DNA from: Bemisia tabaci
Taxonomy: Eukaryota > Arthropoda > Insecta > Hemiptera > Aleyrodidae
NCBI RefSeq assembly: GCF_918797505.1
Contig: NC_092797.1
Location: 53,418,157-53,482,156, forward strand
Length of the DNA stretch: 64,000 bases
Direction of reading: 5' to 3'
Shown here: positions 1 to 64,000 of the stretch, in pieces
Position numbering within the stretch: position 1 is the first letter of the stretch
Layout of the letters: the number at the start of each line of letters is the position of its first letter
Made by a program: the position numbers and the translations under genes
The notes under the pieces: generated by a model
Database searches by the model: none
Told to the model about the DNA's origin: nothing
The model's input: only the letters and a program-made list of their open reading frames with translations

Positions 1-2293
1 ATCTCCATTTATTTATTGAGATAATATTCTGATTGATGTGGTGTCACTTTGACTTAACTGATGGTCATCAGGTTTTTGACATGCATCGAATTCAATTTCG
101 CAGAGAAAGTCTCACTTTCATCTACTTTTATATCTGAGAGTCGACCTCAGGGATGGGAAAAAGTGAGTGGGAGTTTGAAAATTTCAAGCAACTTTGCAAA
201 CTTGTGATATTATTATCATATATATAGTTGAGAAAAAAGCATAGAAAATTAATTACAAATATGTCTTTGGAGGTTCAGTAAATCCCTCTTTTGCTTGTTC
301 TTTTTCCTTTAATAAAATAATCCGTAATAATAAAATCCATAAACACAGCTAGGGATGTCCTCGAGGGAAGGTCCTCTCCAAAAACTGATGTCAGTTTGGT
401 GGTACCAGAACAGTTCAAAGCGTATTTAAGCGCTTAAAACATAGACTCTAAATAGGTCCTTGCCTCCAACGAAAAATCCCTAGCCACGCAAACGATTTAT
501 TCACACTTTAACGAATCGATATGCTAAATTTTTAAACATTTTAAACACATAACCACGTTTAAAAAAAAGTTTCAATTGGGGTCTTTATTCAAGGGAGCAG
601 TATTGCTGGTTTTCATGTACCACTAGCTCCTGCGATGAAAGTATTTTTTCAAAAAAAATAATAATAATGAATTTTATCAATTTTATGATTGGCTTAGAGC
701 GTCTACTTGGCATTGACTACGTCCATCACAAGTCGCGAGTGAAATGTATAAGTTATCCCGATCGAAAAAGCATCACGCACCACGAGACTACGAAAGAAAG
801 GAAAATATTTTTATGTGTCAGAGAGCGACGGTCACCTGCTTAAAAGCTTATTTAATATTTGACACCATTACTTAATTAACTAGTCCTAAATGTCGCATGA
901 TGTTGGTGGAGGCGCCTGGGAAAGTTATTTAAGCTCCGTCGACGAATTATGAATAATTCCTCAAATCCAACCTTGAGACGAACAGGCGTGTCAGGCCCAA
1001 TTTCATGCTGCTGACCCGAATTCTCCGGGAAAAATGATCGAATTGAAAAATGTCCAAAGTATGTGTCAGTCAGAGCTGTGTCTTGCCGCTATTATTTTTA
1101 CTATTACCACTGTAAAAATGGGAGGCAAAGTCTGATTGTGATTCGGAATAAATCCATTTTTGCCACGAGCGTTTGACCTTTAGCATTTCAATCGGACTGC
1201 ATTCAGCAGACAAGAACGAAGTTTTTGATGAGCTCTTTCAAAATCAGGTTTTTTAAAAGTAAATAGTCCAATTTGTATGCCTAGTTTTGGATAGTGTAAA
1301 ATAATTTTGGTTCCTCTCTGCAAAATTTAGAGGTATAGAGTCTATATTGGGCTATGGGACAATAAGAAGAATGGGTGGGTGATTGTGTGATGTTGATGGT
1401 CAAATTCTCGTAGCTGCTCTGATTTTATTCAAAATCATAATTCCAATGAAAGATGTGACTAATGTTAGCTGAGATCAGTAAAAAATGTAATTATTTATCT
1501 GTTATTTGTAATTCTACTAGTTATCTCTATCAGGAATGATAGGAACGCGGGCCACTGATGGCATACACTCTTTTGGAGAGATAATAAACGAACGCCTTAT
1601 GAAGTAAACATGTAGTCATGTGTAGTAAAACATGAAGTTAAGGTGGCCATCACTGCGGTATATGCGGAATGATGCGAATAAAGTAACTTTTACATCTTCT
1701 TTCCATTCGTCGACGTCATAAATATCTACCATTCCCGAACCCCTCCCCTCCTTAATGTATGCCGCGGGTGTTTAAATCAGAATGAAATCGCCCAATTGTC
1801 CAGCGATGAATATCTTGATGCCTCAATAATTGCACACTCATGAAAACGTCCACTCAACGCGGGAATTTGCATTTAGCCAACTGCTGACTTACTCTGCGTT
1901 GTCGATTAGTCAGGAATACCCAGGAATATCGTGAATACTGAGAATGCCGTGAAGCAGGTTAATATTTGTATGAAATTTGTTTCGTCGCTGCATTCGTGGA
2001 CTTTAAACTAAGCGGGGGAAAATGAGTGCGTACACGAGCATTGCGACTCTAGGGCCGAGTCCTAGGATGACGTTACCAAGATTCTGGGTAGGTATCAGCC
2101 CCAAAAGTGCAGGACTAGACACTAATCCGGGCTGGTTACCCTACGTAATCTAGGTAATTCAATTTACCTTCCTCTCTTTGCATGGATACCAGAATGCTTT
2201 CACAGATCATGCAAAAGAATATTGACTTGCAGTTTAGACGGAACTTCTTCAAACCATATAGGTTGATCCAAGGGTGGGCGTAAGAAGCGCATG
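1..2293. other. no gene or repeat recognised
   Basis: AT-rich sequence without long frames or inverted ends that I can pair. Confidence 0.5.
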
Positions 2294-2311
2294 CCCCCCC
2301 CCCCCCCCCCC

Positions 2312-2939
2312 GTTCGCTTTAAAAAAGAAGAAAGAAGAAAGAGGAAAGGAACGGTGGGAAAAAGAAGGAAGGGCGAAGAAATTTGGTAATTATTCGTGAC
2401 GAAATTGACTCAAATTGCATGTAAAATGCTTCAAAATGTTGAAAATTATCTGGGGGAATCCTCCCGGGCTTCCTCCTCCACCCCTCCCCCCCCCCATTTG
2501 CAATGCCTAGATCCGCCTTTGTCTTCATATAAAAAAGTGGGTGAATTTCAAGCAGGAACCTTCATCGTAAGATGTCACGTTGGGAAGAAAATACAAAAAG
2601 AACATTCTTGGCGCAAACCAGAGGTCACCGGTTCAGAATGGCAGAAAATTGATACCTTGGTAGTTTATCAGCCGATTTGGATGAAACTTATCAGGGATTC
2701 CGTGGGTTTTTGGCACGAAACTGTAGAAATAATGTCGGTATTCGATGACGTGGAACTGGCTCATCGCGAAGTGATGCATGAGGAATGCTTTGAATTTGAA
2801 CTTCCACCGTTACGTCGCATTCCGCGGTAGGGTCTCAAAAATCCTCGGGAATGGTTAAACGTGTGGATTGGTCTTCCCTGTTATCACCACTTTATGGGAA
2901 TTTTATTAATTTTACATTTTCTTCTCATCGTAATCCATA
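2312..2939. other. intergenic; 144-codon frame not supported
   Basis: The frame at 2396-2830 begins in low-complexity sequence and continues through GGATGAAACTTATCAGGG, a phrase common in arthropod repeats. I see no domain. Confidence 0.4.
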
Positions 2940-2947
2940 GTCGACGG

Positions 2948-3422
2948 CATAGGCGTAGCTAGGCCATTTTGCTGGGGGGCGCACTTGGGGGGTATGGAAT
3001 ACCCCCAGGTCAGCGGGGGGTCCGGGGGGCCTCCCCCGGAAAATTTTTGAAATTTTAACTCTATTTGAGCGCATCTCGAGGCACTTGTGGCGTTAATCTT
3101 CCTTCAATTTCTGCATAAAATTCACCCAGTTTTATGCATTTTAAGGTTAAAATACTTTGAAATTGTTGCATTCAACAGGTTATTCCATTTATTTTCTCAC
3201 TTTTAACCACTCATTTGTGTGAAAATTGCGAAATAAATGTTTAGTGAATGCCAGAATCATGCCAGAGGCATCCTCTCACGGGCCACGGCGACAGAGACTT
3301 ACCGTTAAAGATGGTGTTTTTGCACCATCCAGAATTTCTGGGGGGGGGCCAGATGATACTATTTCCAATTTTGGGGGGGGCCAGGCCCCCCCTGGCCCCC
3401 CCCCCCCCTTCCTACGCCACTG
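2948..3422. mobile_element. hAT-like element K with exact 8-bp duplication
   Basis: It starts CATAGGCGTAGCTAGG and ends CCTACGCCACTG. GTCGACGG flanks both sides exactly (2940-2947 and 3423-3430). The interior has G/C-rich blocks such as GGGGGTCCGGGGGGCC. The Gly/Pro-rich frames across 3226-3547 are shadows of these runs. Confidence 0.85.
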
Positions 3423-3434
3423 GTCGACGGTAAG

Positions 3435-3784
3435 GGAGGATATGGATTCGATCGACATGAATCGATTGAAAAATAATAACGTGAACCGATCGACGTGATT
3501 TGATCGATGCACGCGTTTGTCGATCGATTCACCGGTTTTCCAAACAAATGACGGATTTGTCGATCGATTGACGTATTAGTCGATCTATTGACAGATTTGT
3601 CGGTCGATTTACGGATTTGTCAGTCGATTAATGGGTTTTTCGATCGAATCATGGAGATTGATTTACGTTTTAACTTTTCGCTTTAACCGACCGGGTTTTT
3701 TGACAATTTATCCATCAAATCGGTTTCGATCGATTCAAGTTTTCATTTTTCAATCGATTCATGTCGATCGAATCCCTACCCTCC
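3435..3784. repeat. CGATCGATT foldback with short tandem units
   Basis: Arms GGATTCGATCGACATG (3444 on) and CATGTCGATCGAATCC (ending near 3775) are inverted. Between them, units like ACGGATTTGTCGATCGATT repeat about every 21-22 bases from about 3515 to 3640. Confidence 0.75.
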
Positions 3785-3794
3785 GAAGGTAATG

Positions 3795-4168
3795 TGGACG
3801 TATTTATGCTAAAAGGAACTATGTGCAAGTGGAAAAATGGAGTGTGCTCGTGGTGAGCTGAATAAGAAACAATGTAAAAGTGGACATAGTTCCTTTCGAG
3901 AAAATGGAAAAGCGAGATTTTACATTAAGTCAAAAGGAACTCGCTAACTGCGCTAACCCGTGAGCCACGGACATGTGACGAGAGCCTTGTGGTCAGGGCT
4001 CATGAGTTAAAGCGCCCCGACGACGAGCTCGTCGTTGTCGTCGAGCCCGGTCGTCACCAATGACGTCACTGGCGCTTCAAAATTCCCATTCATTCTTATG
4101 GCCCTCAACTACCGATCACAATCCAACTTTCCACTTGCACATAGTTCCATTAATCATAAATACGCCCA
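3795..4168. mobile_element. family G element, copy G1, uninterrupted
   Basis: TGGACGTATTTATGC with GGAACTATGTGCAAGTGG at the left mirrors CCACTTGCACATAGTTCC and AATACGCCCA at the right. It serves as the empty-site reference for F3 in G2. Confidence 0.8.
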
Positions 4169-4609
4169 GGTGATATGAGTGCTTTTCTCAGAACAGGTCG
4201 ACTACACCGTGAGTCGGGAGATCGGAAATCTTCGAACTGGACATGCAAAGTGCGAGCCGCGTTTCGTCACTTTGAACGTTTCAATTTGCCGCCTGTTTAT
4301 CCATCGTAACGGACGAGAAGGACACCTGCTTTGTGCCTTCTGTTCTGACATGACATCTCGCCGAGTTCGCCCCGTCCCCGTCACGAGAGCATCGATGACG
4401 CAAAATTGATAACGCTACGGCCACACGTCACGAACTTGTTCTTTTGTTCGAGTCCCCTTTCGATCTTGGTTGAAGTGATGAATTTATTGGTTTCAAAATG
4501 GAGTAACTTCAAAATTGTATTGTTCTGGGCCCGAATTTCGTCGGAAAAACTGGGGACCAGCGTGCTTAAATGTACTTAGGTTTAGGCATAATCGCACTTA
4601 AGTCCATTT

Positions 4610-4997
4610 GGACAGCATTTTGAAATAAGGAAGCACCGAATCATAAGGTATAGGACTCATTTTTGAAACAGCATATCGACGGTGTAAGTCGGCAATCACA
4701 TAACTCGTTTGCGGTGTCTGAAAATCTCCGCCTCTAAATTATTTTTTTAAAAGCGAACTAATTCACATCATTCTGTGGAATTTATGCCAAATTTTCTTGC
4801 ACAGAGAAGAAAAATCACGGCAGTTTTAAAGAATTGCCGTTGAGTAGTTTTCCGTTCAAAAATAAAGTATGACAGGAAGTCTGCGACGTCGAAAACCGAG
4901 TAATGTGATTGCCGACTTACACCGTCGATATGTGACATTGGTTTCCCTATGCAGAAAGCTGCCTTTATGGATATTGGTTCCTTATTGCAAAATGTAA
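4610..4997. mobile_element. family I element, copy I1, split by H1
   Basis: GGACAGCATTTTGAAATAAG and the mirror TTATTGCAAAATGTAATCC are family I ends. H1 interrupts the middle. Joined flanks would read GAAACAGCATATGTGACATT, as in intact copies. Confidence 0.65.
4673..4931. mobile_element. family H MITE, copy H1, inside I1
   Basis: ATATCGACGGTGTAAGTCGG mirrors CCGACTTACACCGTCGATAT. ATAT at both ends may be target duplication or terminus, since it is self-complementary. Confidence 0.8.
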
Positions 4998-5086
4998 TCC
5001 ATTTGGCTGGCGGTGAAATTTCAATTCATCAACGAATGTACGAATTTTTGCATTTCGGTGCTGAAGAGCCGTCAAAATTAAAGAAA

Positions 5087-5249
5087 CAGTGACGCGAGTA
5101 TGATCGATTAGCGATATTTCTTTATTTGAAACTGTGGTAAAAAATCGATTATTAAGATGTTTGTACTGTGTACACCCTGTTTATCGATCCTTTTCCATAG
5201 GTATAAATGGCAGATTAATCGATATATCGCAAAGCACGCTACCCTACTG
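5087..5249 (+). mobile_element. family C element, copy C1 (hAT-like)
   Basis: It opens CAGTGACGCG and closes ACGCTACCCTACTG around a CGATATTTC ... TTTATCGATCCTTTTCC interior. Flanks TAAAGAAA and TGAGGAAA agree at six of eight bases. Confidence 0.7.
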
Positions 5250-6016
5250 TGAGGAAATTATAATTATAATTCACAGTGCTAGTTTTAGAATTGCTAAATC
5301 GTTCGATATGGTTAATCTATCTACTTGTATGCGGCCGGTCTAAATAAGGGGTTTTCATCTACGTAGACAAGATTTTCAGAAAATCTTTTTTTTTTTTTTT
5401 TTGTCGGGGAGAAAATCGAGCTTCGAAATTCGACGGAAATTTTTCTCTTGATTCCTGAGTAATTAACACCAAGCTGTCTTAAAAGAATGGCTAATCCTCG
5501 TTATTACATGTTGTATTTTGTGTAATTTTCCGTTGCCCCTTTAGGACCACTCTCTAAAAATTTCGCCCAAAGATGCCTGTAAAATTGTTTTGAATAAATA
5601 ATATAGTAGCATAAAGCTAACATTTTGTAACTGCGTAATCGAGATACGTGGTTTCATAATAGTACTGCGCCGATAAAAAATATCCAGTAATGGCTTTAAT
5701 TAAGTTAGCAAGGGTGACCCGGCGCAATTCACGATCAGGCAGCGCAAGCCACAGGTCCTCGCGTAACCTTGAACTAACAGAAATGGTGCTCTCCGGCAAT
5801 TAAGCGCTCTATGACTCTCAGATACCGCCCTCGGATTGACGCTTCTGCAACGCTGGTCATACGTTATTTAATTCTAGTCCGCAATCTTAAGACACAGGCA
5901 TGTCCATTCTGCGCAGACACAATTCGCTATCAATTTCGCCGGCGCCTTGATGCCATGTTGACCTGCGAAAGTCGATTATAAAAGCTCAAAAACACGTATT
6001 CTGAAAGGCGACGCGA

Positions 6017-6202
6017 CGCAGAGTGGATCGAGTCAGCTGGAGAGGTCGGACAAAATTTGGAAACTTTGAAAGCTTTTTACTCCGTTTACACAAAACTTTA
6101 AGGTTTTAAAAAATGGTTCCATTGGTTTCCTGGTGAAATTGTCTTCCAGAAACACCCCTCAAAATGTAAAATGTGACGAAATAAACATCAAAATGTGCAG
6201 TT

Positions 6203-6244
<42 letters not shown>

Positions 6245-6281
6245 ATGTCCAATCTCTCTGATTGACTCGATCCACTGTGCG
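6017..6281 (-). mobile_element. family D element, copy D1, with internal poly-A run
   Basis: Ends are CGCAGAGTGGATCGAGTC and GACTCGATCCACTGTGCG. The interior matches D2-D4 in reverse. An A run of about 34 bases (6208-6241) sits where other copies read TTTTGACCAAAACTGC. Confidence 0.85.
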
Positions 6282-6735
6282 ACGTTCTAGGTATCGAAAT
6301 TATTTTCATTAAAAGAAAAGCTAATTGGGACTATTTTTTAAAAATTTAATGATCTTTCAGCAAAATAGGATGGAAATTTGGCAATATTGCTACTATGGTA
6401 GAGCTTGATCCATCCGTTGCAGTCCCACGCCACCAAGCGTCAGAGACTTTAACGCTCGGATATAAAAGTAAGACAAGTAAGATCACGCGTGACATATACG
6501 AGTTCCGTGATAAGGATCAAATAAATATTCCGCTCCATTTTTCTAAGTAATGGAGCTTTTGGGTACATCGAGAATTTCGGGTATGTCTGTGTACACAAAC
6601 TTTTGCGAGAGACAGAATGGTGCTACCAGGTTCCTATTACGTCAACTCCAAAGCTCAAAAAAGTTCTAAAATGTGAGACCGCACTAAAGAGGTCCCCGGA
6701 AATAGCGACATCCGGTATTTGTTCTCGTAGAACAA

Positions 6736-7001
6736 GTCGACGGTAAAACTGCAAAAACGTTTATCTCGGTTTTTAAGGATGGAGAATATACGTGTCATAA
6801 TTTATATTCTGAGTGAAAAAATTCTCGACGTCATTTCTTGATAATTTTCCTTTTTTTTATTTTTTTTTTATCTGTGTAAGAAATATTTTGTGGAAATTTT
6901 AGTGATTGTGTAGATCCGTTCTCCTTTGATGATATAAGCTGCGATCGTAAATTTTGCGATACTACAAACAAAGTACGCGTTTTAGTAGTTTCACCGTCGA
7001 C
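6736..7001. mobile_element. family H MITE, copy H2
   Basis: GTCGACGGTAAAACTGC on the left and TAGTTTCACCGTCGAC on the right, with the TATCTCGGTTTTTAAGGA interior. Confidence 0.7.
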
Positions 7002-7985
7002 AATGTCTTGACTGTACGAGAGTCTAGGTAATTCAGTCAAAATTTCAAGACAGGAGAAGGATCAAAAAGATCTTCAGAGTTGACACTATGTTAAAGAACT
7101 CTAGGTCACTATGTGTCACGAAAGTAATTTGTATTCAAAAATCAATGTGTGTGGTGTTTGTATCGGGCCTGGTCATGTATCGATCTCATAATGTATTATA
7201 TCAAAATATTGTAATGAAATATCATTACTGCACAGAGAATTTAACTAAATCAGTAAACTTTCTCTAAAAGCAGCAGTGTACCTCAATTACGGTCTTAATT
7301 GTAAGAGTTTTTTTTATGAGCTCGAAAGTTTACCTCAGAGAAAAGTGGTAGTGGGACTTATCTATGGCGCCATCGTGTGCGAGGCAAAATTTTACATAGA
7401 GCCGGATCATTTAATCTAGAATCCCCGCAACATGCAAAGAGCTCCATTATTAGTTGCCTCAACGAACTCGGAGACCAATTTTGCAATCATCATTCGGCGT
7501 TAATTGTTTTCCATGCAAAATCTAGCGACAAAAAGTGCGGAAAGGTATTGCGTAAACGAGTCGCATATCGAGTATGAAACTTTGCTTACTGACCCACGGA
7601 TTTTCACGACCATCCGGTCGCCAGGTCCTCCGGGTGAGGCAACGCATCGGCAGGTTTGACAGCGCTTGTTTTCTCTCATTAGCTTCGTTCTTGCACTAGT
7701 TGCTTTCAGTTTAATCATATAATCGCCGAGTCAAACGCGGGACTTGCCCTGAAAAAACAGAAAAGGGATCTAGTAAGATCTCCCTGCTTTACTTTGATAG
7801 GAGCAATGAAGTTCTTGCGTATGCCGCCGGGAATTCCGATTTAATCATCTAATTCCGCTGTGAAATTTCGCGGAATATAAGTCGATGCCGCTGATTCCGC
7901 AAATAAGTGGTTGAATCAAAAATACCTGCAGCATGCAAAAACTCCTGGAAACAGCCCATTTGATCACGAAGAAAATCTGCACATA

Positions 7986-8238
7986 CTGCCGTGCTAAGGA
8001 AGAACGCCGTATAAACATTCGAGAGTTGCCAAATTTCCCTCGATAAAACATGTAGTTTTGACAACATTCATGCATATTTTCCTTGAAATTTTCAGATATT
8101 AAGAGGTAAAATTCCGTATAGAATTGTCTGAAAATTGTGGAAAATAATATTCACAATTTTCTCAGTCAATTCGGTCTTTATCGGAAGAGACTTGGCAAGG
8201 TCTGAAGGCTCATACGGCTTTCTTCCTTAGCATGGCGG
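7986..8238. mobile_element. family A MITE, copy A1
   Basis: It is bounded by CTGCCGTGCTAAGGAAG on the left and its mirror CTTCCTTAGCATGGCGG on the right, with the family interior (GAGAGTTGCCAAATTTCC, then TTGAAATTTTCAG). Flanks CATA and TACA no longer match. Confidence 0.85.
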
Positions 8239-8900
8239 TACAACCCTCGACTATTTCAACCATGTTCAAGCAAAAGTCCGATTGAACCAAGAGTGCTTTT
8301 TCTCGTCAAATTTTTACGAGTCTGGACATTAAATTTAAGAGACTCTTTTTTTCAGCGCAGGGTTGACTCGCGGGGTCCAAAAGGCAAAATGAGCAAAGTA
8401 AGCAGTAACGACTGGTTTAAAAAGTATTTTTTAAGAAACTTTTGGTTTACCGGGTCCTTTCGGGTTTTAATGAATTCAGCCCCGAGTCGTCGGGTGAAAA
8501 ATTCGATTAAAATTTCTAAGCCACGGAACAGGTGGATGGGCTCGGATGGAAGAAACCTACATGCTAATTGAAGGTTCCGCGTTTGGTCCACATTCATATC
8601 ACTTTCACCGGGCCGGCTCGTGTTGTACTTTCATTGCCAACCGTCCGCGAATTTCGGCGGTTACTCCGCGACGCACGGCGCGAAGGTCTCCCCCCCCCCC
8701 CCCCCCCCCGGGATCGCGTTGACCGCGGAGTCTTTTACGATTTTGTGGTCCGAACCTCGACAAGGTAAAACTGTCGAATCCCTCGAGTTCAGTGGCGAGG
8801 CGTGAATGATCGATCAGCGATATTTCCCCATTTGAAGCTGTCGTGGAGAATCGATTGTTACGGTATCCGCTGAGAACACCCTGTTTATCGATCCTTTTCC

Positions 8901-9069
8901 CATAGAGTACATAGAGTCGTAATGTAAGGAGTCGTATGTGAGTCGTAATGGAGAGCTGGCGCCACTTTTAAGCATTTTCCATGTCCCGAATTCCGAGACT
9001 CCTGTGTGACGCCGGGTCACTTTTTCGATACATAATCGATTGTTTGCGATTGTACCCGGCCATCCGATG

Positions 9070-9103
<34 letters not shown>

Positions 9104-9258
9104 AGGAGATAGGAATTACCACGTATTCCACACGGCCATTTTGGATTGAAAATGTATCGAAAAAGCGACCCGAACTCGGCGCACACCGGGCTCGGAATTC
9201 GTCGAGCAGAACATGGCGCCAGCCCTCCCATTTACATTACGACTCTACGTACTCTATG
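8901..9258. mobile_element. CATAGAG foldback element with exact 8-bp duplication
   Basis: The left arm CATAGAGTACATAGAGTCGT mirrors the right arm ending CGACTCTACGTACTCTATG. CCTTTTCC lies at 8893-8900 and again at 9259-9266, an exact 8-bp duplication pointing to hAT-type insertion. It carries an (ACA)n microsatellite and an inner GGCGCCA repeat in both arms. Confidence 0.85.
9068..9104 (+). repeat. (ACA)n microsatellite, about 12 units
   Basis: An uninterrupted ACAACA run lies at the centre of the inserted foldback. It produces poly-Thr and poly-Cys/Val shadow frames on the two strands. Confidence 0.95.
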
Positions 9259-9720
9259 CCTTTTCCGTGGGTATAAATGGCGGATCAATCGATATATCGC
9301 AAATCACGCCATACCATTTGTATCGATCCTTTTCCGTGGGTTTAAATGGCAGATCAATCGATAAATCGCAAATGACGCCACGCCAGGGTAGAAAAACGTA
9401 ACTGGGACCTGCACTTTCACGTGCGTGTGATTGGACGAGGTTTCTCGATGGTAAAAGTCTGGAACCTCGTTACTTAATTTGCGTGGCAAATTTTTGGCGA
9501 CTCGTAATTTTTTACGGAAACTCGGGCAGTGTTTGGCGAAAGGGAACGGCCTTTTCTGAGGAAAGAGGGGTCTGCTAAAGTGAATATTTATCCTCATACA
9601 GACTATATTCTGAGAGCGGAAATTCAAACCTGGCGAACCATCATACGATGTTATGTTATGTGCTTCTTCATGTGTAAATTATGTATTTATTGGACGTATA
9701 CACCTATACGACGTATCTAT

Positions 9721-10022
9721 TGGACGTATTTATGCCAAAAGGAACTATAAGCATGGGGTTTGCATGCACTGGAAAAAAACACATTGGATCTTGAGTCCAG
9801 ACTCTTAAAAACATCGACAAGAAAAAATACTCTTGATTCAATCCTATTAAGCTTAAATCAAGAACCAAATCTCTTAATTTGAGCGGATTTCCTTTTGATT
9901 TAAGCTTAAATCTGATTGAATCAAGAGTCCTTTTTCTTGTCAATGTTTTCAAGAGTCTGGACTCTAGATCCAATGTGTTTTTTCCAGTGTGGGACAGAGT
10001 TCCTTTCAGCACAAATCTGTCC
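9721..10022. mobile_element. family G element, copy G3, split by a family F element
   Basis: The ends TGGACGTATTTATGCC and CACAAATCTGTCCA match G1 and G2. F1 occupies 9767-9989. Confidence 0.7.
9767..9989. mobile_element. family F palindromic MITE, copy F1
   Basis: It begins CACTGGAAAAAAACACATTG and ends in its mirror AATGTGTTTTTTCCAGTG, with paired ACTCTTGATTCAATC blocks inside. TG flanks both ends. Confidence 0.85.
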
Positions 10023-10099
10023 AACTAACTAACGAGCAGACCCTTTGTTTCTCCGAAGCTTGGTTCCCACTCACTAAGTGCTCACGCCAAAATCCAAAA

Positions 10100-10160
10100 A
10101 ATGTCAGATCTCGAAAATAAAATAATAATAATAATATTTATTAGACAAGGAATACAATCA
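10100..10160 (-). repeat. ATT-rich tail, possible 3' end of a LINE or retrocopy
   Basis: On the minus strand, CCTTGTCTAATAAATATTA runs into a (TTA)n and TTTTA tract. That looks like a retroelement 3' tail, but no reverse transcriptase frame is attached. A similar (ATA)n tract lies at 60922. Confidence 0.3.
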
Positions 10161-12105
10161 TACAGAAAATTAGATTAAACCGCAGAATCCAAGAGAAGCA
10201 CGAATTTTAAGGTCATCAAATTTAATAAAAGAATAGAATCATGACATTTAATGAAAATGTAAGAACACAATCATGCGCGACGCAACAATTCCTGGTCTTT
10301 ATTTTCTTTGCGGAGAAATAGGTTGAATTTATTATTTCGATTGCCCAAGTATACGAATACGCATCCATAAAAGCTATGATGACTCATATTCGAGTGAACT
10401 CACACATTCGATTTTATGGAAGGAATTTTAATTACTCCTTCACGATTTAAAGGCGGCTTGGCACCTCGGCTTAAATTACACTGAGTGGTAGCATCTTTGT
10501 GGATTGAATAACCCCATTAAGATTTAATTGTTTATTTCGAGTTAGGTTTCATTATTGCGCGATGTCTCGGGTTTTAGAATGTTACTAACAAACCTTAGCT
10601 ATCTCAACATTTGAAATGAGATGATCTCACAATTATTTAGCAGTTATTTTGGCAACGTCGCTGACGGGTGCATGTTTGTCTCCCGGGTTGGTGTCGTTGC
10701 AAATGCCAAGGCCCTTGAAAAAAGACCCGCCGTCTAAGCTCTGTTACGAAATTCCAAGACTGAATTTCTCATTTCGGGTGAAATTTTAGTTCTGATATTA
10801 TTAAGAGGAAAAACGAGTTTCACGAATATATTTTTAAAATGAGATGTGCTCAAATCAATTAAATACGTATAATACGCTTGAACGTGCGATATATGGCTCG
10901 GATTTCTCGCTGACTAATTTCTTCTTATGCTTTATTTTTATTTTATTTTTTCAGACACCTAACCGTAATACAATCGCAAACATTAACTAATAAATAACAA
11001 TTTGAATGTCTGTTAATTTACAAAGAAAATGCCTAATAAATTCCAAATTAGAATTTATTGCTTACTCCTCTTTTATAATATAAAACAAGAGGGAATATTC
11101 AGGAACATCTGCACGCTGATTATTCTAAAGGACTACCTAAGTTAGTACGATCATCAGTCTGCTTCGCGGATGGCAAGCGTTCAGAGCTACGCCGCCTATC
11201 TTCTTTGCCTCGCGTTTGAGTCTCCGTCAGATATGATTTTTTAAGTGAATCACGCGGTACTCAAGTTTGATTGGACGATTATACGAGATTTTTCTCGGAT
11301 GTTACTTGCTCCGGTAGTAAGAACTTAAATCAATCGAAGATGTGTGCTTCAGCGGACTGATTATTAAAAATTATAGACAAAGCGATAGACAAAGGAAACA
11401 GAGAGGAAAAGAAATGATTCTACCGCGGAAGCGGGTGGTTATAAAGATCAAAGGAGGCAAATAATGGTAACTCACGGGAGTCACGGGAGGCCCCATCATA
11501 TTCAGTATATCATGCCCCTCCCCCCATCTTAGTCTATAACAACCATCCGTTTCAACCACAAGGATCGCTCCATTTTTCGTTTTTCTTCTTTATATACAGC
11601 TTTGTCCATCAACTTCAAAAATTAGCTCGCTGATAGATTTGAGATGATTCTGATTGAATCCGTCCTTATGAGTGTTGTGTACGATCTCGAACAGATAAAC
11701 TAAATGAATCAGAGTGCTCGAGACCTTCAGTATAATAAAACTCTCGTTTTAAATGGATCAGTTTCACTCCCCTATACTTTGCCAAACCTTTTTTAAAAGC
11801 AGCTTAACTAACCCCCTCCCCCTTATTTCCTTAATAAATTACGCTAGACTGTGAGTGTACTTGTGCCCCCTCCTCAAGAGATTAAGTAAAATGAAAAAAT
11901 TAAATATATTTTTTTTTTCTTTAAAAAAAAATAAATGAAAAGTGGCGGGTCTTTCCATTGATCACATAGATTCACTAAGAATAAATACATCCACTAATAG
12001 ATATGCTCCTCTTAAGATGACCCACTGCACATGTTCTGCTTTCGCTTGGCTCAGTCTATTTATTCGTTTTCTCTATTTTAGTTCGTTACTGTATCAATTT
12101 CGCAG
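10161..12105. other. intergenic apart from B1
   Basis: AT-rich, no supported frame or RNA. Confidence 0.45.
11353..11629. mobile_element. family B MITE, copy B1
   Basis: The left end is CGGACTGATTATTA with ATAGACAAAGCGATAGAC. The right end mirrors it up to AATTAGCTCG. Flanks are CAG and CTG. Confidence 0.8.
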
Positions 12106-12286
12106 AGGGGGATCCACCAATTTGGCAACATCAAGTTTCCTCTATTCAAACCTATGTTAAATAATCGAATCTTGTCGGAGCACCTAGCTCCTCTAAGAAT
12201 CGAGACATTTCCATAGGTTTAGGTTTCGTCATAGGTAGGTAGGAGAAAAACAATGTTGCCAATTTGCTGGATCCGCCAAAGAAGTT
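12106..12286 (+). mobile_element. family E element, copy E1
   Basis: Shared blocks are GGATCCACCAATTTGGCAAC, TTAAATAATCGA, TTGTCGGAGCACC and GTTGCCAATTTGCTGGATCC. About 180 bp. Confidence 0.8.
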
Positions 12287-12810
12287 CCTGTTTTTTTATT
12301 TATTTTATTCTTGAAATTTTGTTTATTGAAGTATTTCGAGCGGCAATAAGGAAAAGTGACGTGATGAACGGGCGTGTTGATCACCGTCAATTTCTGCGAC
12401 AATCAAACATGACATTCGTGTCTCTGAGATTTTGTGGTGTACCCCGTCTCCCCCCGGTCCCCAAGTTGAGACACTGCCCTCCCATTATGAGAGTGACAGA
12501 AGTTCATCACATCCGCGTATTGTAATAGCTACTTGCACAATCATAGCGGTGCCACCATCTGAGGAAACATCGAAATTCCTGTTGTCCTTTCGTCATAGAG
12601 AGGTCCTCAAACCGACAAAACCACACCTCTGGATACATACTTTATTGAAAAAGAAATAGTTAAAAAATATGTCATCCAATTTTCTTTGAATTAAAAGAAA
12701 CTTGATTTGAAACAAAAAAATTATTTCACTCGAATAAATGTTTCCTCTACTCAAAAATTTGCTGAAAATAAAAACATGTTTTTACTGTAGCAATTTTTCT
12801 AGTGCTCATA

Positions 12811-13010
12811 CTGCCATGCTACGGAAAAACGCGTCGCATGAGCCTTGAGACGGTGCCATCTTTCTCTCGGCAAAAAACGAATTTACTCGGAGAATTGTGG
12901 ACACCATTTCTCAAACTTTTTTTTGAAAATTTTGTTCCCAATTCAATCTAACATATTTGAAGATTTCAAGAAAAAATATGTATTACTTTTTTCAAAAATT
13001 CATAGCACCA
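12811..13010. mobile_element. family A MITE, copy A2, right part missing
   Basis: The left end CTGCCATGCTACGGAAA and the first part of the interior are present. The element loses similarity near 13010. Confidence 0.6.
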
Positions 13011-13359
13011 TTCCTGACTCATTTAAGGAACAAAGTATGTGCCGGTAGTTGCTTTATGCAGACAGATGCTTTTGTGGGTGAGCCAAAAAAGCAGTTCCTT
13101 CATGCAAAAACGCATTATTTGAAGAGTGTTTTCGGTTTCTCCCCTGGTCCTGCCAGATTCGATGGAAATACCTCCCCTGTTTCGAGGGGGTTTCATCCCC
13201 TACAAACGTGGCTACACCGGCGACCCTCGTTCAGGTCAAAGGCTCCGAAGCGTTATGACGTGACGTAAGACTCGGTTCTTCTCGGAATTGCACTCATCCG
13301 CGAAGGCACACGCGTGGCGTGGCGCTTACGCCCTCCGCGAAGTAGGGAACAACACCGTA

Positions 13360-13590
13360 TCCCCATCCGAATGTTGCCAAATCTTTCCTTATAAAATATG
13401 TATTCTTAAAGAAAGTTAAGATTGTTTTCTCTTGAAATTTTCAGAGACCTTAGCTCAAACTCCGAACAAAATGCTCTGAAAAACCGGGAGAAAAATATGT
13501 ATGCACAAATTTTGCCGGAAATTCGTGATTTTTCGGAAACAATGTGGCAACGTCTGAAGGTTCATACGGCGTTTTTCCTTAAGACGGCGC
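13360..13590. mobile_element. family A MITE, copy A3, left end missing
   Basis: The interior from ATGTTGCCAAATC to the right end (CATACGGCGTTTTTCCTTA) is present, but no left end. Because its interior is complete it is a separate copy, not the other half of A2. Confidence 0.65.
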
Positions 13591-13652
13591 TACGGCACAC
13601 ACCTCAGTCATTAGATTAAACATACGTCTCGGGCTGTGCACTCTGCGCGCCG

Positions 13653-13889
13653 CGCACAGTGGATCGAGGCAATTAGAGAGGTCGGACATGAAATTTTTTA
13701 CTAAAACTACAAACATTGGTATTTATTTCGTCACATTTAGCATTTCAAAGGGTGCCGCCAGAAGAAAATTTTATGAGGAAACCAATGGAACCACTTGTAG
13801 AACCTCAAAGTTTCGTATAAACGGAGTTATTACCACTTAAGGTTTCCAATTTTTGTCCGACATCTCCTATTGACCCGGCCCAGTGTGCG
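13653..13889 (+). mobile_element. family D element, copy D2
   Basis: It starts CGCACAGTGGATCGAGGC, followed by GAGAGGTCGGACATGAAAT, and ends CCCAGTGTGCG. Confidence 0.85.
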
Positions 13890-14168
13890 GCGGCGGCTCG
13901 CCGTGAAATAAGAGCAAGGACAGTTTTCTAGACCGAGATTGCACCGACGCCATGGAGGAGTTGCGTTGACTCTTGGCAGAAAAATGCTCCGGCCGAGGAA
14001 ATTGAGTTCCTGCAAAAGCGGAGGGGAGATAGAATGAATTTTCACTTTGTGTCGATATATAGTGGCGACGCGTGGAAAAGAGATGCGGCCGAATGAGGAG
14101 GTTGGAACTTGAATCCTTGAAGAAAAGAGCACGGAGTTGTTGGATGCTATGGAAATTGCCAATCAATT

Positions 14169-14272
14169 GTGGTAGTACCCCGATAAATTAGGTCATTATA
14201 ACCCAAATGTTGCGATAGTGCCAAAATTAATCAAAATGTCCATATCATTCGACAAATTGGGGTACTACCACG
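14169..14272. repeat. short palindrome, 104 bp
   Basis: TGTGGTAGTACCCCGAT mirrors AATTGGGGTACTACCACG. A single copy in this window. Confidence 0.65.
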
Positions 14273-14589
14273 ATTTTAGGGGATAACCCTAACGCTTTTT
14301 TTCCGGAATAAGATGCGAGGATAGTACTTAGTTGGAAGGGGACTGAGGGTGAAATGTACAAAGGATATGTTACACGGTGTGGTTTTAAGCTAATTAAAGC
14401 CCTCAGTATGCGCGTATTTAACAAGATTCTTCCATGTCAAAAACCCCACCAAATTTTTGAGCGGGTTTGTAATAATTTTTAACCGTATTATATTATTGTA
14501 GCCAATTTTTGAAGAAAAAAAACTGAAAGGAGAGGGGACAGTGAGAGAATTTCAAGGATGAAGTAAGTATTGCGTCAACAAGTGCTGCA

Positions 14590-14850
14590 CCTTTCGTTGA
14601 TTCCTGGACGAGGGAACGTAACTCTATTCCGAAGTTGCAAAATTTTCTGAAAAAATTCAATTTTTTAATAAAATGTGCCTGTGCAATTTTAGTGCAAAAA
14701 TATTCTGACTTTTGCATGAAATCAGGAGGAAAAACAGTAAAATTATCCGTTAGAAATGCCCAAAATTCTCCTGCTAAAAATGAAATTTGCGGAGAAAAAT
14801 TTGGCAACATTGAAATGTATTTGCGTCTTTTTATTAGGGGAACGATACTG
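14590..14850. mobile_element. strongly degraded family A-like MITE
   Basis: Only the family-like interior remains (TTGCAAAATTTTCTG to TTTGGCAACATTGAAATG). The minus-strand 157-codon frame across it is a by-product of low stop density in this repeat. Confidence 0.35.
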
Positions 14851-15226
14851 TTACCAACCTCCTTACAGTAGGGGTTCAAATTGAACATATTCTTCCAATG
14901 TAATGCCCAAAATAGTGAGTTATTACGCCTAACTGTAAGATCTAAGTACATTCCACGATAATCCAAGCAAACGAAACCTCATTACCTGCTATTTTGAACC
15001 ATTTGCATACCAATCCGCCTTTTTTCAACCTTAGAGCTCCATGAAGCCTGAAACAGCTGAGCCAATCCGAAGTGGATCCTCTGATGGCTTTACTCTGTCT
15101 TTAATGGTACTGTATAGTGATAGGTGAACAAAATGGAAGTTCATGAGCTTTCAGTGTTTACGCCTTTTAAAGAACGAAGCGCTCGATTGAGCCTGTCTCA
15201 TGGAGTTGATTACGATCAGGCTAATG

Positions 15227-15389
15227 ACACGGCGCGAATGATCGATTATCAATATTTTCCCATTTGAAGCTGTGATAAAGAATCGATTATCAAGGCGCTC
15301 GTTGCAAACACCCAGTTTATCGATCCTTTTCTATGGGTTTCTATGGGTGGCAGATCAATCGATATATCGCAAAGCACGCCGCGCCACTG
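15227..15389 (+). mobile_element. family C element, copy C3
   Basis: It shares GAATGATCGATTATC, TTTATCGATCCTTTTC and GATCAATCGATATATCGC with C1 and C2, and ends CACGCCGCGCCACTG. The left limit is approximate. Confidence 0.7.
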
Positions 15390-15493
15390 GATCAGACGCC
15401 TCCGAGCCGAAGCTAATCTCTGCAGCTCCATGCTCCATGTAGGCGGGGACTAGTTTTACGACTTGTTAATACGGTACAACTTGTTTTCGACGG

Positions 15494-15729
15494 CGCTCAA
15501 TGGATCGGGTCCATTCGAGAGGTCGGACATGAAATTTTTGACCAAAACTGCAACTTTTGATCGTTATTTTGTCATATTTTAAAGTTCAAGGGGTTCTTAT
15601 GCTAGAAAATTTCACGGGAAACCAATAGAACCACTTTTACAACTACAAAGTTGTGTATAGACGGAGTTATAAGCGTTTAAAGTTTCCAAATTTTGTCCGA
15701 CCTCTCCCGTTGACTCGATCCACCGTGCG
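15494..15729 (+). mobile_element. family D element, copy D3
   Basis: It starts CGCTCAATGGATCGGG and ends GACTCGATCCACCGTGCG, with the same GAGAGGTCGGACATG block. Confidence 0.85.
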
Positions 15730-18700
15730 GCGGAGCGATGTGATGCCGGCTCCTCAAATTCCTACCCAATTAACACGCGTTCCGCCCAATTAACTCCGCT
15801 CGATCAAAGGCCGACGAATCGAAAAACAAATCCTTCGTCTCTCGCTTGTCTTTGACCCTGTTAATGCTCCTATTACCGATGTACTTGCATTATTCTCACC
15901 GACCAAGTTTGCATTTGACACGAGCTTAAAACACTGACTAACTGGTTCTGATAAGGAACTTTCAAGTACTACTTGTCAGTACTTGTGCCACGAGACTGAC
16001 CCAACAGCCGCGCTTGGTCCATGTGGAGAAATGAAACTCGATTCAATGGTGTGGTCAAAAAATTTTCATGTCGGGGATCTACTGTCAAGCACTTGGGGAG
16101 TTCAAAAGTAAAACAAATCCTAAAAATATCAAAAAATGGCATGTTTTTGGAAAATTTGCATTTTAGGGGTGTAAGGGTAAGGGCCTCACATCAGGGGAGG
16201 TTTTGAAAGCATGAAAAGAAACTCCACTAAGGCGGATTTAGGGAATTTCCCTAGCATCAAAAGAGGGGAGCCTGGTCCAGAAAATGTTGAAAAATTGAGC
16301 CGCCTCTGAGGCAACTTTGAGCTCCCCATCGAAAAGTTGATCCAATTACAATCTCGAAAATGAAAGCGCAAATAATTCGGTTCCCCAACACAACGAGTCT
16401 GGTCCACGACAAAACGAAAAACCACGATTGGTAGACTCTCATTGACGTAATGAGTCCCACTTTCCTCAATATGCGTGTACTTATCTCGTTCGTTTAAATT
16501 TAAAAGCTTCGCTTCAAGCTTGTGCTCCGTTTTGCCGGGATCAACGGAGGATGGAATAAGACGTTTACTGCGCTGTCGTGCTAAGGAAGAACGCCGCATG
16601 AACATTCGAGAGTTGCCAAATTTCTTTCGGTAAAATGTTTATTTTTAAGAAAAGTTATTAAGGTTTTTCCTTGAAATTTTCAGGAACTTTAGGTGAGATT
16701 GCGAACAAAATTATCTGAAAAACTGAAAGAAAAATATTTACAAATTTTTCCGAAAATTCGTGATTTACCAACCGAAATTTAGCAACGCCTGAGGGTTCAT
16801 ACGGCGTTTTTCCTTAGCACGGTGGCAGTGCAGTTCACGCTCGCGACAACAAGGCACAACGGGTTCCAACTCTTTTGCGCGGTGTTGCCGTTCTTAAGGT
16901 GAAATTGGCCTTTGCTGCACTGCCGCTTATGTGCGAATCAGGGGATTCTCTGGTGATATGGCGACGATGGGTCGCGTCACGTCTTTGAACTGACTTTAAT
17001 GTGTCATTATGGAGTTTGTAAATAAATTGCCGAGCCGCGGCGTGGTGCGGCTACTCCTTTTGATTGATGACCTTAAATTTCGCGCCGTACAGTCCTCGTA
17101 ATTGAAATTCCTACCGTAGAGAGACCTCCCGAACTCTGGTCGGGCCAACTTTCTGCCGTCAATCCTGGAGGAATAAAATTTTAGTCCACATGGCACAACA
17201 AAACTTTCGATTTAGGTATCCGAAGTGCTAGGTTATCATAAAGTCAGGCCCCGGTCCAGGTTATAATAATAGCTGCAAGTCTATTTTGATGGTGTATAGT
17301 CGTCTCCAATTAAGAAATTTGACAGAGTCATAGTTTTATTTGAAAATATCTAATTTGAATTTAAGTAAAGTTTGAATGTTTTTATAATGAATTGTGCGAA
17401 AATGAGTAACTCCTTATAATATCTGATTTCAGGAAAAAATTTTCATCACAAGGGGCCCAGAAGGTCGCTGGATCCCCCTACGAAATTATCATCTTCCCCA
17501 AGGATTGTCCATTGTCGCAGATATTAGGAAAATTTGATCAGTTGACGCCTCCATCCTCCCCCACCACGAGACGTACTTTACAATGCAATCCTTTTTTTAA
17601 GAATTTGTGTTTTGCAACTTCTTCTACAACTATGGATGATAAAAATATGAAAATGTGTGCTTTGATTTGATTTGCACCTTGGCCTGAGTTTTCATGCCAA
17701 AAATTTTCGAGAAGGACCTGCTAGCGACAAGTCCTGGATTTATCTCTATCAGGATACATAATGACAGGTTTTGTCTTTTATCCTTTCCTGATCACACTGA
17801 AAAATAGCTAAAATAATAACAAATTCATTTGAGTTCCCATCTAATCTTCCTCTCTTCCTCTGTCTTCATATTTTACTCAATGGTTGAAACTATCAGAACT
17901 ATATTATTTGTCATATTAATAATTTAAGAAATGTGTGCAAAAATGCGTACGGAATCAATTATTGATTTTTCTGGGCCAAGGTCGGTGCTTCATTAAATCA
18001 TTGGTCGCTCGCAATAAATATCGGCAATGAAGTTCGTCTGCGTTCACCAAATTTTTCCTGATCTTTCTTTGCTATTGTTTCATTCTATTCGAAAAACGAT
18101 GAAGTACATGCCTCAAAGGCCGCGTGATACTCTGCGTGAAAGTAATTTGGGAGCTTCGAAAGGTGCGACACAAAAAAAACCAACTTTATAGCAATGAATA
18201 ATTTAATTATATGGCCGTTCCTATGTTGATACCAATTTTTATTGCTTTTACAGCTTTCCGAATTTATTTTATTGCTTTTATTGTCAAGTTGCATCATTTT
18301 TTTACAATGCAACCTTATTCTCATTTCATGTTGGTTTCATTTTATTATTTTATCGATTAAAATCATCAGAAGACGGGTCAGTATAGTTTTGAAGGGGAAA
18401 ATAAAAACATGTGATCGGTCACAGGAAATGAGACTTTGAGGTAAAATGTCACGGCGAGTTATTTTTGCCAGGTTGTATCGGGAAATTGAAATTTAAGGTC
18501 TTGCGAAAATCACTTTTTTATATCCTGAGCAATAAACTGAGAACACTTGGAAAAAGTAACTTAGTTCAAGATAACGAACTACGATTTGTGGTGCCCTTTT
18601 TTGAACTTTCCAGTCTGAACAGCAGAACTTTCCGGTACATAGACTGAATCCCCGTCGGGTCAACCGAAGTTTTCATTGGGCAAACCAAGACTCACACAGG

Positions 18701-18879
18701 ACTTAAAGTTTCTCACCAAAAACTTTGATTACTTGAACCGAAGGTCTCAGTTTCCATAATTAGGAAGATTGGTTCTCTGAGACAAAGATGTCGGCGAGTC
18801 ACATGAATTGAAAGTTCATTCTTTTCAACCAAAGATGTTTTCTGTGAGTACGTCTTTTTTATAATTTCTAGTAATTTCA
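15730..18879. other. intergenic apart from A4
   Basis: No coding signal at 15730-16572 or 16829-18879. Short frames have no recognisable content. Confidence 0.45.
16573..16828. mobile_element. family A MITE, copy A4
   Basis: The left end is CTGTCGTGCTAAGGAAG and the right end TTCCTTAGCACGG with a 3-base insertion before CAG. Flanks are TGCG and TGCA, a 4-bp duplication with one change. Confidence 0.8.
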
Positions 18880-19142
18880 TGAGAAATAAAATCTTGAAAT
18901 TTCACCTGAAACATTTCATGAACTTTCAGAAATTTATGAAAGATATTGGAAAATATCGGTTCTTTTTCATGTTTCGCGAAATTTAAAAATTGTGAATTTC
19001 TTTTATTTTTGTGTGTATGAGTGCGGGTCTTATACCCGAGCCCCTGAAGAATGTGAAATATTTCAAAGCCTCGTGAAATATCATGCAATATTTCACTGAA
19101 ATTTCCAATGTTTCATTTCTTTCTTACGTTTCATACTACCCT
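18880..19142. mobile_element. family O element, copy O2
   Basis: It shares AGAAATTTATGAAAGATATT, GAGTGCGGGTCTTATACCC and TTTCACTGAAATTTCCAATG with O1 and ends CATACTACCCT. The left end is not clear. Confidence 0.55.
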
Positions 19143-19227
19143 GTGTAGATGACTTATTGCTGTTCAGAGCTGAACGCAAAAATGGTGGGTTTGATCAGAT
19201 AGACATGCAACGTCTGCGGCAGTGCCA

Positions 19228-19388
19228 GAGGCAGATCCAGCCATTTGGCAACAACGGATTCTCCCCATTTAAACCTCTGTTAAATAATCGATTCTTGTCA
19301 GAGCACGTGGCCCCTCCAAGAATCGATTCATTTCCATAGATTTAAATGGAGAAGAACAATGTTGCCAATTTCCTAGGTCCGCCGATGG
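19228..19388 (+). mobile_element. family E element, copy E2
   Basis: Reads CAGATCCAGCCATTTGGCAA through CCATTTAAACCTCTG and CCTCCAAGAATCGATT to GTTGCCAATTTCC. Each half is an inverted copy of the other around the AGCAC centre. Confidence 0.8.
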
Positions 19389-21037
19389 GCAGAGGTTGAA
19401 AATCCCAATAATTTTTACGGAACACAGCTGAGTCTCAACTCTCATAGCGCAGCCGAAAGCAGCATTTCTTTGCGAGATGAGGAAACCATGCAGGGAACGG
19501 TAAGTTTTGGCTCTGTATCTGGTCTGAGGCCTCATTCTGGAAAGTGATTAAATGCCTTGGGTGGATTACTTGTTCCTGATCATCCTCAACCGCGCGTCTA
19601 CGTGCAGTCCGAACTCCTGACTCACTTAGAGACGGGTAGACCCAGTATATTTGACCTGCACGATTTTTAGGGGTCAAACCTTCCATTTACTATCGAGAGC
19701 CATGTTTACGCATCGTCAGGTCTTCATTTTTTATTTTTTATTTTTTTAGTGGTCAAGATTTTTTAAAATATGACACATACTAATAATGATAATATTGCGA
19801 TCAATTGGCGTCGATAAAATCGCGATTTTATCAAATGCGATTTTATAGAGATTAAATTTGCGGGATGAGAGGGTGTCACAATCAGCGTTACGTAACAGTA
19901 TGTACTACTAGATTTCAATTTTTTTCTTTTAATTGATCCCATTTTTATCAAGATGTATGCTGGTTTTTGTCGTTTTATCCCAATTTCTTGGAATTTAAAT
20001 TTCCCGGAGTTTTTCAGTGACGTTTTCTGATTGGTTAATCAAACGACCAATGAGAAAGCAAATCGACACAAACGCACACGCAAAAAACGACTTACATTTT
20101 TTGATATGGTAAGAAGTATAAGATGACGAAAGGTTTTCATTGGGCCATAGAATCTTTCCGAACTAAAGTCCCTCGCTTATTCCCTAAACCTAAGTCGGTC
20201 GATTAAACTAACAAGTCCACTTCCTTGAAGTAAACCCCAAACCACGTACTTCAACTTATCTAGGTCTTGAGCTTATGACATAAATAAGCAGTGAGGGTTT
20301 CACAGCTTTAAAACATGTTTAAAATAGTTGATTTCAGTATTTAATGTATTGATTTCGATACATGGAAAGGACCGTATTTTGAAATAAGAAATAAAAAAAT
20401 TCAGGCTCATTTCAGAAACAACACGCCATTACTTTTCATGTTGGTAGAATTTTTAATGGGTTAACTAGAAGTAGTAGGTCCTTATTGTAGAGTCCAAGGA
20501 GTTCAGATGAAATGAGTACTTATGACTTTTTGAAATTTTGAAACGAATTTCAGTGGCTGTTAGTGCTGATGCATTGAAGCCAAACCTCCGTCACTAGATA
20601 TGCAAAAATAAAGAATATTTGAAAAATTACTTTCGGGATACGAATTGTAGTGAATTGATCAAGAGACTGGTCTTTTGATGTTTCCAAAACTATCCATCGA
20701 ATGGTCAAAACGTTGAGTACATCGAGCGTGAATCTATTGTTTAAAAGCGGAGGATTCATCCCTCAGCTCTCATGCGGAAGAGGGGGATGGAGGTAGGGAC
20801 GGAGAGAGCTGAAATTACGACTGTGGTTCTTTCCAATATTGCTTAAACTGATCATCGAAGTGTGAAAGTTCTTAATAGGAAGGCAATAAGATGACTTATT
20901 CCACCTGTATTCATAAAAGCTGAAAGGGCATGAAATCGAATCGGCGTCAATTTAGTGCCAGTATAGCCCTTACATCGATGAAAAATGAATCTGAAATGAC
21001 TGAATTCCTAAAAGAAACCTAGCAACACAAACAAGCA
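19389..21037. other. intergenic; worn family I trace only
   Basis: A local palindrome around TCGATAAAATCGCGATTTTA (19808-19850) and the I trace at 20345-20500 are all I see. Confidence 0.4.
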
Positions 21038-21305
21038 CTGCCTTGCTGAGGAAAAATGCCGTACGAACCCTTAGGTGTTGCCAAATTCCCTTTGATAAAA
21101 CTCGAATTCCTTGGTAAACTCACAAATATTTTTCTTTAAAATTCTCAGGTGAATTTGTTCGCAATTTCACCTGAAGTTCCTGAAAATTTCAAGGAAAAAT
21201 ATTCAAATAAAAAATTTTTAAAAATAAAATTTCTTTAAAAATAAAAATTGTATCGAGGGAAATTTGGCAACTCTTGAATGCTCATACGGCGATTTTCGAG
21301 CAGGC
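21038..21305. mobile_element. family A MITE, copy A5, worn right end
   Basis: It starts CTGCCTTGCTGAGGAA. The right side ends CATACGGCGATTTTCGAGC, where the terminal bases have decayed. Confidence 0.7.
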
Positions 21306-21896
21306 CACAATTAAATTCTTTTGCGCATTCATCGCGAAATGCGGATCCCGGGGTTTATGCAGCAATCGCCGCGCTCCGCAAGTCCGGGCGGATTTCTATT
21401 AAGGATCTGGGGGCATCGCTCTAGAATTACGCGCAATTATGGACATGCATACGGCCTAGGGAATATCGGTGACTCGCGTACCTTGCTTAACGCGGTTAAC
21501 AATTATTTAGCCACTCAACGCGCTTCGCTTAAGAGCGGGTATCCCGCAGTAATGCTCACAAATTAATAAGCTGCCGGGCATAATTGACTGAATGATTGCA
21601 GTCCTTAAAAACCACTCGGACGAGCCAGAGACAGACACAATGCGCCGTGAACCCAAGCGTTTCTGTATCTGTGTGAACGCTCCACTCTCGAAATGAGGAA
21701 CTGAAGATTTCGTTGGGACGTCACGCAGGTTCAAGATCAAGATCGGACGCAGTGAGCTTCTAAGGAGAATCTACGGTAAATAGTTCCGGGATAATTCCTC
21801 TTAGATATTTTGACTCATTATGGGTTCCAGTCCAGTTAGTTTAAAAAAAAACCGAATACGATGATGGTCAACTGCTAAACCACGCTGTCGTGCTAA

Positions 21897-21981
21897 CAAG
21901 GGGAGTCTACGAAGTGACATCCTGGGATTGGGTTCATTTTGCTTGTACATGAAGAAGAGACAAATCTAAGGTTGACGTATT
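21897..21981 (+). repeat. left 85-bp terminal inverted repeat of the composite element
   Basis: It is the reverse complement of 23873-23957, with no mismatch seen on reading both. Such identity implies recent mobility or gene conversion between the arms. Confidence 0.9.
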
Positions 21982-22008
21982 AGTGTATTTTCCGAAGGAA
22001 ATACACTA
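21981..22008. other. perfect 10-bp hairpin next to the left TIR
   Basis: TAGTGTATTT pairs with AAATACACTA around an 8-base loop TCCGAAGG. Such subterminal hairpins occur in some foldback elements. No function is implied. Confidence 0.6.
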
Positions 22009-22105
22009 TTGCATTCTCCCATGATGTCGGACCCAGACCTGAGACATTGTGAAGAGCACCGATCACGGGTCGTAGATCACGAAAATATATGCTATTCAAA
22101 TTCAT

Positions 22106-22164
22106 GTGTATATATATATGTATATATATATGTATGTATATATATTGTATGTATGTATGTATTT
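22106..22164 (+). repeat. TA/TGTA microsatellite
   Basis: Alternating TATATG and TATGTATG units run for about 60 bases inside the composite element. They give spurious short frames rich in Tyr, Ile and Met. Confidence 0.85.
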
Positions 22165-22532
22165 CCGCCTTTTGAAGATTTTTCGATTTTTGAGTGGTTA
22201 TATCTTTCTTACGTTGAAAGATATTTTGACCAATTTTTTTGCATTTTGTAGAGACTCATTAGGACTACTATTCTGCGAAAAAAAATTGAAATTTGAGGCA
22301 ATAGATTTTGAGGGGTGGGGCTCGAAAGTGGGGGGAGGTCAAATCTTGTCCACTCGATAACTCGAGCGAAAATGAATATTTTGAGCTGAAATTTTTTACG
22401 GGTGGTAGTTCTCCCCTAGGACTGGTTTGGTATTGAATTTGAGCTAAATCGGCCGAGCCGTTTAAAAATGGCGAGCTTTGAAAGTTTTAGGCGAGGGGTG
22501 CGCGGCATGAGGGGAGCCGGCCGGAGCAGGGC

Positions 22533-22681
22533 CGCACAGTGGGTCGGGGAAGAAAGTTTTTGGACAAGCTGATCGTCGCACAGTGGGTCAGGGGAGAGAA
22601 GTTTTTGGACAAACTTTTCGTCGCACAGTGGGTCAGGGAAGGAAGATTCTGGACAAATTGTTCGTCGCACAGTGGGTCAGG
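22533..22681 (+). repeat. 44/45-bp tandem array, about 3.4 copies
   Basis: Units start at 22533, 22577, 22622 and (partial) 22666, each opening CGCACAGTGGGTC and continuing with an AGTTTTTGGACAA-like block. The 13-base start is nearly the same as the ends of family D elements in this window (CGCACAGTGGATC). The minus-strand frame over it is only a repeat shadow. Confidence 0.85.
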
Positions 22682-23159
22682 TTAAATGATCTGTTCTTGA
22701 ACAAAATCTCACCATTTAACCGTCACAACCTTTCGCAGCGCGTTCGCTGGCAACGTACGCAACTACTATCTTGTGCTCAAGAAATTAATTCATTCCCTTA
22801 CAGATTGGTCCCCCCCCCCTTCGGAAAATACACTCTTCCCGCGGTGGACGCGCGGGTCGCTTAAGAAGACAGAACAACTGGAATGGACACTCAAACTAAA
22901 AAGCGCGCGCGAAGCGCGCGTCCTGGGGGGGCTTGGGGGGGCGAAGCCCCCCCAAAAAACCGGCGCGGAGCGAAGCGGAGCGCCGGTTTTTTTTTTTTTT
23001 TAGCCGCCAACTCCCAACCGTTCTCGAGATATGGATTTTTAAAGTTACGATTTTTGCACGTTTCCGCGCGGAGTTCCGGCGAGTCAACTGAGCGCCGGCA
23101 AGCTGCACGAAGCGCGTTTCCTATCAGCGCTGCAGACCGACAGTCCTTATCAACAGATC

Positions 23160-23232
23160 CGTGGCCGAGTGGTCGAGTGTTCGCCTACTGTTCCATCGAT
23201 CGCGGGTTCGAATCCCGCTTCATGCCGTAGCT
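23160..23232 (+). promoter_or_regulatory. tRNA-like pol III promoter (A and B boxes), left arm
   Basis: TGGCCGAGTGG fits an A box and GGGTTCGAATCCCGC fits a B box with a clean T-arm (GCGGG/CCCGC). The expected acceptor stem does not pair, so it is not a working tRNA. It looks like a SINE-type promoter pointing into the palindrome. A TTTTT at 23254-23258 would stop pol III after roughly 100 bases. Confidence 0.6.
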
Positions 23233-23636
23233 TTTAGGGTACGCCGCAATGCGTTTTTACAAGTTTTCTTTATTTTTATCACACACCAAGGGTCCGCCCC
23301 CTGGCCGCTGCGCGGCCCAACCCCCGGGCAAAAAGGCGCGCTTCGCGGCGAGCGAAATCATCGAAATCGACCGTTGACGGTTACTGGGTAAATAATTTTA
23401 ATTGAATGATAAAATGATGTTTCAAATAAAAATTTCCCACCACACAATATTCTTAATGACTTTTTCCTTACTCAGAATTTGCAACCGTCAACGGTCGATT
23501 TCGATGATTTCGCTCGCCGCGAAGCGCGCCTTTTTGCCCCGGGGGTTGGGCCGCGCAGCGGCCAGGGGGCGGACCCCTTGGTGTGTGATAAAAATAAAGA
23601 AAACTTGTAAAAACGCATTGCGGCGTACCCTAAAAA

Positions 23637-23710
23637 CTACGGCATGAAGCGGGATATGAACCCGCGATCGTTGGAACAATAGGCGAACACTCTACCACTC
23701 GGCCACGAAA
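23637..23710 (-). promoter_or_regulatory. tRNA-like pol III promoter, right arm
   Basis: This is the mirror copy of the left unit on the minus strand. The A box TGGCCGAGTGG is intact. The B box has changed to GGGTTCATATCCCGC, which breaks the usual TTCGA core. The two promoters converge. Confidence 0.55.
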
Positions 23711-23872
23711 CTGTTGATACGTATGGCTGGTCTGCAGCGCTGATAGGAAACGCGCTTCGTGCAGCTTGCCGGCGCTCAGTTGACTCGCCGGAACTCCGCG
23801 CGGAAACGTGCAAAAATCGTAACTTTAAAAATCCATATCTCGAGAACGGTTGGGAGTTGGCGGCTAAAAAAA

Positions 23873-23957
23873 AATACGTCAACCTTAGATTTGTCTCTTC
23901 TTCATGTACAAGCAAAATGAACCCAATCCCAGGATGTCACTTCGTAGACTCCCCTTG
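23873..23957 (-). repeat. right 85-bp terminal inverted repeat of the composite element
   Basis: It mirrors 21897-21981. Its outer end ...CCCCTTG abuts the TAA target duplication and the resumed family A sequence TAAGGAAAAACGCC. Confidence 0.9.
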
Positions 23958-24204
23958 TAAGGAAAAACGCCGTATGAACATTCGAGAGTTGCCTTTCCCC
24001 GGATTGAACAAGCATTTTAGATGAAAGTTATGCATATTTTAACTTGAAATTTTCGGATATTTTAGATTAAATTGCAAACAAAATTTTATGAAAAAATATT
24101 CAAAATTTCCTCAGTAAGTAAATTTACTTCTTATTGAAGAAAAATTGGCAATGTCTGAGGGCTCATACGGCGATCTTCCTTAACAAGGCAGCACGTGTCT
24201 TCAT

Positions 24205-24436
24205 AGCGGTGTTTCGAAATTCCCGCTCCTATTTGATTTTTTCAAAGAGGAACAAGCTAACTTTATAACTCGATATTTATAAAAAAAAAAATCTTCTGCT
24301 GATACAGAAGAAAAATCAAGGAAATTTTCAAGAAATTACGTTGGCTAGTTTCCTAGAGAAGTAATCAAATTTAACAGGAAGTCTGAAACGTCGCGAACGG
24401 AAATACGTGGTTTCGCACTTTGCCATCGATACATGT
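24205..24436. mobile_element. family H MITE, copy H3
   Basis: It contains AACAGGAAGTCTGAAACGTC, ACGGAAATACGTGGTTTCGC and the right end TTTGCCATCGAT. The left end is worn. Confidence 0.65.
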
Positions 24437-24745
24437 CTATAAAAATAGAGCGGTAGTCCAAAAACTCACTAAGTCCTAGCATCCGTAATTAGTAACGTTT
24501 AGCATACACTTTATCGCCTAGCCGTTGCTTAATCGCCTTCGGCTATAAAAGGCTATAAGAAATTGTGTGGCCGGCTATAGAAGCTATTGGAAATCTTACA
24601 GCCGACTGTAGGTCTATGGTATTTTGGAACACGGATTCTACTGCCAATTTTTACCAGGGCTTGAGATTTAAGAGCGCTCCAGAGGAAGCGACATTCAGGG
24701 CCCTCGAAGCGTATTCTTTAGAATAAATACGTCAAATTAAAATAT

Positions 24746-25003
24746 AATTGAGGGGCTTGGAGGACAATGCACATAAATGTAGTTTTTGCTATTTCGAGAA
24801 ATGCGTGTTTGAGCTTTAGAAGTTATATGAATCTTAATGGCGGAAAGAAAGTTCAAACTGACTTTTCGAAGCTAAAATTGGAATTTTGGAGCGAATTTTT
24901 CACAGTATTTGCATTCAAACTAGTTTTACTGGATATCATTAGTATCTCAATTTTTTCAGAAACTACACTTATGCGCTCTGTCCTCCAAACTTCTCAATTG
25001 TGA
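24746..25003. mobile_element. family P MITE, copy P1
   Basis: AATTGAGGGGCTTGGAGGAC mirrors GTCCTCCAAACTTCTCAATT. The 78-codon frame inside is conserved in P2 only at the DNA level. Confidence 0.8.
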
Positions 25004-25081
25004 GATTGGCTTCGACACACAGAACTATTTACCCTGGGTCCTGGATTCGCTTTTTAGAATTTACCAAAATGTTGATACTTA

Positions 25082-25238
25082 GAAGCGGATCCAGCAATTT
25101 TGCAAAACACCGGATTTCCCCCATTTAAACCTATGTTAGATGATCGATTCTGATCGGAGCACCAGACCCTTCCAAGAATCGATACATTTCCATGGATTTA
25201 AATGGAGAATAAACAGGTTGCCAATTTGCTGAATGCGC
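25082..25238 (+). mobile_element. family E element, copy E3
   Basis: Starts GCGGATCCAGCAATTTTGC and ends GTTGCCAATTTGCTGAATGC around the same AGCAC centre. Confidence 0.8.
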
Positions 25239-25812
25239 CAATGTTGATGCTATGTTTTGTATACCTTTTTTAATGCCAAATGTAAATTTCACAAACATTT
25301 TATTTAGTAAGAGACAGAAAAAACTTCCTAATTCTTATACTTTGACAGTTTTTGAAATGTTTAAAAAGTCCAAATTTGACAGTCAACGTTACCTACATAG
25401 GCGATGGCCTCTTTGATCCGCGCTTCTATCACGATTAGCAAACACTTGAACAAACCGAGGATTCGGATTGGCAGCGAGTTTTTTTACGTTATTTGTCCAG
25501 TCAGCCTTTCTAAGTGCCACGTACGTTCCGTTGACAATCATTTCATCATCCACGAAACTTTCTCTCTCCTCAACTGTGAACACACGCATTTCGACGTGTG
25601 TTTAATGCACACGTGCACTCCGCGGACCAATCATACGATGATCTCATGCGATAACGTCAACACAACTAGTTTAAGTCCAGAAACACGCATCCCTCTTCGC
25701 ACTGTTTCAAAATTTCATCCCGTTTTTCATTTCTTTTAGGAAGGCCGGAGATTCCTCTTTGGTAACATGGCAAAAGTAGCAGCAAATCAAGAATTGGGAG
25801 CTTATAACCCTA

Positions 25813-26044
25813 CACTGGGAAAAAAAAGTCGTTTGGATCCAGAGTCTAGACTCTTAATAACATTGACAAGAAAAAATACTCTTGATTCAATCAGACTTTT
25901 TGCCTGAAACAAAAGGAAATCCTCCTAAATCAAGAAGCTTGGCTCTTCAATTCAAGAAAAAGTCAGATTGAATCAAGATTATTTTTTCTTGTCAATGTTA
26001 TTAAGAGTCTAGACTCTAGATCCAACTGACTTTTTTTTCCAGTG
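25813..26044. mobile_element. family F palindromic MITE, copy F2
   Basis: Ends are CACTGGGAAAAAAAAGTC and GACTTTTTTTTCCAGTG. The arms pair along GGATCCAGAGTCTAGACTC and ATACTCTTGATTCAATCAG. Confidence 0.85.
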
Positions 26045-27896
26045 ATAATCAGTCGTGCTTATATGGATCGATTCCTGCTAAAAGGGCGTAAGTCTAAAAA
26101 TTCATGAGCCCTGACTTTCGTTGATTACGCAGGACGCTAGGATTCATGAGTTTTTTTACGTACGTGAGATAGTTTACTAACGCTCTCATAGCACGCATCG
26201 ATCCATCTTTGAAATTTTCAAGGATTGGTAATGTACAGAGTGTTTTCTTGGGGTTAAACCGCACAATTCAGGCGCGTGAGGAATGGGTTCGACCCAATTA
26301 AGATTTTTCCTGGGTGAAGTCTCTTCCAAAATTGCCTCAGTTAGAGAGCCCCCCTCCCTTCCAAATGATTTTTTGGGGAAAATGTCTGGATTCATTTGTA
26401 GCCACGAAAATATTGAATGATCAAATTAAAGAGGAATTCCACGCCGTCTTGGATCTTTCGGGGTAAATTATTAGTTATCCTCCTTCAGACCACCCCAGAT
26501 CCTTCTTTAATTTGAGCTTTCGATACTTCTGATTTCATGGATTGATTCAGCGCAACAAATCAGGGGGAAGGATAGCAATTATTCATGAGATTTTGTCGCA
26601 TTGGCGGATCCAGAAAATTGGCAACATTATCTTTTCTCCATTTAAGCCAATGGAAATGTATCGATTCTTGGAGGGGCCAGGTGCTGCGACAAGATTCGAT
26701 TATTTAGCATAGGTTTAAATGGAGGAAATCCAGGGATGCCGAATTGCTGGATCCGCCTCCGTTTCGCCCCTCCTCTGATTCTTTTTTCGTGCTACTTTTA
26801 ATTTTCCTGATGTTAAAAGACTCAATGTGGATACATTTTTGTGGATTCAAACGGTCTAATTAATTAGAGGATCTCAATATTTTAATAGCTATCCAACCAG
26901 AGGGAAGAGCCGTAATTACTTTGTCGAGAATTCGTCTCACTTAAATGCTGTCAGTTTTTCAAGGTTTCTCGTGAAACCTCTTGGAAGGGCTTCGACATGC
27001 AGATAACTGGGGCAAAGTTACGTAATCAGAAATCTGCGGATGCAGAACGCATTCAAGCTATTGTGAGATATGTGTGAATAATACGTTCCAAGTCATAACT
27101 AGCTTTTTGCCCGAGGCAAGTGTCCGACACTTGCTTTATCCGCGTATCGTGCCAATAAAGCCAATTCACTTTCGGGGTCAAGTTCACAAAATCAGCGCAA
27201 AAAGAGAGAAGAGAAAGCTTTTCAGATTTTTTTTTTAATTTATTTTTTTCTTTAATTCTCTACCCACGAGAAACGCTCTCTTAGCTCATCAAGAAAACTT
27301 AACGCACGGTAAAAAATAAATTAAGGCTTGACCCTAGTTTTTGGTGTCCAAATATCAATCCGGATAAACTGCGCAGAGTTGGACAGACACACACAAAGTC
27401 CCTTGGGAGAGGGGGGGGGGGATGAGCCGGGAATGGTTTTGAATTCAATAAGTTGCTCATTTCCTACTTTCAAAAATTCAAAGTCGAGGAATAATATTTT
27501 AAACGTGATGACAGTCTTTAAAAAGTTCGTCCTGAACATTGATTATTATGGAGCACTAACAGAAGGTTACGTTTGAGGGATAGTGATATGAGTGTGGTAA
27601 TCTCCGACAGTTATGGTTGTACAGATATGATCATCCATGGTAGCAAATACCGCAACTGTAATCGTTTTCACCAAAAGTATGGTACATGCTACTAGGGGCC
27701 AGGTTATCTTTCCCTATAATGTCATAGTGTCAAAAATCAACTAGACCCAAGAAAAAATTTGCAATACATCTGGTAAAACTTGCCATATTTTCTCCCCCAC
27801 AGAGGAAAACAACTTTAAACCATTTTTCTTCGGTTCGAACTTGGTGCATGTCCAAATTTAATTAGAAACGGTCATTTCAACCGACTATCAGGCCTG
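26045..27896. other. intergenic apart from E4
   Basis: A G run at 27411-27420 and A/T tracts, no supported feature. Confidence 0.45.
26603..26759 (-). mobile_element. family E element, copy E4, inverted
   Basis: GGCGGATCCAG...AATTGGCAAC on the left and GAATTGCTGGATCCGCC on the right enclose the same core in reverse orientation. A worn E-like half also lies at 46380-46440. Confidence 0.8.
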
Positions 27897-28128
27897 CGGG
27901 CTGATTTTTGAATTGATAGACACAGCCATAGACTAAATGGACAGAGGGAGAATGAGCCGATCCTATTGGTGGAATCAGGTATTATATTATAGTTACAATG
28001 CACGGAGGAGAGAATAACTAACGGCAACAGACAAGAGCCTATACAGTCTTCCATTTCAACCGATAGGATCGCTCCTCCCCATGTCTTTTTTGTCTATCGC
28101 TTTGTCGGTCAATATCAATAATCAGGGC
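27897..28128. mobile_element. family B MITE, copy B2
   Basis: It starts CGGGCTGATTTTTGAATTG and ends CAATATCAATAATCAGGGC. CTG precedes the left end and the right flank is worn. Confidence 0.75.
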
Positions 28129-28439
28129 AGGACCAACTTCACCCCTCGATCGAGTTTGACCGCTCAAAGTTCAAGGTCGATGGATGTACTGAGCTGTGGC
28201 GTCCCAATACCGAACCGAACCCGCAGAACATTACCGTACGGGTTGCACGACTGACCTACAGAGGCGCTGGTGGGGGTCATTCGGCGAGGAAGGGCAAGGT
28301 CGCGGGACCTTCGGGGAGGGGGGAGGGGGGGAGGCTGGGGTGAGCGTGAGAGGAATTCGGAGGTCGAGATCGGTGCCCCATCTGGGCCCCGGCCGAAAGT
28401 GAATGAGATCTCAAATCACGACGGATCCTATCGAAATTA

Positions 28440-28565
28440 GTGGGTACTTTCACCGGACCCGTCCGTCGCGTCGCGGCGCCGGCGTCGCGCGAGCTTGTTC
28501 CGACGCCGACGCCGACGCGACGCCGTCCGTGCGTCGCGACGCCGTCGCGGGACCGGAGGCCATTT
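28440..28565. other. GC-rich island with imperfect CGACGCCG palindromes
   Basis: A block of CGTCGCG, GGCGCCGG and GACGCCGACGCC units between copies B2 and Q1 stands out from AT-rich surroundings. It could be a CpG-rich promoter or just repeat. No supported frame. Confidence 0.4.
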
Positions 28566-28635
28566 AACTTTGCCCGAATGCTCGCGGGTGGACCTCAGAC
28601 CGAGACAAAAGCGCCACGCAGCTGCGCTCCCGGAT

Positions 28636-28752
28636 TCTGACGTAAGAGCGTATCTCAGCTTCCTCGTGAGCCCTGTTTCACATTTAAGTACAAGCTCTCT
28701 GGGGCTCATGTGGGAATCGAGAAACGCTCTTACGTGAGAGGAACGACGAGTT
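28636..28752. mobile_element. family Q short palindrome, copy Q1
   Basis: CTGACGTAAGAGCGTATCTC pairs with GAGAAACGCTCTTACGTGAG. About 115 bp. Confidence 0.65.
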
Positions 28753-29109
28753 ATCGTTGGGCTTTAGCAACGCGTCGCAAATAATAGGAGCTGGAAGTGA
28801 GGTCAGCGATGACCGCTGGTTGATAAGAGGAAAACGGTGGAGCTGTTCCAGCAAATTGCAAGATCAATCTGAATCAGTGTTTTTCAAAAAGACTTAAGTA
28901 CAAAAATTGAAATACGAGAAAAACACGCATACGAACGCTTAGACCGACCCGTTCTAGACCTCATTGATCTGAAGTATCAAAACATGATTTGATTAACTAT
29001 TTAATCTAAGACTTAAAACAATTAGTGAATTAATAAAGGTTTTGCAGCTTTCCTTGCATTTTCATCTCTGGCGGTTGATTCTTTTTGAGGATGACCGATT
29101 CGGTTGGAC

Positions 29110-29262
29110 TCATTTTGAAATAGACTGCATTCTTTAATCAGCAACTAAAATTTCTGGCTCATTTCAGAGACAAGATATGTGCCATGAGTTTCCCCATGCA
29201 GGTACGTGCGTTCATGGATGATCCTAAGATTGTGGTTCCCAATTGCAATATACGGCCCAGGT
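29110..29262. mobile_element. family I element, copy I2
   Basis: Shared core CTGGCTCATTTCAGAGAC, ATATGTGCCATGAG and CCCATGCAGGTACGTGC, with inverted GGTTCCCAATTGCAATA at the right. Confidence 0.65.
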
Positions 29263-30085
29263 AAGGAACCACTATTTCTGGTTTATCCGTAAAACATCTA
29301 ACTGCAGGGTAACAGGTAAAAATTTCCTTCTTATTAGGTCCATTGAAGTGCCCAATAAGAGAACTTCCTGAAATAAGTTCATTGTAGATAAATGATCGGC
29401 GCAAAAATTGTCTATTATTCATGAATGCCTTTAAAAAACAGCCTTGTACCGTGTAAGTGGTGCAGTGAGAATGCACTAAGAGTGCACTAAACGCGAAATG
29501 TAGCACAGTAGTAGGGCAGTACATAGCGTAAGACAACCAAAAATTTCTGGAAGTTAGGGTTCTGCTTTCTGGTTGGTTGGCAAAAGTCTTCACAGTGTAA
29601 GACAAGCTGTTTTTGAATCCAATTTATGAATTAAGTTCCGCGATTGAGCGATTACCAAGAAACCAACTGATTACTTGATTTCGTGCCGTGATTATAAGCG
29701 ATACTCCCACTCAGAGAATAGGATCATTATGAGGGCGGACTCACCGATAATAATAGGCGGTCATTACGACCTCAACTTTGAGAGCCCACGGAAATCTCCA
29801 GAGAGAGTGTGATTTACCGATCTTTTGGGGGATGGATCTGACCCTGCCCCCAAGACACTGCCGTTCACTTTCACTGAAGCGCCTCCGGTTTTCGAAGGAG
29901 TCCGCTGAGCGACAACGTAAGTATCGTTGTCTCGTTCTGTCAGTGATATTAACCTTGAATTAGAAGGAGAGAGAAAATGGTCACTATCACAACGGCGCAA
30001 CCAGTTGCCGGCTTCTCGACCGCCTGCGCACCGCAGCCCGCTGGACTCGAGTCGTCGGTTCACTTGACTTACTCCTGAGATTACA
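29263..30085. other. intergenic, with one strong donor-like site
   Basis: GACAAC/GTAAGTATCG at about 29916 is a strong splice-donor match on the plus strand, but no supported exon precedes it. Confidence 0.3.
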
Positions 30086-30356
30086 CTGCCGTGCTAAGGA
30101 AAAACGCCGTATGAGCCTTCATACGTTGCCAAGTTTCCTCCGATAAGAAACGAATTCACTGCGAAAATTTTATATTATTTATTATTATTTTATATTATTT
30201 TCTAAAATTTTCAGACAAGTTTGTACGCAATTTAATCTAAAATGTCTGAAAGTTTCAATGAAAAATATGCATGAATGCTGTCAAAAATATATGTGTTATC
30301 GAGGGAAATTTGACAACTCTCGAACGTTTATACGGTGTTCTTCCATAACACGGCAG
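30086..30356. mobile_element. family A MITE, copy A8, exact TACA duplication
   Basis: Ends are CTGCCGTGCTAAGGAA and CATAACACGGCAG. TACA lies at 30082-30085 and 30357-30360. Confidence 0.9.
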
Positions 30357-30560
30357 TACAAGGCTGCCAACTTTTACGGACCCTGGCGACGCACATAACA
30401 TAGAGGGACGGGGAGATCCATTGTGCGTACCATCGACTTCATTATCTTAACTAACAGGACCTACTCTCCATATCAAAGGGTCTTAAACGTGTGCACCTGC
30501 CGTGCAATTGTGAAATTTGACGATGGAACCACAATACACACGATGAATCAACTCCTTCTC

Positions 30561-30813
30561 AGGGTGGCAAAATGTCATGAAAAAGAAAATCTTCAAAATT
30601 TCAGAAATGTATGAAAGATATTGAAAAATATAGGTTCCTTTTCATGATTTCGGAAAATGTGAAAATTGTGACTTATTCTTCTATTTGTATGTGTTTGAGT
30701 GCGGGTTGCATACTCCGGTCCCTGAAAAATATGAAATATTTCACAGCATTGTGAAGTTTCATGAACTATTTCACTGAAATTTCCAATCTTTGTCTCACGT
30801 TTCATGCCACCCT
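30561..30813. mobile_element. family O element, copy O1
   Basis: AGGGTGGCA on the left mirrors TGCCACCCT on the right. The interior includes GAGTGCGGGTTGCATACTCC. The minus frame is similar to that of O2 only because the DNA is similar. Confidence 0.65.
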
Positions 30814-30911
30814 GCTCCTACTTTGCGAGGAGACTTCGACGAAGGGTAAGAAAAACAACCAACTGAGGCTTGTCGATCTCCGCGTCTCCGGCGACGACGC
30901 TGACGCCACTG

Positions 30912-31180
30912 CGGACCGATTATTGAAACTGATAGATAAAGCGATAGACAAAGACGACAAAAGGGATTTGGAGGGATCCTTGGTGGAAACGGGTTGTTGC
31001 AATGGACAAAGGAGGTAGGTAATCGACTAAGTAACGGCAACCCACGAGAAACCCGACAGTTAGTCTATCATTTTCCCCCTTAGTCGATGAGAACCACCCA
31101 TTTCAACCAATAGAATTGCTTTATACCCCCTATGTCATCTTTGTCTATAGCTTTGTCTATCAGTTTCAATAATCGCCCCG
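30912..31180. mobile_element. family B MITE, copy B3, CTG duplication
   Basis: Ends are CGGACCGATTATTGAAAC and CAATAATCGCCCCG. CTG lies at 30909-30911 and 31181-31183. Confidence 0.85.
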
Positions 31181-31194
31181 CTGGTGCTCCATAA

Positions 31195-31682
31195 CGTCGC
31201 TCCTCTGTCGTAAGGGCTCGATTCAAAGTGATTCGTGAGTGATTCGTATCGATTTCAAAGTGAGTCCTGTTCCCTCATAGAGAAAAAAAAGGAGGTGTTT
31301 GCATTTCGGGCATCTTGGAATTTTTCATAGAGTATCTATAGCTTTGATGACGTCATTGGGTACAGCGACGTTTTTATCCTGTCGATTTTCTTGGAAATGG
31401 TGTAATTTAAGGGAAAAAGTCATTCTATAAAAAGTGCTTGAAATTAAATAAAGAGTTGATTTAAGTAAAAAAATCGGACATTATGGTCCGTTTTTACAGC
31501 GTCAACATAACCCTCAACGAGCGTCTTGTTTACATTGATGACGTAGGTGGGTACAAATCCTCAAGATGCAAACACCTCCTTTTTTTTCTCTATGCTGTTC
31601 CCTGGACGAGTACATGCTCCTTTGCTCTCTGGGGCTCATTTGAAAATAGAGATACGCCCTTACGTCAGAGGAGCGAGGATAA
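31195..31682. mobile_element. family Q element, copy Q2, carrying an inserted CATAGAG-type element
   Basis: CGTCGCTCCTCTGTCGTAAG on the left and CTTACGTCAGAGGAGCGA on the right mirror each other. The middle is occupied by a separate element with its own duplication. The 144-codon frame at 31483 runs across the junction and is not a gene. Confidence 0.75.
31275..31594. mobile_element. CATAGAG-type element inside Q2, exact 8-bp duplication
   Basis: TCATAGAGAAAAAAAAGGAG mirrors CTCCTTTTTTTTCTCTATG, continuing through GTGTTTGCAT. CTGTTCCC flanks both sides (31267-31274 and 31595-31602). Its terminus resembles the 8901-9258 element. Confidence 0.85.
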
Positions 31683-32405
31683 TTCTCATTCACGGGCAGT
31701 TATTGGACCCACCATGAATTTCCTCTACTCTACGTTTTTTGCTCATCGAAGGTCTTCACTTAATGTGATGCATCATTATTTCGTCACCTTCCAGGCAAAG
31801 TATCACAAGCGCCATGCGACGTTTAAAAATTTCCGCCGCCTTTATATTTTTTTACAGAGAAATTCTTCAACGAAGCTGTTCGAAAATTTCACTGAATTTT
31901 CTTTGTGCTGCCGATGAAATTTAGCGAAATTTCCAAACCGATTCAACCAACAATTTCTCAGTAAAGAAATAAAATGGCGGCGGAAATTTTTAAACGTCGC
32001 ATGGCGCTTGTGATACTTTGCCTGGAAGGTGACGATTTGGCCATTTTCGGTCTCTTTTTGGGTCTAATACTGGCCCGTGTATGAATTCGAGGGCCAGTTT
32101 TGGCAGAAAATGCAGGTTCGCGGTCGAATGTGAAAAATCCACACTTTCCGCCACAATCGGTCTTCAGTTTAATGCATAGGCTAGTATTAGACCCTTAAAG
32201 AGACCAAAAACGACCAAATCATGATGCATTCCAAAGGACCTTCCATGAGCAAAGAATCGTAGAGTTAAAGAAATTCAGCAAGGGTCGGGTGGGTCATAAA
32301 CGGCCTTTAGCGATATCCCTATTTTGGGTTTTTTTTTGGACAAAGTTTCTTTATCATATACCCTAAGCGATCACACTATTATGAATAACACAGGGTAAAG
32401 TTCAA

Positions 32406-32650
32406 AATTGAACCGATTATTTTCCAAATCAAGTTAGCGCCAAAATTGCGAATGCGAGAAAAACGAGAAACCCCGTCTTATTCGCTTTGTTGACAATCTT
32501 CAATTTCCAAAGAATGTATGTTTTTTAAGAGGGCTATTTTAAAATCAGACAAGTTTGATCATACCAGAGAGAACAAAGATAAAAAAAAACCCCTCTACCA
32601 CCAAGATAGAGATTGACGCTTACATGATTTGGAAAATAATCGGTTCAATT
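32406..32650. mobile_element. family M MITE, copy M1
   Basis: AATTGAACCGATTATTTTCC mirrors GGAAAATAATCGGTTCAATT. GCGCCAAAATTGCGAATG and CCCCTCTACCACC are shared with M2. Confidence 0.8.
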
Positions 32651-32689
32651 GAAACCCCACGTGTACATTAAATGAGGAATTTGTTGAGA

Positions 32690-33030
32690 AATGGCATCGG
32701 TGCGTGAGCGACTTCTCGAGTGAGAGCACGTCAGTCGGTCTCCGTCGACGGGCGACCGGGCGAGCACGCCTGCCGCTCAGACAGGATAAGTGCTTGCGAT
32801 ATCCAGTGCAGTTAATCCGACGGAGATCCGTTCAGAACAAAACCGCGTATCCGCCTTTGATTTCCGCTCTCATTGCGCTGTTTTCGGTTCGTGTCGAACG
32901 AGATTGAGATGAAAAGGGGGGATCGTCTTCGAGCGCATTGAGCATAGGTGTGCAATTATCGCGATTATCCACCGACCACCGCTCGTCCGTCGCCGCGAAT
33001 TTTTTCGCGCGGCCGCGGCATCTCACCTCT
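32690..33030. promoter_or_regulatory. GC-rich, promoter-like island
   Basis: The region rises sharply in CpG (CGTCGACGGGCGACCGGG, GCGCGGCCGCGGC) and contains TCAGTC (32731-32736), which fits an arthropod initiator. I see no convincing downstream element or coding exon, so the assignment is weak and the strand is open. Confidence 0.3.
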
Positions 33031-33171
33031 ACTTACTCTGTAGCTTTCGAGTGATACTCTGAAAAATAATTAACCTCGCTCCTGGTTTTTACTCAACACG
33101 CAGAGCTGAGGTTTCTTTTGTCAGTGTGTGGTACAGTTGTTCTTCGTTGTTCTAACCTTCTCTCCCGAGAG

Positions 33172-33292
33172 ATTCGTCGCTCCTCTGTCATTAAGGCGTA
33201 TCTCAATTTCCACGCGAGCCACGTGGTTCGTATAACTTCATGCATTTCGGGGCTCGATTGGGAATTGAAATACGCCCTTACACCAAATTGGA
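33172..33292. mobile_element. family Q element, copy Q3
   Basis: GTCGCTCCTCTGTCATTAAG with GCGTATCTCAATTTCC mirrors GGGAATTGAAATACGCCC. Another worn copy lies at 33685-33825 (TTGCATCTCAATTTCTACGC), and traces lie at 53926-54040. Confidence 0.6.
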
Positions 33293-33825
33293 AAGAAGGG
33301 CCGTAATTTGAAATACTGACTGCGTGGCACCTTCAAGGCGATGAGACAAATTGACTCTGATTGGCTAATGGTTCCCAACAATTTTCAGATCAGCCGCTGG
33401 CTACATTTTCAAGCTCTTACGGATAGAATGAGAATTTGAAAACCAAGGAAAATTTCCAAGGGCGATTTTGAACATTAGTGGAGAAGTGATTTAGAATGCA
33501 TTGCACGACTGTTCCCTACCATAAGGATGTACAGAATTTTTTTTTTCACGTGTGGTGAATGAATGCATGAGGATCATGCATTCTCTTCAAAAATTCCCGA
33601 AAATTGATTTCTTAAGTCTCCGACGTGTAAATTTTATTCCACCGTGGGAAAAAGGTCCAGGAAAAAAATTAGAGCCCACTCCGCACTTATATCCTCGCTT
33701 CTCTGGCCTAAGGTTGCATCTCAATTTCTACGCGAGCCCTGTTCTCTACATAACATCGTCTTCTTCAAGGTTCATGTGGAAATAGGGATACGTCCTTTCG
33801 TCAAAGAAGTGGCTATGTCGAAGGT

Positions 33826-34234
33826 AGATAGTCAAATTAGGCATTTTGTCAAATGCCTAGGCAAATAGTCAAATATTCTTACTTCGATTGAAATTTTGAT
33901 TTTTTACCTTAATTTCAGACAAAATAATTTGTTGCTTCTGTAAGAGAGAATTCTCTGTAAAAAATATGCAACATACAAAAGTATTTCAAGCGGTTTTAAT
34001 ATCTTGAATGAACATTTATCATACAATTTTCAGTGCGTCATAAAACATAGAATTTTTTAAATTTTAACATTTAAATATACTAAGGCGTGTAAAAAGGAAG
34101 CAACAAGGAGAGTTCGCGGATTTGAAGAGTTATTCTTCCCAAAATATTGAAAACCGCCACAAATTTACAAAATTCCGTAAACTGTCGAAATTTGACTATC
34201 TGCCTAGGCATTTGACAAAATGCCTGATTTGACT
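33826..34234. mobile_element. long inverted-repeat element with self-complementary ends
   Basis: AGGCATTTTGTCAAATGCC at 33840 is mirrored by GGCATTTGACAAAATGCC near 34225. Each end can also fold on itself. It sits against the worn Q copy. Confidence 0.7.
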
Positions 34235-34725
34235 AATTGCCTTTGACAGCTATATAACTTCGGTTTTTGGGGGCAAAATAGGATCCGAAGTAAAAAGCAC
34301 ACCGGCGTTAATTCCGAGATTTATGAAAGCGTTTTCTATGCATCCGCCTGGAATCGGAAACTGGCTGAACGATTGGGATTCCATCGAGAAGTTTAGTGAC
34401 TGAACGTGAACAGCACGGGCCTGGGCCTATTCCATGCTGTACATTCACTTTTTGAACTTTCACTACATTGGTGCGAGTGTGGGTGCGAGTGAAGAGAGCG
34501 TATCCGAATGGTACTCGATCGTCCACTTTTTTCATTCTTAGCCGGTAAACCTTCCAGATGCTCTGGTTAGAGAGGACATTATTGATCAAGTTGAGACTGT
34601 TTCTAAAAAGAGGAACCTGGCGTTATTTTCATGGCTAGCTGAAAAATTATATAAAAAACAAACGTTCTTAAGAAAACTTCATGACCCAAGATTACTGACT
34701 TCTCCGATACATTTTATTGTTTCTG

Positions 34726-34982
34726 CAGACTGATTATTTAAATTGATAGACAAAGCGGTGGACAAACAAGAAAATCGAGCGATCCGATTGGTGGAAGCGG
34801 GTGGTTGCAATGGACCAAAGGGGTAAATATCGGAGTAACTATAGTGGGAACACACACACGAGTCTCCACAGTTATTCCATTATTTTCCTCCGAGTCTATT
34901 GCAACCACCCTCTCTCACCAATAAGATCGTTCCATTTTCCCTTTGTCTATCGCTTCGTCCATTAATTTCAGTTACCAGTCCA
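34726..34982. mobile_element. family B MITE, copy B4, CTG duplication
   Basis: Ends are CAGACTGATTATTTAAATTG and CAGTTACCAGTCCA. CTG lies at 34723-34725 and 34983-34985. Confidence 0.8.
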
Positions 34983-35826
34983 CTGGCTTGGTCTTAGGAG
35001 GTGTGGAGCCGTTATATTGTAGAGAATATTTTCCAGGAGAGCCGCTAGGATGAATAAATAATTAAAGATCGTTAATTTTTGATTTCTAGTAGTCTCAAAA
35101 ACATGGACTCGGTGTGACAGTTCGTTTAAGTCACTCTAAAAGGCGGTAAATGTCTTTTTTTTGGGGGGAATAATCGTCATTTAGAAGAATTTCCACTATG
35201 AATGTTCCTCAAAACACGGAGTTTCCAGTCCTCGGGCATTATAATGTCTAATATGAATGAATTTCTGAGTACTCGGGGTTTTTGCGCCTCAAACTTTCAC
35301 GATTTCATGTAGTTAACTCAATAAATGTTCATTTTGTTAAAAACCCTTCCAATAAGGTATACCAATAAATACATTTTCTTTGGAAATAAGATAAAAATTC
35401 CCAGAGGTAGATCCATGTTTGATGCTTTCAGACATTATTACTTTCCGTCCTTTCTTTGCAAAAAGGAATCACCTGAGAGGAACGAAGAAATGAGGTTTTA
35501 ATGGATTGTTTCTTCAGTAGATCGTCTGGTGTCATCGCATTTACAAAATACGTCATAATATGATTTTAATGGTCATTTTCACACGAGAGCAAGGAAAAAA
35601 CAAACTTTAAAGTGAAGAAAATAAAAGTAATGCAAAAGATCAGAGGAGGGAGCACCATAAAAACAATGGCATCAGAAGTGGTTGAGGAACATTAAAGCCA
35701 GTTGTTTTCAAGTTAATGAGGACCGAAGGCCAGATCTGTAACGACCTAATCGGCAATTCTGTGAAAAGTGAGATGGAGTTTCATGAAGACATCAGGCTTT
35801 TTATACCGCTCTCCCTCATACTTCTG

Positions 35827-36099
35827 CGTGCATATTGTTGAAATTGATGGACAAAGCTATAGGCAAAGACGACAAATATGGATATAGAGGAATCCTATTG
35901 ATGGAAACGTATGGTTGCAATGGACAAAGAAGGTAAGTAATAGACTAACTGACGGCAACCCACGAGAGTTTTTGTAGTTAGTCCAGTTCCAGTCCATCTA
36001 TAGGAAGAGGAACCAACCGTTTCAACCGATAGGAACGCTCCAAACTCCCTATGTCTTCCTTTTCTATCGTTTTGTCTATCAATTTCAACAATCAGTTCG
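35827..36099. mobile_element. family B MITE, copy B5, CTG duplication
   Basis: Ends are CGTGCATATTGTTGAAATTG and CAACAATCAGTTCG. CTG lies at 35824-35826 and 36100-36102. Confidence 0.85.
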
Positions 36100-36157
36100 C
36101 TGGACAAGCAACGCAATGCGATACTCCGATGTGAGGGTGGGTGAAAATCTGATTTAC

Positions 36158-36418
36158 ATATCGATGGCTAAAGTGCAAAACCGAGTATTTCCATTGCCGT
36201 GTGTCAAATTTTCATCTCCGATTTTATTTTTTTAAAAAGAAACAAGCCAGCTTCATAGAATGAAATTTACCCAGAATATTCTTCTAACAGAAAGGAAGAA
36301 TCATGGAAGTTTTCAAGAAACTGCGTTGACGAGTTTCCCGCAGAAAAAATGAGATATGACAGGAAGTCTGCAACGTCGCAAACGGAAATACGTGGTTCCG
36401 AACTTTGGCCATCGATAT
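36158..36418. mobile_element. family H MITE, copy H4
   Basis: ATATCGATGGCTAAAGTGC mirrors ACTTTGGCCATCGATAT. GACAGGAAGTCTGCAACG is inside. Confidence 0.8.
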
Positions 36419-36454
36419 TTTGATAATCCATGACGGAATTCGATTGCTCATGCT

Positions 36455-36608
36455 CAGTGGTGCTTTGCGAATCGATTAATCTGTCATTTAAATGTATGGA
36501 AAAAGATCGATAGAAAGGGTGTTCGCAACGAACACCTTAATAATAGATTATTTACCATGGCTTCAGATGGGGAAATATCGATAATCGATCATTTATGTCA
36601 CGCCACTG
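36455..36608 (-). mobile_element. family C element, copy C4, near-exact 8-bp duplication
   Basis: Ends are CAGTGGTGCTTTGCG and TGTCACGCCACTG. Flanks are CTCATGCT and TTCATGCT (seven of eight). This supports hAT-like origin for family C. Confidence 0.8.
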
Positions 36609-37018
36609 TTCATGCTCATGCGTCGTTTTTGCGGCAGAATTATGTGCGAGCCTTTCCCCCCGATGCAGTCAGGATCTGCCGAAGAGCTTTGATGAAGAAA
36701 ACATGATCATTGATGAGGAGCAACAGTTGCGGAATGAGGATGTCGCGGAATAAGTCCGTCTGAAAGCTTCACGCTGCATCGCACGCAAGACGTTGTCATA
36801 TCGGCAGCTCGCGAGAGAAGAGAGACTGGATTATTAGACAAGGTCAGAATTGAAGCAACGTGAGTCTTGCCTTTTCATCTAGGTATACGCAAAATGCATT
36901 GGACTTTCTGCCTGAGAATGACGAGAAGGAAAGTTTAAATTCAAGCGCGCAGAACACGCTAAAATTTCATTTGAAGGTGGTTTTGAGTGGGCACAAGTTA
37001 AAAAACACATAAACCTCG

Positions 37019-37215
37019 CGGGTTGATCATTGAAATTGATAGACAAAGCTATAGACATAGCAGACGAGCGATCCTGCGATTCAAATCTCGTGGGTTACCG
37101 TTCCTTGGTCTATCGCTTACCTCCTGGTCTCGTCGCTTTCGCCGACAGGAACGCTCCATTTTCCCTTTTTCTCCCTTGTCTATCGCTTTGTCTATCAATT
37201 TCAATAATCAGCTCG
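37019..37215. mobile_element. family B MITE, copy B6, short
   Basis: Ends are CGGGTTGATCATTGAAATTG and CAATAATCAGCTCG. The interior is shortened to about 200 bp. Flanks are not an exact duplication. Confidence 0.8.
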
Positions 37216-38607
37216 CTCATAGCTGAAAGATATTCGGACTTTCGCCTTTTTCCATGATGAATATTGAAATCAACTGAATATTTTGATATGCAAAAAAGGC
37301 GAGAGTCTTATGCTCATGAGCCATGTGAGACATAATCAACAACGGAAGCCAGGTCTCAAGAGTTTTCCGACTTTCGCCCTTTTCAAAAGACACGATTCAT
37401 TTATTGGTTAAAATTAAAATTTTCAGTTTTTCCATCATATGAAAACACACACAAAATGGATTGTGATGCTTGAACTTTATCTAGTGGTCAATGCGGCAAA
37501 ATATGATGGATTACATCGAAAATTTTCCAACACTGCTGACGTTGGGATACCTAGTAAGCTCAGACTTGGCTCACCTGTTATCATCAGAGCGGAGGCGTAA
37601 TGAATGAGCTAATGTTTGCAATAGCGAGGCGACTTTCACACTGATCATTTGCACAAATGAAAGCACCGGGCTCTTTTGCCTGCTGAATTGTCCTCTGGTT
37701 CTCCTACCAGGTCTTATGCTTTCTTCTGATTTGCTCGCAATGCTTCACATGCAAAGTGAATGCTGTGACAAACTCTGGTAGTTAAGTCTTCAAGATGGAA
37801 GTGAAGTACATCATATGCAATATTATCGACACCTCTTTCATTTTATGGATACAGAGCAGTAGTTGTAAAATAACGAAGTTTTGAAAAAATGAAATCAGCA
37901 GTGTCAAAACGTAAAATTATATCAAATAAATCCTATGTTTTTCTCAAAGCAGCATCCATTACTGCAAATGCTGCTCTTTTGCAAGATCATTTGGACTCAC
38001 TGTTGCTTTTTCCAGATGAATTCAATTATTGTTGCACACAATTTTGAACCATATCTTACCCCTTTCTTGCTTTCTCCTTTTCTACTTCTCCTCGTTCAGC
38101 AAGTAGGGCAAACGACGACACATTTTCAGATAATAATTATAGCTTGGAGGATATTTTCTGCCTGGATTTTCTGGATTTTTCTGGTTCTGGATATCTTATT
38201 TTTTTCCAAAAATTGAAGGAGAGGAGGGAAAGAATATCACGCAACGTGCATATCAGATGATAAGATTAAATCTGGACATATATTCAAAATTTCAAGTCTC
38301 TACTCTGTTTATAACAGTCAACTCTTACGTATTATATTAGAGAGCTTTCATACGTAACACACTTTTTCGGCATTTTCACCCCTCCTCCCCAATGTAAAGC
38401 TTTCGTAACGTTGATCCCTATCCTTCAACACGTAAAAAGAAAATGGCACACCGCGCTCTCTTTGACCCCCCCCCCCCCTCCCCTTTCATAGCGTTACGTA
38501 ATTTATGAACGCTCCCTCACGAGTAATCTCACTTGTCTTACTTTTATACCCGAGCGTTTAAGTCTCCAACTACTAATTGTTGAATCGTCGTCAAACGATC
38601 TTTGCTC
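37216..38607. other. intergenic
   Basis: GACTTTCGCC/GGCGAGAGTC motifs near 37240-37380 hint at a small unclassified repeat. The T-rich 93-codon frame at 37935 has no recognised domain. Confidence 0.4.
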
Positions 38608-38746
38608 GATTTATCGATTGATCTGCCATTTAAACCCATAGACAAGGATCGATAAACGTGTTCGCAGTGAATACCTTAATAATCGATTTTTTACCATAGA
38701 GTCAAGTGGGGACTTATCGATAATCGACCATTCACGCCTCGCTCTT
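38608..38746 (-). mobile_element. family C element, copy C5
   Basis: The interior (CGATTGATCTGCCATTTAAA to TTATCGATAATCGACC) is clear and inverted relative to C1. The ends are worn. Confidence 0.65.
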
Positions 38747-38843
38747 GAAATCTTCATCGATAGTCTTGCGGAGATTGGCCCTCAATTTCCGCTTTTGATA
38801 CTTTGGCCGGAAGGTGAAGTAGTTTTTTTGGATACTTTGGAAG

Positions 38844-39091
38844 TAATTGGTCCGATTATTTTCCGAATCACGTAAGCGCCAAAATTACGAATGTGAGAAA
38901 AATGAGAAACTCCGTTTTATTCGCTGTGCTGACAATCTTCGAATTCGAAAAAATTCATGTCGTCTTGGAAAGCTACTTTGAAATCAGACATAATTGATGA
39001 TACCAGATCGAGAAAGCAAAGAAAACACAACCCCTCTACCACAAAAATGGAGATTGGCGCTTACGTGCCTTGGAAAATAATCGGTTCAATT
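38844..39091. mobile_element. family M MITE, copy M2
   Basis: AATTGGTCCGATTATTTTCC mirrors GGAAAATAATCGGTTCAATT. The interior matches M1. Confidence 0.8.
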
Positions 39092-39249
39092 TCGAGCAAC
39101 GTGCTATGTAAATTCGAGAAAGATATTCACAATTTGACTTAAAAATTCGTAATTTATCGAATGAGACTCGGCAGCGTTTAAAGGCTCATGCGACGTTCTT
39201 CCTAAAAAAGGCAGTAAAAGTCCGCGGCAAAATTCGCACTCGATCTACT

Positions 39250-39502
39250 TTGCCGTACTAAGGAAAAACGCCGTATGAGCCTCCAGGCGTTGCCGAATTT
39301 CCTTCGATAATACACGAATTTCCCAGGAAACTTATGAATATTTCCCTTCCAATTTTTTAGACAATTTCATTTGCGATTTCATCTAAAGTTTCTGAAAATT
39401 GCAAGGAAAAATGTCCATAACTTTCCTCAAAAATAAACATTTTATCGGGGAAAATTTGGCAACTCTCGAATGTTCATACGGCGTTCTTCCTTAGCACGGC
39501 AG
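39250..39502. mobile_element. family A MITE, copy A9, exact TACT duplication
   Basis: Ends are TTGCCGTACTAAGGAA and TTCCTTAGCACGGCAG. TACT lies at 39246-39249 and 39503-39506. The GC-rich exon candidate begins just after it. Confidence 0.9.
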
Positions 39503-39607
39503 TACTGTCACTTGCGGAGCCTTGACGGGGATTTAGGTTAGTAATGGCGGGAACGGCACCTTGAGGCGAGGGTCCGAGCGTCGGAACCGGGGATCCACGC
39601 CGGGACG

Positions 39608-39670
39608 ATGTTCCGAATTTCGGGGGACTGGCGAGCGGCAGCGGCTCCCCCGGGGCCCGGGGCGGAAAAG
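39608..39670 (+). other. putative first coding exon on the plus strand
   Basis: Within a GC-rich island (about 39510-39680) an ATG with A at -3 opens 21 codons beginning MFRISGDWRAAAAPP. They end exactly in phase 0 at AAG/GTGAGG (39670/39671), a good splice donor. Beyond the donor the frame soon stops. The local GC content contrasts sharply with its AT-rich surroundings, and the patch starts right after a family A MITE. I do not recognise the peptide and see no matching second exon, so it may be a chance frame in a promoter or 5' UTR region. Confidence 0.28.
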
Positions 39671-39910
39671 GTGAGGATTTACTTAATTAACGCTTAACGC
39701 TAATGTGACCGGCTGTGCGACCCAAATATCCTGTTATCATCGCGATTCTCGATCAGGCATTAACATAACGCAAGGTCGCGCCAACGCAGACCGCTCATAC
39801 GTAACTCATACGCCGATTTGAAGTTCGCTCGATTCAAGATTCGCGGGGTTGCCGGTTTGGGCGAGTAAAGGGAAATTTGCAGGCGGAATTTGCCGACTTT
39901 GGCTCATAAA

Positions 39911-40486
39911 TGGACGTATTTATGCTAAATGGAACTACACTGAAAAAGAAAGTAGCTTGGATCAAGCATAATAATTCTTGAATTTGCCGCTAAGAATGTT
40001 TTTTATCTTGCTTTAAGCTGACTTTTTCTCGATACAAGAAAAATCTTGCTTGGTTTAAGCAAAAAAATAGCTTATATTAACCAGAAAAATGCTTGATGTA
40101 AGAAGAAATACTTCTTGGCGGCAAATTTAAGATTCTCTTTTTTTCAGTGTATGTGCAAGTGGAAAGATAGGGTGTGCTCGTTCGTGCTCGGGCCATAATA
40201 ATGAATGGGAAATATAAAGCGCCAGTGACGTCAGCGGCCACGACGAGAAAAACGACGATCGGGAAGGCGGTCTTTAACTCATGAGCCCTGTGCACAAGGC
40301 TCTTGTCTCATGCCCACGGCTCACGAGTTAGCGCTTGGTTCCTTTTGATTCGATTGAAAATCCCACTTTTCCATTTTCTCAAGAGGAATTAACTATATTC
40401 ACTTTTACATTGTTTCTTATCCGGCTTCCACGAGCACACCCCATCTTTCCAATTGCACATAGTTCCTTTTAGCATGAATACGTCCA
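39911..40486. mobile_element. family G element, copy G2, split by F3
   Basis: Ends are TGGACGTATTTATGC and GCATGAATACGTCCA. It resumes at TGTGCAAGTGGAAAG after F3, exactly as in uninterrupted G1 (GGAACTATGTGCAAG). Confidence 0.85.
39938..40149. mobile_element. family F MITE, copy F3, with TA duplication inside G2
   Basis: Ends are CACTGAAAAAGAAAG and CTTTTTTTCAGTG. TA lies at 39936-39937 and 40150-40151, and G1 shows the empty site with one TA. TA duplication fits a Tc1/mariner-type MITE. Confidence 0.85.
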
Positions 40487-40765
40487 AATGGACTACATTT
40501 GGACCGCGTTCAGCAGAAAGAAACCAAGTCACATCAGCTATTGCCAAATTTAACGGTGCGATTTAATTTTTTTGCATGGAAACGGTTGTGCGGATTTTTT
40601 TGTAAATTTCAGTGCATTTTCTGCATTGCACGAAGCAAATTCCTTAAAATTTTCAAAGGAATCCGCTCAAACGTTCTCTCGTAAAAATTTAAATTGTCCA
40701 GTTAAATTTGACAATAACTGATGTGGCTTGGTTTCTGTTTGCTAAACGTGGTATATGATTTATAA

Positions 40766-41085
40766 ATGGACTACATTTTGCAATTAGGAACTACAATTTC
40801 TGACTCAGTTTAAAAACAACATGTGAACCATTAGTTTATTTATGTCTAGAAGTATTTTTACGGATGAATCAGAAATCGGAGCTCCTAATTGCAACATGAG
40901 GTGATGAGGTCCAGATGGAAACTAAAGAAGAGCTCAAGAAAAGGATATCCTCTGTCCATAAAAACTGCATTTTGCAATAAGGATCTACTATCTGAGGCTC
41001 CTTTTAGAAACAACCTATGCACCATAAGTTTTCCTATGCAGATGAATGCTCCTACAAATTAGCCAGAAATTCTAGTTTTTCATCG
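40766..41085. mobile_element. two family I elements side by side
   Basis: GGACTACATTTTGCAATTAG (40769 on) and the mirror CTCCTAATTGCAAC (about 40900) bound one copy. TGCATTTTGCAATAAGGATC (about 40970) starts a second, incomplete one. A worn copy is also visible at 20345-20500. Confidence 0.6.
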
Positions 41086-41280
41086 TAAAACAAAGTCTAA
41101 TTCGTCGTACCCCAAGACAAGTAGCTTCATATTATTACAAGGTTGCAATATTGACCCAAACATTTCAATTATTTCAAAGTATATAACTGAGATATCTGTT
41201 TTAATTTCCCTGTTTTGTGTGTGCGTTCGGGAAAAACAAATCAGTGAAAATCAAGACTAAAAAGAGTAGCGCACGCACTG

Positions 41281-41541
41281 CATATCGACGGTGAAACTAC
41301 CAACCACGGTCTCGGTTTGCGACGTCGCAGACTTCCTGTCATACTTTATTTTTTAAATGAAAAACTACTTAACGTCTAGTCTTGAAAATTTCTGTAATTT
41401 TTCCTCTTTGTGCGGAGAAAATTCTGTGAAAATTTCAAGGAATGATATTGATTTGGTCGACTTCAAAAAAATAAAGTGCGAGCGTAGATTTTTAAACACC
41501 GCAAACGAGATACGTGGTTTGGTAGTTTCACCGTCGATATG
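41281..41541. mobile_element. family H MITE, copy H5
   Basis: CATATCGACGGTGAAACTAC mirrors GTAGTTTCACCGTCGATATG. This is the cleanest copy. The two 80-90 codon frames over it are shadows. Confidence 0.85.
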
Positions 41542-42329
41542 CACGACAAGGGTCAAATCTCCGCTGAAATTGAACGAAGAAACTAAAAGGTGGGACAAAG
41601 GTCTCACTATTTTTTACCAATCCGCGTAATCGATCGTTAAAACACGCGACCCTGTGACAGATCTTTATTTCCATGAACAGAGATCATGTTGCTCAATTGA
41701 CAACGCTGTGCACCTGATCGAGACATTCACATTCTTATACAATAATGCTGCTGCATTTCACAGTTAACCTTATAAATGTTCTGTTGATCGAGGCAGTGTG
41801 CGTCTCTCATGCATTTTGAACGAACTGAGGAATATTGGAAGATGATCACCCGAGAGCTGCAAAAAGTAGCACTTTCGTAAGTTCGCACTATTGACGTTTC
41901 AGGCTAGATATGCGAAAATAAATATTATGCGTCTTTCGTGAGTTATAGCTGTATATCTATGCTAACTATCTTCGCTGTAAAGCGCAAAATTTTGAGCATG
42001 ATATCTTAAACGAGAACTGAAATTTTGTAGACTTTAATTCGAGCTATTCTCGGATAATTTTCATTGACAGTTTTCCAGAGGCAAACAGCTGTAAAATGGC
42101 GAAAAAATTGAAAACTTAATCAAAACTGTAGATTGAGTCCAAACTTTATGTAATACAGGTGCATCTTAGATGAAACAGATAAGAATAGACTCTGTGCATT
42201 AAAGAAAGAATTTTTTTTTTTTCAATACAATTAAATCTAAACCTCCAGCTACCTCTTTCTTTCTTCATTCAACAAAAATGAAGAGGAATCAGAGGAATTA
42301 TTTTTCGGTTGTAGCATGATGTGGATTAA

Positions 42330-42475
42330 ATTTTGCAATAAGGAAACCACTATTTCTGGCTCATTTTAGAAACAACATACATGCTATTGATTTCCCGATG
42401 CAGAAAGGTGCTTTTACGTAAGAGCCAGAGATAGTGGTGGCTTCTTGCAAAATGCAATCCATGTATCATTTGAAG
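42330..42475. mobile_element. family I element, copy I5
   Basis: TGGATTAAATTTTGCAATAA mirrors TTGCAAAATGCAATCCA around CTGGCTCATTTTAGAAACAA. Confidence 0.7.
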
Positions 42476-42658
42476 ACAAAGTGAGCCTAGGCGTACCTAA
42501 TTGAATTTTTTACGTGAATTTTTGTGTGTGAATTCTTGAAGCAATCGATGCCACCGCATATCACCAAAACGTCATTCTGAGTAAACTAGCTCAGTCGAAA
42601 AGAGAGGAAAACCAATGCTGTTGAATATCTCGATTTCCGGTTTTACAGAAATATCGAA

Positions 42659-42808
42659 TTAATTATACAAAAATGCGGACGCATCGCTAGAATCAAGATC
42701 AGTTTGAGGAGCTGACGCGGGATTGCATTCCTCTTGGCCAAAGACGCGGTTGACCAAGTTGTTGCCAATTTTTTTAAGAAATTCAGTTGGTGCAAATGAG
42801 TAGAACAT
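42659..42808 (-). pseudogene. short protein-like open stretch, possibly the 3' end of a decayed gene
   Basis: The minus strand encodes 49 residues from ATG 42808 to TAA 42659, including FAPTEFLKKIGNNLVNRVFG and ending in SSDASAFLYN. Composition is soluble-protein-like. A stop lies four codons upstream, and a plausible continuation (MYFHVNYFDDDAF) is in another frame, which suggests a frameshift. The family is not recognised and chance is possible. Confidence 0.2.
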
Positions 42809-43630
42809 TGAAACGCATCATCGTCGAAGTAATTAACATGAAAGTACATCGATAGAAATTTTTCTTTTTCTTGAAAAACAAGCACTTTTACCATCAAATA
42901 TAACTTGGATACATTATCCTTAAATACTTGAAAACATATATTGCTTAAAATTTTTCCGAGAATTTCAGGTAATTCTCAAAAATTTGTTTCATTAAGTTTT
43001 CAGGAGGTGGCACTAAAGGACGACATTCACACACGTGTGAAAAAAGTTCTGGATCAACATTATTTTTATCAGTTTAGACGGGTAGATTTTGGGAATCATT
43101 GAATCCTAAAACTTATCTAGAACAGCCCATGAACTCGTTAAAAAAAAACTGTCACTGCGCAAGAGAAAGGTACATCGTATAGCTCTAAAATTACTAGTCA
43201 TGGCAACGCTTTGGTCATCTGAATCATCCACAACAATTGGTCAAATATACCAGAATTTCTGGTTCGATTTTCAGGTACGTACTTACGTAGTCTTGGGTCA
43301 AATAAAAGCACTTAAAGTCTACTACATTACTAGGGTCTAGGGTACTATTCTATGAAACATCTCGAGGATTCGATATCACACACCATTAGATGAAGGGTAC
43401 GCCATTTAAAAGGCGCTCGGTAATCTTTAACAGCGTACTTCATTCGTCTGTTCCATTTTTCGACTCTGTTCATTCCCATTATGCTCTTTTGGGGAGGGGG
43501 GTTACATGTCTTTGGTATAATCTTGTAACCACGAGACTTACACTCTTCAAATGATTTGCGACTTATAGCCTATACTTGGGAGCTATCAAACACTGATTCA
43601 ACAGATCCTGACTCCCTTATAAAGAACCTA

Positions 43631-44048
43631 CACTGAAAAAAAAATCTCGGTGTATTTACTTATAGAAAAGGGTAAAATTACCAAGAATTCAGGGCTCTAT
43701 TTGATCCCAGTTTTTTCTCGGTAAAATTACCATTTATGGAATTGGTAATTTTACCGAGAAATCTCGGTAAAATTATTGAACTTTCTCGGTAATTTTACTG
43801 GACCTTGGTAAAAACGCCAATATTTTTTATCGATTGTGGTAGAATTACCTAAATAAAATGGCAAAGTTACCGGGAATTGATTACCAATAAAAGTGGTATT
43901 CTTACCTGAAAAAAAAACAGTAAAAATACCAGTTTTTAGGTAAGCTTACCAGTCTGTCTTAGTAAAATTACCAATACTTGGTAAAAAAAGTGAGATGGTA
44001 AAGGTACCAACGGACTTTGGAAAAAACGCCGAGAATTCTTTTTCAGTG
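43631..44048. mobile_element. family F-type MITE, copy F4, filled with short GGTAA palindromes
   Basis: Ends are CACTGAAAAAAAAATCTCGG and CCGAGAATTCTTTTTCAGTG. TA flanks both sides. The interior is made of many direct and inverted GGTAAAATTACC-like units (at least ten), unlike F1-F3. Confidence 0.8.
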
Positions 44049-44670
44049 TATAAACGCAATCATTGTGGCATTGCATAGCAAGGCAGCGCCTTGATCAACG
44101 AATTTCGTCAGTTAAGCTTGACAACGATGTTGAGAGTCATTGGAACTAGAAACCTCTAAGCGCATTGTCAGAAGCTGTTAGTGTTCAATTTTGGCCCACT
44201 TTAGAGGCCTCACTCGGGCCTTTTCGGCAGCAATCGAAAGTAATCAGTCGGCAGCCGGAGCCGGCCTCAAAAACGAAGAATAACTTAATAAAACCGACTG
44301 ATTGCCTCTAAAATTGCCAGATTACACGAGAAACTTGATCGATTAGACCCTCCTTAGTGAGGACGCTTCGCGCATAAAATTGATTTTAATATGCTTTTAG
44401 TTACTCCTTTGCTGATTCGCACGACTTCGTGAAGATCTCAAAGCTTACTTTTCTTTTTACAAAAGGGTGACTGCGTTAGAAATGGAGAAAAATAGTTCCT
44501 CAATTTTGTTTTTATCTCGCTGCGCACCGAAGGAAATGAAGTAACGCCGTGCGTGTTCGGGGAATATGGGATGATATCACTTAAGGAGCATCTGTACTAA
44601 GGTTTATTTTCATTTCCCATTTTTATTGAAACCATATAGTGAGGAAACATTAAACGGCGCTAAAGGTATA

Positions 44671-44923
44671 TTGCTACGCTAAGGAAAAGCGCCTTATGAG
44701 TCTTCAGACGTTGCCGAATTTCCTTTAACAAAACACTCATTTTCGGGGAAATTTGTAAACATTTTTCGTCCAATTTTCCGGAGAATTATATTCGTAGTTC
44801 GACCTCAAAGGTCTGAAAATTCCAAGGGGAAATATCCTTAACTTTCCATAAAAATAAATATTTTCCCGGTATACACTTGGCAACATTCAAATGTGCCCAC
44901 GGCGTTTTTCCTCAGCACAGCAG
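44671..44923. mobile_element. family A MITE, copy A10
   Basis: Ends are TTGCTACGCTAAGGAA and TCCTCAGCACAGCAG. Flanks TATA and TGTA differ by one base. Confidence 0.8.
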
Positions 44924-44949
44924 TGTAATGTTTTAACACATGTTTAATG

Positions 44950-46082
44950 TCTCACACGAATGTCGTGTTCTCTGTGTAAACTGAAAGACCATCCACCATA
45001 AACGTATGTGTTCAAACTGTTCCAAATTTAATTTTGATCGTTTCCAAAAACTCTAAACCGATTATTAAGAAGTTGATTCAAGATGTCCTGTCATTCGACT
45101 GTATGAAGATATTTTTACTCTGTAAAAATATTGCCGACGATGCAGAGGTCTACCTACTTGAGCGCATCACAAGCAAACAGGATAAGCAGTTAACGAAATT
45201 ACTGGAGTGGAACCCTGAGTAGGACGCCTGCCTCTCTTAATAATTTCTGATTCTCTGTCAACAGGTGGAGAAGAAAGTTTTCTGCACGGAAAACCAGCCA
45301 AGTGACATGCATGAGCAAAAAGTCAGGGGCACTGTCATAACATTCGTATACTCATTCATGGAACTTTTCGAATCGAGGCTCACAGGTTGTATATGATTGC
45401 TAATGCTGCCGTGCTAAGGAAGAACGCCGTGTAAACATTCGAGAGTTGCTAAATTTCCGCAGATAAACAATGTATTTTTGACGAAATTTATGCGTATTTT
45501 TCCTAGAAATTTTCAGGTATTTTAGATTTTATCGCGAACATTACTGTCTGAAAATTTTGAGGAATAATATTCAAAATTTTACCAGGAAATTCAATTTTTA
45601 TGAAGGAAATAGGGCAATGTCTGAAGGCTTATACGGCATCTTACTATCCGCATGCAGGAATGCCAGAATGACCCTGACATAACTGGCATTCTTCCTCAGC
45701 ATGGCAGAATGACCCTAAAAAACATGTTTCTAAATGCGTAGCTACCTGTATTTCTTACACCACATTGTTTTTCCGTCGAAGGCGCACGATGTATATCATC
45801 AATGATTTTTCGAATTATTATACATCAAGATTCATGTAATAAGCCATTTTAGTGACTCAAAGTGACTTTGTTTCCTCAAAAACTGTTTCATCAGGTTCAC
45901 GTCATCTCAAAATTGATGGTTATGATAAACCCTGAAGTCTGCAATTTGACACATCAGCAAACATCGAGGAAAATTATTTAATGGAGCTGGCGTGCAGGGA
46001 GTTCAAAACGCATTTTTCTGCAATTGAAGCGGGATTGGCAGAAATACATTCATGTTTGCGGGAACTGTTTCGAAAGAGGTAA
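44950..46082 (+). pseudogene. decayed or fragmentary coding remnant of unknown kind
   Basis: Several neighbouring plus-strand pieces read like protein. Near 44960-45060 there is CSLCKLKDHPP followed by RMCSNC in a shifted frame, giving paired CxxC motifs. From 45034 to 45225 a frame includes FDCMKIFLLCKNIADDAEVY. From 45265 the same frame resumes after three stops with VEKKVFCTENQPSDMHEQ, just behind an acceptor-like TCTGTCAACAG. From about 45957 a different frame reads ENYLMELACREFKTHFSA and ends at AAAGAG/GTAAGC (46081). A family A MITE (45406-45707) sits between the pieces. This may be a dead transposon gene, a pseudogene or real short exons. I cannot name the protein. Confidence 0.3.
45406..45707. 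mobile_element. family A MITE, copy A11, exact AATG duplication
   Basis: Ends are CTGCCGTGCTAAGGAAG and CTTCCTCAGCATGGCAG. AATG lies at 45402-45405 and 45708-45711. A short internal duplication of CAGAATGACCCT near the right end makes it longer than its siblings. Confidence 0.9.
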
Positions 46083-46468
46083 GCCAATACCAAAACAATT
46101 GGTCATCAATTTTTAATTAGCAACAATGGATAATTTTCATTTGAATTAGCTGCTAAAAACGATGACTGTGAGCAAGTGATTACTTTTTGACAAGAATTCA
46201 TTGAAAATCGCAGAGCACTCGTGAAGTCGCCTTGCTCCGAACCGCGTGCGAACAAAGATAGTTTGATTTTTTAAAATTTGTGAATGTAGTGTTCTTTCCT
46301 TAGTATCAGCTTTCAGAAAAGTCCAGGAAAGCCATATTCGGGCGTATGGTGGGCTAGTTATCACCAAAATCCTGCTTCTAATTGAACAGACCTCGTACGT
46401 ACATTTAAATAGAGGAAAAACAGTGTTGCCAATTTCAAGAATCTCCACTGTCGAGGTGACTTAAACGC

Positions 46469-46654
46469 AGGGTAAGAAAAGTAAATATTATTATTTGATC
46501 CGAAAATTCAGTAAAACCAGTCAAATTCCTAGGGCAAGAAAAGCAACCATTACTATTTGATCCGAAAATTCAGTTAAACCAGTCAAATTCCTAGGGTAAG
46601 AAAAGCAACCATTATTATTTGATCCGAAAATTCGGTAAAATCAGTCAAATTACT
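46469..46654 (+). repeat. 62-bp tandem repeat, three copies
   Basis: Units start at 46469, 46531 and 46593, each opening AGGGYAAGAAAAG and including TTTGATCCGAAAATTC. Looser copies continue to about 46870, and the 91-codon frame there comes from them. Confidence 0.85.
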
Positions 46655-46870
46655 ACTCAAGGAAAATTCGAATTCAGTAAATTGTGCACAACCATACATT
46701 CCAGCTTTACGCGTAGACTTAAACGCAAAACAAGAAAAGCAAGCACCATTATTCGCTCAAAAATTTTGGTAAAATCAGTTAGATTTGTACTCAAGCGAAG
46801 TTTGAAATTCAGTAAATTACGCACACCCATAAATTCTAACTTCGCTGAGCGCAAACAACCATTATTTGCG

Positions 46871-47760
46871 CCGAAGAAGGTTACGATTAAGTAATCATCT
46901 GACGTTTGGCAGTTATTATCGTGGTCAATTACCATTTTTACCGCATCGACAGTGTGTGCTCAAGTGATTGATTTGCCACAAATCAGGATGAGAGACGATC
47001 AGATAATATTTTCTGAAATTTAAACGCCACCTACAGTCGCAATAAAGTTATGGGTTGAAACAATGGCATTGTGAACAGGGCTAATTGCTTAATCGATGTG
47101 TATACTTGGGTGTGAGGTGATTAGTGGCTCTACTAGAGGAGTAAGAATTGTCTATTTGCTGATTGGTTAAGTAAGGATTAATGAGGCAAGTCAACTATTA
47201 GCCAATTACACTCTGTAACTGATTATCTACAAAGGAAGGAAGAAAGACGAATTACAGAACAGGCTGATTTCCGATGAAATCCAAAATTATCCGATCAACG
47301 TTTTACAATTATACTAGACAATTAAATTATGAGCACTGGGAAACTTTTACAAAAAGATTTTGGTTTTTAAAATGTCTAGGAGACCGACCGTGATCTATTT
47401 AGACGATAATTATTAATTATAATTATATTGTATTAAGTGAGCTATGAGCAATTTAATATATAAAAATGTATAAAATAAAACAATGGATACCCATCGACGA
47501 AGACTGTTTTTAAGGATGTTCTGTTTTAAAGAAGTTCTGAATAAAGGTTAAACTGCGTTTCCAACGCTAGAATCGCTACTGCGAGTAACCATCCCCCGCG
47601 AATATTCGAGACTCTCCTTAATTTCATGTAATCCATTCAAACGTATGTAAAACAATCGATATCTATCGACAGCGGCAATCTCATCCAAAATCGATAGTTG
47701 CTATGGATTTAAATGGAGGAAAAAAAGTGATCTCCGAGAGCTGCCACCGTGGCACCTGTA
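46871..47760. other. intergenic
   Basis: AT-rich. The last part (47690-47730) shows a worn family E half (GGATTTAAATGGAGG). Confidence 0.4.
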
Positions 47761-48302
47761 CTGCCGTGCTAGGTAAAAACGCAAAAGCATTCGAATGTTG
47801 CTAAATTTCCTCTTGAAAAATATTTATTTTTTAAGAAAATTATTAATATTTTTCAATTGAAATTTTCACACGATTAGATCGATTAAAATACGAAAAAAAT
47901 CTTGTGAAAAATCGTGGACAGAAATATTCACAAATTTTCCTGGAAATTCGTGATTTTTCGAAGGAATTATGGCAACACCTGCGGGCCGATTATTAAAATT
48001 GATAGACAAAGCTATAGACAAGTAAGACACAAGAATTGTGGATGCATCCTATTGGTGGAAGCAAGTGGTTGCAATGGACAAAGGAGGTAGGTGATTAACT
48101 AACTAATGATAACCCACGAGAGACCCGATAGTTAGTTTTACCCGATAGTAATTGTTTTCTCTCTTAGTCGATAGGAACCACCCATTTCAACCAATAGGAT
48201 AGCTCCATACACCCTATTTCTTCTTTTGTCTATGGCTTTGTCTATCAATTTCAATAATCAGCCCGCTGAAGGCTTATACGGCGTTCTTACTTAGCACGGC
48301 CG
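47761..48302. mobile_element. family A MITE, copy A12, exact TGTA duplication, carrying a family B insert
   Basis: Ends are CTGCCGTGCTAGG and TTAGCACGGCCG. TGTA lies at 47757-47760 and 48303-48306. Removing the B insert (47982-48265 plus CTG) leaves 255 bp, the usual A length. Confidence 0.9.
47982..48265. mobile_element. family B MITE, copy B7, inside family A copy A12
   Basis: Ends are CGGGCCGATTATTAAAATTG and CAATAATCAGCCCG. Uninterrupted A copies read ...TCTGAAGG... here, while this site reads CTG-element-CTGAAGG. That fixes the target duplication as CTG. Confidence 0.9.
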
Positions 48303-48880
48303 TGTAGTCCCAACCCCCGCGGATATCCGAGGCTCCACTTACACCAATTACCGCGTAAGCAGGTGTCGGAGGGACCAGGACCAGCGACTCCCAAAACACG
48401 AGACTCGACGTTTCAATACGAATCCTGAGAAGTTTCTCCACCGTTGGTTGAAGAGAACTCGGCTCAAGAGACAGATTATACTTTTATAGACTTTCACTTT
48501 GTTCGCGGCCGGATCTGCCACCTAATCCGGCCCGGCACCGGTTAAGCTCACCGACCCCCTGCCCCCCCCCCCTCCGGCCTCGTAGACCTTCACTCCTCAT
48601 CAAATACTTTTGTCCTCTAACCCCTCTCCACCGGCCACTTAACCGATCCGACCCATGCGTAAGGATATTCATTCCGAGTGGAGATTACCGGCTTATTGCA
48701 GCAACTGATCTTGAATTACGAATCGACTTGACGAGTATGGTACCCGGGAATTTGACTTTTAGTAATCATGAATGCAGGCTGAATGGTCATTACTTAAGCA
48801 GTTCCCTCCCTTAAGGAGGTATATATCATACATATAAATATCGTCCAAGAGAATGCGGTCCTCTCTGCACAGACTCCCAT

Positions 48881-49118
48881 GGGTGGTTTCACGATGACCG
48901 GAATAGTTTTGTCGCCGTAACAGACAACATATTTTTCGGTCATATTTTTAGTAGTAATGATAATGACTCAAATTTGTTTGCATTAATCTACACGGGGTTA
49001 CGTGTTATAACGCTTTTCAAAGATTTATCGCTCTAATTTTCAATTTTAATATATAAATCGCCGAAAATGTGCTGTTTGTTACGGCGACAAAACTAATCCA
49101 GTTATCGTGAAACCACCC
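48881..49118. mobile_element. inverted-repeat element, single copy
   Basis: GGGTGGTTTCACGATGACCG and TTTTGTCGCCGTAACAGAC are mirrored by GTTTGTTACGGCGACAAAAC and TTATCGTGAAACCACCCC. Confidence 0.75.
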
Positions 49119-49256
49119 CTATACTTTCCGGAGGGATGATTTTTTGGGGGAAAAATCGCCTCTCGCCCTCTGGAACCAAAATGGGTCACTTGCGCTGGTC
49201 ACAGAATCATGTTTTGATGCTTGGTTCTTGTAGATTAGCTAAAAATAAGAAGATCT

Positions 49257-49553
49257 TTCCAAACAGAGACTTTCTACCGTATGAATATTGAGTATTAACC
49301 GAGGTATCGCCCTTTAAAAAGTCGAGTTTTTGACGTCATCCACCGCGGCGGTGACACCCTTGGTTTCTTCCAGCTTTCTTTCATCCACGGTTTACGTTGA
49401 GTAATCAGTGCAAATGTGTGTCTCCTGGACTGATGAATGCAAGGTGGAAGAAACCAAGGGTGTCACTACCGTGGTGGATGACGTCAAAAATCCCTCTTTT
49501 CAAAGGGCGAAAACTCGGTTAGTATTCAACGTAGAAAGTTTCTGTTTTTGGAA
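49257..49553. mobile_element. inverted-repeat element, single copy
   Basis: Arms of about 110 bp. TTTGACGTCATCCACC and GTGACACCCTTGGTTTCTTC on the left are mirrored on the right near 49450-49490. Ends are TTCCAAACAG and CTGTTTTTGGAA. Confidence 0.8.
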
Positions 49554-49584
49554 TTTAATTTGAAATGACACTTGGAGTCATATT

Positions 49585-49723
49585 TGGACTACATTTTGCA
49601 ATTTGGAACTACAACTTTTGGCTCATCCGTAAAAACACTGCAGCGCATTTAGAGACTAGTGGTACATACGCTGTTCCTAAGCTGAGAAAGATATTGTAGT
49701 TCCAAATTGCAAAACGCAATGCA
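49585..49723. mobile_element. family I element, copy I6
   Basis: GGACTACATTTTGCAATTTG mirrors CCAAATTGCAAAACGCAAT. Both arms read outward toward AACTACAA. Confidence 0.75.
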
Positions 49724-50412
49724 CTTCAAGATATAAAGCCTGAAAAACAACTTGTGAAAAAAAAAATTGCACCGATTACTCAACCCGTGTTTTGAAAAGA
49801 GACCCAGGTATAAAAAACCATGATACGCGTTAACGCATCCACCGTGTTAGAGATAAGACGATCGTAGAGAGACAAATGAAGTTATTACCTGCGATTATAC
49901 ACAAAAAAAAAAAAAACACATCAAATTACGATTTTGTGACGCGATGTTGATCTCGTCACGTTGCTCGGAGGATCCCAAAATCAACGTTGACTCAAGGTTT
50001 CTGGATGTCACTTCCCATGCCGATCGATAATGGGGTGAACTGAGCGGTTTTAGAATAAGTTAGACTGTTTCTCGTGTCACCGAATGTCCTCTTATGTTCA
50101 TTATGTCTAGGCACTTTATTTGAGTTACATCTAGTTTATGGAAAACATTCTCAAAGCGTTTCAGGACCGAATGCTGCTTAGATTTTTATTTGTACCATTT
50201 CTATAACACGAGTGGAAATTAGGGAACGTAAGATACAGTAAAACTGTCTCCGGTTAAAAACGTCAGTATATAAGCCAATGGCTGCGAAGTTCACTGCTTC
50301 AATGTTCTTGAATCCGTACCGATTATTAAATTTCTTTATTTTTAGAGCAAACAAGTGACGAGTACCTAACTGGTAAAAGTTTTAAGTAAAAGAGAATTCC
50401 TCATTGATCGTT

Positions 50413-51215
50413 CAACTACACTTTGCAATTAGGAACTACAATTTCTAGCCCATACGTAAAAACACTCATGTGCGGAGCAGTGGCGTAACGGGCGCCCCCG
50501 CAGACCCTGCTATGCAGGGGGGCCCAAGCACCTAGGGGGCCCTCCGGGCCTTCGGCTGCCGAAATTTTGTTTTTCTCTGTCTCTTTGATGCTTAGCTTTG
50601 GTATTCAAACTTTGGGCCTTTACTTACCGAGATGGGGCTTCTTCCGCTGATTTTCATTGTTAGCTCAAGGTTTTTCATACTTCTTTTGGACTGTTCCTAA
50701 CTTTTTTTTTGCTGAAAGGCCCCTGCCTTCCAATGTCCACTCAGTGATTACTAAAATTTTTCTCTTTTGTGTTACTTTTCGTAGGTATTTCGGGCTTTGT
50801 GTGAACCATGAATCTAAAGGGCCCACAAGGCCCTTGGGGGCCCTTCAATTCTTGGGCTTGCATGGGCTCTTTTGTAGATTCTTGGGCCTGGGCTGGGCCC
50901 CCGCCACCCTTTAGATCCTTTAGGGGCCCCATTTAATCGGGTACGGGATCCAGAACAGTGAGGGGAGAGGCATTCAAAGTCCAAGTCCGTGATTTGAAAT
51001 TTCTCGGGCCAAAAAACGGGAAGGGGTGAGGGAAGTAAGAGGGGCGGGAGGGGGATGATTCTGGAATTTTATCGACATGGGGGGGCCCTAGAAAAAATTT
51101 TGCAGGGGGGCCCAGTGGAAGTCCGTTACGCCACTGGTGCGGAGGGAAGCTAAATGGTTCATATGTCGTCTCTAAACTGAGCCAGACATTGTCCCAAATC
51201 GCAAATTGCAGTCCA
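50413..51215. mobile_element. family I element, copy I7, split by hAT-like element J
   Basis: The left half AACTACACTTTGCAATTAGG resumes after J with ATGGTTCATATGTCGTCTC and ends AAATTGCAGTCC. Confidence 0.75.
50478..51136. mobile_element. hAT-like element J with exact 8-bp duplication
   Basis: Terminal repeats CAGTGGCGTAACG and CGTTACGCCACTG are perfect mirrors. GTGCGGAG flanks both sides (50470-50477 and 51137-51144). The interior is rich in GGGCCC blocks and I see no transposase in any frame. The 85-111 codon frames here show no hAT motif. Confidence 0.9.
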
Positions 51216-52769
51216 ATCGACCGATCACAGGCCAAATTAAAATCCGGCTTTATCCAAATTTTCCACATATTCCAAATTTCAACACAATTCTATTTGATAT
51301 TCCTTGCCGAATCAATGTATTTACGTAATAAATTCACTTGTGTGTGTATGCACGTTATGACACTTTTTAAAACATGAGATTGACAACCTTTTATCCATTG
51401 ATTTCAGGATCAAATTATGTCACTTATTCTAGAATGCACATTATTCAATTATTCATACAATGCCCAATCAAACCCATAAATTGAGTAAATTTATGGATTT
51501 GATAGGTGGAGGCGCAAAATCAAATGATCATAGAATTTGGAAGATATTAATGAGGCAATATTTGGCGAACTGTACACTTGCTGAAGCGTGTTTGATTAGG
51601 TGAGAATTAAGATCGCTCTGTGCCTACCCGGATTAATTTTATAGGACAGTAATTAGAAGAGTTGAGGAACTTAAAACCTATAGTTTATAATTTTGGGAGA
51701 GCGTTCAGAACCTGCCAAAAATGATTGCAATCACTCAGGGTTAAAACTCGCTTCTACTCAGTCATTGCGATCATCGATCAATATCTGTGAGTACGTTCAT
51801 CAGACATTCTCCAGTCCCTTTTAAAAAGTAAATATCAAAGAATATTTAACCAACGAACTGTTTAAATTTGGAACTTGCCGATTAAACCTTTCACTCAGCT
51901 GGTCTGAACCCTCTCCAAGAATATCCCTGCAAAGCCGGATTCAAGGGTCCTGCCGCCTGTCACATTCCAAAAATGAGGATGAAATTTTTAAGCCTCTCCT
52001 CAGACGGTTCTACATTACACGTTTTAAAAAAATTAAGGAGAAATTAGAGAGGGAAAATTGACACGGGCCTACACTGGGAAGAAACCATGGTCAAACTTTC
52101 GGCTAAAGCAATGAGCATTTGATCGGGAAAAACATGAAAATCTTAAAATCACGAAAAATTAAAAATGCTGTGAAAAATTGATAGGAATATAGGCACCTAT
52201 TCTAAACTTGGTGGTATGGAAATTTTATAGTGAGTTGTCAAAAATTAATTCTCCAATTAGACATCGTAAAAAATTCGTATAAAACCAATAATGAAAGGAG
52301 GCAAAATGAAACTTCAACTCTAGCTTAGAGTGGTTAATTTTCCATAATAAATACCCACAAATTCCGCACATTTACTCTATGAGGGCATTTCGAAGTTTAA
52401 GAACGATAAATTGCAATTTCAAGTGAAATGAAGTCAAAGTTTGCCGGTCTTGTTGTCAGCATTGGAAACCGTTAATTCCAAATGCTCATATTGATCACAG
52501 CGCAAATTAGGTATGATTTGATGATCGAGATTAAACTGCAGAAGTGCTGAGAAACATCTTACATGGAAAATCCATATTTTCAACTTAAAACCTGTTTTTT
52601 TGGGATAAGTGTCTACCTTGAGACACATTATCCTAGATTTACTAAAATTGTCCAATTCGGAGCTTTTGCTTTAAAAACGGGTGAAAACTTGTGGTGCGAT
52701 GTCCATGTTACTTTTTTGACTACCCCTGAATCCGACTCTAGCGTGGCGCGTGAAAGGGGTGGAACTCAC
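51216..52769 (-). other. intergenic, or first intron of the minus-strand exon candidate
   Basis: If the 52770 donor is real this is intron. No acceptor with a coding exon was recognised. Confidence 0.35.
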
Positions 52770-53000
52770 CGAAAAGCAGGAAAAGCGCCAGGTGCCACCT
52801 CATAATTGAAAATCCAAGGGTGGGACACACATGAACAACAACACGCGCGAACTTGGGACGCGAGAAGAAAAACGCACCACTTCAAGAACTGACGCGCTCG
52901 GCCACTGGTGATCCACTGAGGAGCAAGTGCAGCCAGCGCTCGCCGCGTCGCGACGCCGACGACGCCGGCCCCTGCCCCAACCAACGTTGCCAAGATGTGC
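52770..53000 (-). other. putative first exon (5' UTR plus signal-peptide start) on the minus strand
   Basis: On the minus strand an ATG at 52803-52801 reads MRWHLALFLLF, a typical start of a secretory signal peptide. After 34 coding bases it meets a consensus donor, G/GTGAGT, at 52770/52769. Upstream (52800-53000) lies a GC- and CpG-rich patch that could be 5' UTR and promoter. A competing upstream frame begins at 52993 and overlaps this start, reading MATLVGAGAGVVG. It could be a uORF or the true frame. No downstream exon is recognised to the left, so the first intron would be long or the exon may be false. The 5' boundary is a guess. Confidence 0.35.
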
Positions 53001-54110
53001 GGGAAAACCTGGATATTTTACTTACATTCCGTTGAATTGGAAAATGCGCTAAATTTTCAGCACAATCTGGCAACAATGGCCCACCGCACCGCGGACCAGG
53101 AATCTACCGCGGGGGTTAAAATAGAGTCCGTCATAAAAATGCCCCTTTCTGGGGGAACTCAGGGATTTCGTTCAGATCGGCGTCTCCCGCACAAAAGGAC
53201 GAGGCTTGATTCCGATATTGCCAAAATCTCTCGCCAATTATATTTTGACCAGGAGAATCTCGGGCTGTTTTGAAATTCTCCTGAATTTTATACCAGTTTC
53301 ATTGAGAAACCAGAAAAATTTTGGATAAAAATTATACTTGGAACTAGGTAACGTTCTTTCGTCCAGGTAACGACACAATTTGGCCGAATCGATGACTCAT
53401 GAAGAGACAATTCTCCACTGAAAATTTTAGCACGAATTCAAAGCTCGTTTTTAATACAGCGTTGTAAAATTTACATTTTTTACAATTAATTGATAAATGC
53501 TTATATGTAGTTTGAAGTTCCTTGAATGGAAAAACAACTGTAAATGACCCCATCTCATTTTCTGACGCCTTTATAAAGTTGCTGTGCCTCAAAAAATAAA
53601 GAAAGGAGCAACAGAAGTTATATTTTCAACCGACAAATTTCAAAATATTTTCGAATTTTACAATGGTAAAAACGGTAAACTTCGAGACGTTCTAATGAGC
53701 TTTAAACTCGAGCTAAAACCTTCACCGGTAGATTGTCTGATTATAGAGTATCGTTTACGCTATTTTCGCAAAAAAGCCCTGAGTTTCCCAAGAAGGAGCA
53801 CAGAAACAGCCTTTTTTCGACAAGCTCTTTTCGAGCGAGCCGTATCCGCCAAGTTAGGTCGAAAAATCGGGTTGTGAGATTTTCAAGGAAAGTTCCCTCG
53901 GATGCAGGCCAGTCGCCCCTCCCGCCTCCGACGTGAGGGCCTATTCTTTATTTGCACTTGACCTCCGGATGATGGAAATATCTGAGACAATAGGCTCCAC
54001 GGAGAAATGCGGATACGCCTTTACGTCACAGAGCGACGATGAGGGCGCGCACGCAGCGGTTAGAGGTAAATCTCAGAAGACATAATTATCGCGACGCGCT
54101 GTATGTGTCG

Positions 54111-54342
54111 TTGCCTGATCGTTGAAATGAAGGCGGATCATGCCTCTTGCCGACAAACGCGACGTTTATAGATATAAATCTTGGCTCGCCTTCATTTAGA
54201 ACGATTAGGCAACTTTTTCGACACGAAAAATCCATTTTCACCTGATCGTTGAAATGAAGGCAAACCATGCGGCTTGCCAGCAGACATGATGTGAAGTAAG
54301 TACCAGATCTCATCTAGCTTTCATTTTGAACGGTCAGGCAAC
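54111..54342 (+). repeat. two tandem hairpins with similar arms
   Basis: CCTGATCGTTGAAATGAAGG pairs with GCCTTCATTTAGAACGATTA (54111-54213). The same arm recurs and pairs with GCTTTCATTTTGAACGGTCA (54239-54342). Confidence 0.7.
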
Positions 54343-54596
54343 TATTTCAACACGTACCTGAGGTATGTTTCCACCTCATCGTCGACATAATAGCAAACTC
54401 CTCTTCTCTTTGTAGCATTAAGGACAGTTACAACTCGGCAAAACAGCTAGGATTTTCTTCATTCAGCACAGATTGGTATTATTTTGACATATTCCTTCCT
54501 TTTCAAAATGGTACTTGATTCGGACATACCATAGCATATCTCGGGCAAAATTAACCTTAATTAATCTTGAAATTCAAAAATAAGAGGCATCTAAAG

Positions 54597-55260
54597 TTAA
54601 AGGCGATATAACTATTCGCGCAAGATGGATGTCCACTTTGCATGTGAAAAATGGAAGACGCGATGGCGTGAGTCGTGAACTCGCAATGCTCTGCTCTACA
54701 CTACTAGTTTGTAGAACCATTACGAATAAGACAAACGGAAACAAACACAATATGGAAATAGAGGGAGGGAAAGGATGCGCGTTTACGACGGCGCAGAGAT
54801 ACAACTATTCGTACTTGATGGACGTCCGTGCTGCATCTGAAAAATTGAAGGCGCGATGACGCGAAGCGTGAAGCTCTCAATGCTCTGATATTACCTGTCA
54901 ATGAGATGTCGCTCAGATTCGGCAGAAAAGTTAAAAAAGAGGCCCGAACACATCTCTCCCACCTTCGGCTGTGTTACTCACGTAGTGCTTGAAGCACCAT
55001 TACGAATGAGACAAACGGAAACAAACACAATACGGAAATAGAGGGAGGGAAAGGATGCGCGTTTACGACGGCGCAGAGATACAACTATTCGTACTTGATG
55101 GACGTCCGTGCTGCATCTGAAAAATTGAAGGCGCGATGACGCGAAGCGTGAGCTCTCAATGTTCTGCTATATGCTGTCAATGAGATGTCGCTCAAATTCG
55201 GGAAAAAAGTTAAAAAGAGGCCCAAATACGTCTTTCCTGTGTTCGGCTGTGCTGATACTC
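54597..55260 (+). repeat. 280-bp tandem duplication, about 2.4 copies
   Basis: CCATTACGAATRAGACAAAC begins at 54717 and again at 54997. The two units agree closely through GGATGCGCGTTTACGACGG and ACTTGATGGACGTCCGTGC. A more diverged partial unit precedes them from 54597. The short frames on both strands repeat with the unit and are not supported as genes. Confidence 0.85.
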
Positions 55261-55626
55261 GACCTTTCTTATTTTTTCAGGTTCTTGTCTGATTCTTTTT
55301 TAGGATGGATTTGCAGACCTACGTCTTAAGCTCGTGTAAACCGCAGCACTGACTCGGTTCTTTTGGAAATAATGGTGCTTGGATGCGTCTAGTGGCTTTA
55401 TTTTTTTACGTTTTCTTTCATTTCAGAAGTCTGTTGGTTACTTCGATACGTTCAATTTTGCAATTTTACTTTGTACGATAAAGTAACTTTGAACCTGAAA
55501 CTTGTGCTGCTCTGCCAAAATTTTCTGAACCCCTCTCCACGTAGGGGATGCCCTGCCAAGAAATATCACATTACACCCCTTTAACCAGCCAAGGATCTAC
55601 GCCCTCAGATGCAAGCCAGTCGACCC

Positions 55627-55860
55627 TGGTTACATACTTCCTGTCATACTTCATTTTCTGCATGGAAAACTACTAAACGCCAATTCTTAAAAACTTCGGT
55701 GATTTTTCCTACCTGTATGAAGTATATTCTGTGAAAATTTGAAGCTACGATGTTGGCTGGGTGGGTATTCTATGCAAAAAAATTGAATCGGAGATTTTGA
55801 AACAACGCAATATGCATTTTTCCAGGTTTTTACCGTCAATACATCGAAAATTGCGCCAAA
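55627..55860. mobile_element. family H-like fragment
   Basis: CTTCCTGTCATACTTCATTT and CTGTGAAAATTTGAAG are the interior blocks of family H. No right end is seen before copy A13 starts. Confidence 0.4.
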
Positions 55861-55869
55861 TCTGAGCTG

Positions 55870-56121
55870 CTGCCTTGCTATGGAAAAACGGCATGTGAAA
55901 CTCCAGGCGTTGCCAACTTTCCTTTGATAAATCACGAATTTTCGGGGATATTTCTAAACGTTTCTCTTCCGATTTCTCAGAGAATTTCGTTGCAACTTGA
56001 TGCAAATAGTCTAAAAATTAAAAGGAAAAATATTGATAACTTTTCTCACAAATATGCATTTTATCGGAGGAAATTTGGCAACACTCCAGTGTTCATACGA
56101 CATTTTCCCTTAGAACGGCAG
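55870..56121. mobile_element. family A MITE, copy A13
   Basis: Ends are CTGCCTTGCTATGGAAA and CCCTTAGAACGGCAG around the family interior. The flanks GCTG and CAGT do not form a duplication. Confidence 0.8.
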
Positions 56122-56262
56122 CAGTGAGGATCTACCTTAACCATGGAATTGTCTTACTGTGCGCTACGCAGCGGCCAAGTTTACGCCAAGCTGGCCTCCT
56201 TCGCCTGCTGAGCAGAGGTATCGGTCGGCCTGGCCGTTGACCTACTCTACCCTGCGTGTGGA

Positions 56263-56284
56263 CCCCCCCCCCCCCCCCCCCCCC
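56263..56284 (+). repeat. poly-C run, 22 bases
   Basis: Similar C runs occur at 2294-2311, 8691-8709 and 38467-38477. They make Pro/Gly-rich shadow frames and are likely sites of assembly uncertainty. Confidence 0.9.
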
Positions 56285-56365
56285 ACGACATCAAGAACCA
56301 TCTAGATCCGATTTAAATTGGAGCTTCTCGGCCGCGCGCCGGATAAAGCACGGACCTACCTCACG

Positions 56366-56600
56366 GCACACAGTGGAGCGAGTCAGTCAGAGAGGTCGGA
56401 CATGAAATGTTTGACCAAAACTGCAAATGTATAGGTTTCCTTCGTCACATTTTTAACTTTAAGGGGTGCTTCTTGAGGAAAATTCCAAGAGGAAACTAAA
56501 AGAACCACTTTTAGGATTTCTAAGTTTTGTATAAACGGAGTTATGAGCGTTGAAAGTTTCCAAATTTTGTTCGACTTCTATTGAGTGGATCCATTGTGCG
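56366..56600 (+). mobile_element. family D element, copy D4
   Basis: It starts GCACACAGTGGAGCGAGTC and ends GTGGATCCATTGTGCG, with the family interior (GAGAGGTCGGACATGAAAT, ATAAACGGAGTTATGAG). Confidence 0.85.
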
Positions 56601-56879
56601 GCAGTGAGGCCATCTCTTTAACCTGGCGGCAACTACTTCTACGGAAGTTGCGGGTTGCAGGTTGCGGCCATGTCAGGCGGAAATTGAGAATCGGGTCCGC
56701 AATGTAGACATAAACGCAAAGGTGGCAACTTATGGTGGTTTGGTGGCGCATTACGTATTTATGTACTTATATGACTTCAACTTCCTTAAATCGAGTGATT
56801 TCTAGACTTTTTGAATTTACGATCCATACAGTTTTTTTTTTTTTTTTATATACATATATAACTTTTAGGCTTAATTGAT

Positions 56880-57115
56880 TTCCTGTTTATATAATTTTGT
56901 TTTTGAGCGTTGCTGAATTTTGTTGTCTAAATTCGTCTACTACTTGTTTAGATATTTATTTATCATCTTTTTTAACTGAAGAGTTCATCAATTTTTATCT
57001 TTATAATCTAATAAAGGTTAGTGTAATTTTATTTATCTCTTTATTATTTTTTTTTATTTTATTTATCAATGTTTTGGATCTGATTCCTGTTTTTTTTTGT
57101 TCTGCTCATTTTGTA
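56880..57115 (+). pseudogene. atp6: probable nuclear mitochondrial insert resembling atp6 (NUMT)
   Basis: A very T-rich plus-strand tract reads as a hydrophobic protein. The stretch ILFINVLDLIPVFFCSAHF matches the pattern of a conserved ATP synthase subunit 6 helix of insects (ILFxNxLxLxP...F...SxH). It is preceded by LFISLLFFF and by an EF-containing segment in the expected place. The usual Gly of the LGL motif is Asp here. Similarity stops abruptly at about 57115, where the sequence becomes ordinary. Subunit 6 is a mitochondrial gene in animals, so a copy here would be a nuclear insert and non-functional. Confidence 0.42.
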
Positions 57116-57384
57116 TGCATGCATGGCATTGGGAGCTGGAACTGTTCTTCTTTCATAGATTGCCTCCAAAAGTGCCCGACTCGGAAAGTGGAAAAAGAAG
57201 CAGTTGGGTACAAAGAATTTCAATGTAGGTAGATCCATAACGATGATAATTTCTGTGAACTGATTTTTTAGTAAAATGTCCAGTAGACTGACACATTTAT
57301 CAGAAAACGGAAAAAAAAGCAAATCCATTTTCGACGACTCAAAAAGGATGGGCAAAGCGAGTGGTAATGATAATTTCCTTTACA

Positions 57385-57632
57385 ATTGAAGGGCTTGGAG
57401 GACAAGGCGCATAAGTGCAGTTTTTGCTATTTCGAGAAACACGTGTTTGAAGTTTCGAAATCACATGGATCCTCATGGAGGAAAGAAAGTTCAAACTTAC
57501 TTTATGATGCTTAGAAATCGGAATTTGGGAGCGAATTTTTCACAGAATATGCACAAGAATAGTTTTACTTGATATCATTAATAACTCAATTTTTTCAAAA
57601 ACTGCACTTAGGCGCCTTGTCCTCCAAACCCG
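57385..57632. mobile_element. family P MITE, copy P2
   Basis: GGGCTTGGAGGACAAGGCGC mirrors GGCGCCTTGTCCTCCAAACC. The interior matches P1 over its length. Confidence 0.8.
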
Positions 57633-57974
57633 TCAGTTTTTCTTATTAGGTTTCCACATCTTACACAAAGAGATTCCAAGATTGTGGGTAAAATAGACCG
57701 CTAACCGTGCCGTGCGGTCGAGCCCTATTTACGAGTAGATGTTTGGTTTCGTTAGGCTGCAGCCACCCTTTCGTCAGTTACTTTCGGGGGATGATGGAGA
57801 GGGTAGGGAAGTGCTTTTTGTATTTAGGCCCGGTGGATGGCTACTGTCACTTAGAATGTTTTTGGCGCTCATTTTTTTTTTCTTTTAACCAATTTCAAAT
57901 AGCCTATCGGCTAATCCCATGCTTATTACCCCAGCCCCAGGTGACCATTGCTTGAGACCATCAAACTCAGATCA

Positions 57975-58047
57975 CCTGCTGGCCGGGAATCGAACCCGGG
58001 ACCTCTTGGTCATAGGGCCAGCACTACAACCACTACACCACAGAAGG
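57975..58047 (-). repeat. tRNA-derived SINE head (degenerate tRNA-like unit)
   Basis: On the minus strand, TGGTGTAGTGGTT (A box) and CCGGGTTCGATTCCCGG (T-arm and B box) are spaced as in a tRNA. The acceptor ends CCTTCTG and CAGCAGG pair at six of seven positions. The D and anticodon stems do not pair well, so it is more likely a SINE head or a tRNA pseudogene than a working tRNA. The likely SINE body would run toward lower coordinates (about 57880). Confidence 0.5.
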
Positions 58048-58644
58048 CCGACTTTCAATCCCCAAGAAGAGCCCTTTGGCTAAAAAGATGGAAATTTTTG
58101 GTCTTTTATTGGTGCGACATGAACGTCTGGCAAGTTGCGTATTTTCCGAAGGAAAACAGCTCGTTTCGAAACAAAAAAGAATTCCTGCCTATCTTTTCAA
58201 TATGAAGAGAGGGGGGAATTTTAAAGACTAAAAATAAATATACGTTTGCATATTTTGGGATTTCTTTACTCAATGCTTTCAAAATCCCTGTGATGTGACC
58301 ACTCCTGACAGCATGGATACCTAATGCAGATTTTAGGTTCTATGATCGTAAGTGAAAATTAATAGATACAAATTTTCAGACATCAAAACACTGAAGTACA
58401 ATTAGAATAGTCTGGAGCCTACCCAAAGAAAAATGGGAGATGAAGGGGGGAGTCATCAAGTAAGTGGTTTGGTCTACTGTTGAGGGGGTTGATTGGTCTT
58501 GATGAATCTGGATCCTTTAAAAAAGCTCCTGTTCAACATTGCAAGCCTTGAAGAATAGACCAGAACAGTCACACAACATCTCCTCTCAAGATATTTCCCC
58601 TGATCGCCAGTTTCATGGCAAGGACTATAGAGAGGAAGGTATAG

Positions 58645-58880
58645 TACCAATGGCCAAAGTGTAAAACCACGTATCTCCATTACAGGGTTTCAAAATTTCT
58701 GCTCATACTTCATTTTTTTGAAAAAACAAACCAACTTGGGATATTAAAACTTAAACATATTAATGTGTTGGAAACCAAGGAATTACGTTGACAATTCTCG
58801 AACCAAAAGCATTAACTATGACAGGAAGTCTGCAACGTCACAAACGGAGATCCGTGGTTTCACCGATTCGTCATCGATAT
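58645..58880. mobile_element. family H MITE, copy H6
   Basis: Starts ATGGCCAAAGTGTAAAACC and ends CGATTCGTCATCGATAT. It includes GACAGGAAGTCTGCAACG. Confidence 0.75.
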
Positions 58881-60256
58881 GGAGGTGGAACAGATCAAAA
58901 TTTCCATGAATAAGCCGAAATTTTTCTTTATTTGTTACAAAAAGTAAAAGAAACAATTCAAGAAACCAGTTCACAATTCTTTTGACAATTAGATGTAGTG
59001 AGCAAACCTAACAGAAACGAAAACGAGAAAAATGTAAAAATCAACAATTTTAATACAGTAAAATAAGATACTTTACCAATGCTACGTAGTTGTCTAACGG
59101 GGGAACAAAAAAAAAGGAACCAACAATTTTCAGCACGAAAATTGTCGTAAAAAATCAAGCTAAAATGAATCCATCGTATGAAAATAAAGCGATCAGCAAA
59201 ATCAATAGACAAAGCAGAATCTAGTCATCACTGAATGGAGCTCTTAATGATACTGGAACGAGGAGGCTATTAATTAACAATTCGAATATAAAACATTAAG
59301 TTGTGAATAATCTAACTAAAAAGGCAACACGGATCCTTAGACAAATTTAAAAACAGAGGTTGTAAAAAGGCAGTAATCAAAATTTCCAACGAGTCCTACA
59401 CATTCCTGATCCTTACTCATACGCAGATTTTAAGATAGTTAAAAAGAGGATCATGCATCTTAGACATGCTTTTTGCAGTTTCACTGGTGAAAACTCGAAA
59501 TTAAAAAACTTAAAAAGTACATAAGAGCTTATTACAACCATTTCCTAGTGAAAATATGATGACATGCATCTAGCTGAGATTGCACCCATTGTACTCTTAT
59601 TTGCTGTTCTACAGAAAGTTTGTTGGTACGAAACTACAAAATTTTGCATCTATAAGGCTATTGAGCTTAAGCTCAAATTGATTTTACTTAAAAATTTATG
59701 CTTGACTTTTTCAACAAAACATCCACATTGGAATTGAAGATGACGACTAAATAAATTAAATAGAGGAAAATTTTCTTTCAGATTTTTTAAAAAAAAAGAG
59801 AATTTTTTTTTTCATGCGGTCCACAATTTCTTTCTTTCTTTAAACAGGCTCTAAAAGTTGATTTTTTTTAATATTGGTCGGACTTAAAAGCTGAGGTGCT
59901 AAAATTAAAATTCTAAAATGAAATTATGCAAACATAAAACAATGAAAGGTTAAGTCTTGATTGAGTAAAACGATAATTACATAAAAATTAAGAACAGAAT
60001 ACAAAGAGTCTTATAATAAACTGAAAGTACGGGCATTTTGACATAATCAAATTGACTCTTTTTGCAGATAACTAAAGGAAAAGGAATCGATTTGGAAGGA
60101 ATAACACAGTTTTCGAGTTCTTCAGAGCTGCATTGAAATCCCTGGAAATAATTAAATGTTTAAAAAATCTCCGCTATGCCTGTTTCCATTTTCAAAATGT
60201 TTTCAATTGATAGCTTTACATAATTAAAAAGATTTTTGTTTCTTCATTTTTTTCAG
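58881..60256. other. very AT-rich stretch upstream of the YwrD-type gene
   Basis: No repeat family member or coding signal seen. It could contain the promoter of the downstream gene, but I cannot place it. Confidence 0.35.
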
Positions 60257-62276
60257 ACAAAGATAGAAAATAACAAACCGTAAAATTGCTCAAGATATTC
60301 TTCTGTTTTATGAGGAAAAGAAGCAAGTAAGTATACACCAGGAGCCAGTGAAGCATACAACTTCCCAAAACGCAGTTGTTGGATTTACTACTAGTAACAT
60401 ATTACCATTACCATCATTTGCAGTCTTCTACTTTTTCCGTTTCTTGGCAGGTTCCTGAAAAAACAAAACACTGGTTAGCTCATATCATAATGATGTCAAC
60501 TGAACTACTTTTTACATCAGACCTCATAAATGAGCAAGTAATACATATGTGCGGAAACATTTTTTTATTTGTAAACTTATCTTTCAATTCGATGGTAATT
60601 TTAAATGTAGGTCATTCGAGCCTAATTATTTTAGCACTTTATTCTCAAGGCATTTTTGCAAAACTTTCCTGCATTATTCTTGTTCATGCTTATCTCTGCT
60701 TGCAAAATTGCAGATTTCCTGTCATACTTTATTTTTTCTTCGGAAAACTAGTCAACGTAATCTCATGAAAACTTCCTTGATTTTTCTCCTCTGTTTGCAG
60801 AATGTTCTGTATAATTTCAAGTTATTAAGTTGATGTGTTTTCTCTTGGAAAAATAAACTAGAAGCAGACGTTTTGAAAGATCACAATGGAAATACGTGGT
60901 TTTGCACTTTGATCATCCACATAATAATAATAATAAATTATTCGTTATAAATGTTCAATCGGGCAAACAAATGCATCAACAATGTGTTTCTTAATCTTAA
61001 ACAAAGAAACAAATGAGTTCCTTATTACTATATTTTTAAACCAGAACTAATTTTACTAATCTGTGAGTTGATTAATCGAATAAAATGTCTTATCAATTAA
61101 ATAGTTTATATAATAGTTAGATATGCTATCTTCATTTTGACATGAAATTCAGGAGTAGCCTGTTGTAATATGATTAAAAGCTCAAGCTGAAATGTGGAAT
61201 GTATTTTCTACCTGTCTACTTAAAGATAATTTTGGCAATGTTGATGAATAAATTTGCATGATAATAAAGAAAAAAAAGTATTAATGACTGAAACAGAGTT
61301 CCATTATCTCAGCCAGATAATACACTTCCTTCGTGGCAGTGTGAAATTCACGAAAACAGGGTTCCAGTTTTCTTGCAAGTTTTGGTAAGAAATGAATATC
61401 TGTCTAGTCTTACATTCTCTTAACTTTCAAATGCACCCATTCAGACAGGTATTTTTTACTTTTTTTACTTTCCCGTTTATTTACTTACAGTAATTAAAAC
61501 GTTAATCATTTTTTTTATATACTACTAAAGGGTGTTTACAGGCAAGAAATAAATCTCTGACTTTCCCAGGTTTTCCCGGGCCAAAATAATTTAAATTCTC
61601 TGACTGTCTACATAGACCATTTGATTGCTTAGAAATAAAATTTAAACATTTTTTACATCAATTTTACTGCAAATGACGAAGATATGTAAAGTAGTATTGT
61701 TCAAGTATCGATAATTCAATTGGTCTGTTTGGAGTGTGACTCAGAGTCGATCTCAAGATTTTTCAAATTTCTAATCTTTTTCATAAAATTCTGTGACTTT
61801 TCCCTGATTTTACTGACCCTATGGAAGTCCCTACCAATTCCTGGTTTTCCAGACCTATAGACAACCAACTACTTTCTCCCTCAAAACTAAGACTTATCAT
61901 TCATATGTTTAATTATTCTTCTCTATTTATTTTTCTCTTTTTGCAGAAAAAAGGATACATGCTTTGATACATGCTCACATAAAAAAACTCGGTTAGAATG
62001 CTAAGTGCTGTTGACTGCACTTCAGAGATCAAAACAATACAGAAAGACCAAGGTAACGTAATAACTTTCAAAATAACATTAGTCCTGTTTCAAATCAAAT
62101 AGAAAAGCAAGAGCATGTAGCACAAGTGAAAATACAAACAATATTATTACTGCATTTTTCACTTGACAAACATCTACCAAAAAACAAATATATGAATGGG
62201 ATTGGATACTGATGTAGAAGTAGCAAAAAATCACAGCCTCGTTTTTGTCACCTGATATTATTTTAAACCTGGAAGA
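60257..62276 (+). other. possible 5' UTR exons and introns of the YwrD-type gene
   Basis: Good splice-site candidates precede the coding exon. A pyrimidine tract ending TTTTTCAG closes at 60256. The 70 bases that follow end at a strong GTAAGT donor (60327). Another acceptor, CTCTTTTTGCAG, closes at 61946, and 330 bases of untranslated sequence then lead to the ATG. A further acceptor (GTTTCTTGGCAG, closing at 60450) and a GTAATA donor (60538) bracket an open stretch, so alternative exons are possible. A donor-like AAG/GTAACG at about 62053 could also begin a small intron. An H-family fragment lies at 60714-60918 within the presumed intron. These are pattern matches only. Confidence 0.3.
60714..60918. 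mobile_element. family H MITE fragment in the presumed intron of the YwrD-type gene
   Basis: TTCCTGTCATACTTTATTTT on the left and GGAAATACGTGGTTTTGCAC on the right match family H. Much of the 130-codon frame at 60376-60768 is explained by this repeat. Confidence 0.6.
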
Positions 62277-64000
62277 ATGCCTCTTTTAACAACTGCGATA
62301 AATCCAGACAAAGTGAATTGCTTTTCCTCGAGACGATCAGTCGTTCATTCTGCGAAGGGAATCATTGCGAGTTCACAACCGCTAGCTACAGCATGTGGAT
62401 TGGAAATACTCCGTAAAGGCGGCAACTGTGCTGATGCTGCGGTCGCTGTAGCCGCTGGCCTAAGCCTCACTGAGCCTGGAAATACTGGTCTTGGGGGTGA
62501 CATGTTTTGCCTCTTCTATAATGCCAAAACCAGGAGTGTTCACTCGCTAAATGGTAGTGGCAGAGCAGGGGCGATGAGTACTCTTGAGGCTATCCGGAAG
62601 GAACTTGGGTTACTGGATGGTCAGGTTGGAGAGATTCCCCAACGGTCTGTTCATGCTGTAACAGTTCCTGGAACGGCTGCTGGCTGGGTTGATACCGTCA
62701 AGAAATTTGGTAGTGGCAAAGTAAGGTTCGAGGAAATCTTAGAGCCAGCCATTAAACTTGGCGAAGAGGGTTTCCCGGTGAGTGAATTTGCAGCAGCCTT
62801 ATGGAGAAAACATGAAGACTTACTGAAGTGCGCTTCACCCAATGGCTACGAGTTGCTTAAGAAAGATCCCTTGGCAAAAGATGGTTGCCGAGCACCATAT
62901 GAAGGAGAAATCATGACAAATCCAACTTTGGCAAACACATTCAGACAGCTTGCAAAGCACGGGAAAGCAGGCTTTTATACAGGGCCTGTAGCACAGGAGC
63001 TGGTCAAGGTAGTTCGAAATCTCGGCGGTTACCTCACACATGATGATCTCAGGCATCACATGGAAACAGGCACCGAGGAAACAGAACCGATCAAATTCAA
63101 CTTCAAGGCACCTGATGTTGTTGAAATCCACGGACAGCATATGTCGGACAAATCGAGAGAGGGCGTTGACGTCTGGGTGCATCCACCAAACAGTCAGGGC
63201 ATCGTTTCTCTGATGGCTCTTGGGATTATTGAAGAACTACAGAGGTCTGGAAGGGTCTCAAACTTCTCCTTGGAAGAACATAATTCTGCTCGGTATCTTC
63301 ACGTTTTAATCGAAGCACTTCGAATTGCTTTCTGTGACGCAGAATATGTGTCTGATCCAAATTCTTCCAAAATACCTTTCCAAAACTTGCTCAATTCGGA
63401 ATACCTTGCTCAGCGAGCAAAACTGTTCTCGTCAGAAAAAGCTGCCAACTTATTTCCCCGCGGCATACTAGATCATCACTCCAGTGATACTGTCTATTTC
63501 GCTGTCACTGACAGTGATGGCAATGGTATAAGCTTCATAAACAGTAATTGTAACTACTTTGGCACAGGTATTGTCCCAAAAGGGTGCGGATTCTTGTTGC
63601 ACAATAGAGGAATATCGTTCAAGCTGCAGCCATCAAACCATCCAAACATCTTAGCACCGAGGAAAAGACCATATCACACAAACATTCCAGCTCTTGTGAC
63701 TAACACAAGCGATCAGAGTTTACATTCTGTTTTTGGAATTATGGGTGGGTTCATGCAGCCACAAGGTCAAGTGCAATTACTCTTGAATCAACTCGTCTTC
63801 CAGCTTGATCCGCAGGCTGCACTTGACTCGCCTCGCTTCTGCATCGAATATTGTAAGATGCCCATCAATGGCCGATATTACGACACAGTTTACCTCGAGG
63901 ATGGATTCACTACAGAGACCGTTGAGGAACTTTCGCAACTAGGTCACAAAGTGGAAGTACTGAAAGGGAAATCAGAAGATTTCTGTGGTATGGGTCAAAT
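62277..64000 (+). CDS. YwrD-type gamma-glutamyltransferase (glutathione hydrolase-like), 3' end beyond window
   Basis: An uninterrupted frame of 574 codons runs from ATG 62277 to the window edge. It fits the gamma-glutamyltransferase family (G_glu_transpept, Ntn-hydrolase fold), closest in motif style to the YwrD group. Family members self-cleave before a threonine and then hydrolyse or transfer the gamma-glutamyl group of glutathione-like substrates. Visible motifs are GNTGLGGDMF (about residues 72-81), GSGRAG with the likely substrate-binding Arg96, the candidate nucleophile Thr405 in SSDTVYFAVTDSDGN, NSNCNYFGTGIVPKG just after it, the oxyanion-type GG at 490-491 in MGGFMQPQGQVQ, and LDSPRF. 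An in-frame TGA 24 bases upstream supports this ATG. There is no signal peptide, so a cytosolic enzyme is likely. The large domain before Thr405 is longer than I recall for bacterial YwrD. By family length only the last few dozen residues should be missing. No intron interrupts the visible frame, which fits an acquired or retrocopied gene but does not prove either. Confidence 0.93.
   Translation, partial: MPLLTTAINPDKVNCFSSRRSVVHSAKGIIASSQPLATACGLEILRKGGNCADAAVAVAAGLSLTEPGNTGLGGDMFCLFYNAKTRSVHSLNGSGRAGAMSTLEAIRKELGLLDGQVGEIPQRSVHAVTVPGTAAGWVDTVKKFGSGKVRFEEILEPAIKLGEEGFPVSEFAAALWRKHEDLLKCASPNGYELLKKDPLAKDGCRAPYEGEIMTNPTLANTFRQLAKHGKAGFYTGPVAQELVKVVRNLGGYLTHDDLRHHMETGTEETEPIKFNFKAPDVVEIHGQHMSDKSREGVDVWVHPPNSQGIVSLMALGIIEELQRSGRVSNFSLEEHNSARYLHVLIEALRIAFCDAEYVSDPNSSKIPFQNLLNSEYLAQRAKLFSSEKAANLFPRGILDHHSSDTVYFAVTDSDGNGISFINSNCNYFGTGIVPKGCGFLLHNRGISFKLQPSNHPNILAPRKRPYHTNIPALVTNTSDQSLHSVFGIMGGFMQPQGQVQLLLNQLVFQLDPQAALDSPRFCIEYCKMPINGRYYDTVYLEDGFTTETVEELSQLGHKVEVLKGKSEDFCGMGQ

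Follow-up and report, generated by a model that had tools for sequence, protein, structure and literature searches.

A nested transposon insertion in Bemisia tabaci and a foldback element family with conserved, convergent pol III-type promoter motifs

Nested transposons at the locus

The stretch of DNA analyzed here, referred to as the window, comprises 64,000 nucleotides of Bemisia tabaci contig NC_092797.1 (GC content 40%), and the feature under study is a 2.06-kb block at positions 21897-23957. The initial annotation had described this block as one composite element, a palindrome within a palindrome with identical 85-bp ends and a duplicated TAA. The terminal features were borne out: 21897-21981 and 23873-23957 agree at 85/85 positions, TAA is present at both 21894-21896 and 23958-23960, and the empty site can indeed be read from intact copies of an AT-rich MITE (family A), which carry GTGCTAAGGAAG where the window has GTGCTAA, the element and then TAAGGAAA. 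A second inverted repeat also exists inside the block (22993-23874; 90% identity over 892 aligned columns, including arms of 309 nt with 94% and of 67 nt with 96% identity), but it turned out to be merely the rest of the outer element's own arms.

The block consists of two transposons, denoted here as F and H, nested in a third one, a family-A MITE. All 17 complete sister copies recovered in the first search show the 85-bp end continuing directly into the inner arm, with no DNA between them. Because of this junction, the outer and inner palindromes constitute a single palindrome of 1.05 kb, and the segment from 21982 to about 22992, lacking in the sister copies, is a foreign insertion. This insertion, H, splits the window copy of F after 21981, that is, behind its first 85 bp. 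When the genome (610 Mb, 151 contigs) was searched with 21897-22100, the 40 of 1011 candidates that were scored included 39 further places, all of them starting at query position 77-85 (the inner edge of the 85-bp end) and with identities of 98-100%. H recurs without the ends of F at 39/39 of these places, and its nesting in F was absent from every other F copy read. A single composite family was, therefore, rejected on the basis of the sister copies without the insert; nor is a layout of nested palindromes supported for the family. The order of insertion was family-A MITE, then F, then H, because F lies in the end of a MITE whose empty site is known, and H splits F. Thus, the block represents a nested insertion and no new transposon layout, and it illustrates that nested insertion is able to mimic one. 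The features are as follows (with the basis for each in parentheses).

21894-21896: TAA duplicated at the left target site of F, part of CTAAG in the family-A MITE (empty site in intact family-A copies)
21897-21981, + strand: outer left end of F, 85 bp, identical to 23873-23957 inverted (sequence comparison and sister copies)
21982-22992, + strand: H, HINE-like, 1.0 kb, right limit uncertain within the T-run 22987-23001 (recurrence without the ends of F)
21982-22007, + strand: 5' end of H, palindromic subTIR AGTGTATTTTCCGAAGG plus hairpin (inverted repeats and copy comparison)
22109-22163, + strand: TATG-type microsatellite of H (direct-repeat listing)
22533-22681, + strand: central tandem repeat of H, 44-45 bp (direct-repeat listing)
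22818-22834, - strand: internal 3' copy of the 17-bp subTIR of H, 100% complementary to 21982-21998 (inverted-repeat listing)
22954-22992, + strand: GC-rich 3' hairpin of H and start of the T-run (inverted repeats and copy comparison)
22993-23382, + strand: remainder of the left arm of F (inverted repeats and sister copies)
23383-23482: central spacer of F, 100 bp (inverted-repeat listing)
23483-23957, - strand: right arm of F, including the right outer end 23873-23957 (inverted repeats and sister copies)
23958-23960: right target-site duplication TAA of F (window sequence)
23961-24191: rest of the family-A MITE hosting F, the preceding TAA being shared (alignment to family-A copies)

H is a 1.0-kb element built like the non-autonomous Helentrons (HINEs), and it is likely of this rolling-circle kind. 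These elements are described, in the accessible part of PMC4067079, as having a palindromic 5' subTIR, a second subTIR inside the 3' end, a 3' hairpin, a microsatellite, central tandem repeats and a T-rich target, and H resembles the HINE/DINE-1 group in each of these traits. Its subTIR pair (21982-21998 and 22818-22834) is complementary at 17/17 positions, with the inverse copy lying 819 bp further in, and a 13-bp GC hairpin is found within 22954-22992. TATT or TTTT directly precedes H in 8/8 copies (the window included), and a run of 6-15 T closes it in the 6/6 copies with a readable 3' end. In contrast, its 3' subTIR is located about 152 bp from the 3' end, while the same part of PMC4067079 gives 38-60 bp for mite HINE families. 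The tandem array and the GC-rich snap-backs that the initial annotation had assigned to the composite element do exist, but the 44-45-bp array belongs to H, as does the microsatellite, and so do the snap-backs at 22907-22992; GC-rich stretches also occur in F, nearer its center. The remark that no superfamily shows such a layout was resolved once the block was split into F, with a C|TNA|G target, and H, with mostly HINE anatomy.

Other repeats are present in the window. Family A is an AT-rich MITE of about 250 bp with many copies (e.g., 7983-8240, 16572-16831, 39251-39505 and 45403-45640), with ends like GTGCTAAGGAAG and pairwise identities of about 65-81%. Further short palindromic repeats occupy 9767-9989, 25813-26044 and 31781-32035, and they are 84-86% self-complementary over their full length.

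Copies, target sites and class of F

F is a palindrome of about 1.05 kb (1048-1082 bp in the 17 complete copies of the first set) with CAAGGGGAGTCTACG-like ends. The genome search with the 85-bp end, proposed in the initial annotation, recovered sister copies, and the possibility of a single-copy feature was excluded by the 72 + 73 = 145 exact genome-wide matches of the terminus pattern TNACAAGGGGAGTCTACGAAGTG (control, 0). Among the 100 places listed for this pattern (45 of the 145 termini fall outside them), the termini group into 40 pairs, of which 37 have a spacing of about 1.05 kb, plus 20 unpaired ends. The three longer pairs correspond to the window copy, a copy with a 4.5-kb insert and a copy with a 2.3-kb Helitron-like insert; the initial annotation had proposed to look for a longer copy with a transposase, and the longer copies of F proved to be split by other insertions. 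Neither a coding relative of F nor a transposase with its ends was found among the loci read, scans of viral contigs with both ends yielded 0 matches, and no phage records were found.

The 4.5-kb insert (L066, G000:C3:6044600-6050400, about 461-4966) has inverted ends of ~60 bp (AAGCGGGATCGAAGTTCC...) and a GTAC target duplication, lies a few bases past the T-run of the left unit of F, and its longest listed reading frame wholly inside has 105 aa. The 2.3-kb piece (L085, G000:C4:49981805-49985260, about 593-2889) splits its host near the center and contains a 357-aa reading frame matching Helitron_like_N (E 1.2e-16); the end motifs of H were not found in L085. Elsewhere, a truncated F end adjoins a Copia-like element.

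Sixty near-complete copies were aligned: the window copy, 29 recruited with the 85-bp end and CTAA flank, 14 with the left arm and 16 with an end pattern (the first 20 bp of the terminus plus a TNA flank). The queries behind 43 of the 59 non-window copies favor identical ends or similar arms. The alignment excludes copies that are truncated, split or heavily degraded (L017 with L085, one copy; L025 with L062, one copy; L086 with L093, one end; L038, L065, L088, L090-L092, L094, L096 and L097). The identity between arms averaged 97.3% (90-100%) over 444-472 nt of the ~1050-bp element. Equal 3-bp duplications flank 53 of the 60 copies, and all of them are TNA (TTA 16, TAA 16, TCA 14, TGA 7), with C before and G after in 45/53; these flanks are biased by the query towards TAA/TTA in the first set and towards TNA in the third one. 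The second set, recruited with an interior query and, hence, unbiased in its flanks, gave TCA 7, TGA 1 and TTA 1, with 8/9 in CTNAG. As for the seven copies without an equal duplication, an indel near the end shifts the boundary by one base in L050, L063, L064 and L089, and the duplications are genuinely unequal in L036, L052 and L055. Taken as a whole, the suggestion of a mobile, non-coding foldback family with target duplications and near-identical copies found support.

Solo arms of F, 181-182 bp long, were also observed, two of them in tandem in L091 (G000:C2:2483200-2485800, 180-542) and one in L038 (1185-1366). All three break directly after the internal CTGA of CTGAG, a CTNAG site, and L092 shows a comparable break at 188 bp. 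They possibly reflect self-insertion, or cutting, at F's own internal target.

The C. elegans Tc4 is a foldback element with long, nearly full-length inverted repeats. According to the accessible text of PMC11071193, Tc4, a member of the DDD clade of Tc1/mariner, uses a C|TNA|G target of which only TNA is duplicated, its consensus sequences have been deposited for nematodes and arthropods, and it is present in tardigrades. We infer from the arms and target that F is a Tc4-like foldback element. Classical PIF/Harbinger, the first guess from TAA, was excluded because 21 of the 53 duplications are TCA or TGA and violate the TWA target duplication given for these elements in the accessible part of PMC4482050. 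The same part reports that NuwaII, which is placed in the PHIS superfamily, uses C|TNA|G sites as well, so F might instead belong to NuwaII and be served by a Harbinger-like DDE transposase. The 103 DDE_Tnp_4 matches in the genome would be in line with this idea. However, the consulted portion of PMC4482050 does not mention long foldback arms, and the one DDE_Tnp_4 group whose ends were read (2 copies, 99.9% identical) has unrelated ends. We, therefore, consider membership in NuwaII improbable and retain the Tc4-like assignment.

The two members of that DDE_Tnp_4 (Harbinger-like) group, L099 and L100 (G000:C1:9781600-9786400 and C1:76663600-76668400), have inverted ends of about 855 bp. Their 99.9% identity over 4.2 kb, together with 18 DDE_Tnp_4 matches that have the same score (a 681-aa open frame is present in 13), makes it likely that this transposon was active recently.

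Pol III-type units and diversity along F

Each arm of F, throughout the family, carries an A box (TGGCCGAGTGG), a B box (GTTCGAATC) and TTTT, arranged so that both units face inwards. The A and B boxes are separated by 44 nt start to start, and TTTT follows 17 nt after the B box. In the window copy these elements are located as follows.

23162-23172, + strand: A box of the left unit, TGGCCGAGTGG (motif scan)
23206-23214, + strand: B box of the left unit, GTTCGAATC (motif scan)
23232-23235, + strand: TTTT of the left unit, a terminator-like run (motif scan)
23632-23636, - strand: T-run of the right unit, read on the - strand (window sequence)
23653-23661, - strand: B box of the right unit, off-consensus in the window copy, GTTCATATC (motif scan)
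23695-23705, - strand: A box of the right unit, TGGCCGAGTGG (window sequence and copy alignment)

The convergent pol III-like units proposed in the initial annotation were thus recovered, with a full motif on the left and one B-box base short of it on the right. The A-box/B-box/TTTT motif occurs once in the 64-kb window (the left unit), compared with 0.05 expected from 40 first-order random sequences. Neither ARAGORN nor Rfam called a tRNA in the window, and at an ARAGORN threshold lowered to 50%, most units among the matches listed give low-scoring, mutually inconsistent candidates, which were disregarded. The 22-mer A-box core TGGCCGAGTGGTAGAGTGTTCG has 95 exact matches in 610 Mb. Seventy-six of them are arranged as 38 convergent pairs, with a spacing of about 516-555 bp in 37 and a wider one, caused by an insertion, in the other, and 18 of the 19 single places are within known F copies, the remaining one being C5:7045834. 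A SINE or dispersed tRNA donor was rejected, given that 94 of the 95 cores are in F copies or F-like convergent pairs. As the core is almost confined to F, the unit belongs neither to a SINE nor to a host tRNA gene family. Counts of covarying column pairs (31 under the true pairing vs 11-26 under five false ones) likewise led to the rejection of an RNA fold conserved outside the promoter.

Diversity along F was profiled as the mean pairwise diversity among the 16 copies recruited by the terminus pattern. Values were 0.015 and 0.018 for the outer ends, 0.021 and 0.015 for the arms, 0.026 for the center, 0.082 and 0.053 for the GC-rich parts, and 0.148 and 0.144 for the two units. Just upstream of the A box, diversity was 0.30-0.39 in the left unit and 0.31-0.33 in the right one; it was 0.025 and 0.013, respectively, in the 10-bp bin holding 8 of the 11 A-box bases, and midway between the boxes, in the spacer, it rose to 0.30 and 0.28. 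The first part of the B box gave 0.072 and 0.025, and DNA downstream in the units, 0.20-0.25. The second B-box half is not low in diversity (0.149 and 0.100), mostly at the free positions 7 and 8 and the purine position 5, the latter being always A or G (44 copies). Overall, unit DNA outside the boxes is six- to tenfold more diverse across copies than boxes and backbone. For the 15 specified box positions, the true register was the lowest of 58 (0.030; the next, one base off, 0.032), and none of 100,000 sets of 15 positions drawn at random from the cores was as low in diversity as the boxes. All specified positions were intact in 102 of 120 units, both units being hit in just 3 of 60 copies. 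Judging by their sequences, the two arms evolve together, since both units of one copy share lineage variants: across 44 copies, arms of one copy differed by 0.045 and arms of different copies by 0.110, the minimum over 10,000 permutations being 0.091.

One explanation for this profile is that the units are hypermutable: transcription-associated mutagenesis would raise the rate around the boxes, which would merely be protected by bound factors, with no selection. This notion was favored at first, because the per-site difference is larger in the units than elsewhere for 20 of 22 disjoint copy pairs (1 tie, 1 reversed). These pairs contain 352 unit changes in 291 sites vs 184 in 759, an excess that is inflated for the closest pairs because pairs were picked by small backbone distance, and young pairs show, for instance, 0 vs 11 or 1 vs 6 changes. 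In each arm, diversity is highest over the predicted transcription unit and the DNA flanking it, and elevated mutation in tRNA gene flanks is reported in the accessible part of PMC8113476. Private alleles are, as this notion would have it, up to about twice as dense in the unit cores (107 in 240 sites vs 103 in 404 sites of arms, center and tails, 1.75 times denser). However, alleles found in at least four copies are 17.6 times denser (94/240 vs 9/404 sites), and a rate difference alone would hardly yield both figures. With box positions removed from the cores, the core and backbone spectra differ at p = 8e-11, a value that, like the other allele-spectrum p-values, is optimistic since copies are related and alleles not independent. 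The allele spectrum, therefore, speaks against mutagenesis as the main cause and weakens pure hypermutation, the earlier leading idea; the mutation rate in the cores may still be raised by up to about twofold. Strand-specific transcription damage was weakened too, given the symmetric sense-strand spectrum (C>T 32, G>A 27), and CpG decay was rejected as the source of unit diversity, non-CpG sites being equally or more variable. All considered, an explanation by mutation rate without selection is unlikely.

A second alternative, which we regard as less probable still, is a recent sweep of the backbone, with the units representing older diversity reshuffled by recombination or gene conversion and the boxes being functionless tRNA-derived relics. 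Such a sweep would be expected to leave the same skewed spectrum, and backbone alleles are, in fact, skewed to rare ones (103/147 private). Moreover, the correlation of unit distances with backbone distances is weak (Spearman 0.40), and the nearest neighbor by units differs from the nearest by backbone in 36 of 60 copies (ties included). On the other hand, no repeat that could have served as donor was observed: exact copies of the unit core are almost confined to F, and 0 of 152 unit matches fell outside F in 101 sequences, most of which were chosen because they contain F. Identical boundaries in both arms would also be hard to obtain by conversion tracts.

The boxes can be compared with their own surroundings. 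The 30 specified box sites have 9 private alleles, 6 present in two or three copies and 1 common allele (at least four copies), vs 98, 96 and 93, respectively, in the 210 other core sites. Common alleles are, therefore, 1/16 in the boxes and 93/287 in the rest of the cores, a difference of modest significance (p = 0.027), and box and backbone spectra do not differ (p = 1). As the rest of the backbone is equally conserved, it is only relative to the adjoining unit DNA that the boxes are distinct.

A proposed role for the promoters and comparison with known elements

The scarcity of common alleles in the ends, arms, center and boxes, and their abundance in the remaining unit cores, suggest that the former mutate but their mutants seldom multiply, while the rest of the units drifts. 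Being kept while the neighboring DNA varied, the boxes are predicted to matter for the spread of F. We hold with moderate confidence a joint reading in which F is a palindromic element split by the HINE-like H, moved by a Tc4-type transposase from elsewhere, and endowed with pol III promoters that are predicted to be transcribed and selected for spread. A Tc4-type transposase supplied in trans would move F, pol III or TFIIIC would bind its units, and conversion at a foldback intermediate would homogenize the two arms. The benefit of the promoter might be, for example, that TFIIIC holds the chromatin of F open for the transposase. The stronger proposal, that F is a cut-and-paste transposon dependent on pol III, with convergent promoters under selection, pol III/TFIIIC binding in the germline and arms repairing each other, is doubtful at present and is offered tentatively.

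At the level of observation, the locus gives the nesting order, the copy family, the target site and the anatomy of F and H; A and B boxes are conserved in both arms against far more diverse neighbors, and variants are common to both arms. TFIIIC bound at the boxes could itself lower mutation there, without selection. Also against the joint reading, the entire non-coding backbone would have to be constrained along with the boxes, and the right B box is broken in the window copy. If the conservation is functional, TFIIIC chromatin opening or replication timing would be a way for a non-coding DNA element to become more mobile. If mutation is its cause, F, with its dozens of copies, would offer a natural array to measure pol III transcription-associated mutation.

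The new point concerning F is the presence in its sequence of conserved, convergent pol III-type promoter motifs. Pol III promoters are the engine of SINEs, and we know of no textbook reason for a DNA transposon to conserve them. Like tRNA-derived SINEs, F has internal A and B boxes and a short T-run; in contrast to them, its ends are inverted, its target duplication has a fixed length of 3 bp where theirs vary, it lacks a 3' tail, and its unit core is not dispersed outside F. A search by title and start of abstract found no published MITE with pol III boxes or tRNA-like foldback, although one may exist in print. PMC11893794 deals with the promotion of 7SL expression by a PIF/Harbinger-derived protein.

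Among cut-and-paste elements, NuwaII shares the C|TNA|G target with F, but F lacks a DDE or Myb/SANT gene, and foldback arms are not mentioned for NuwaII in the consulted section of PMC4482050. Tc4 and F have in common both this target (C before and G after 45/53 duplications in F), with TNA duplicated, and arms that extend over nearly the whole element. F differs from Tc4 in being a 1.05-kb, non-coding element with a pol III-type promoter motif in each arm.
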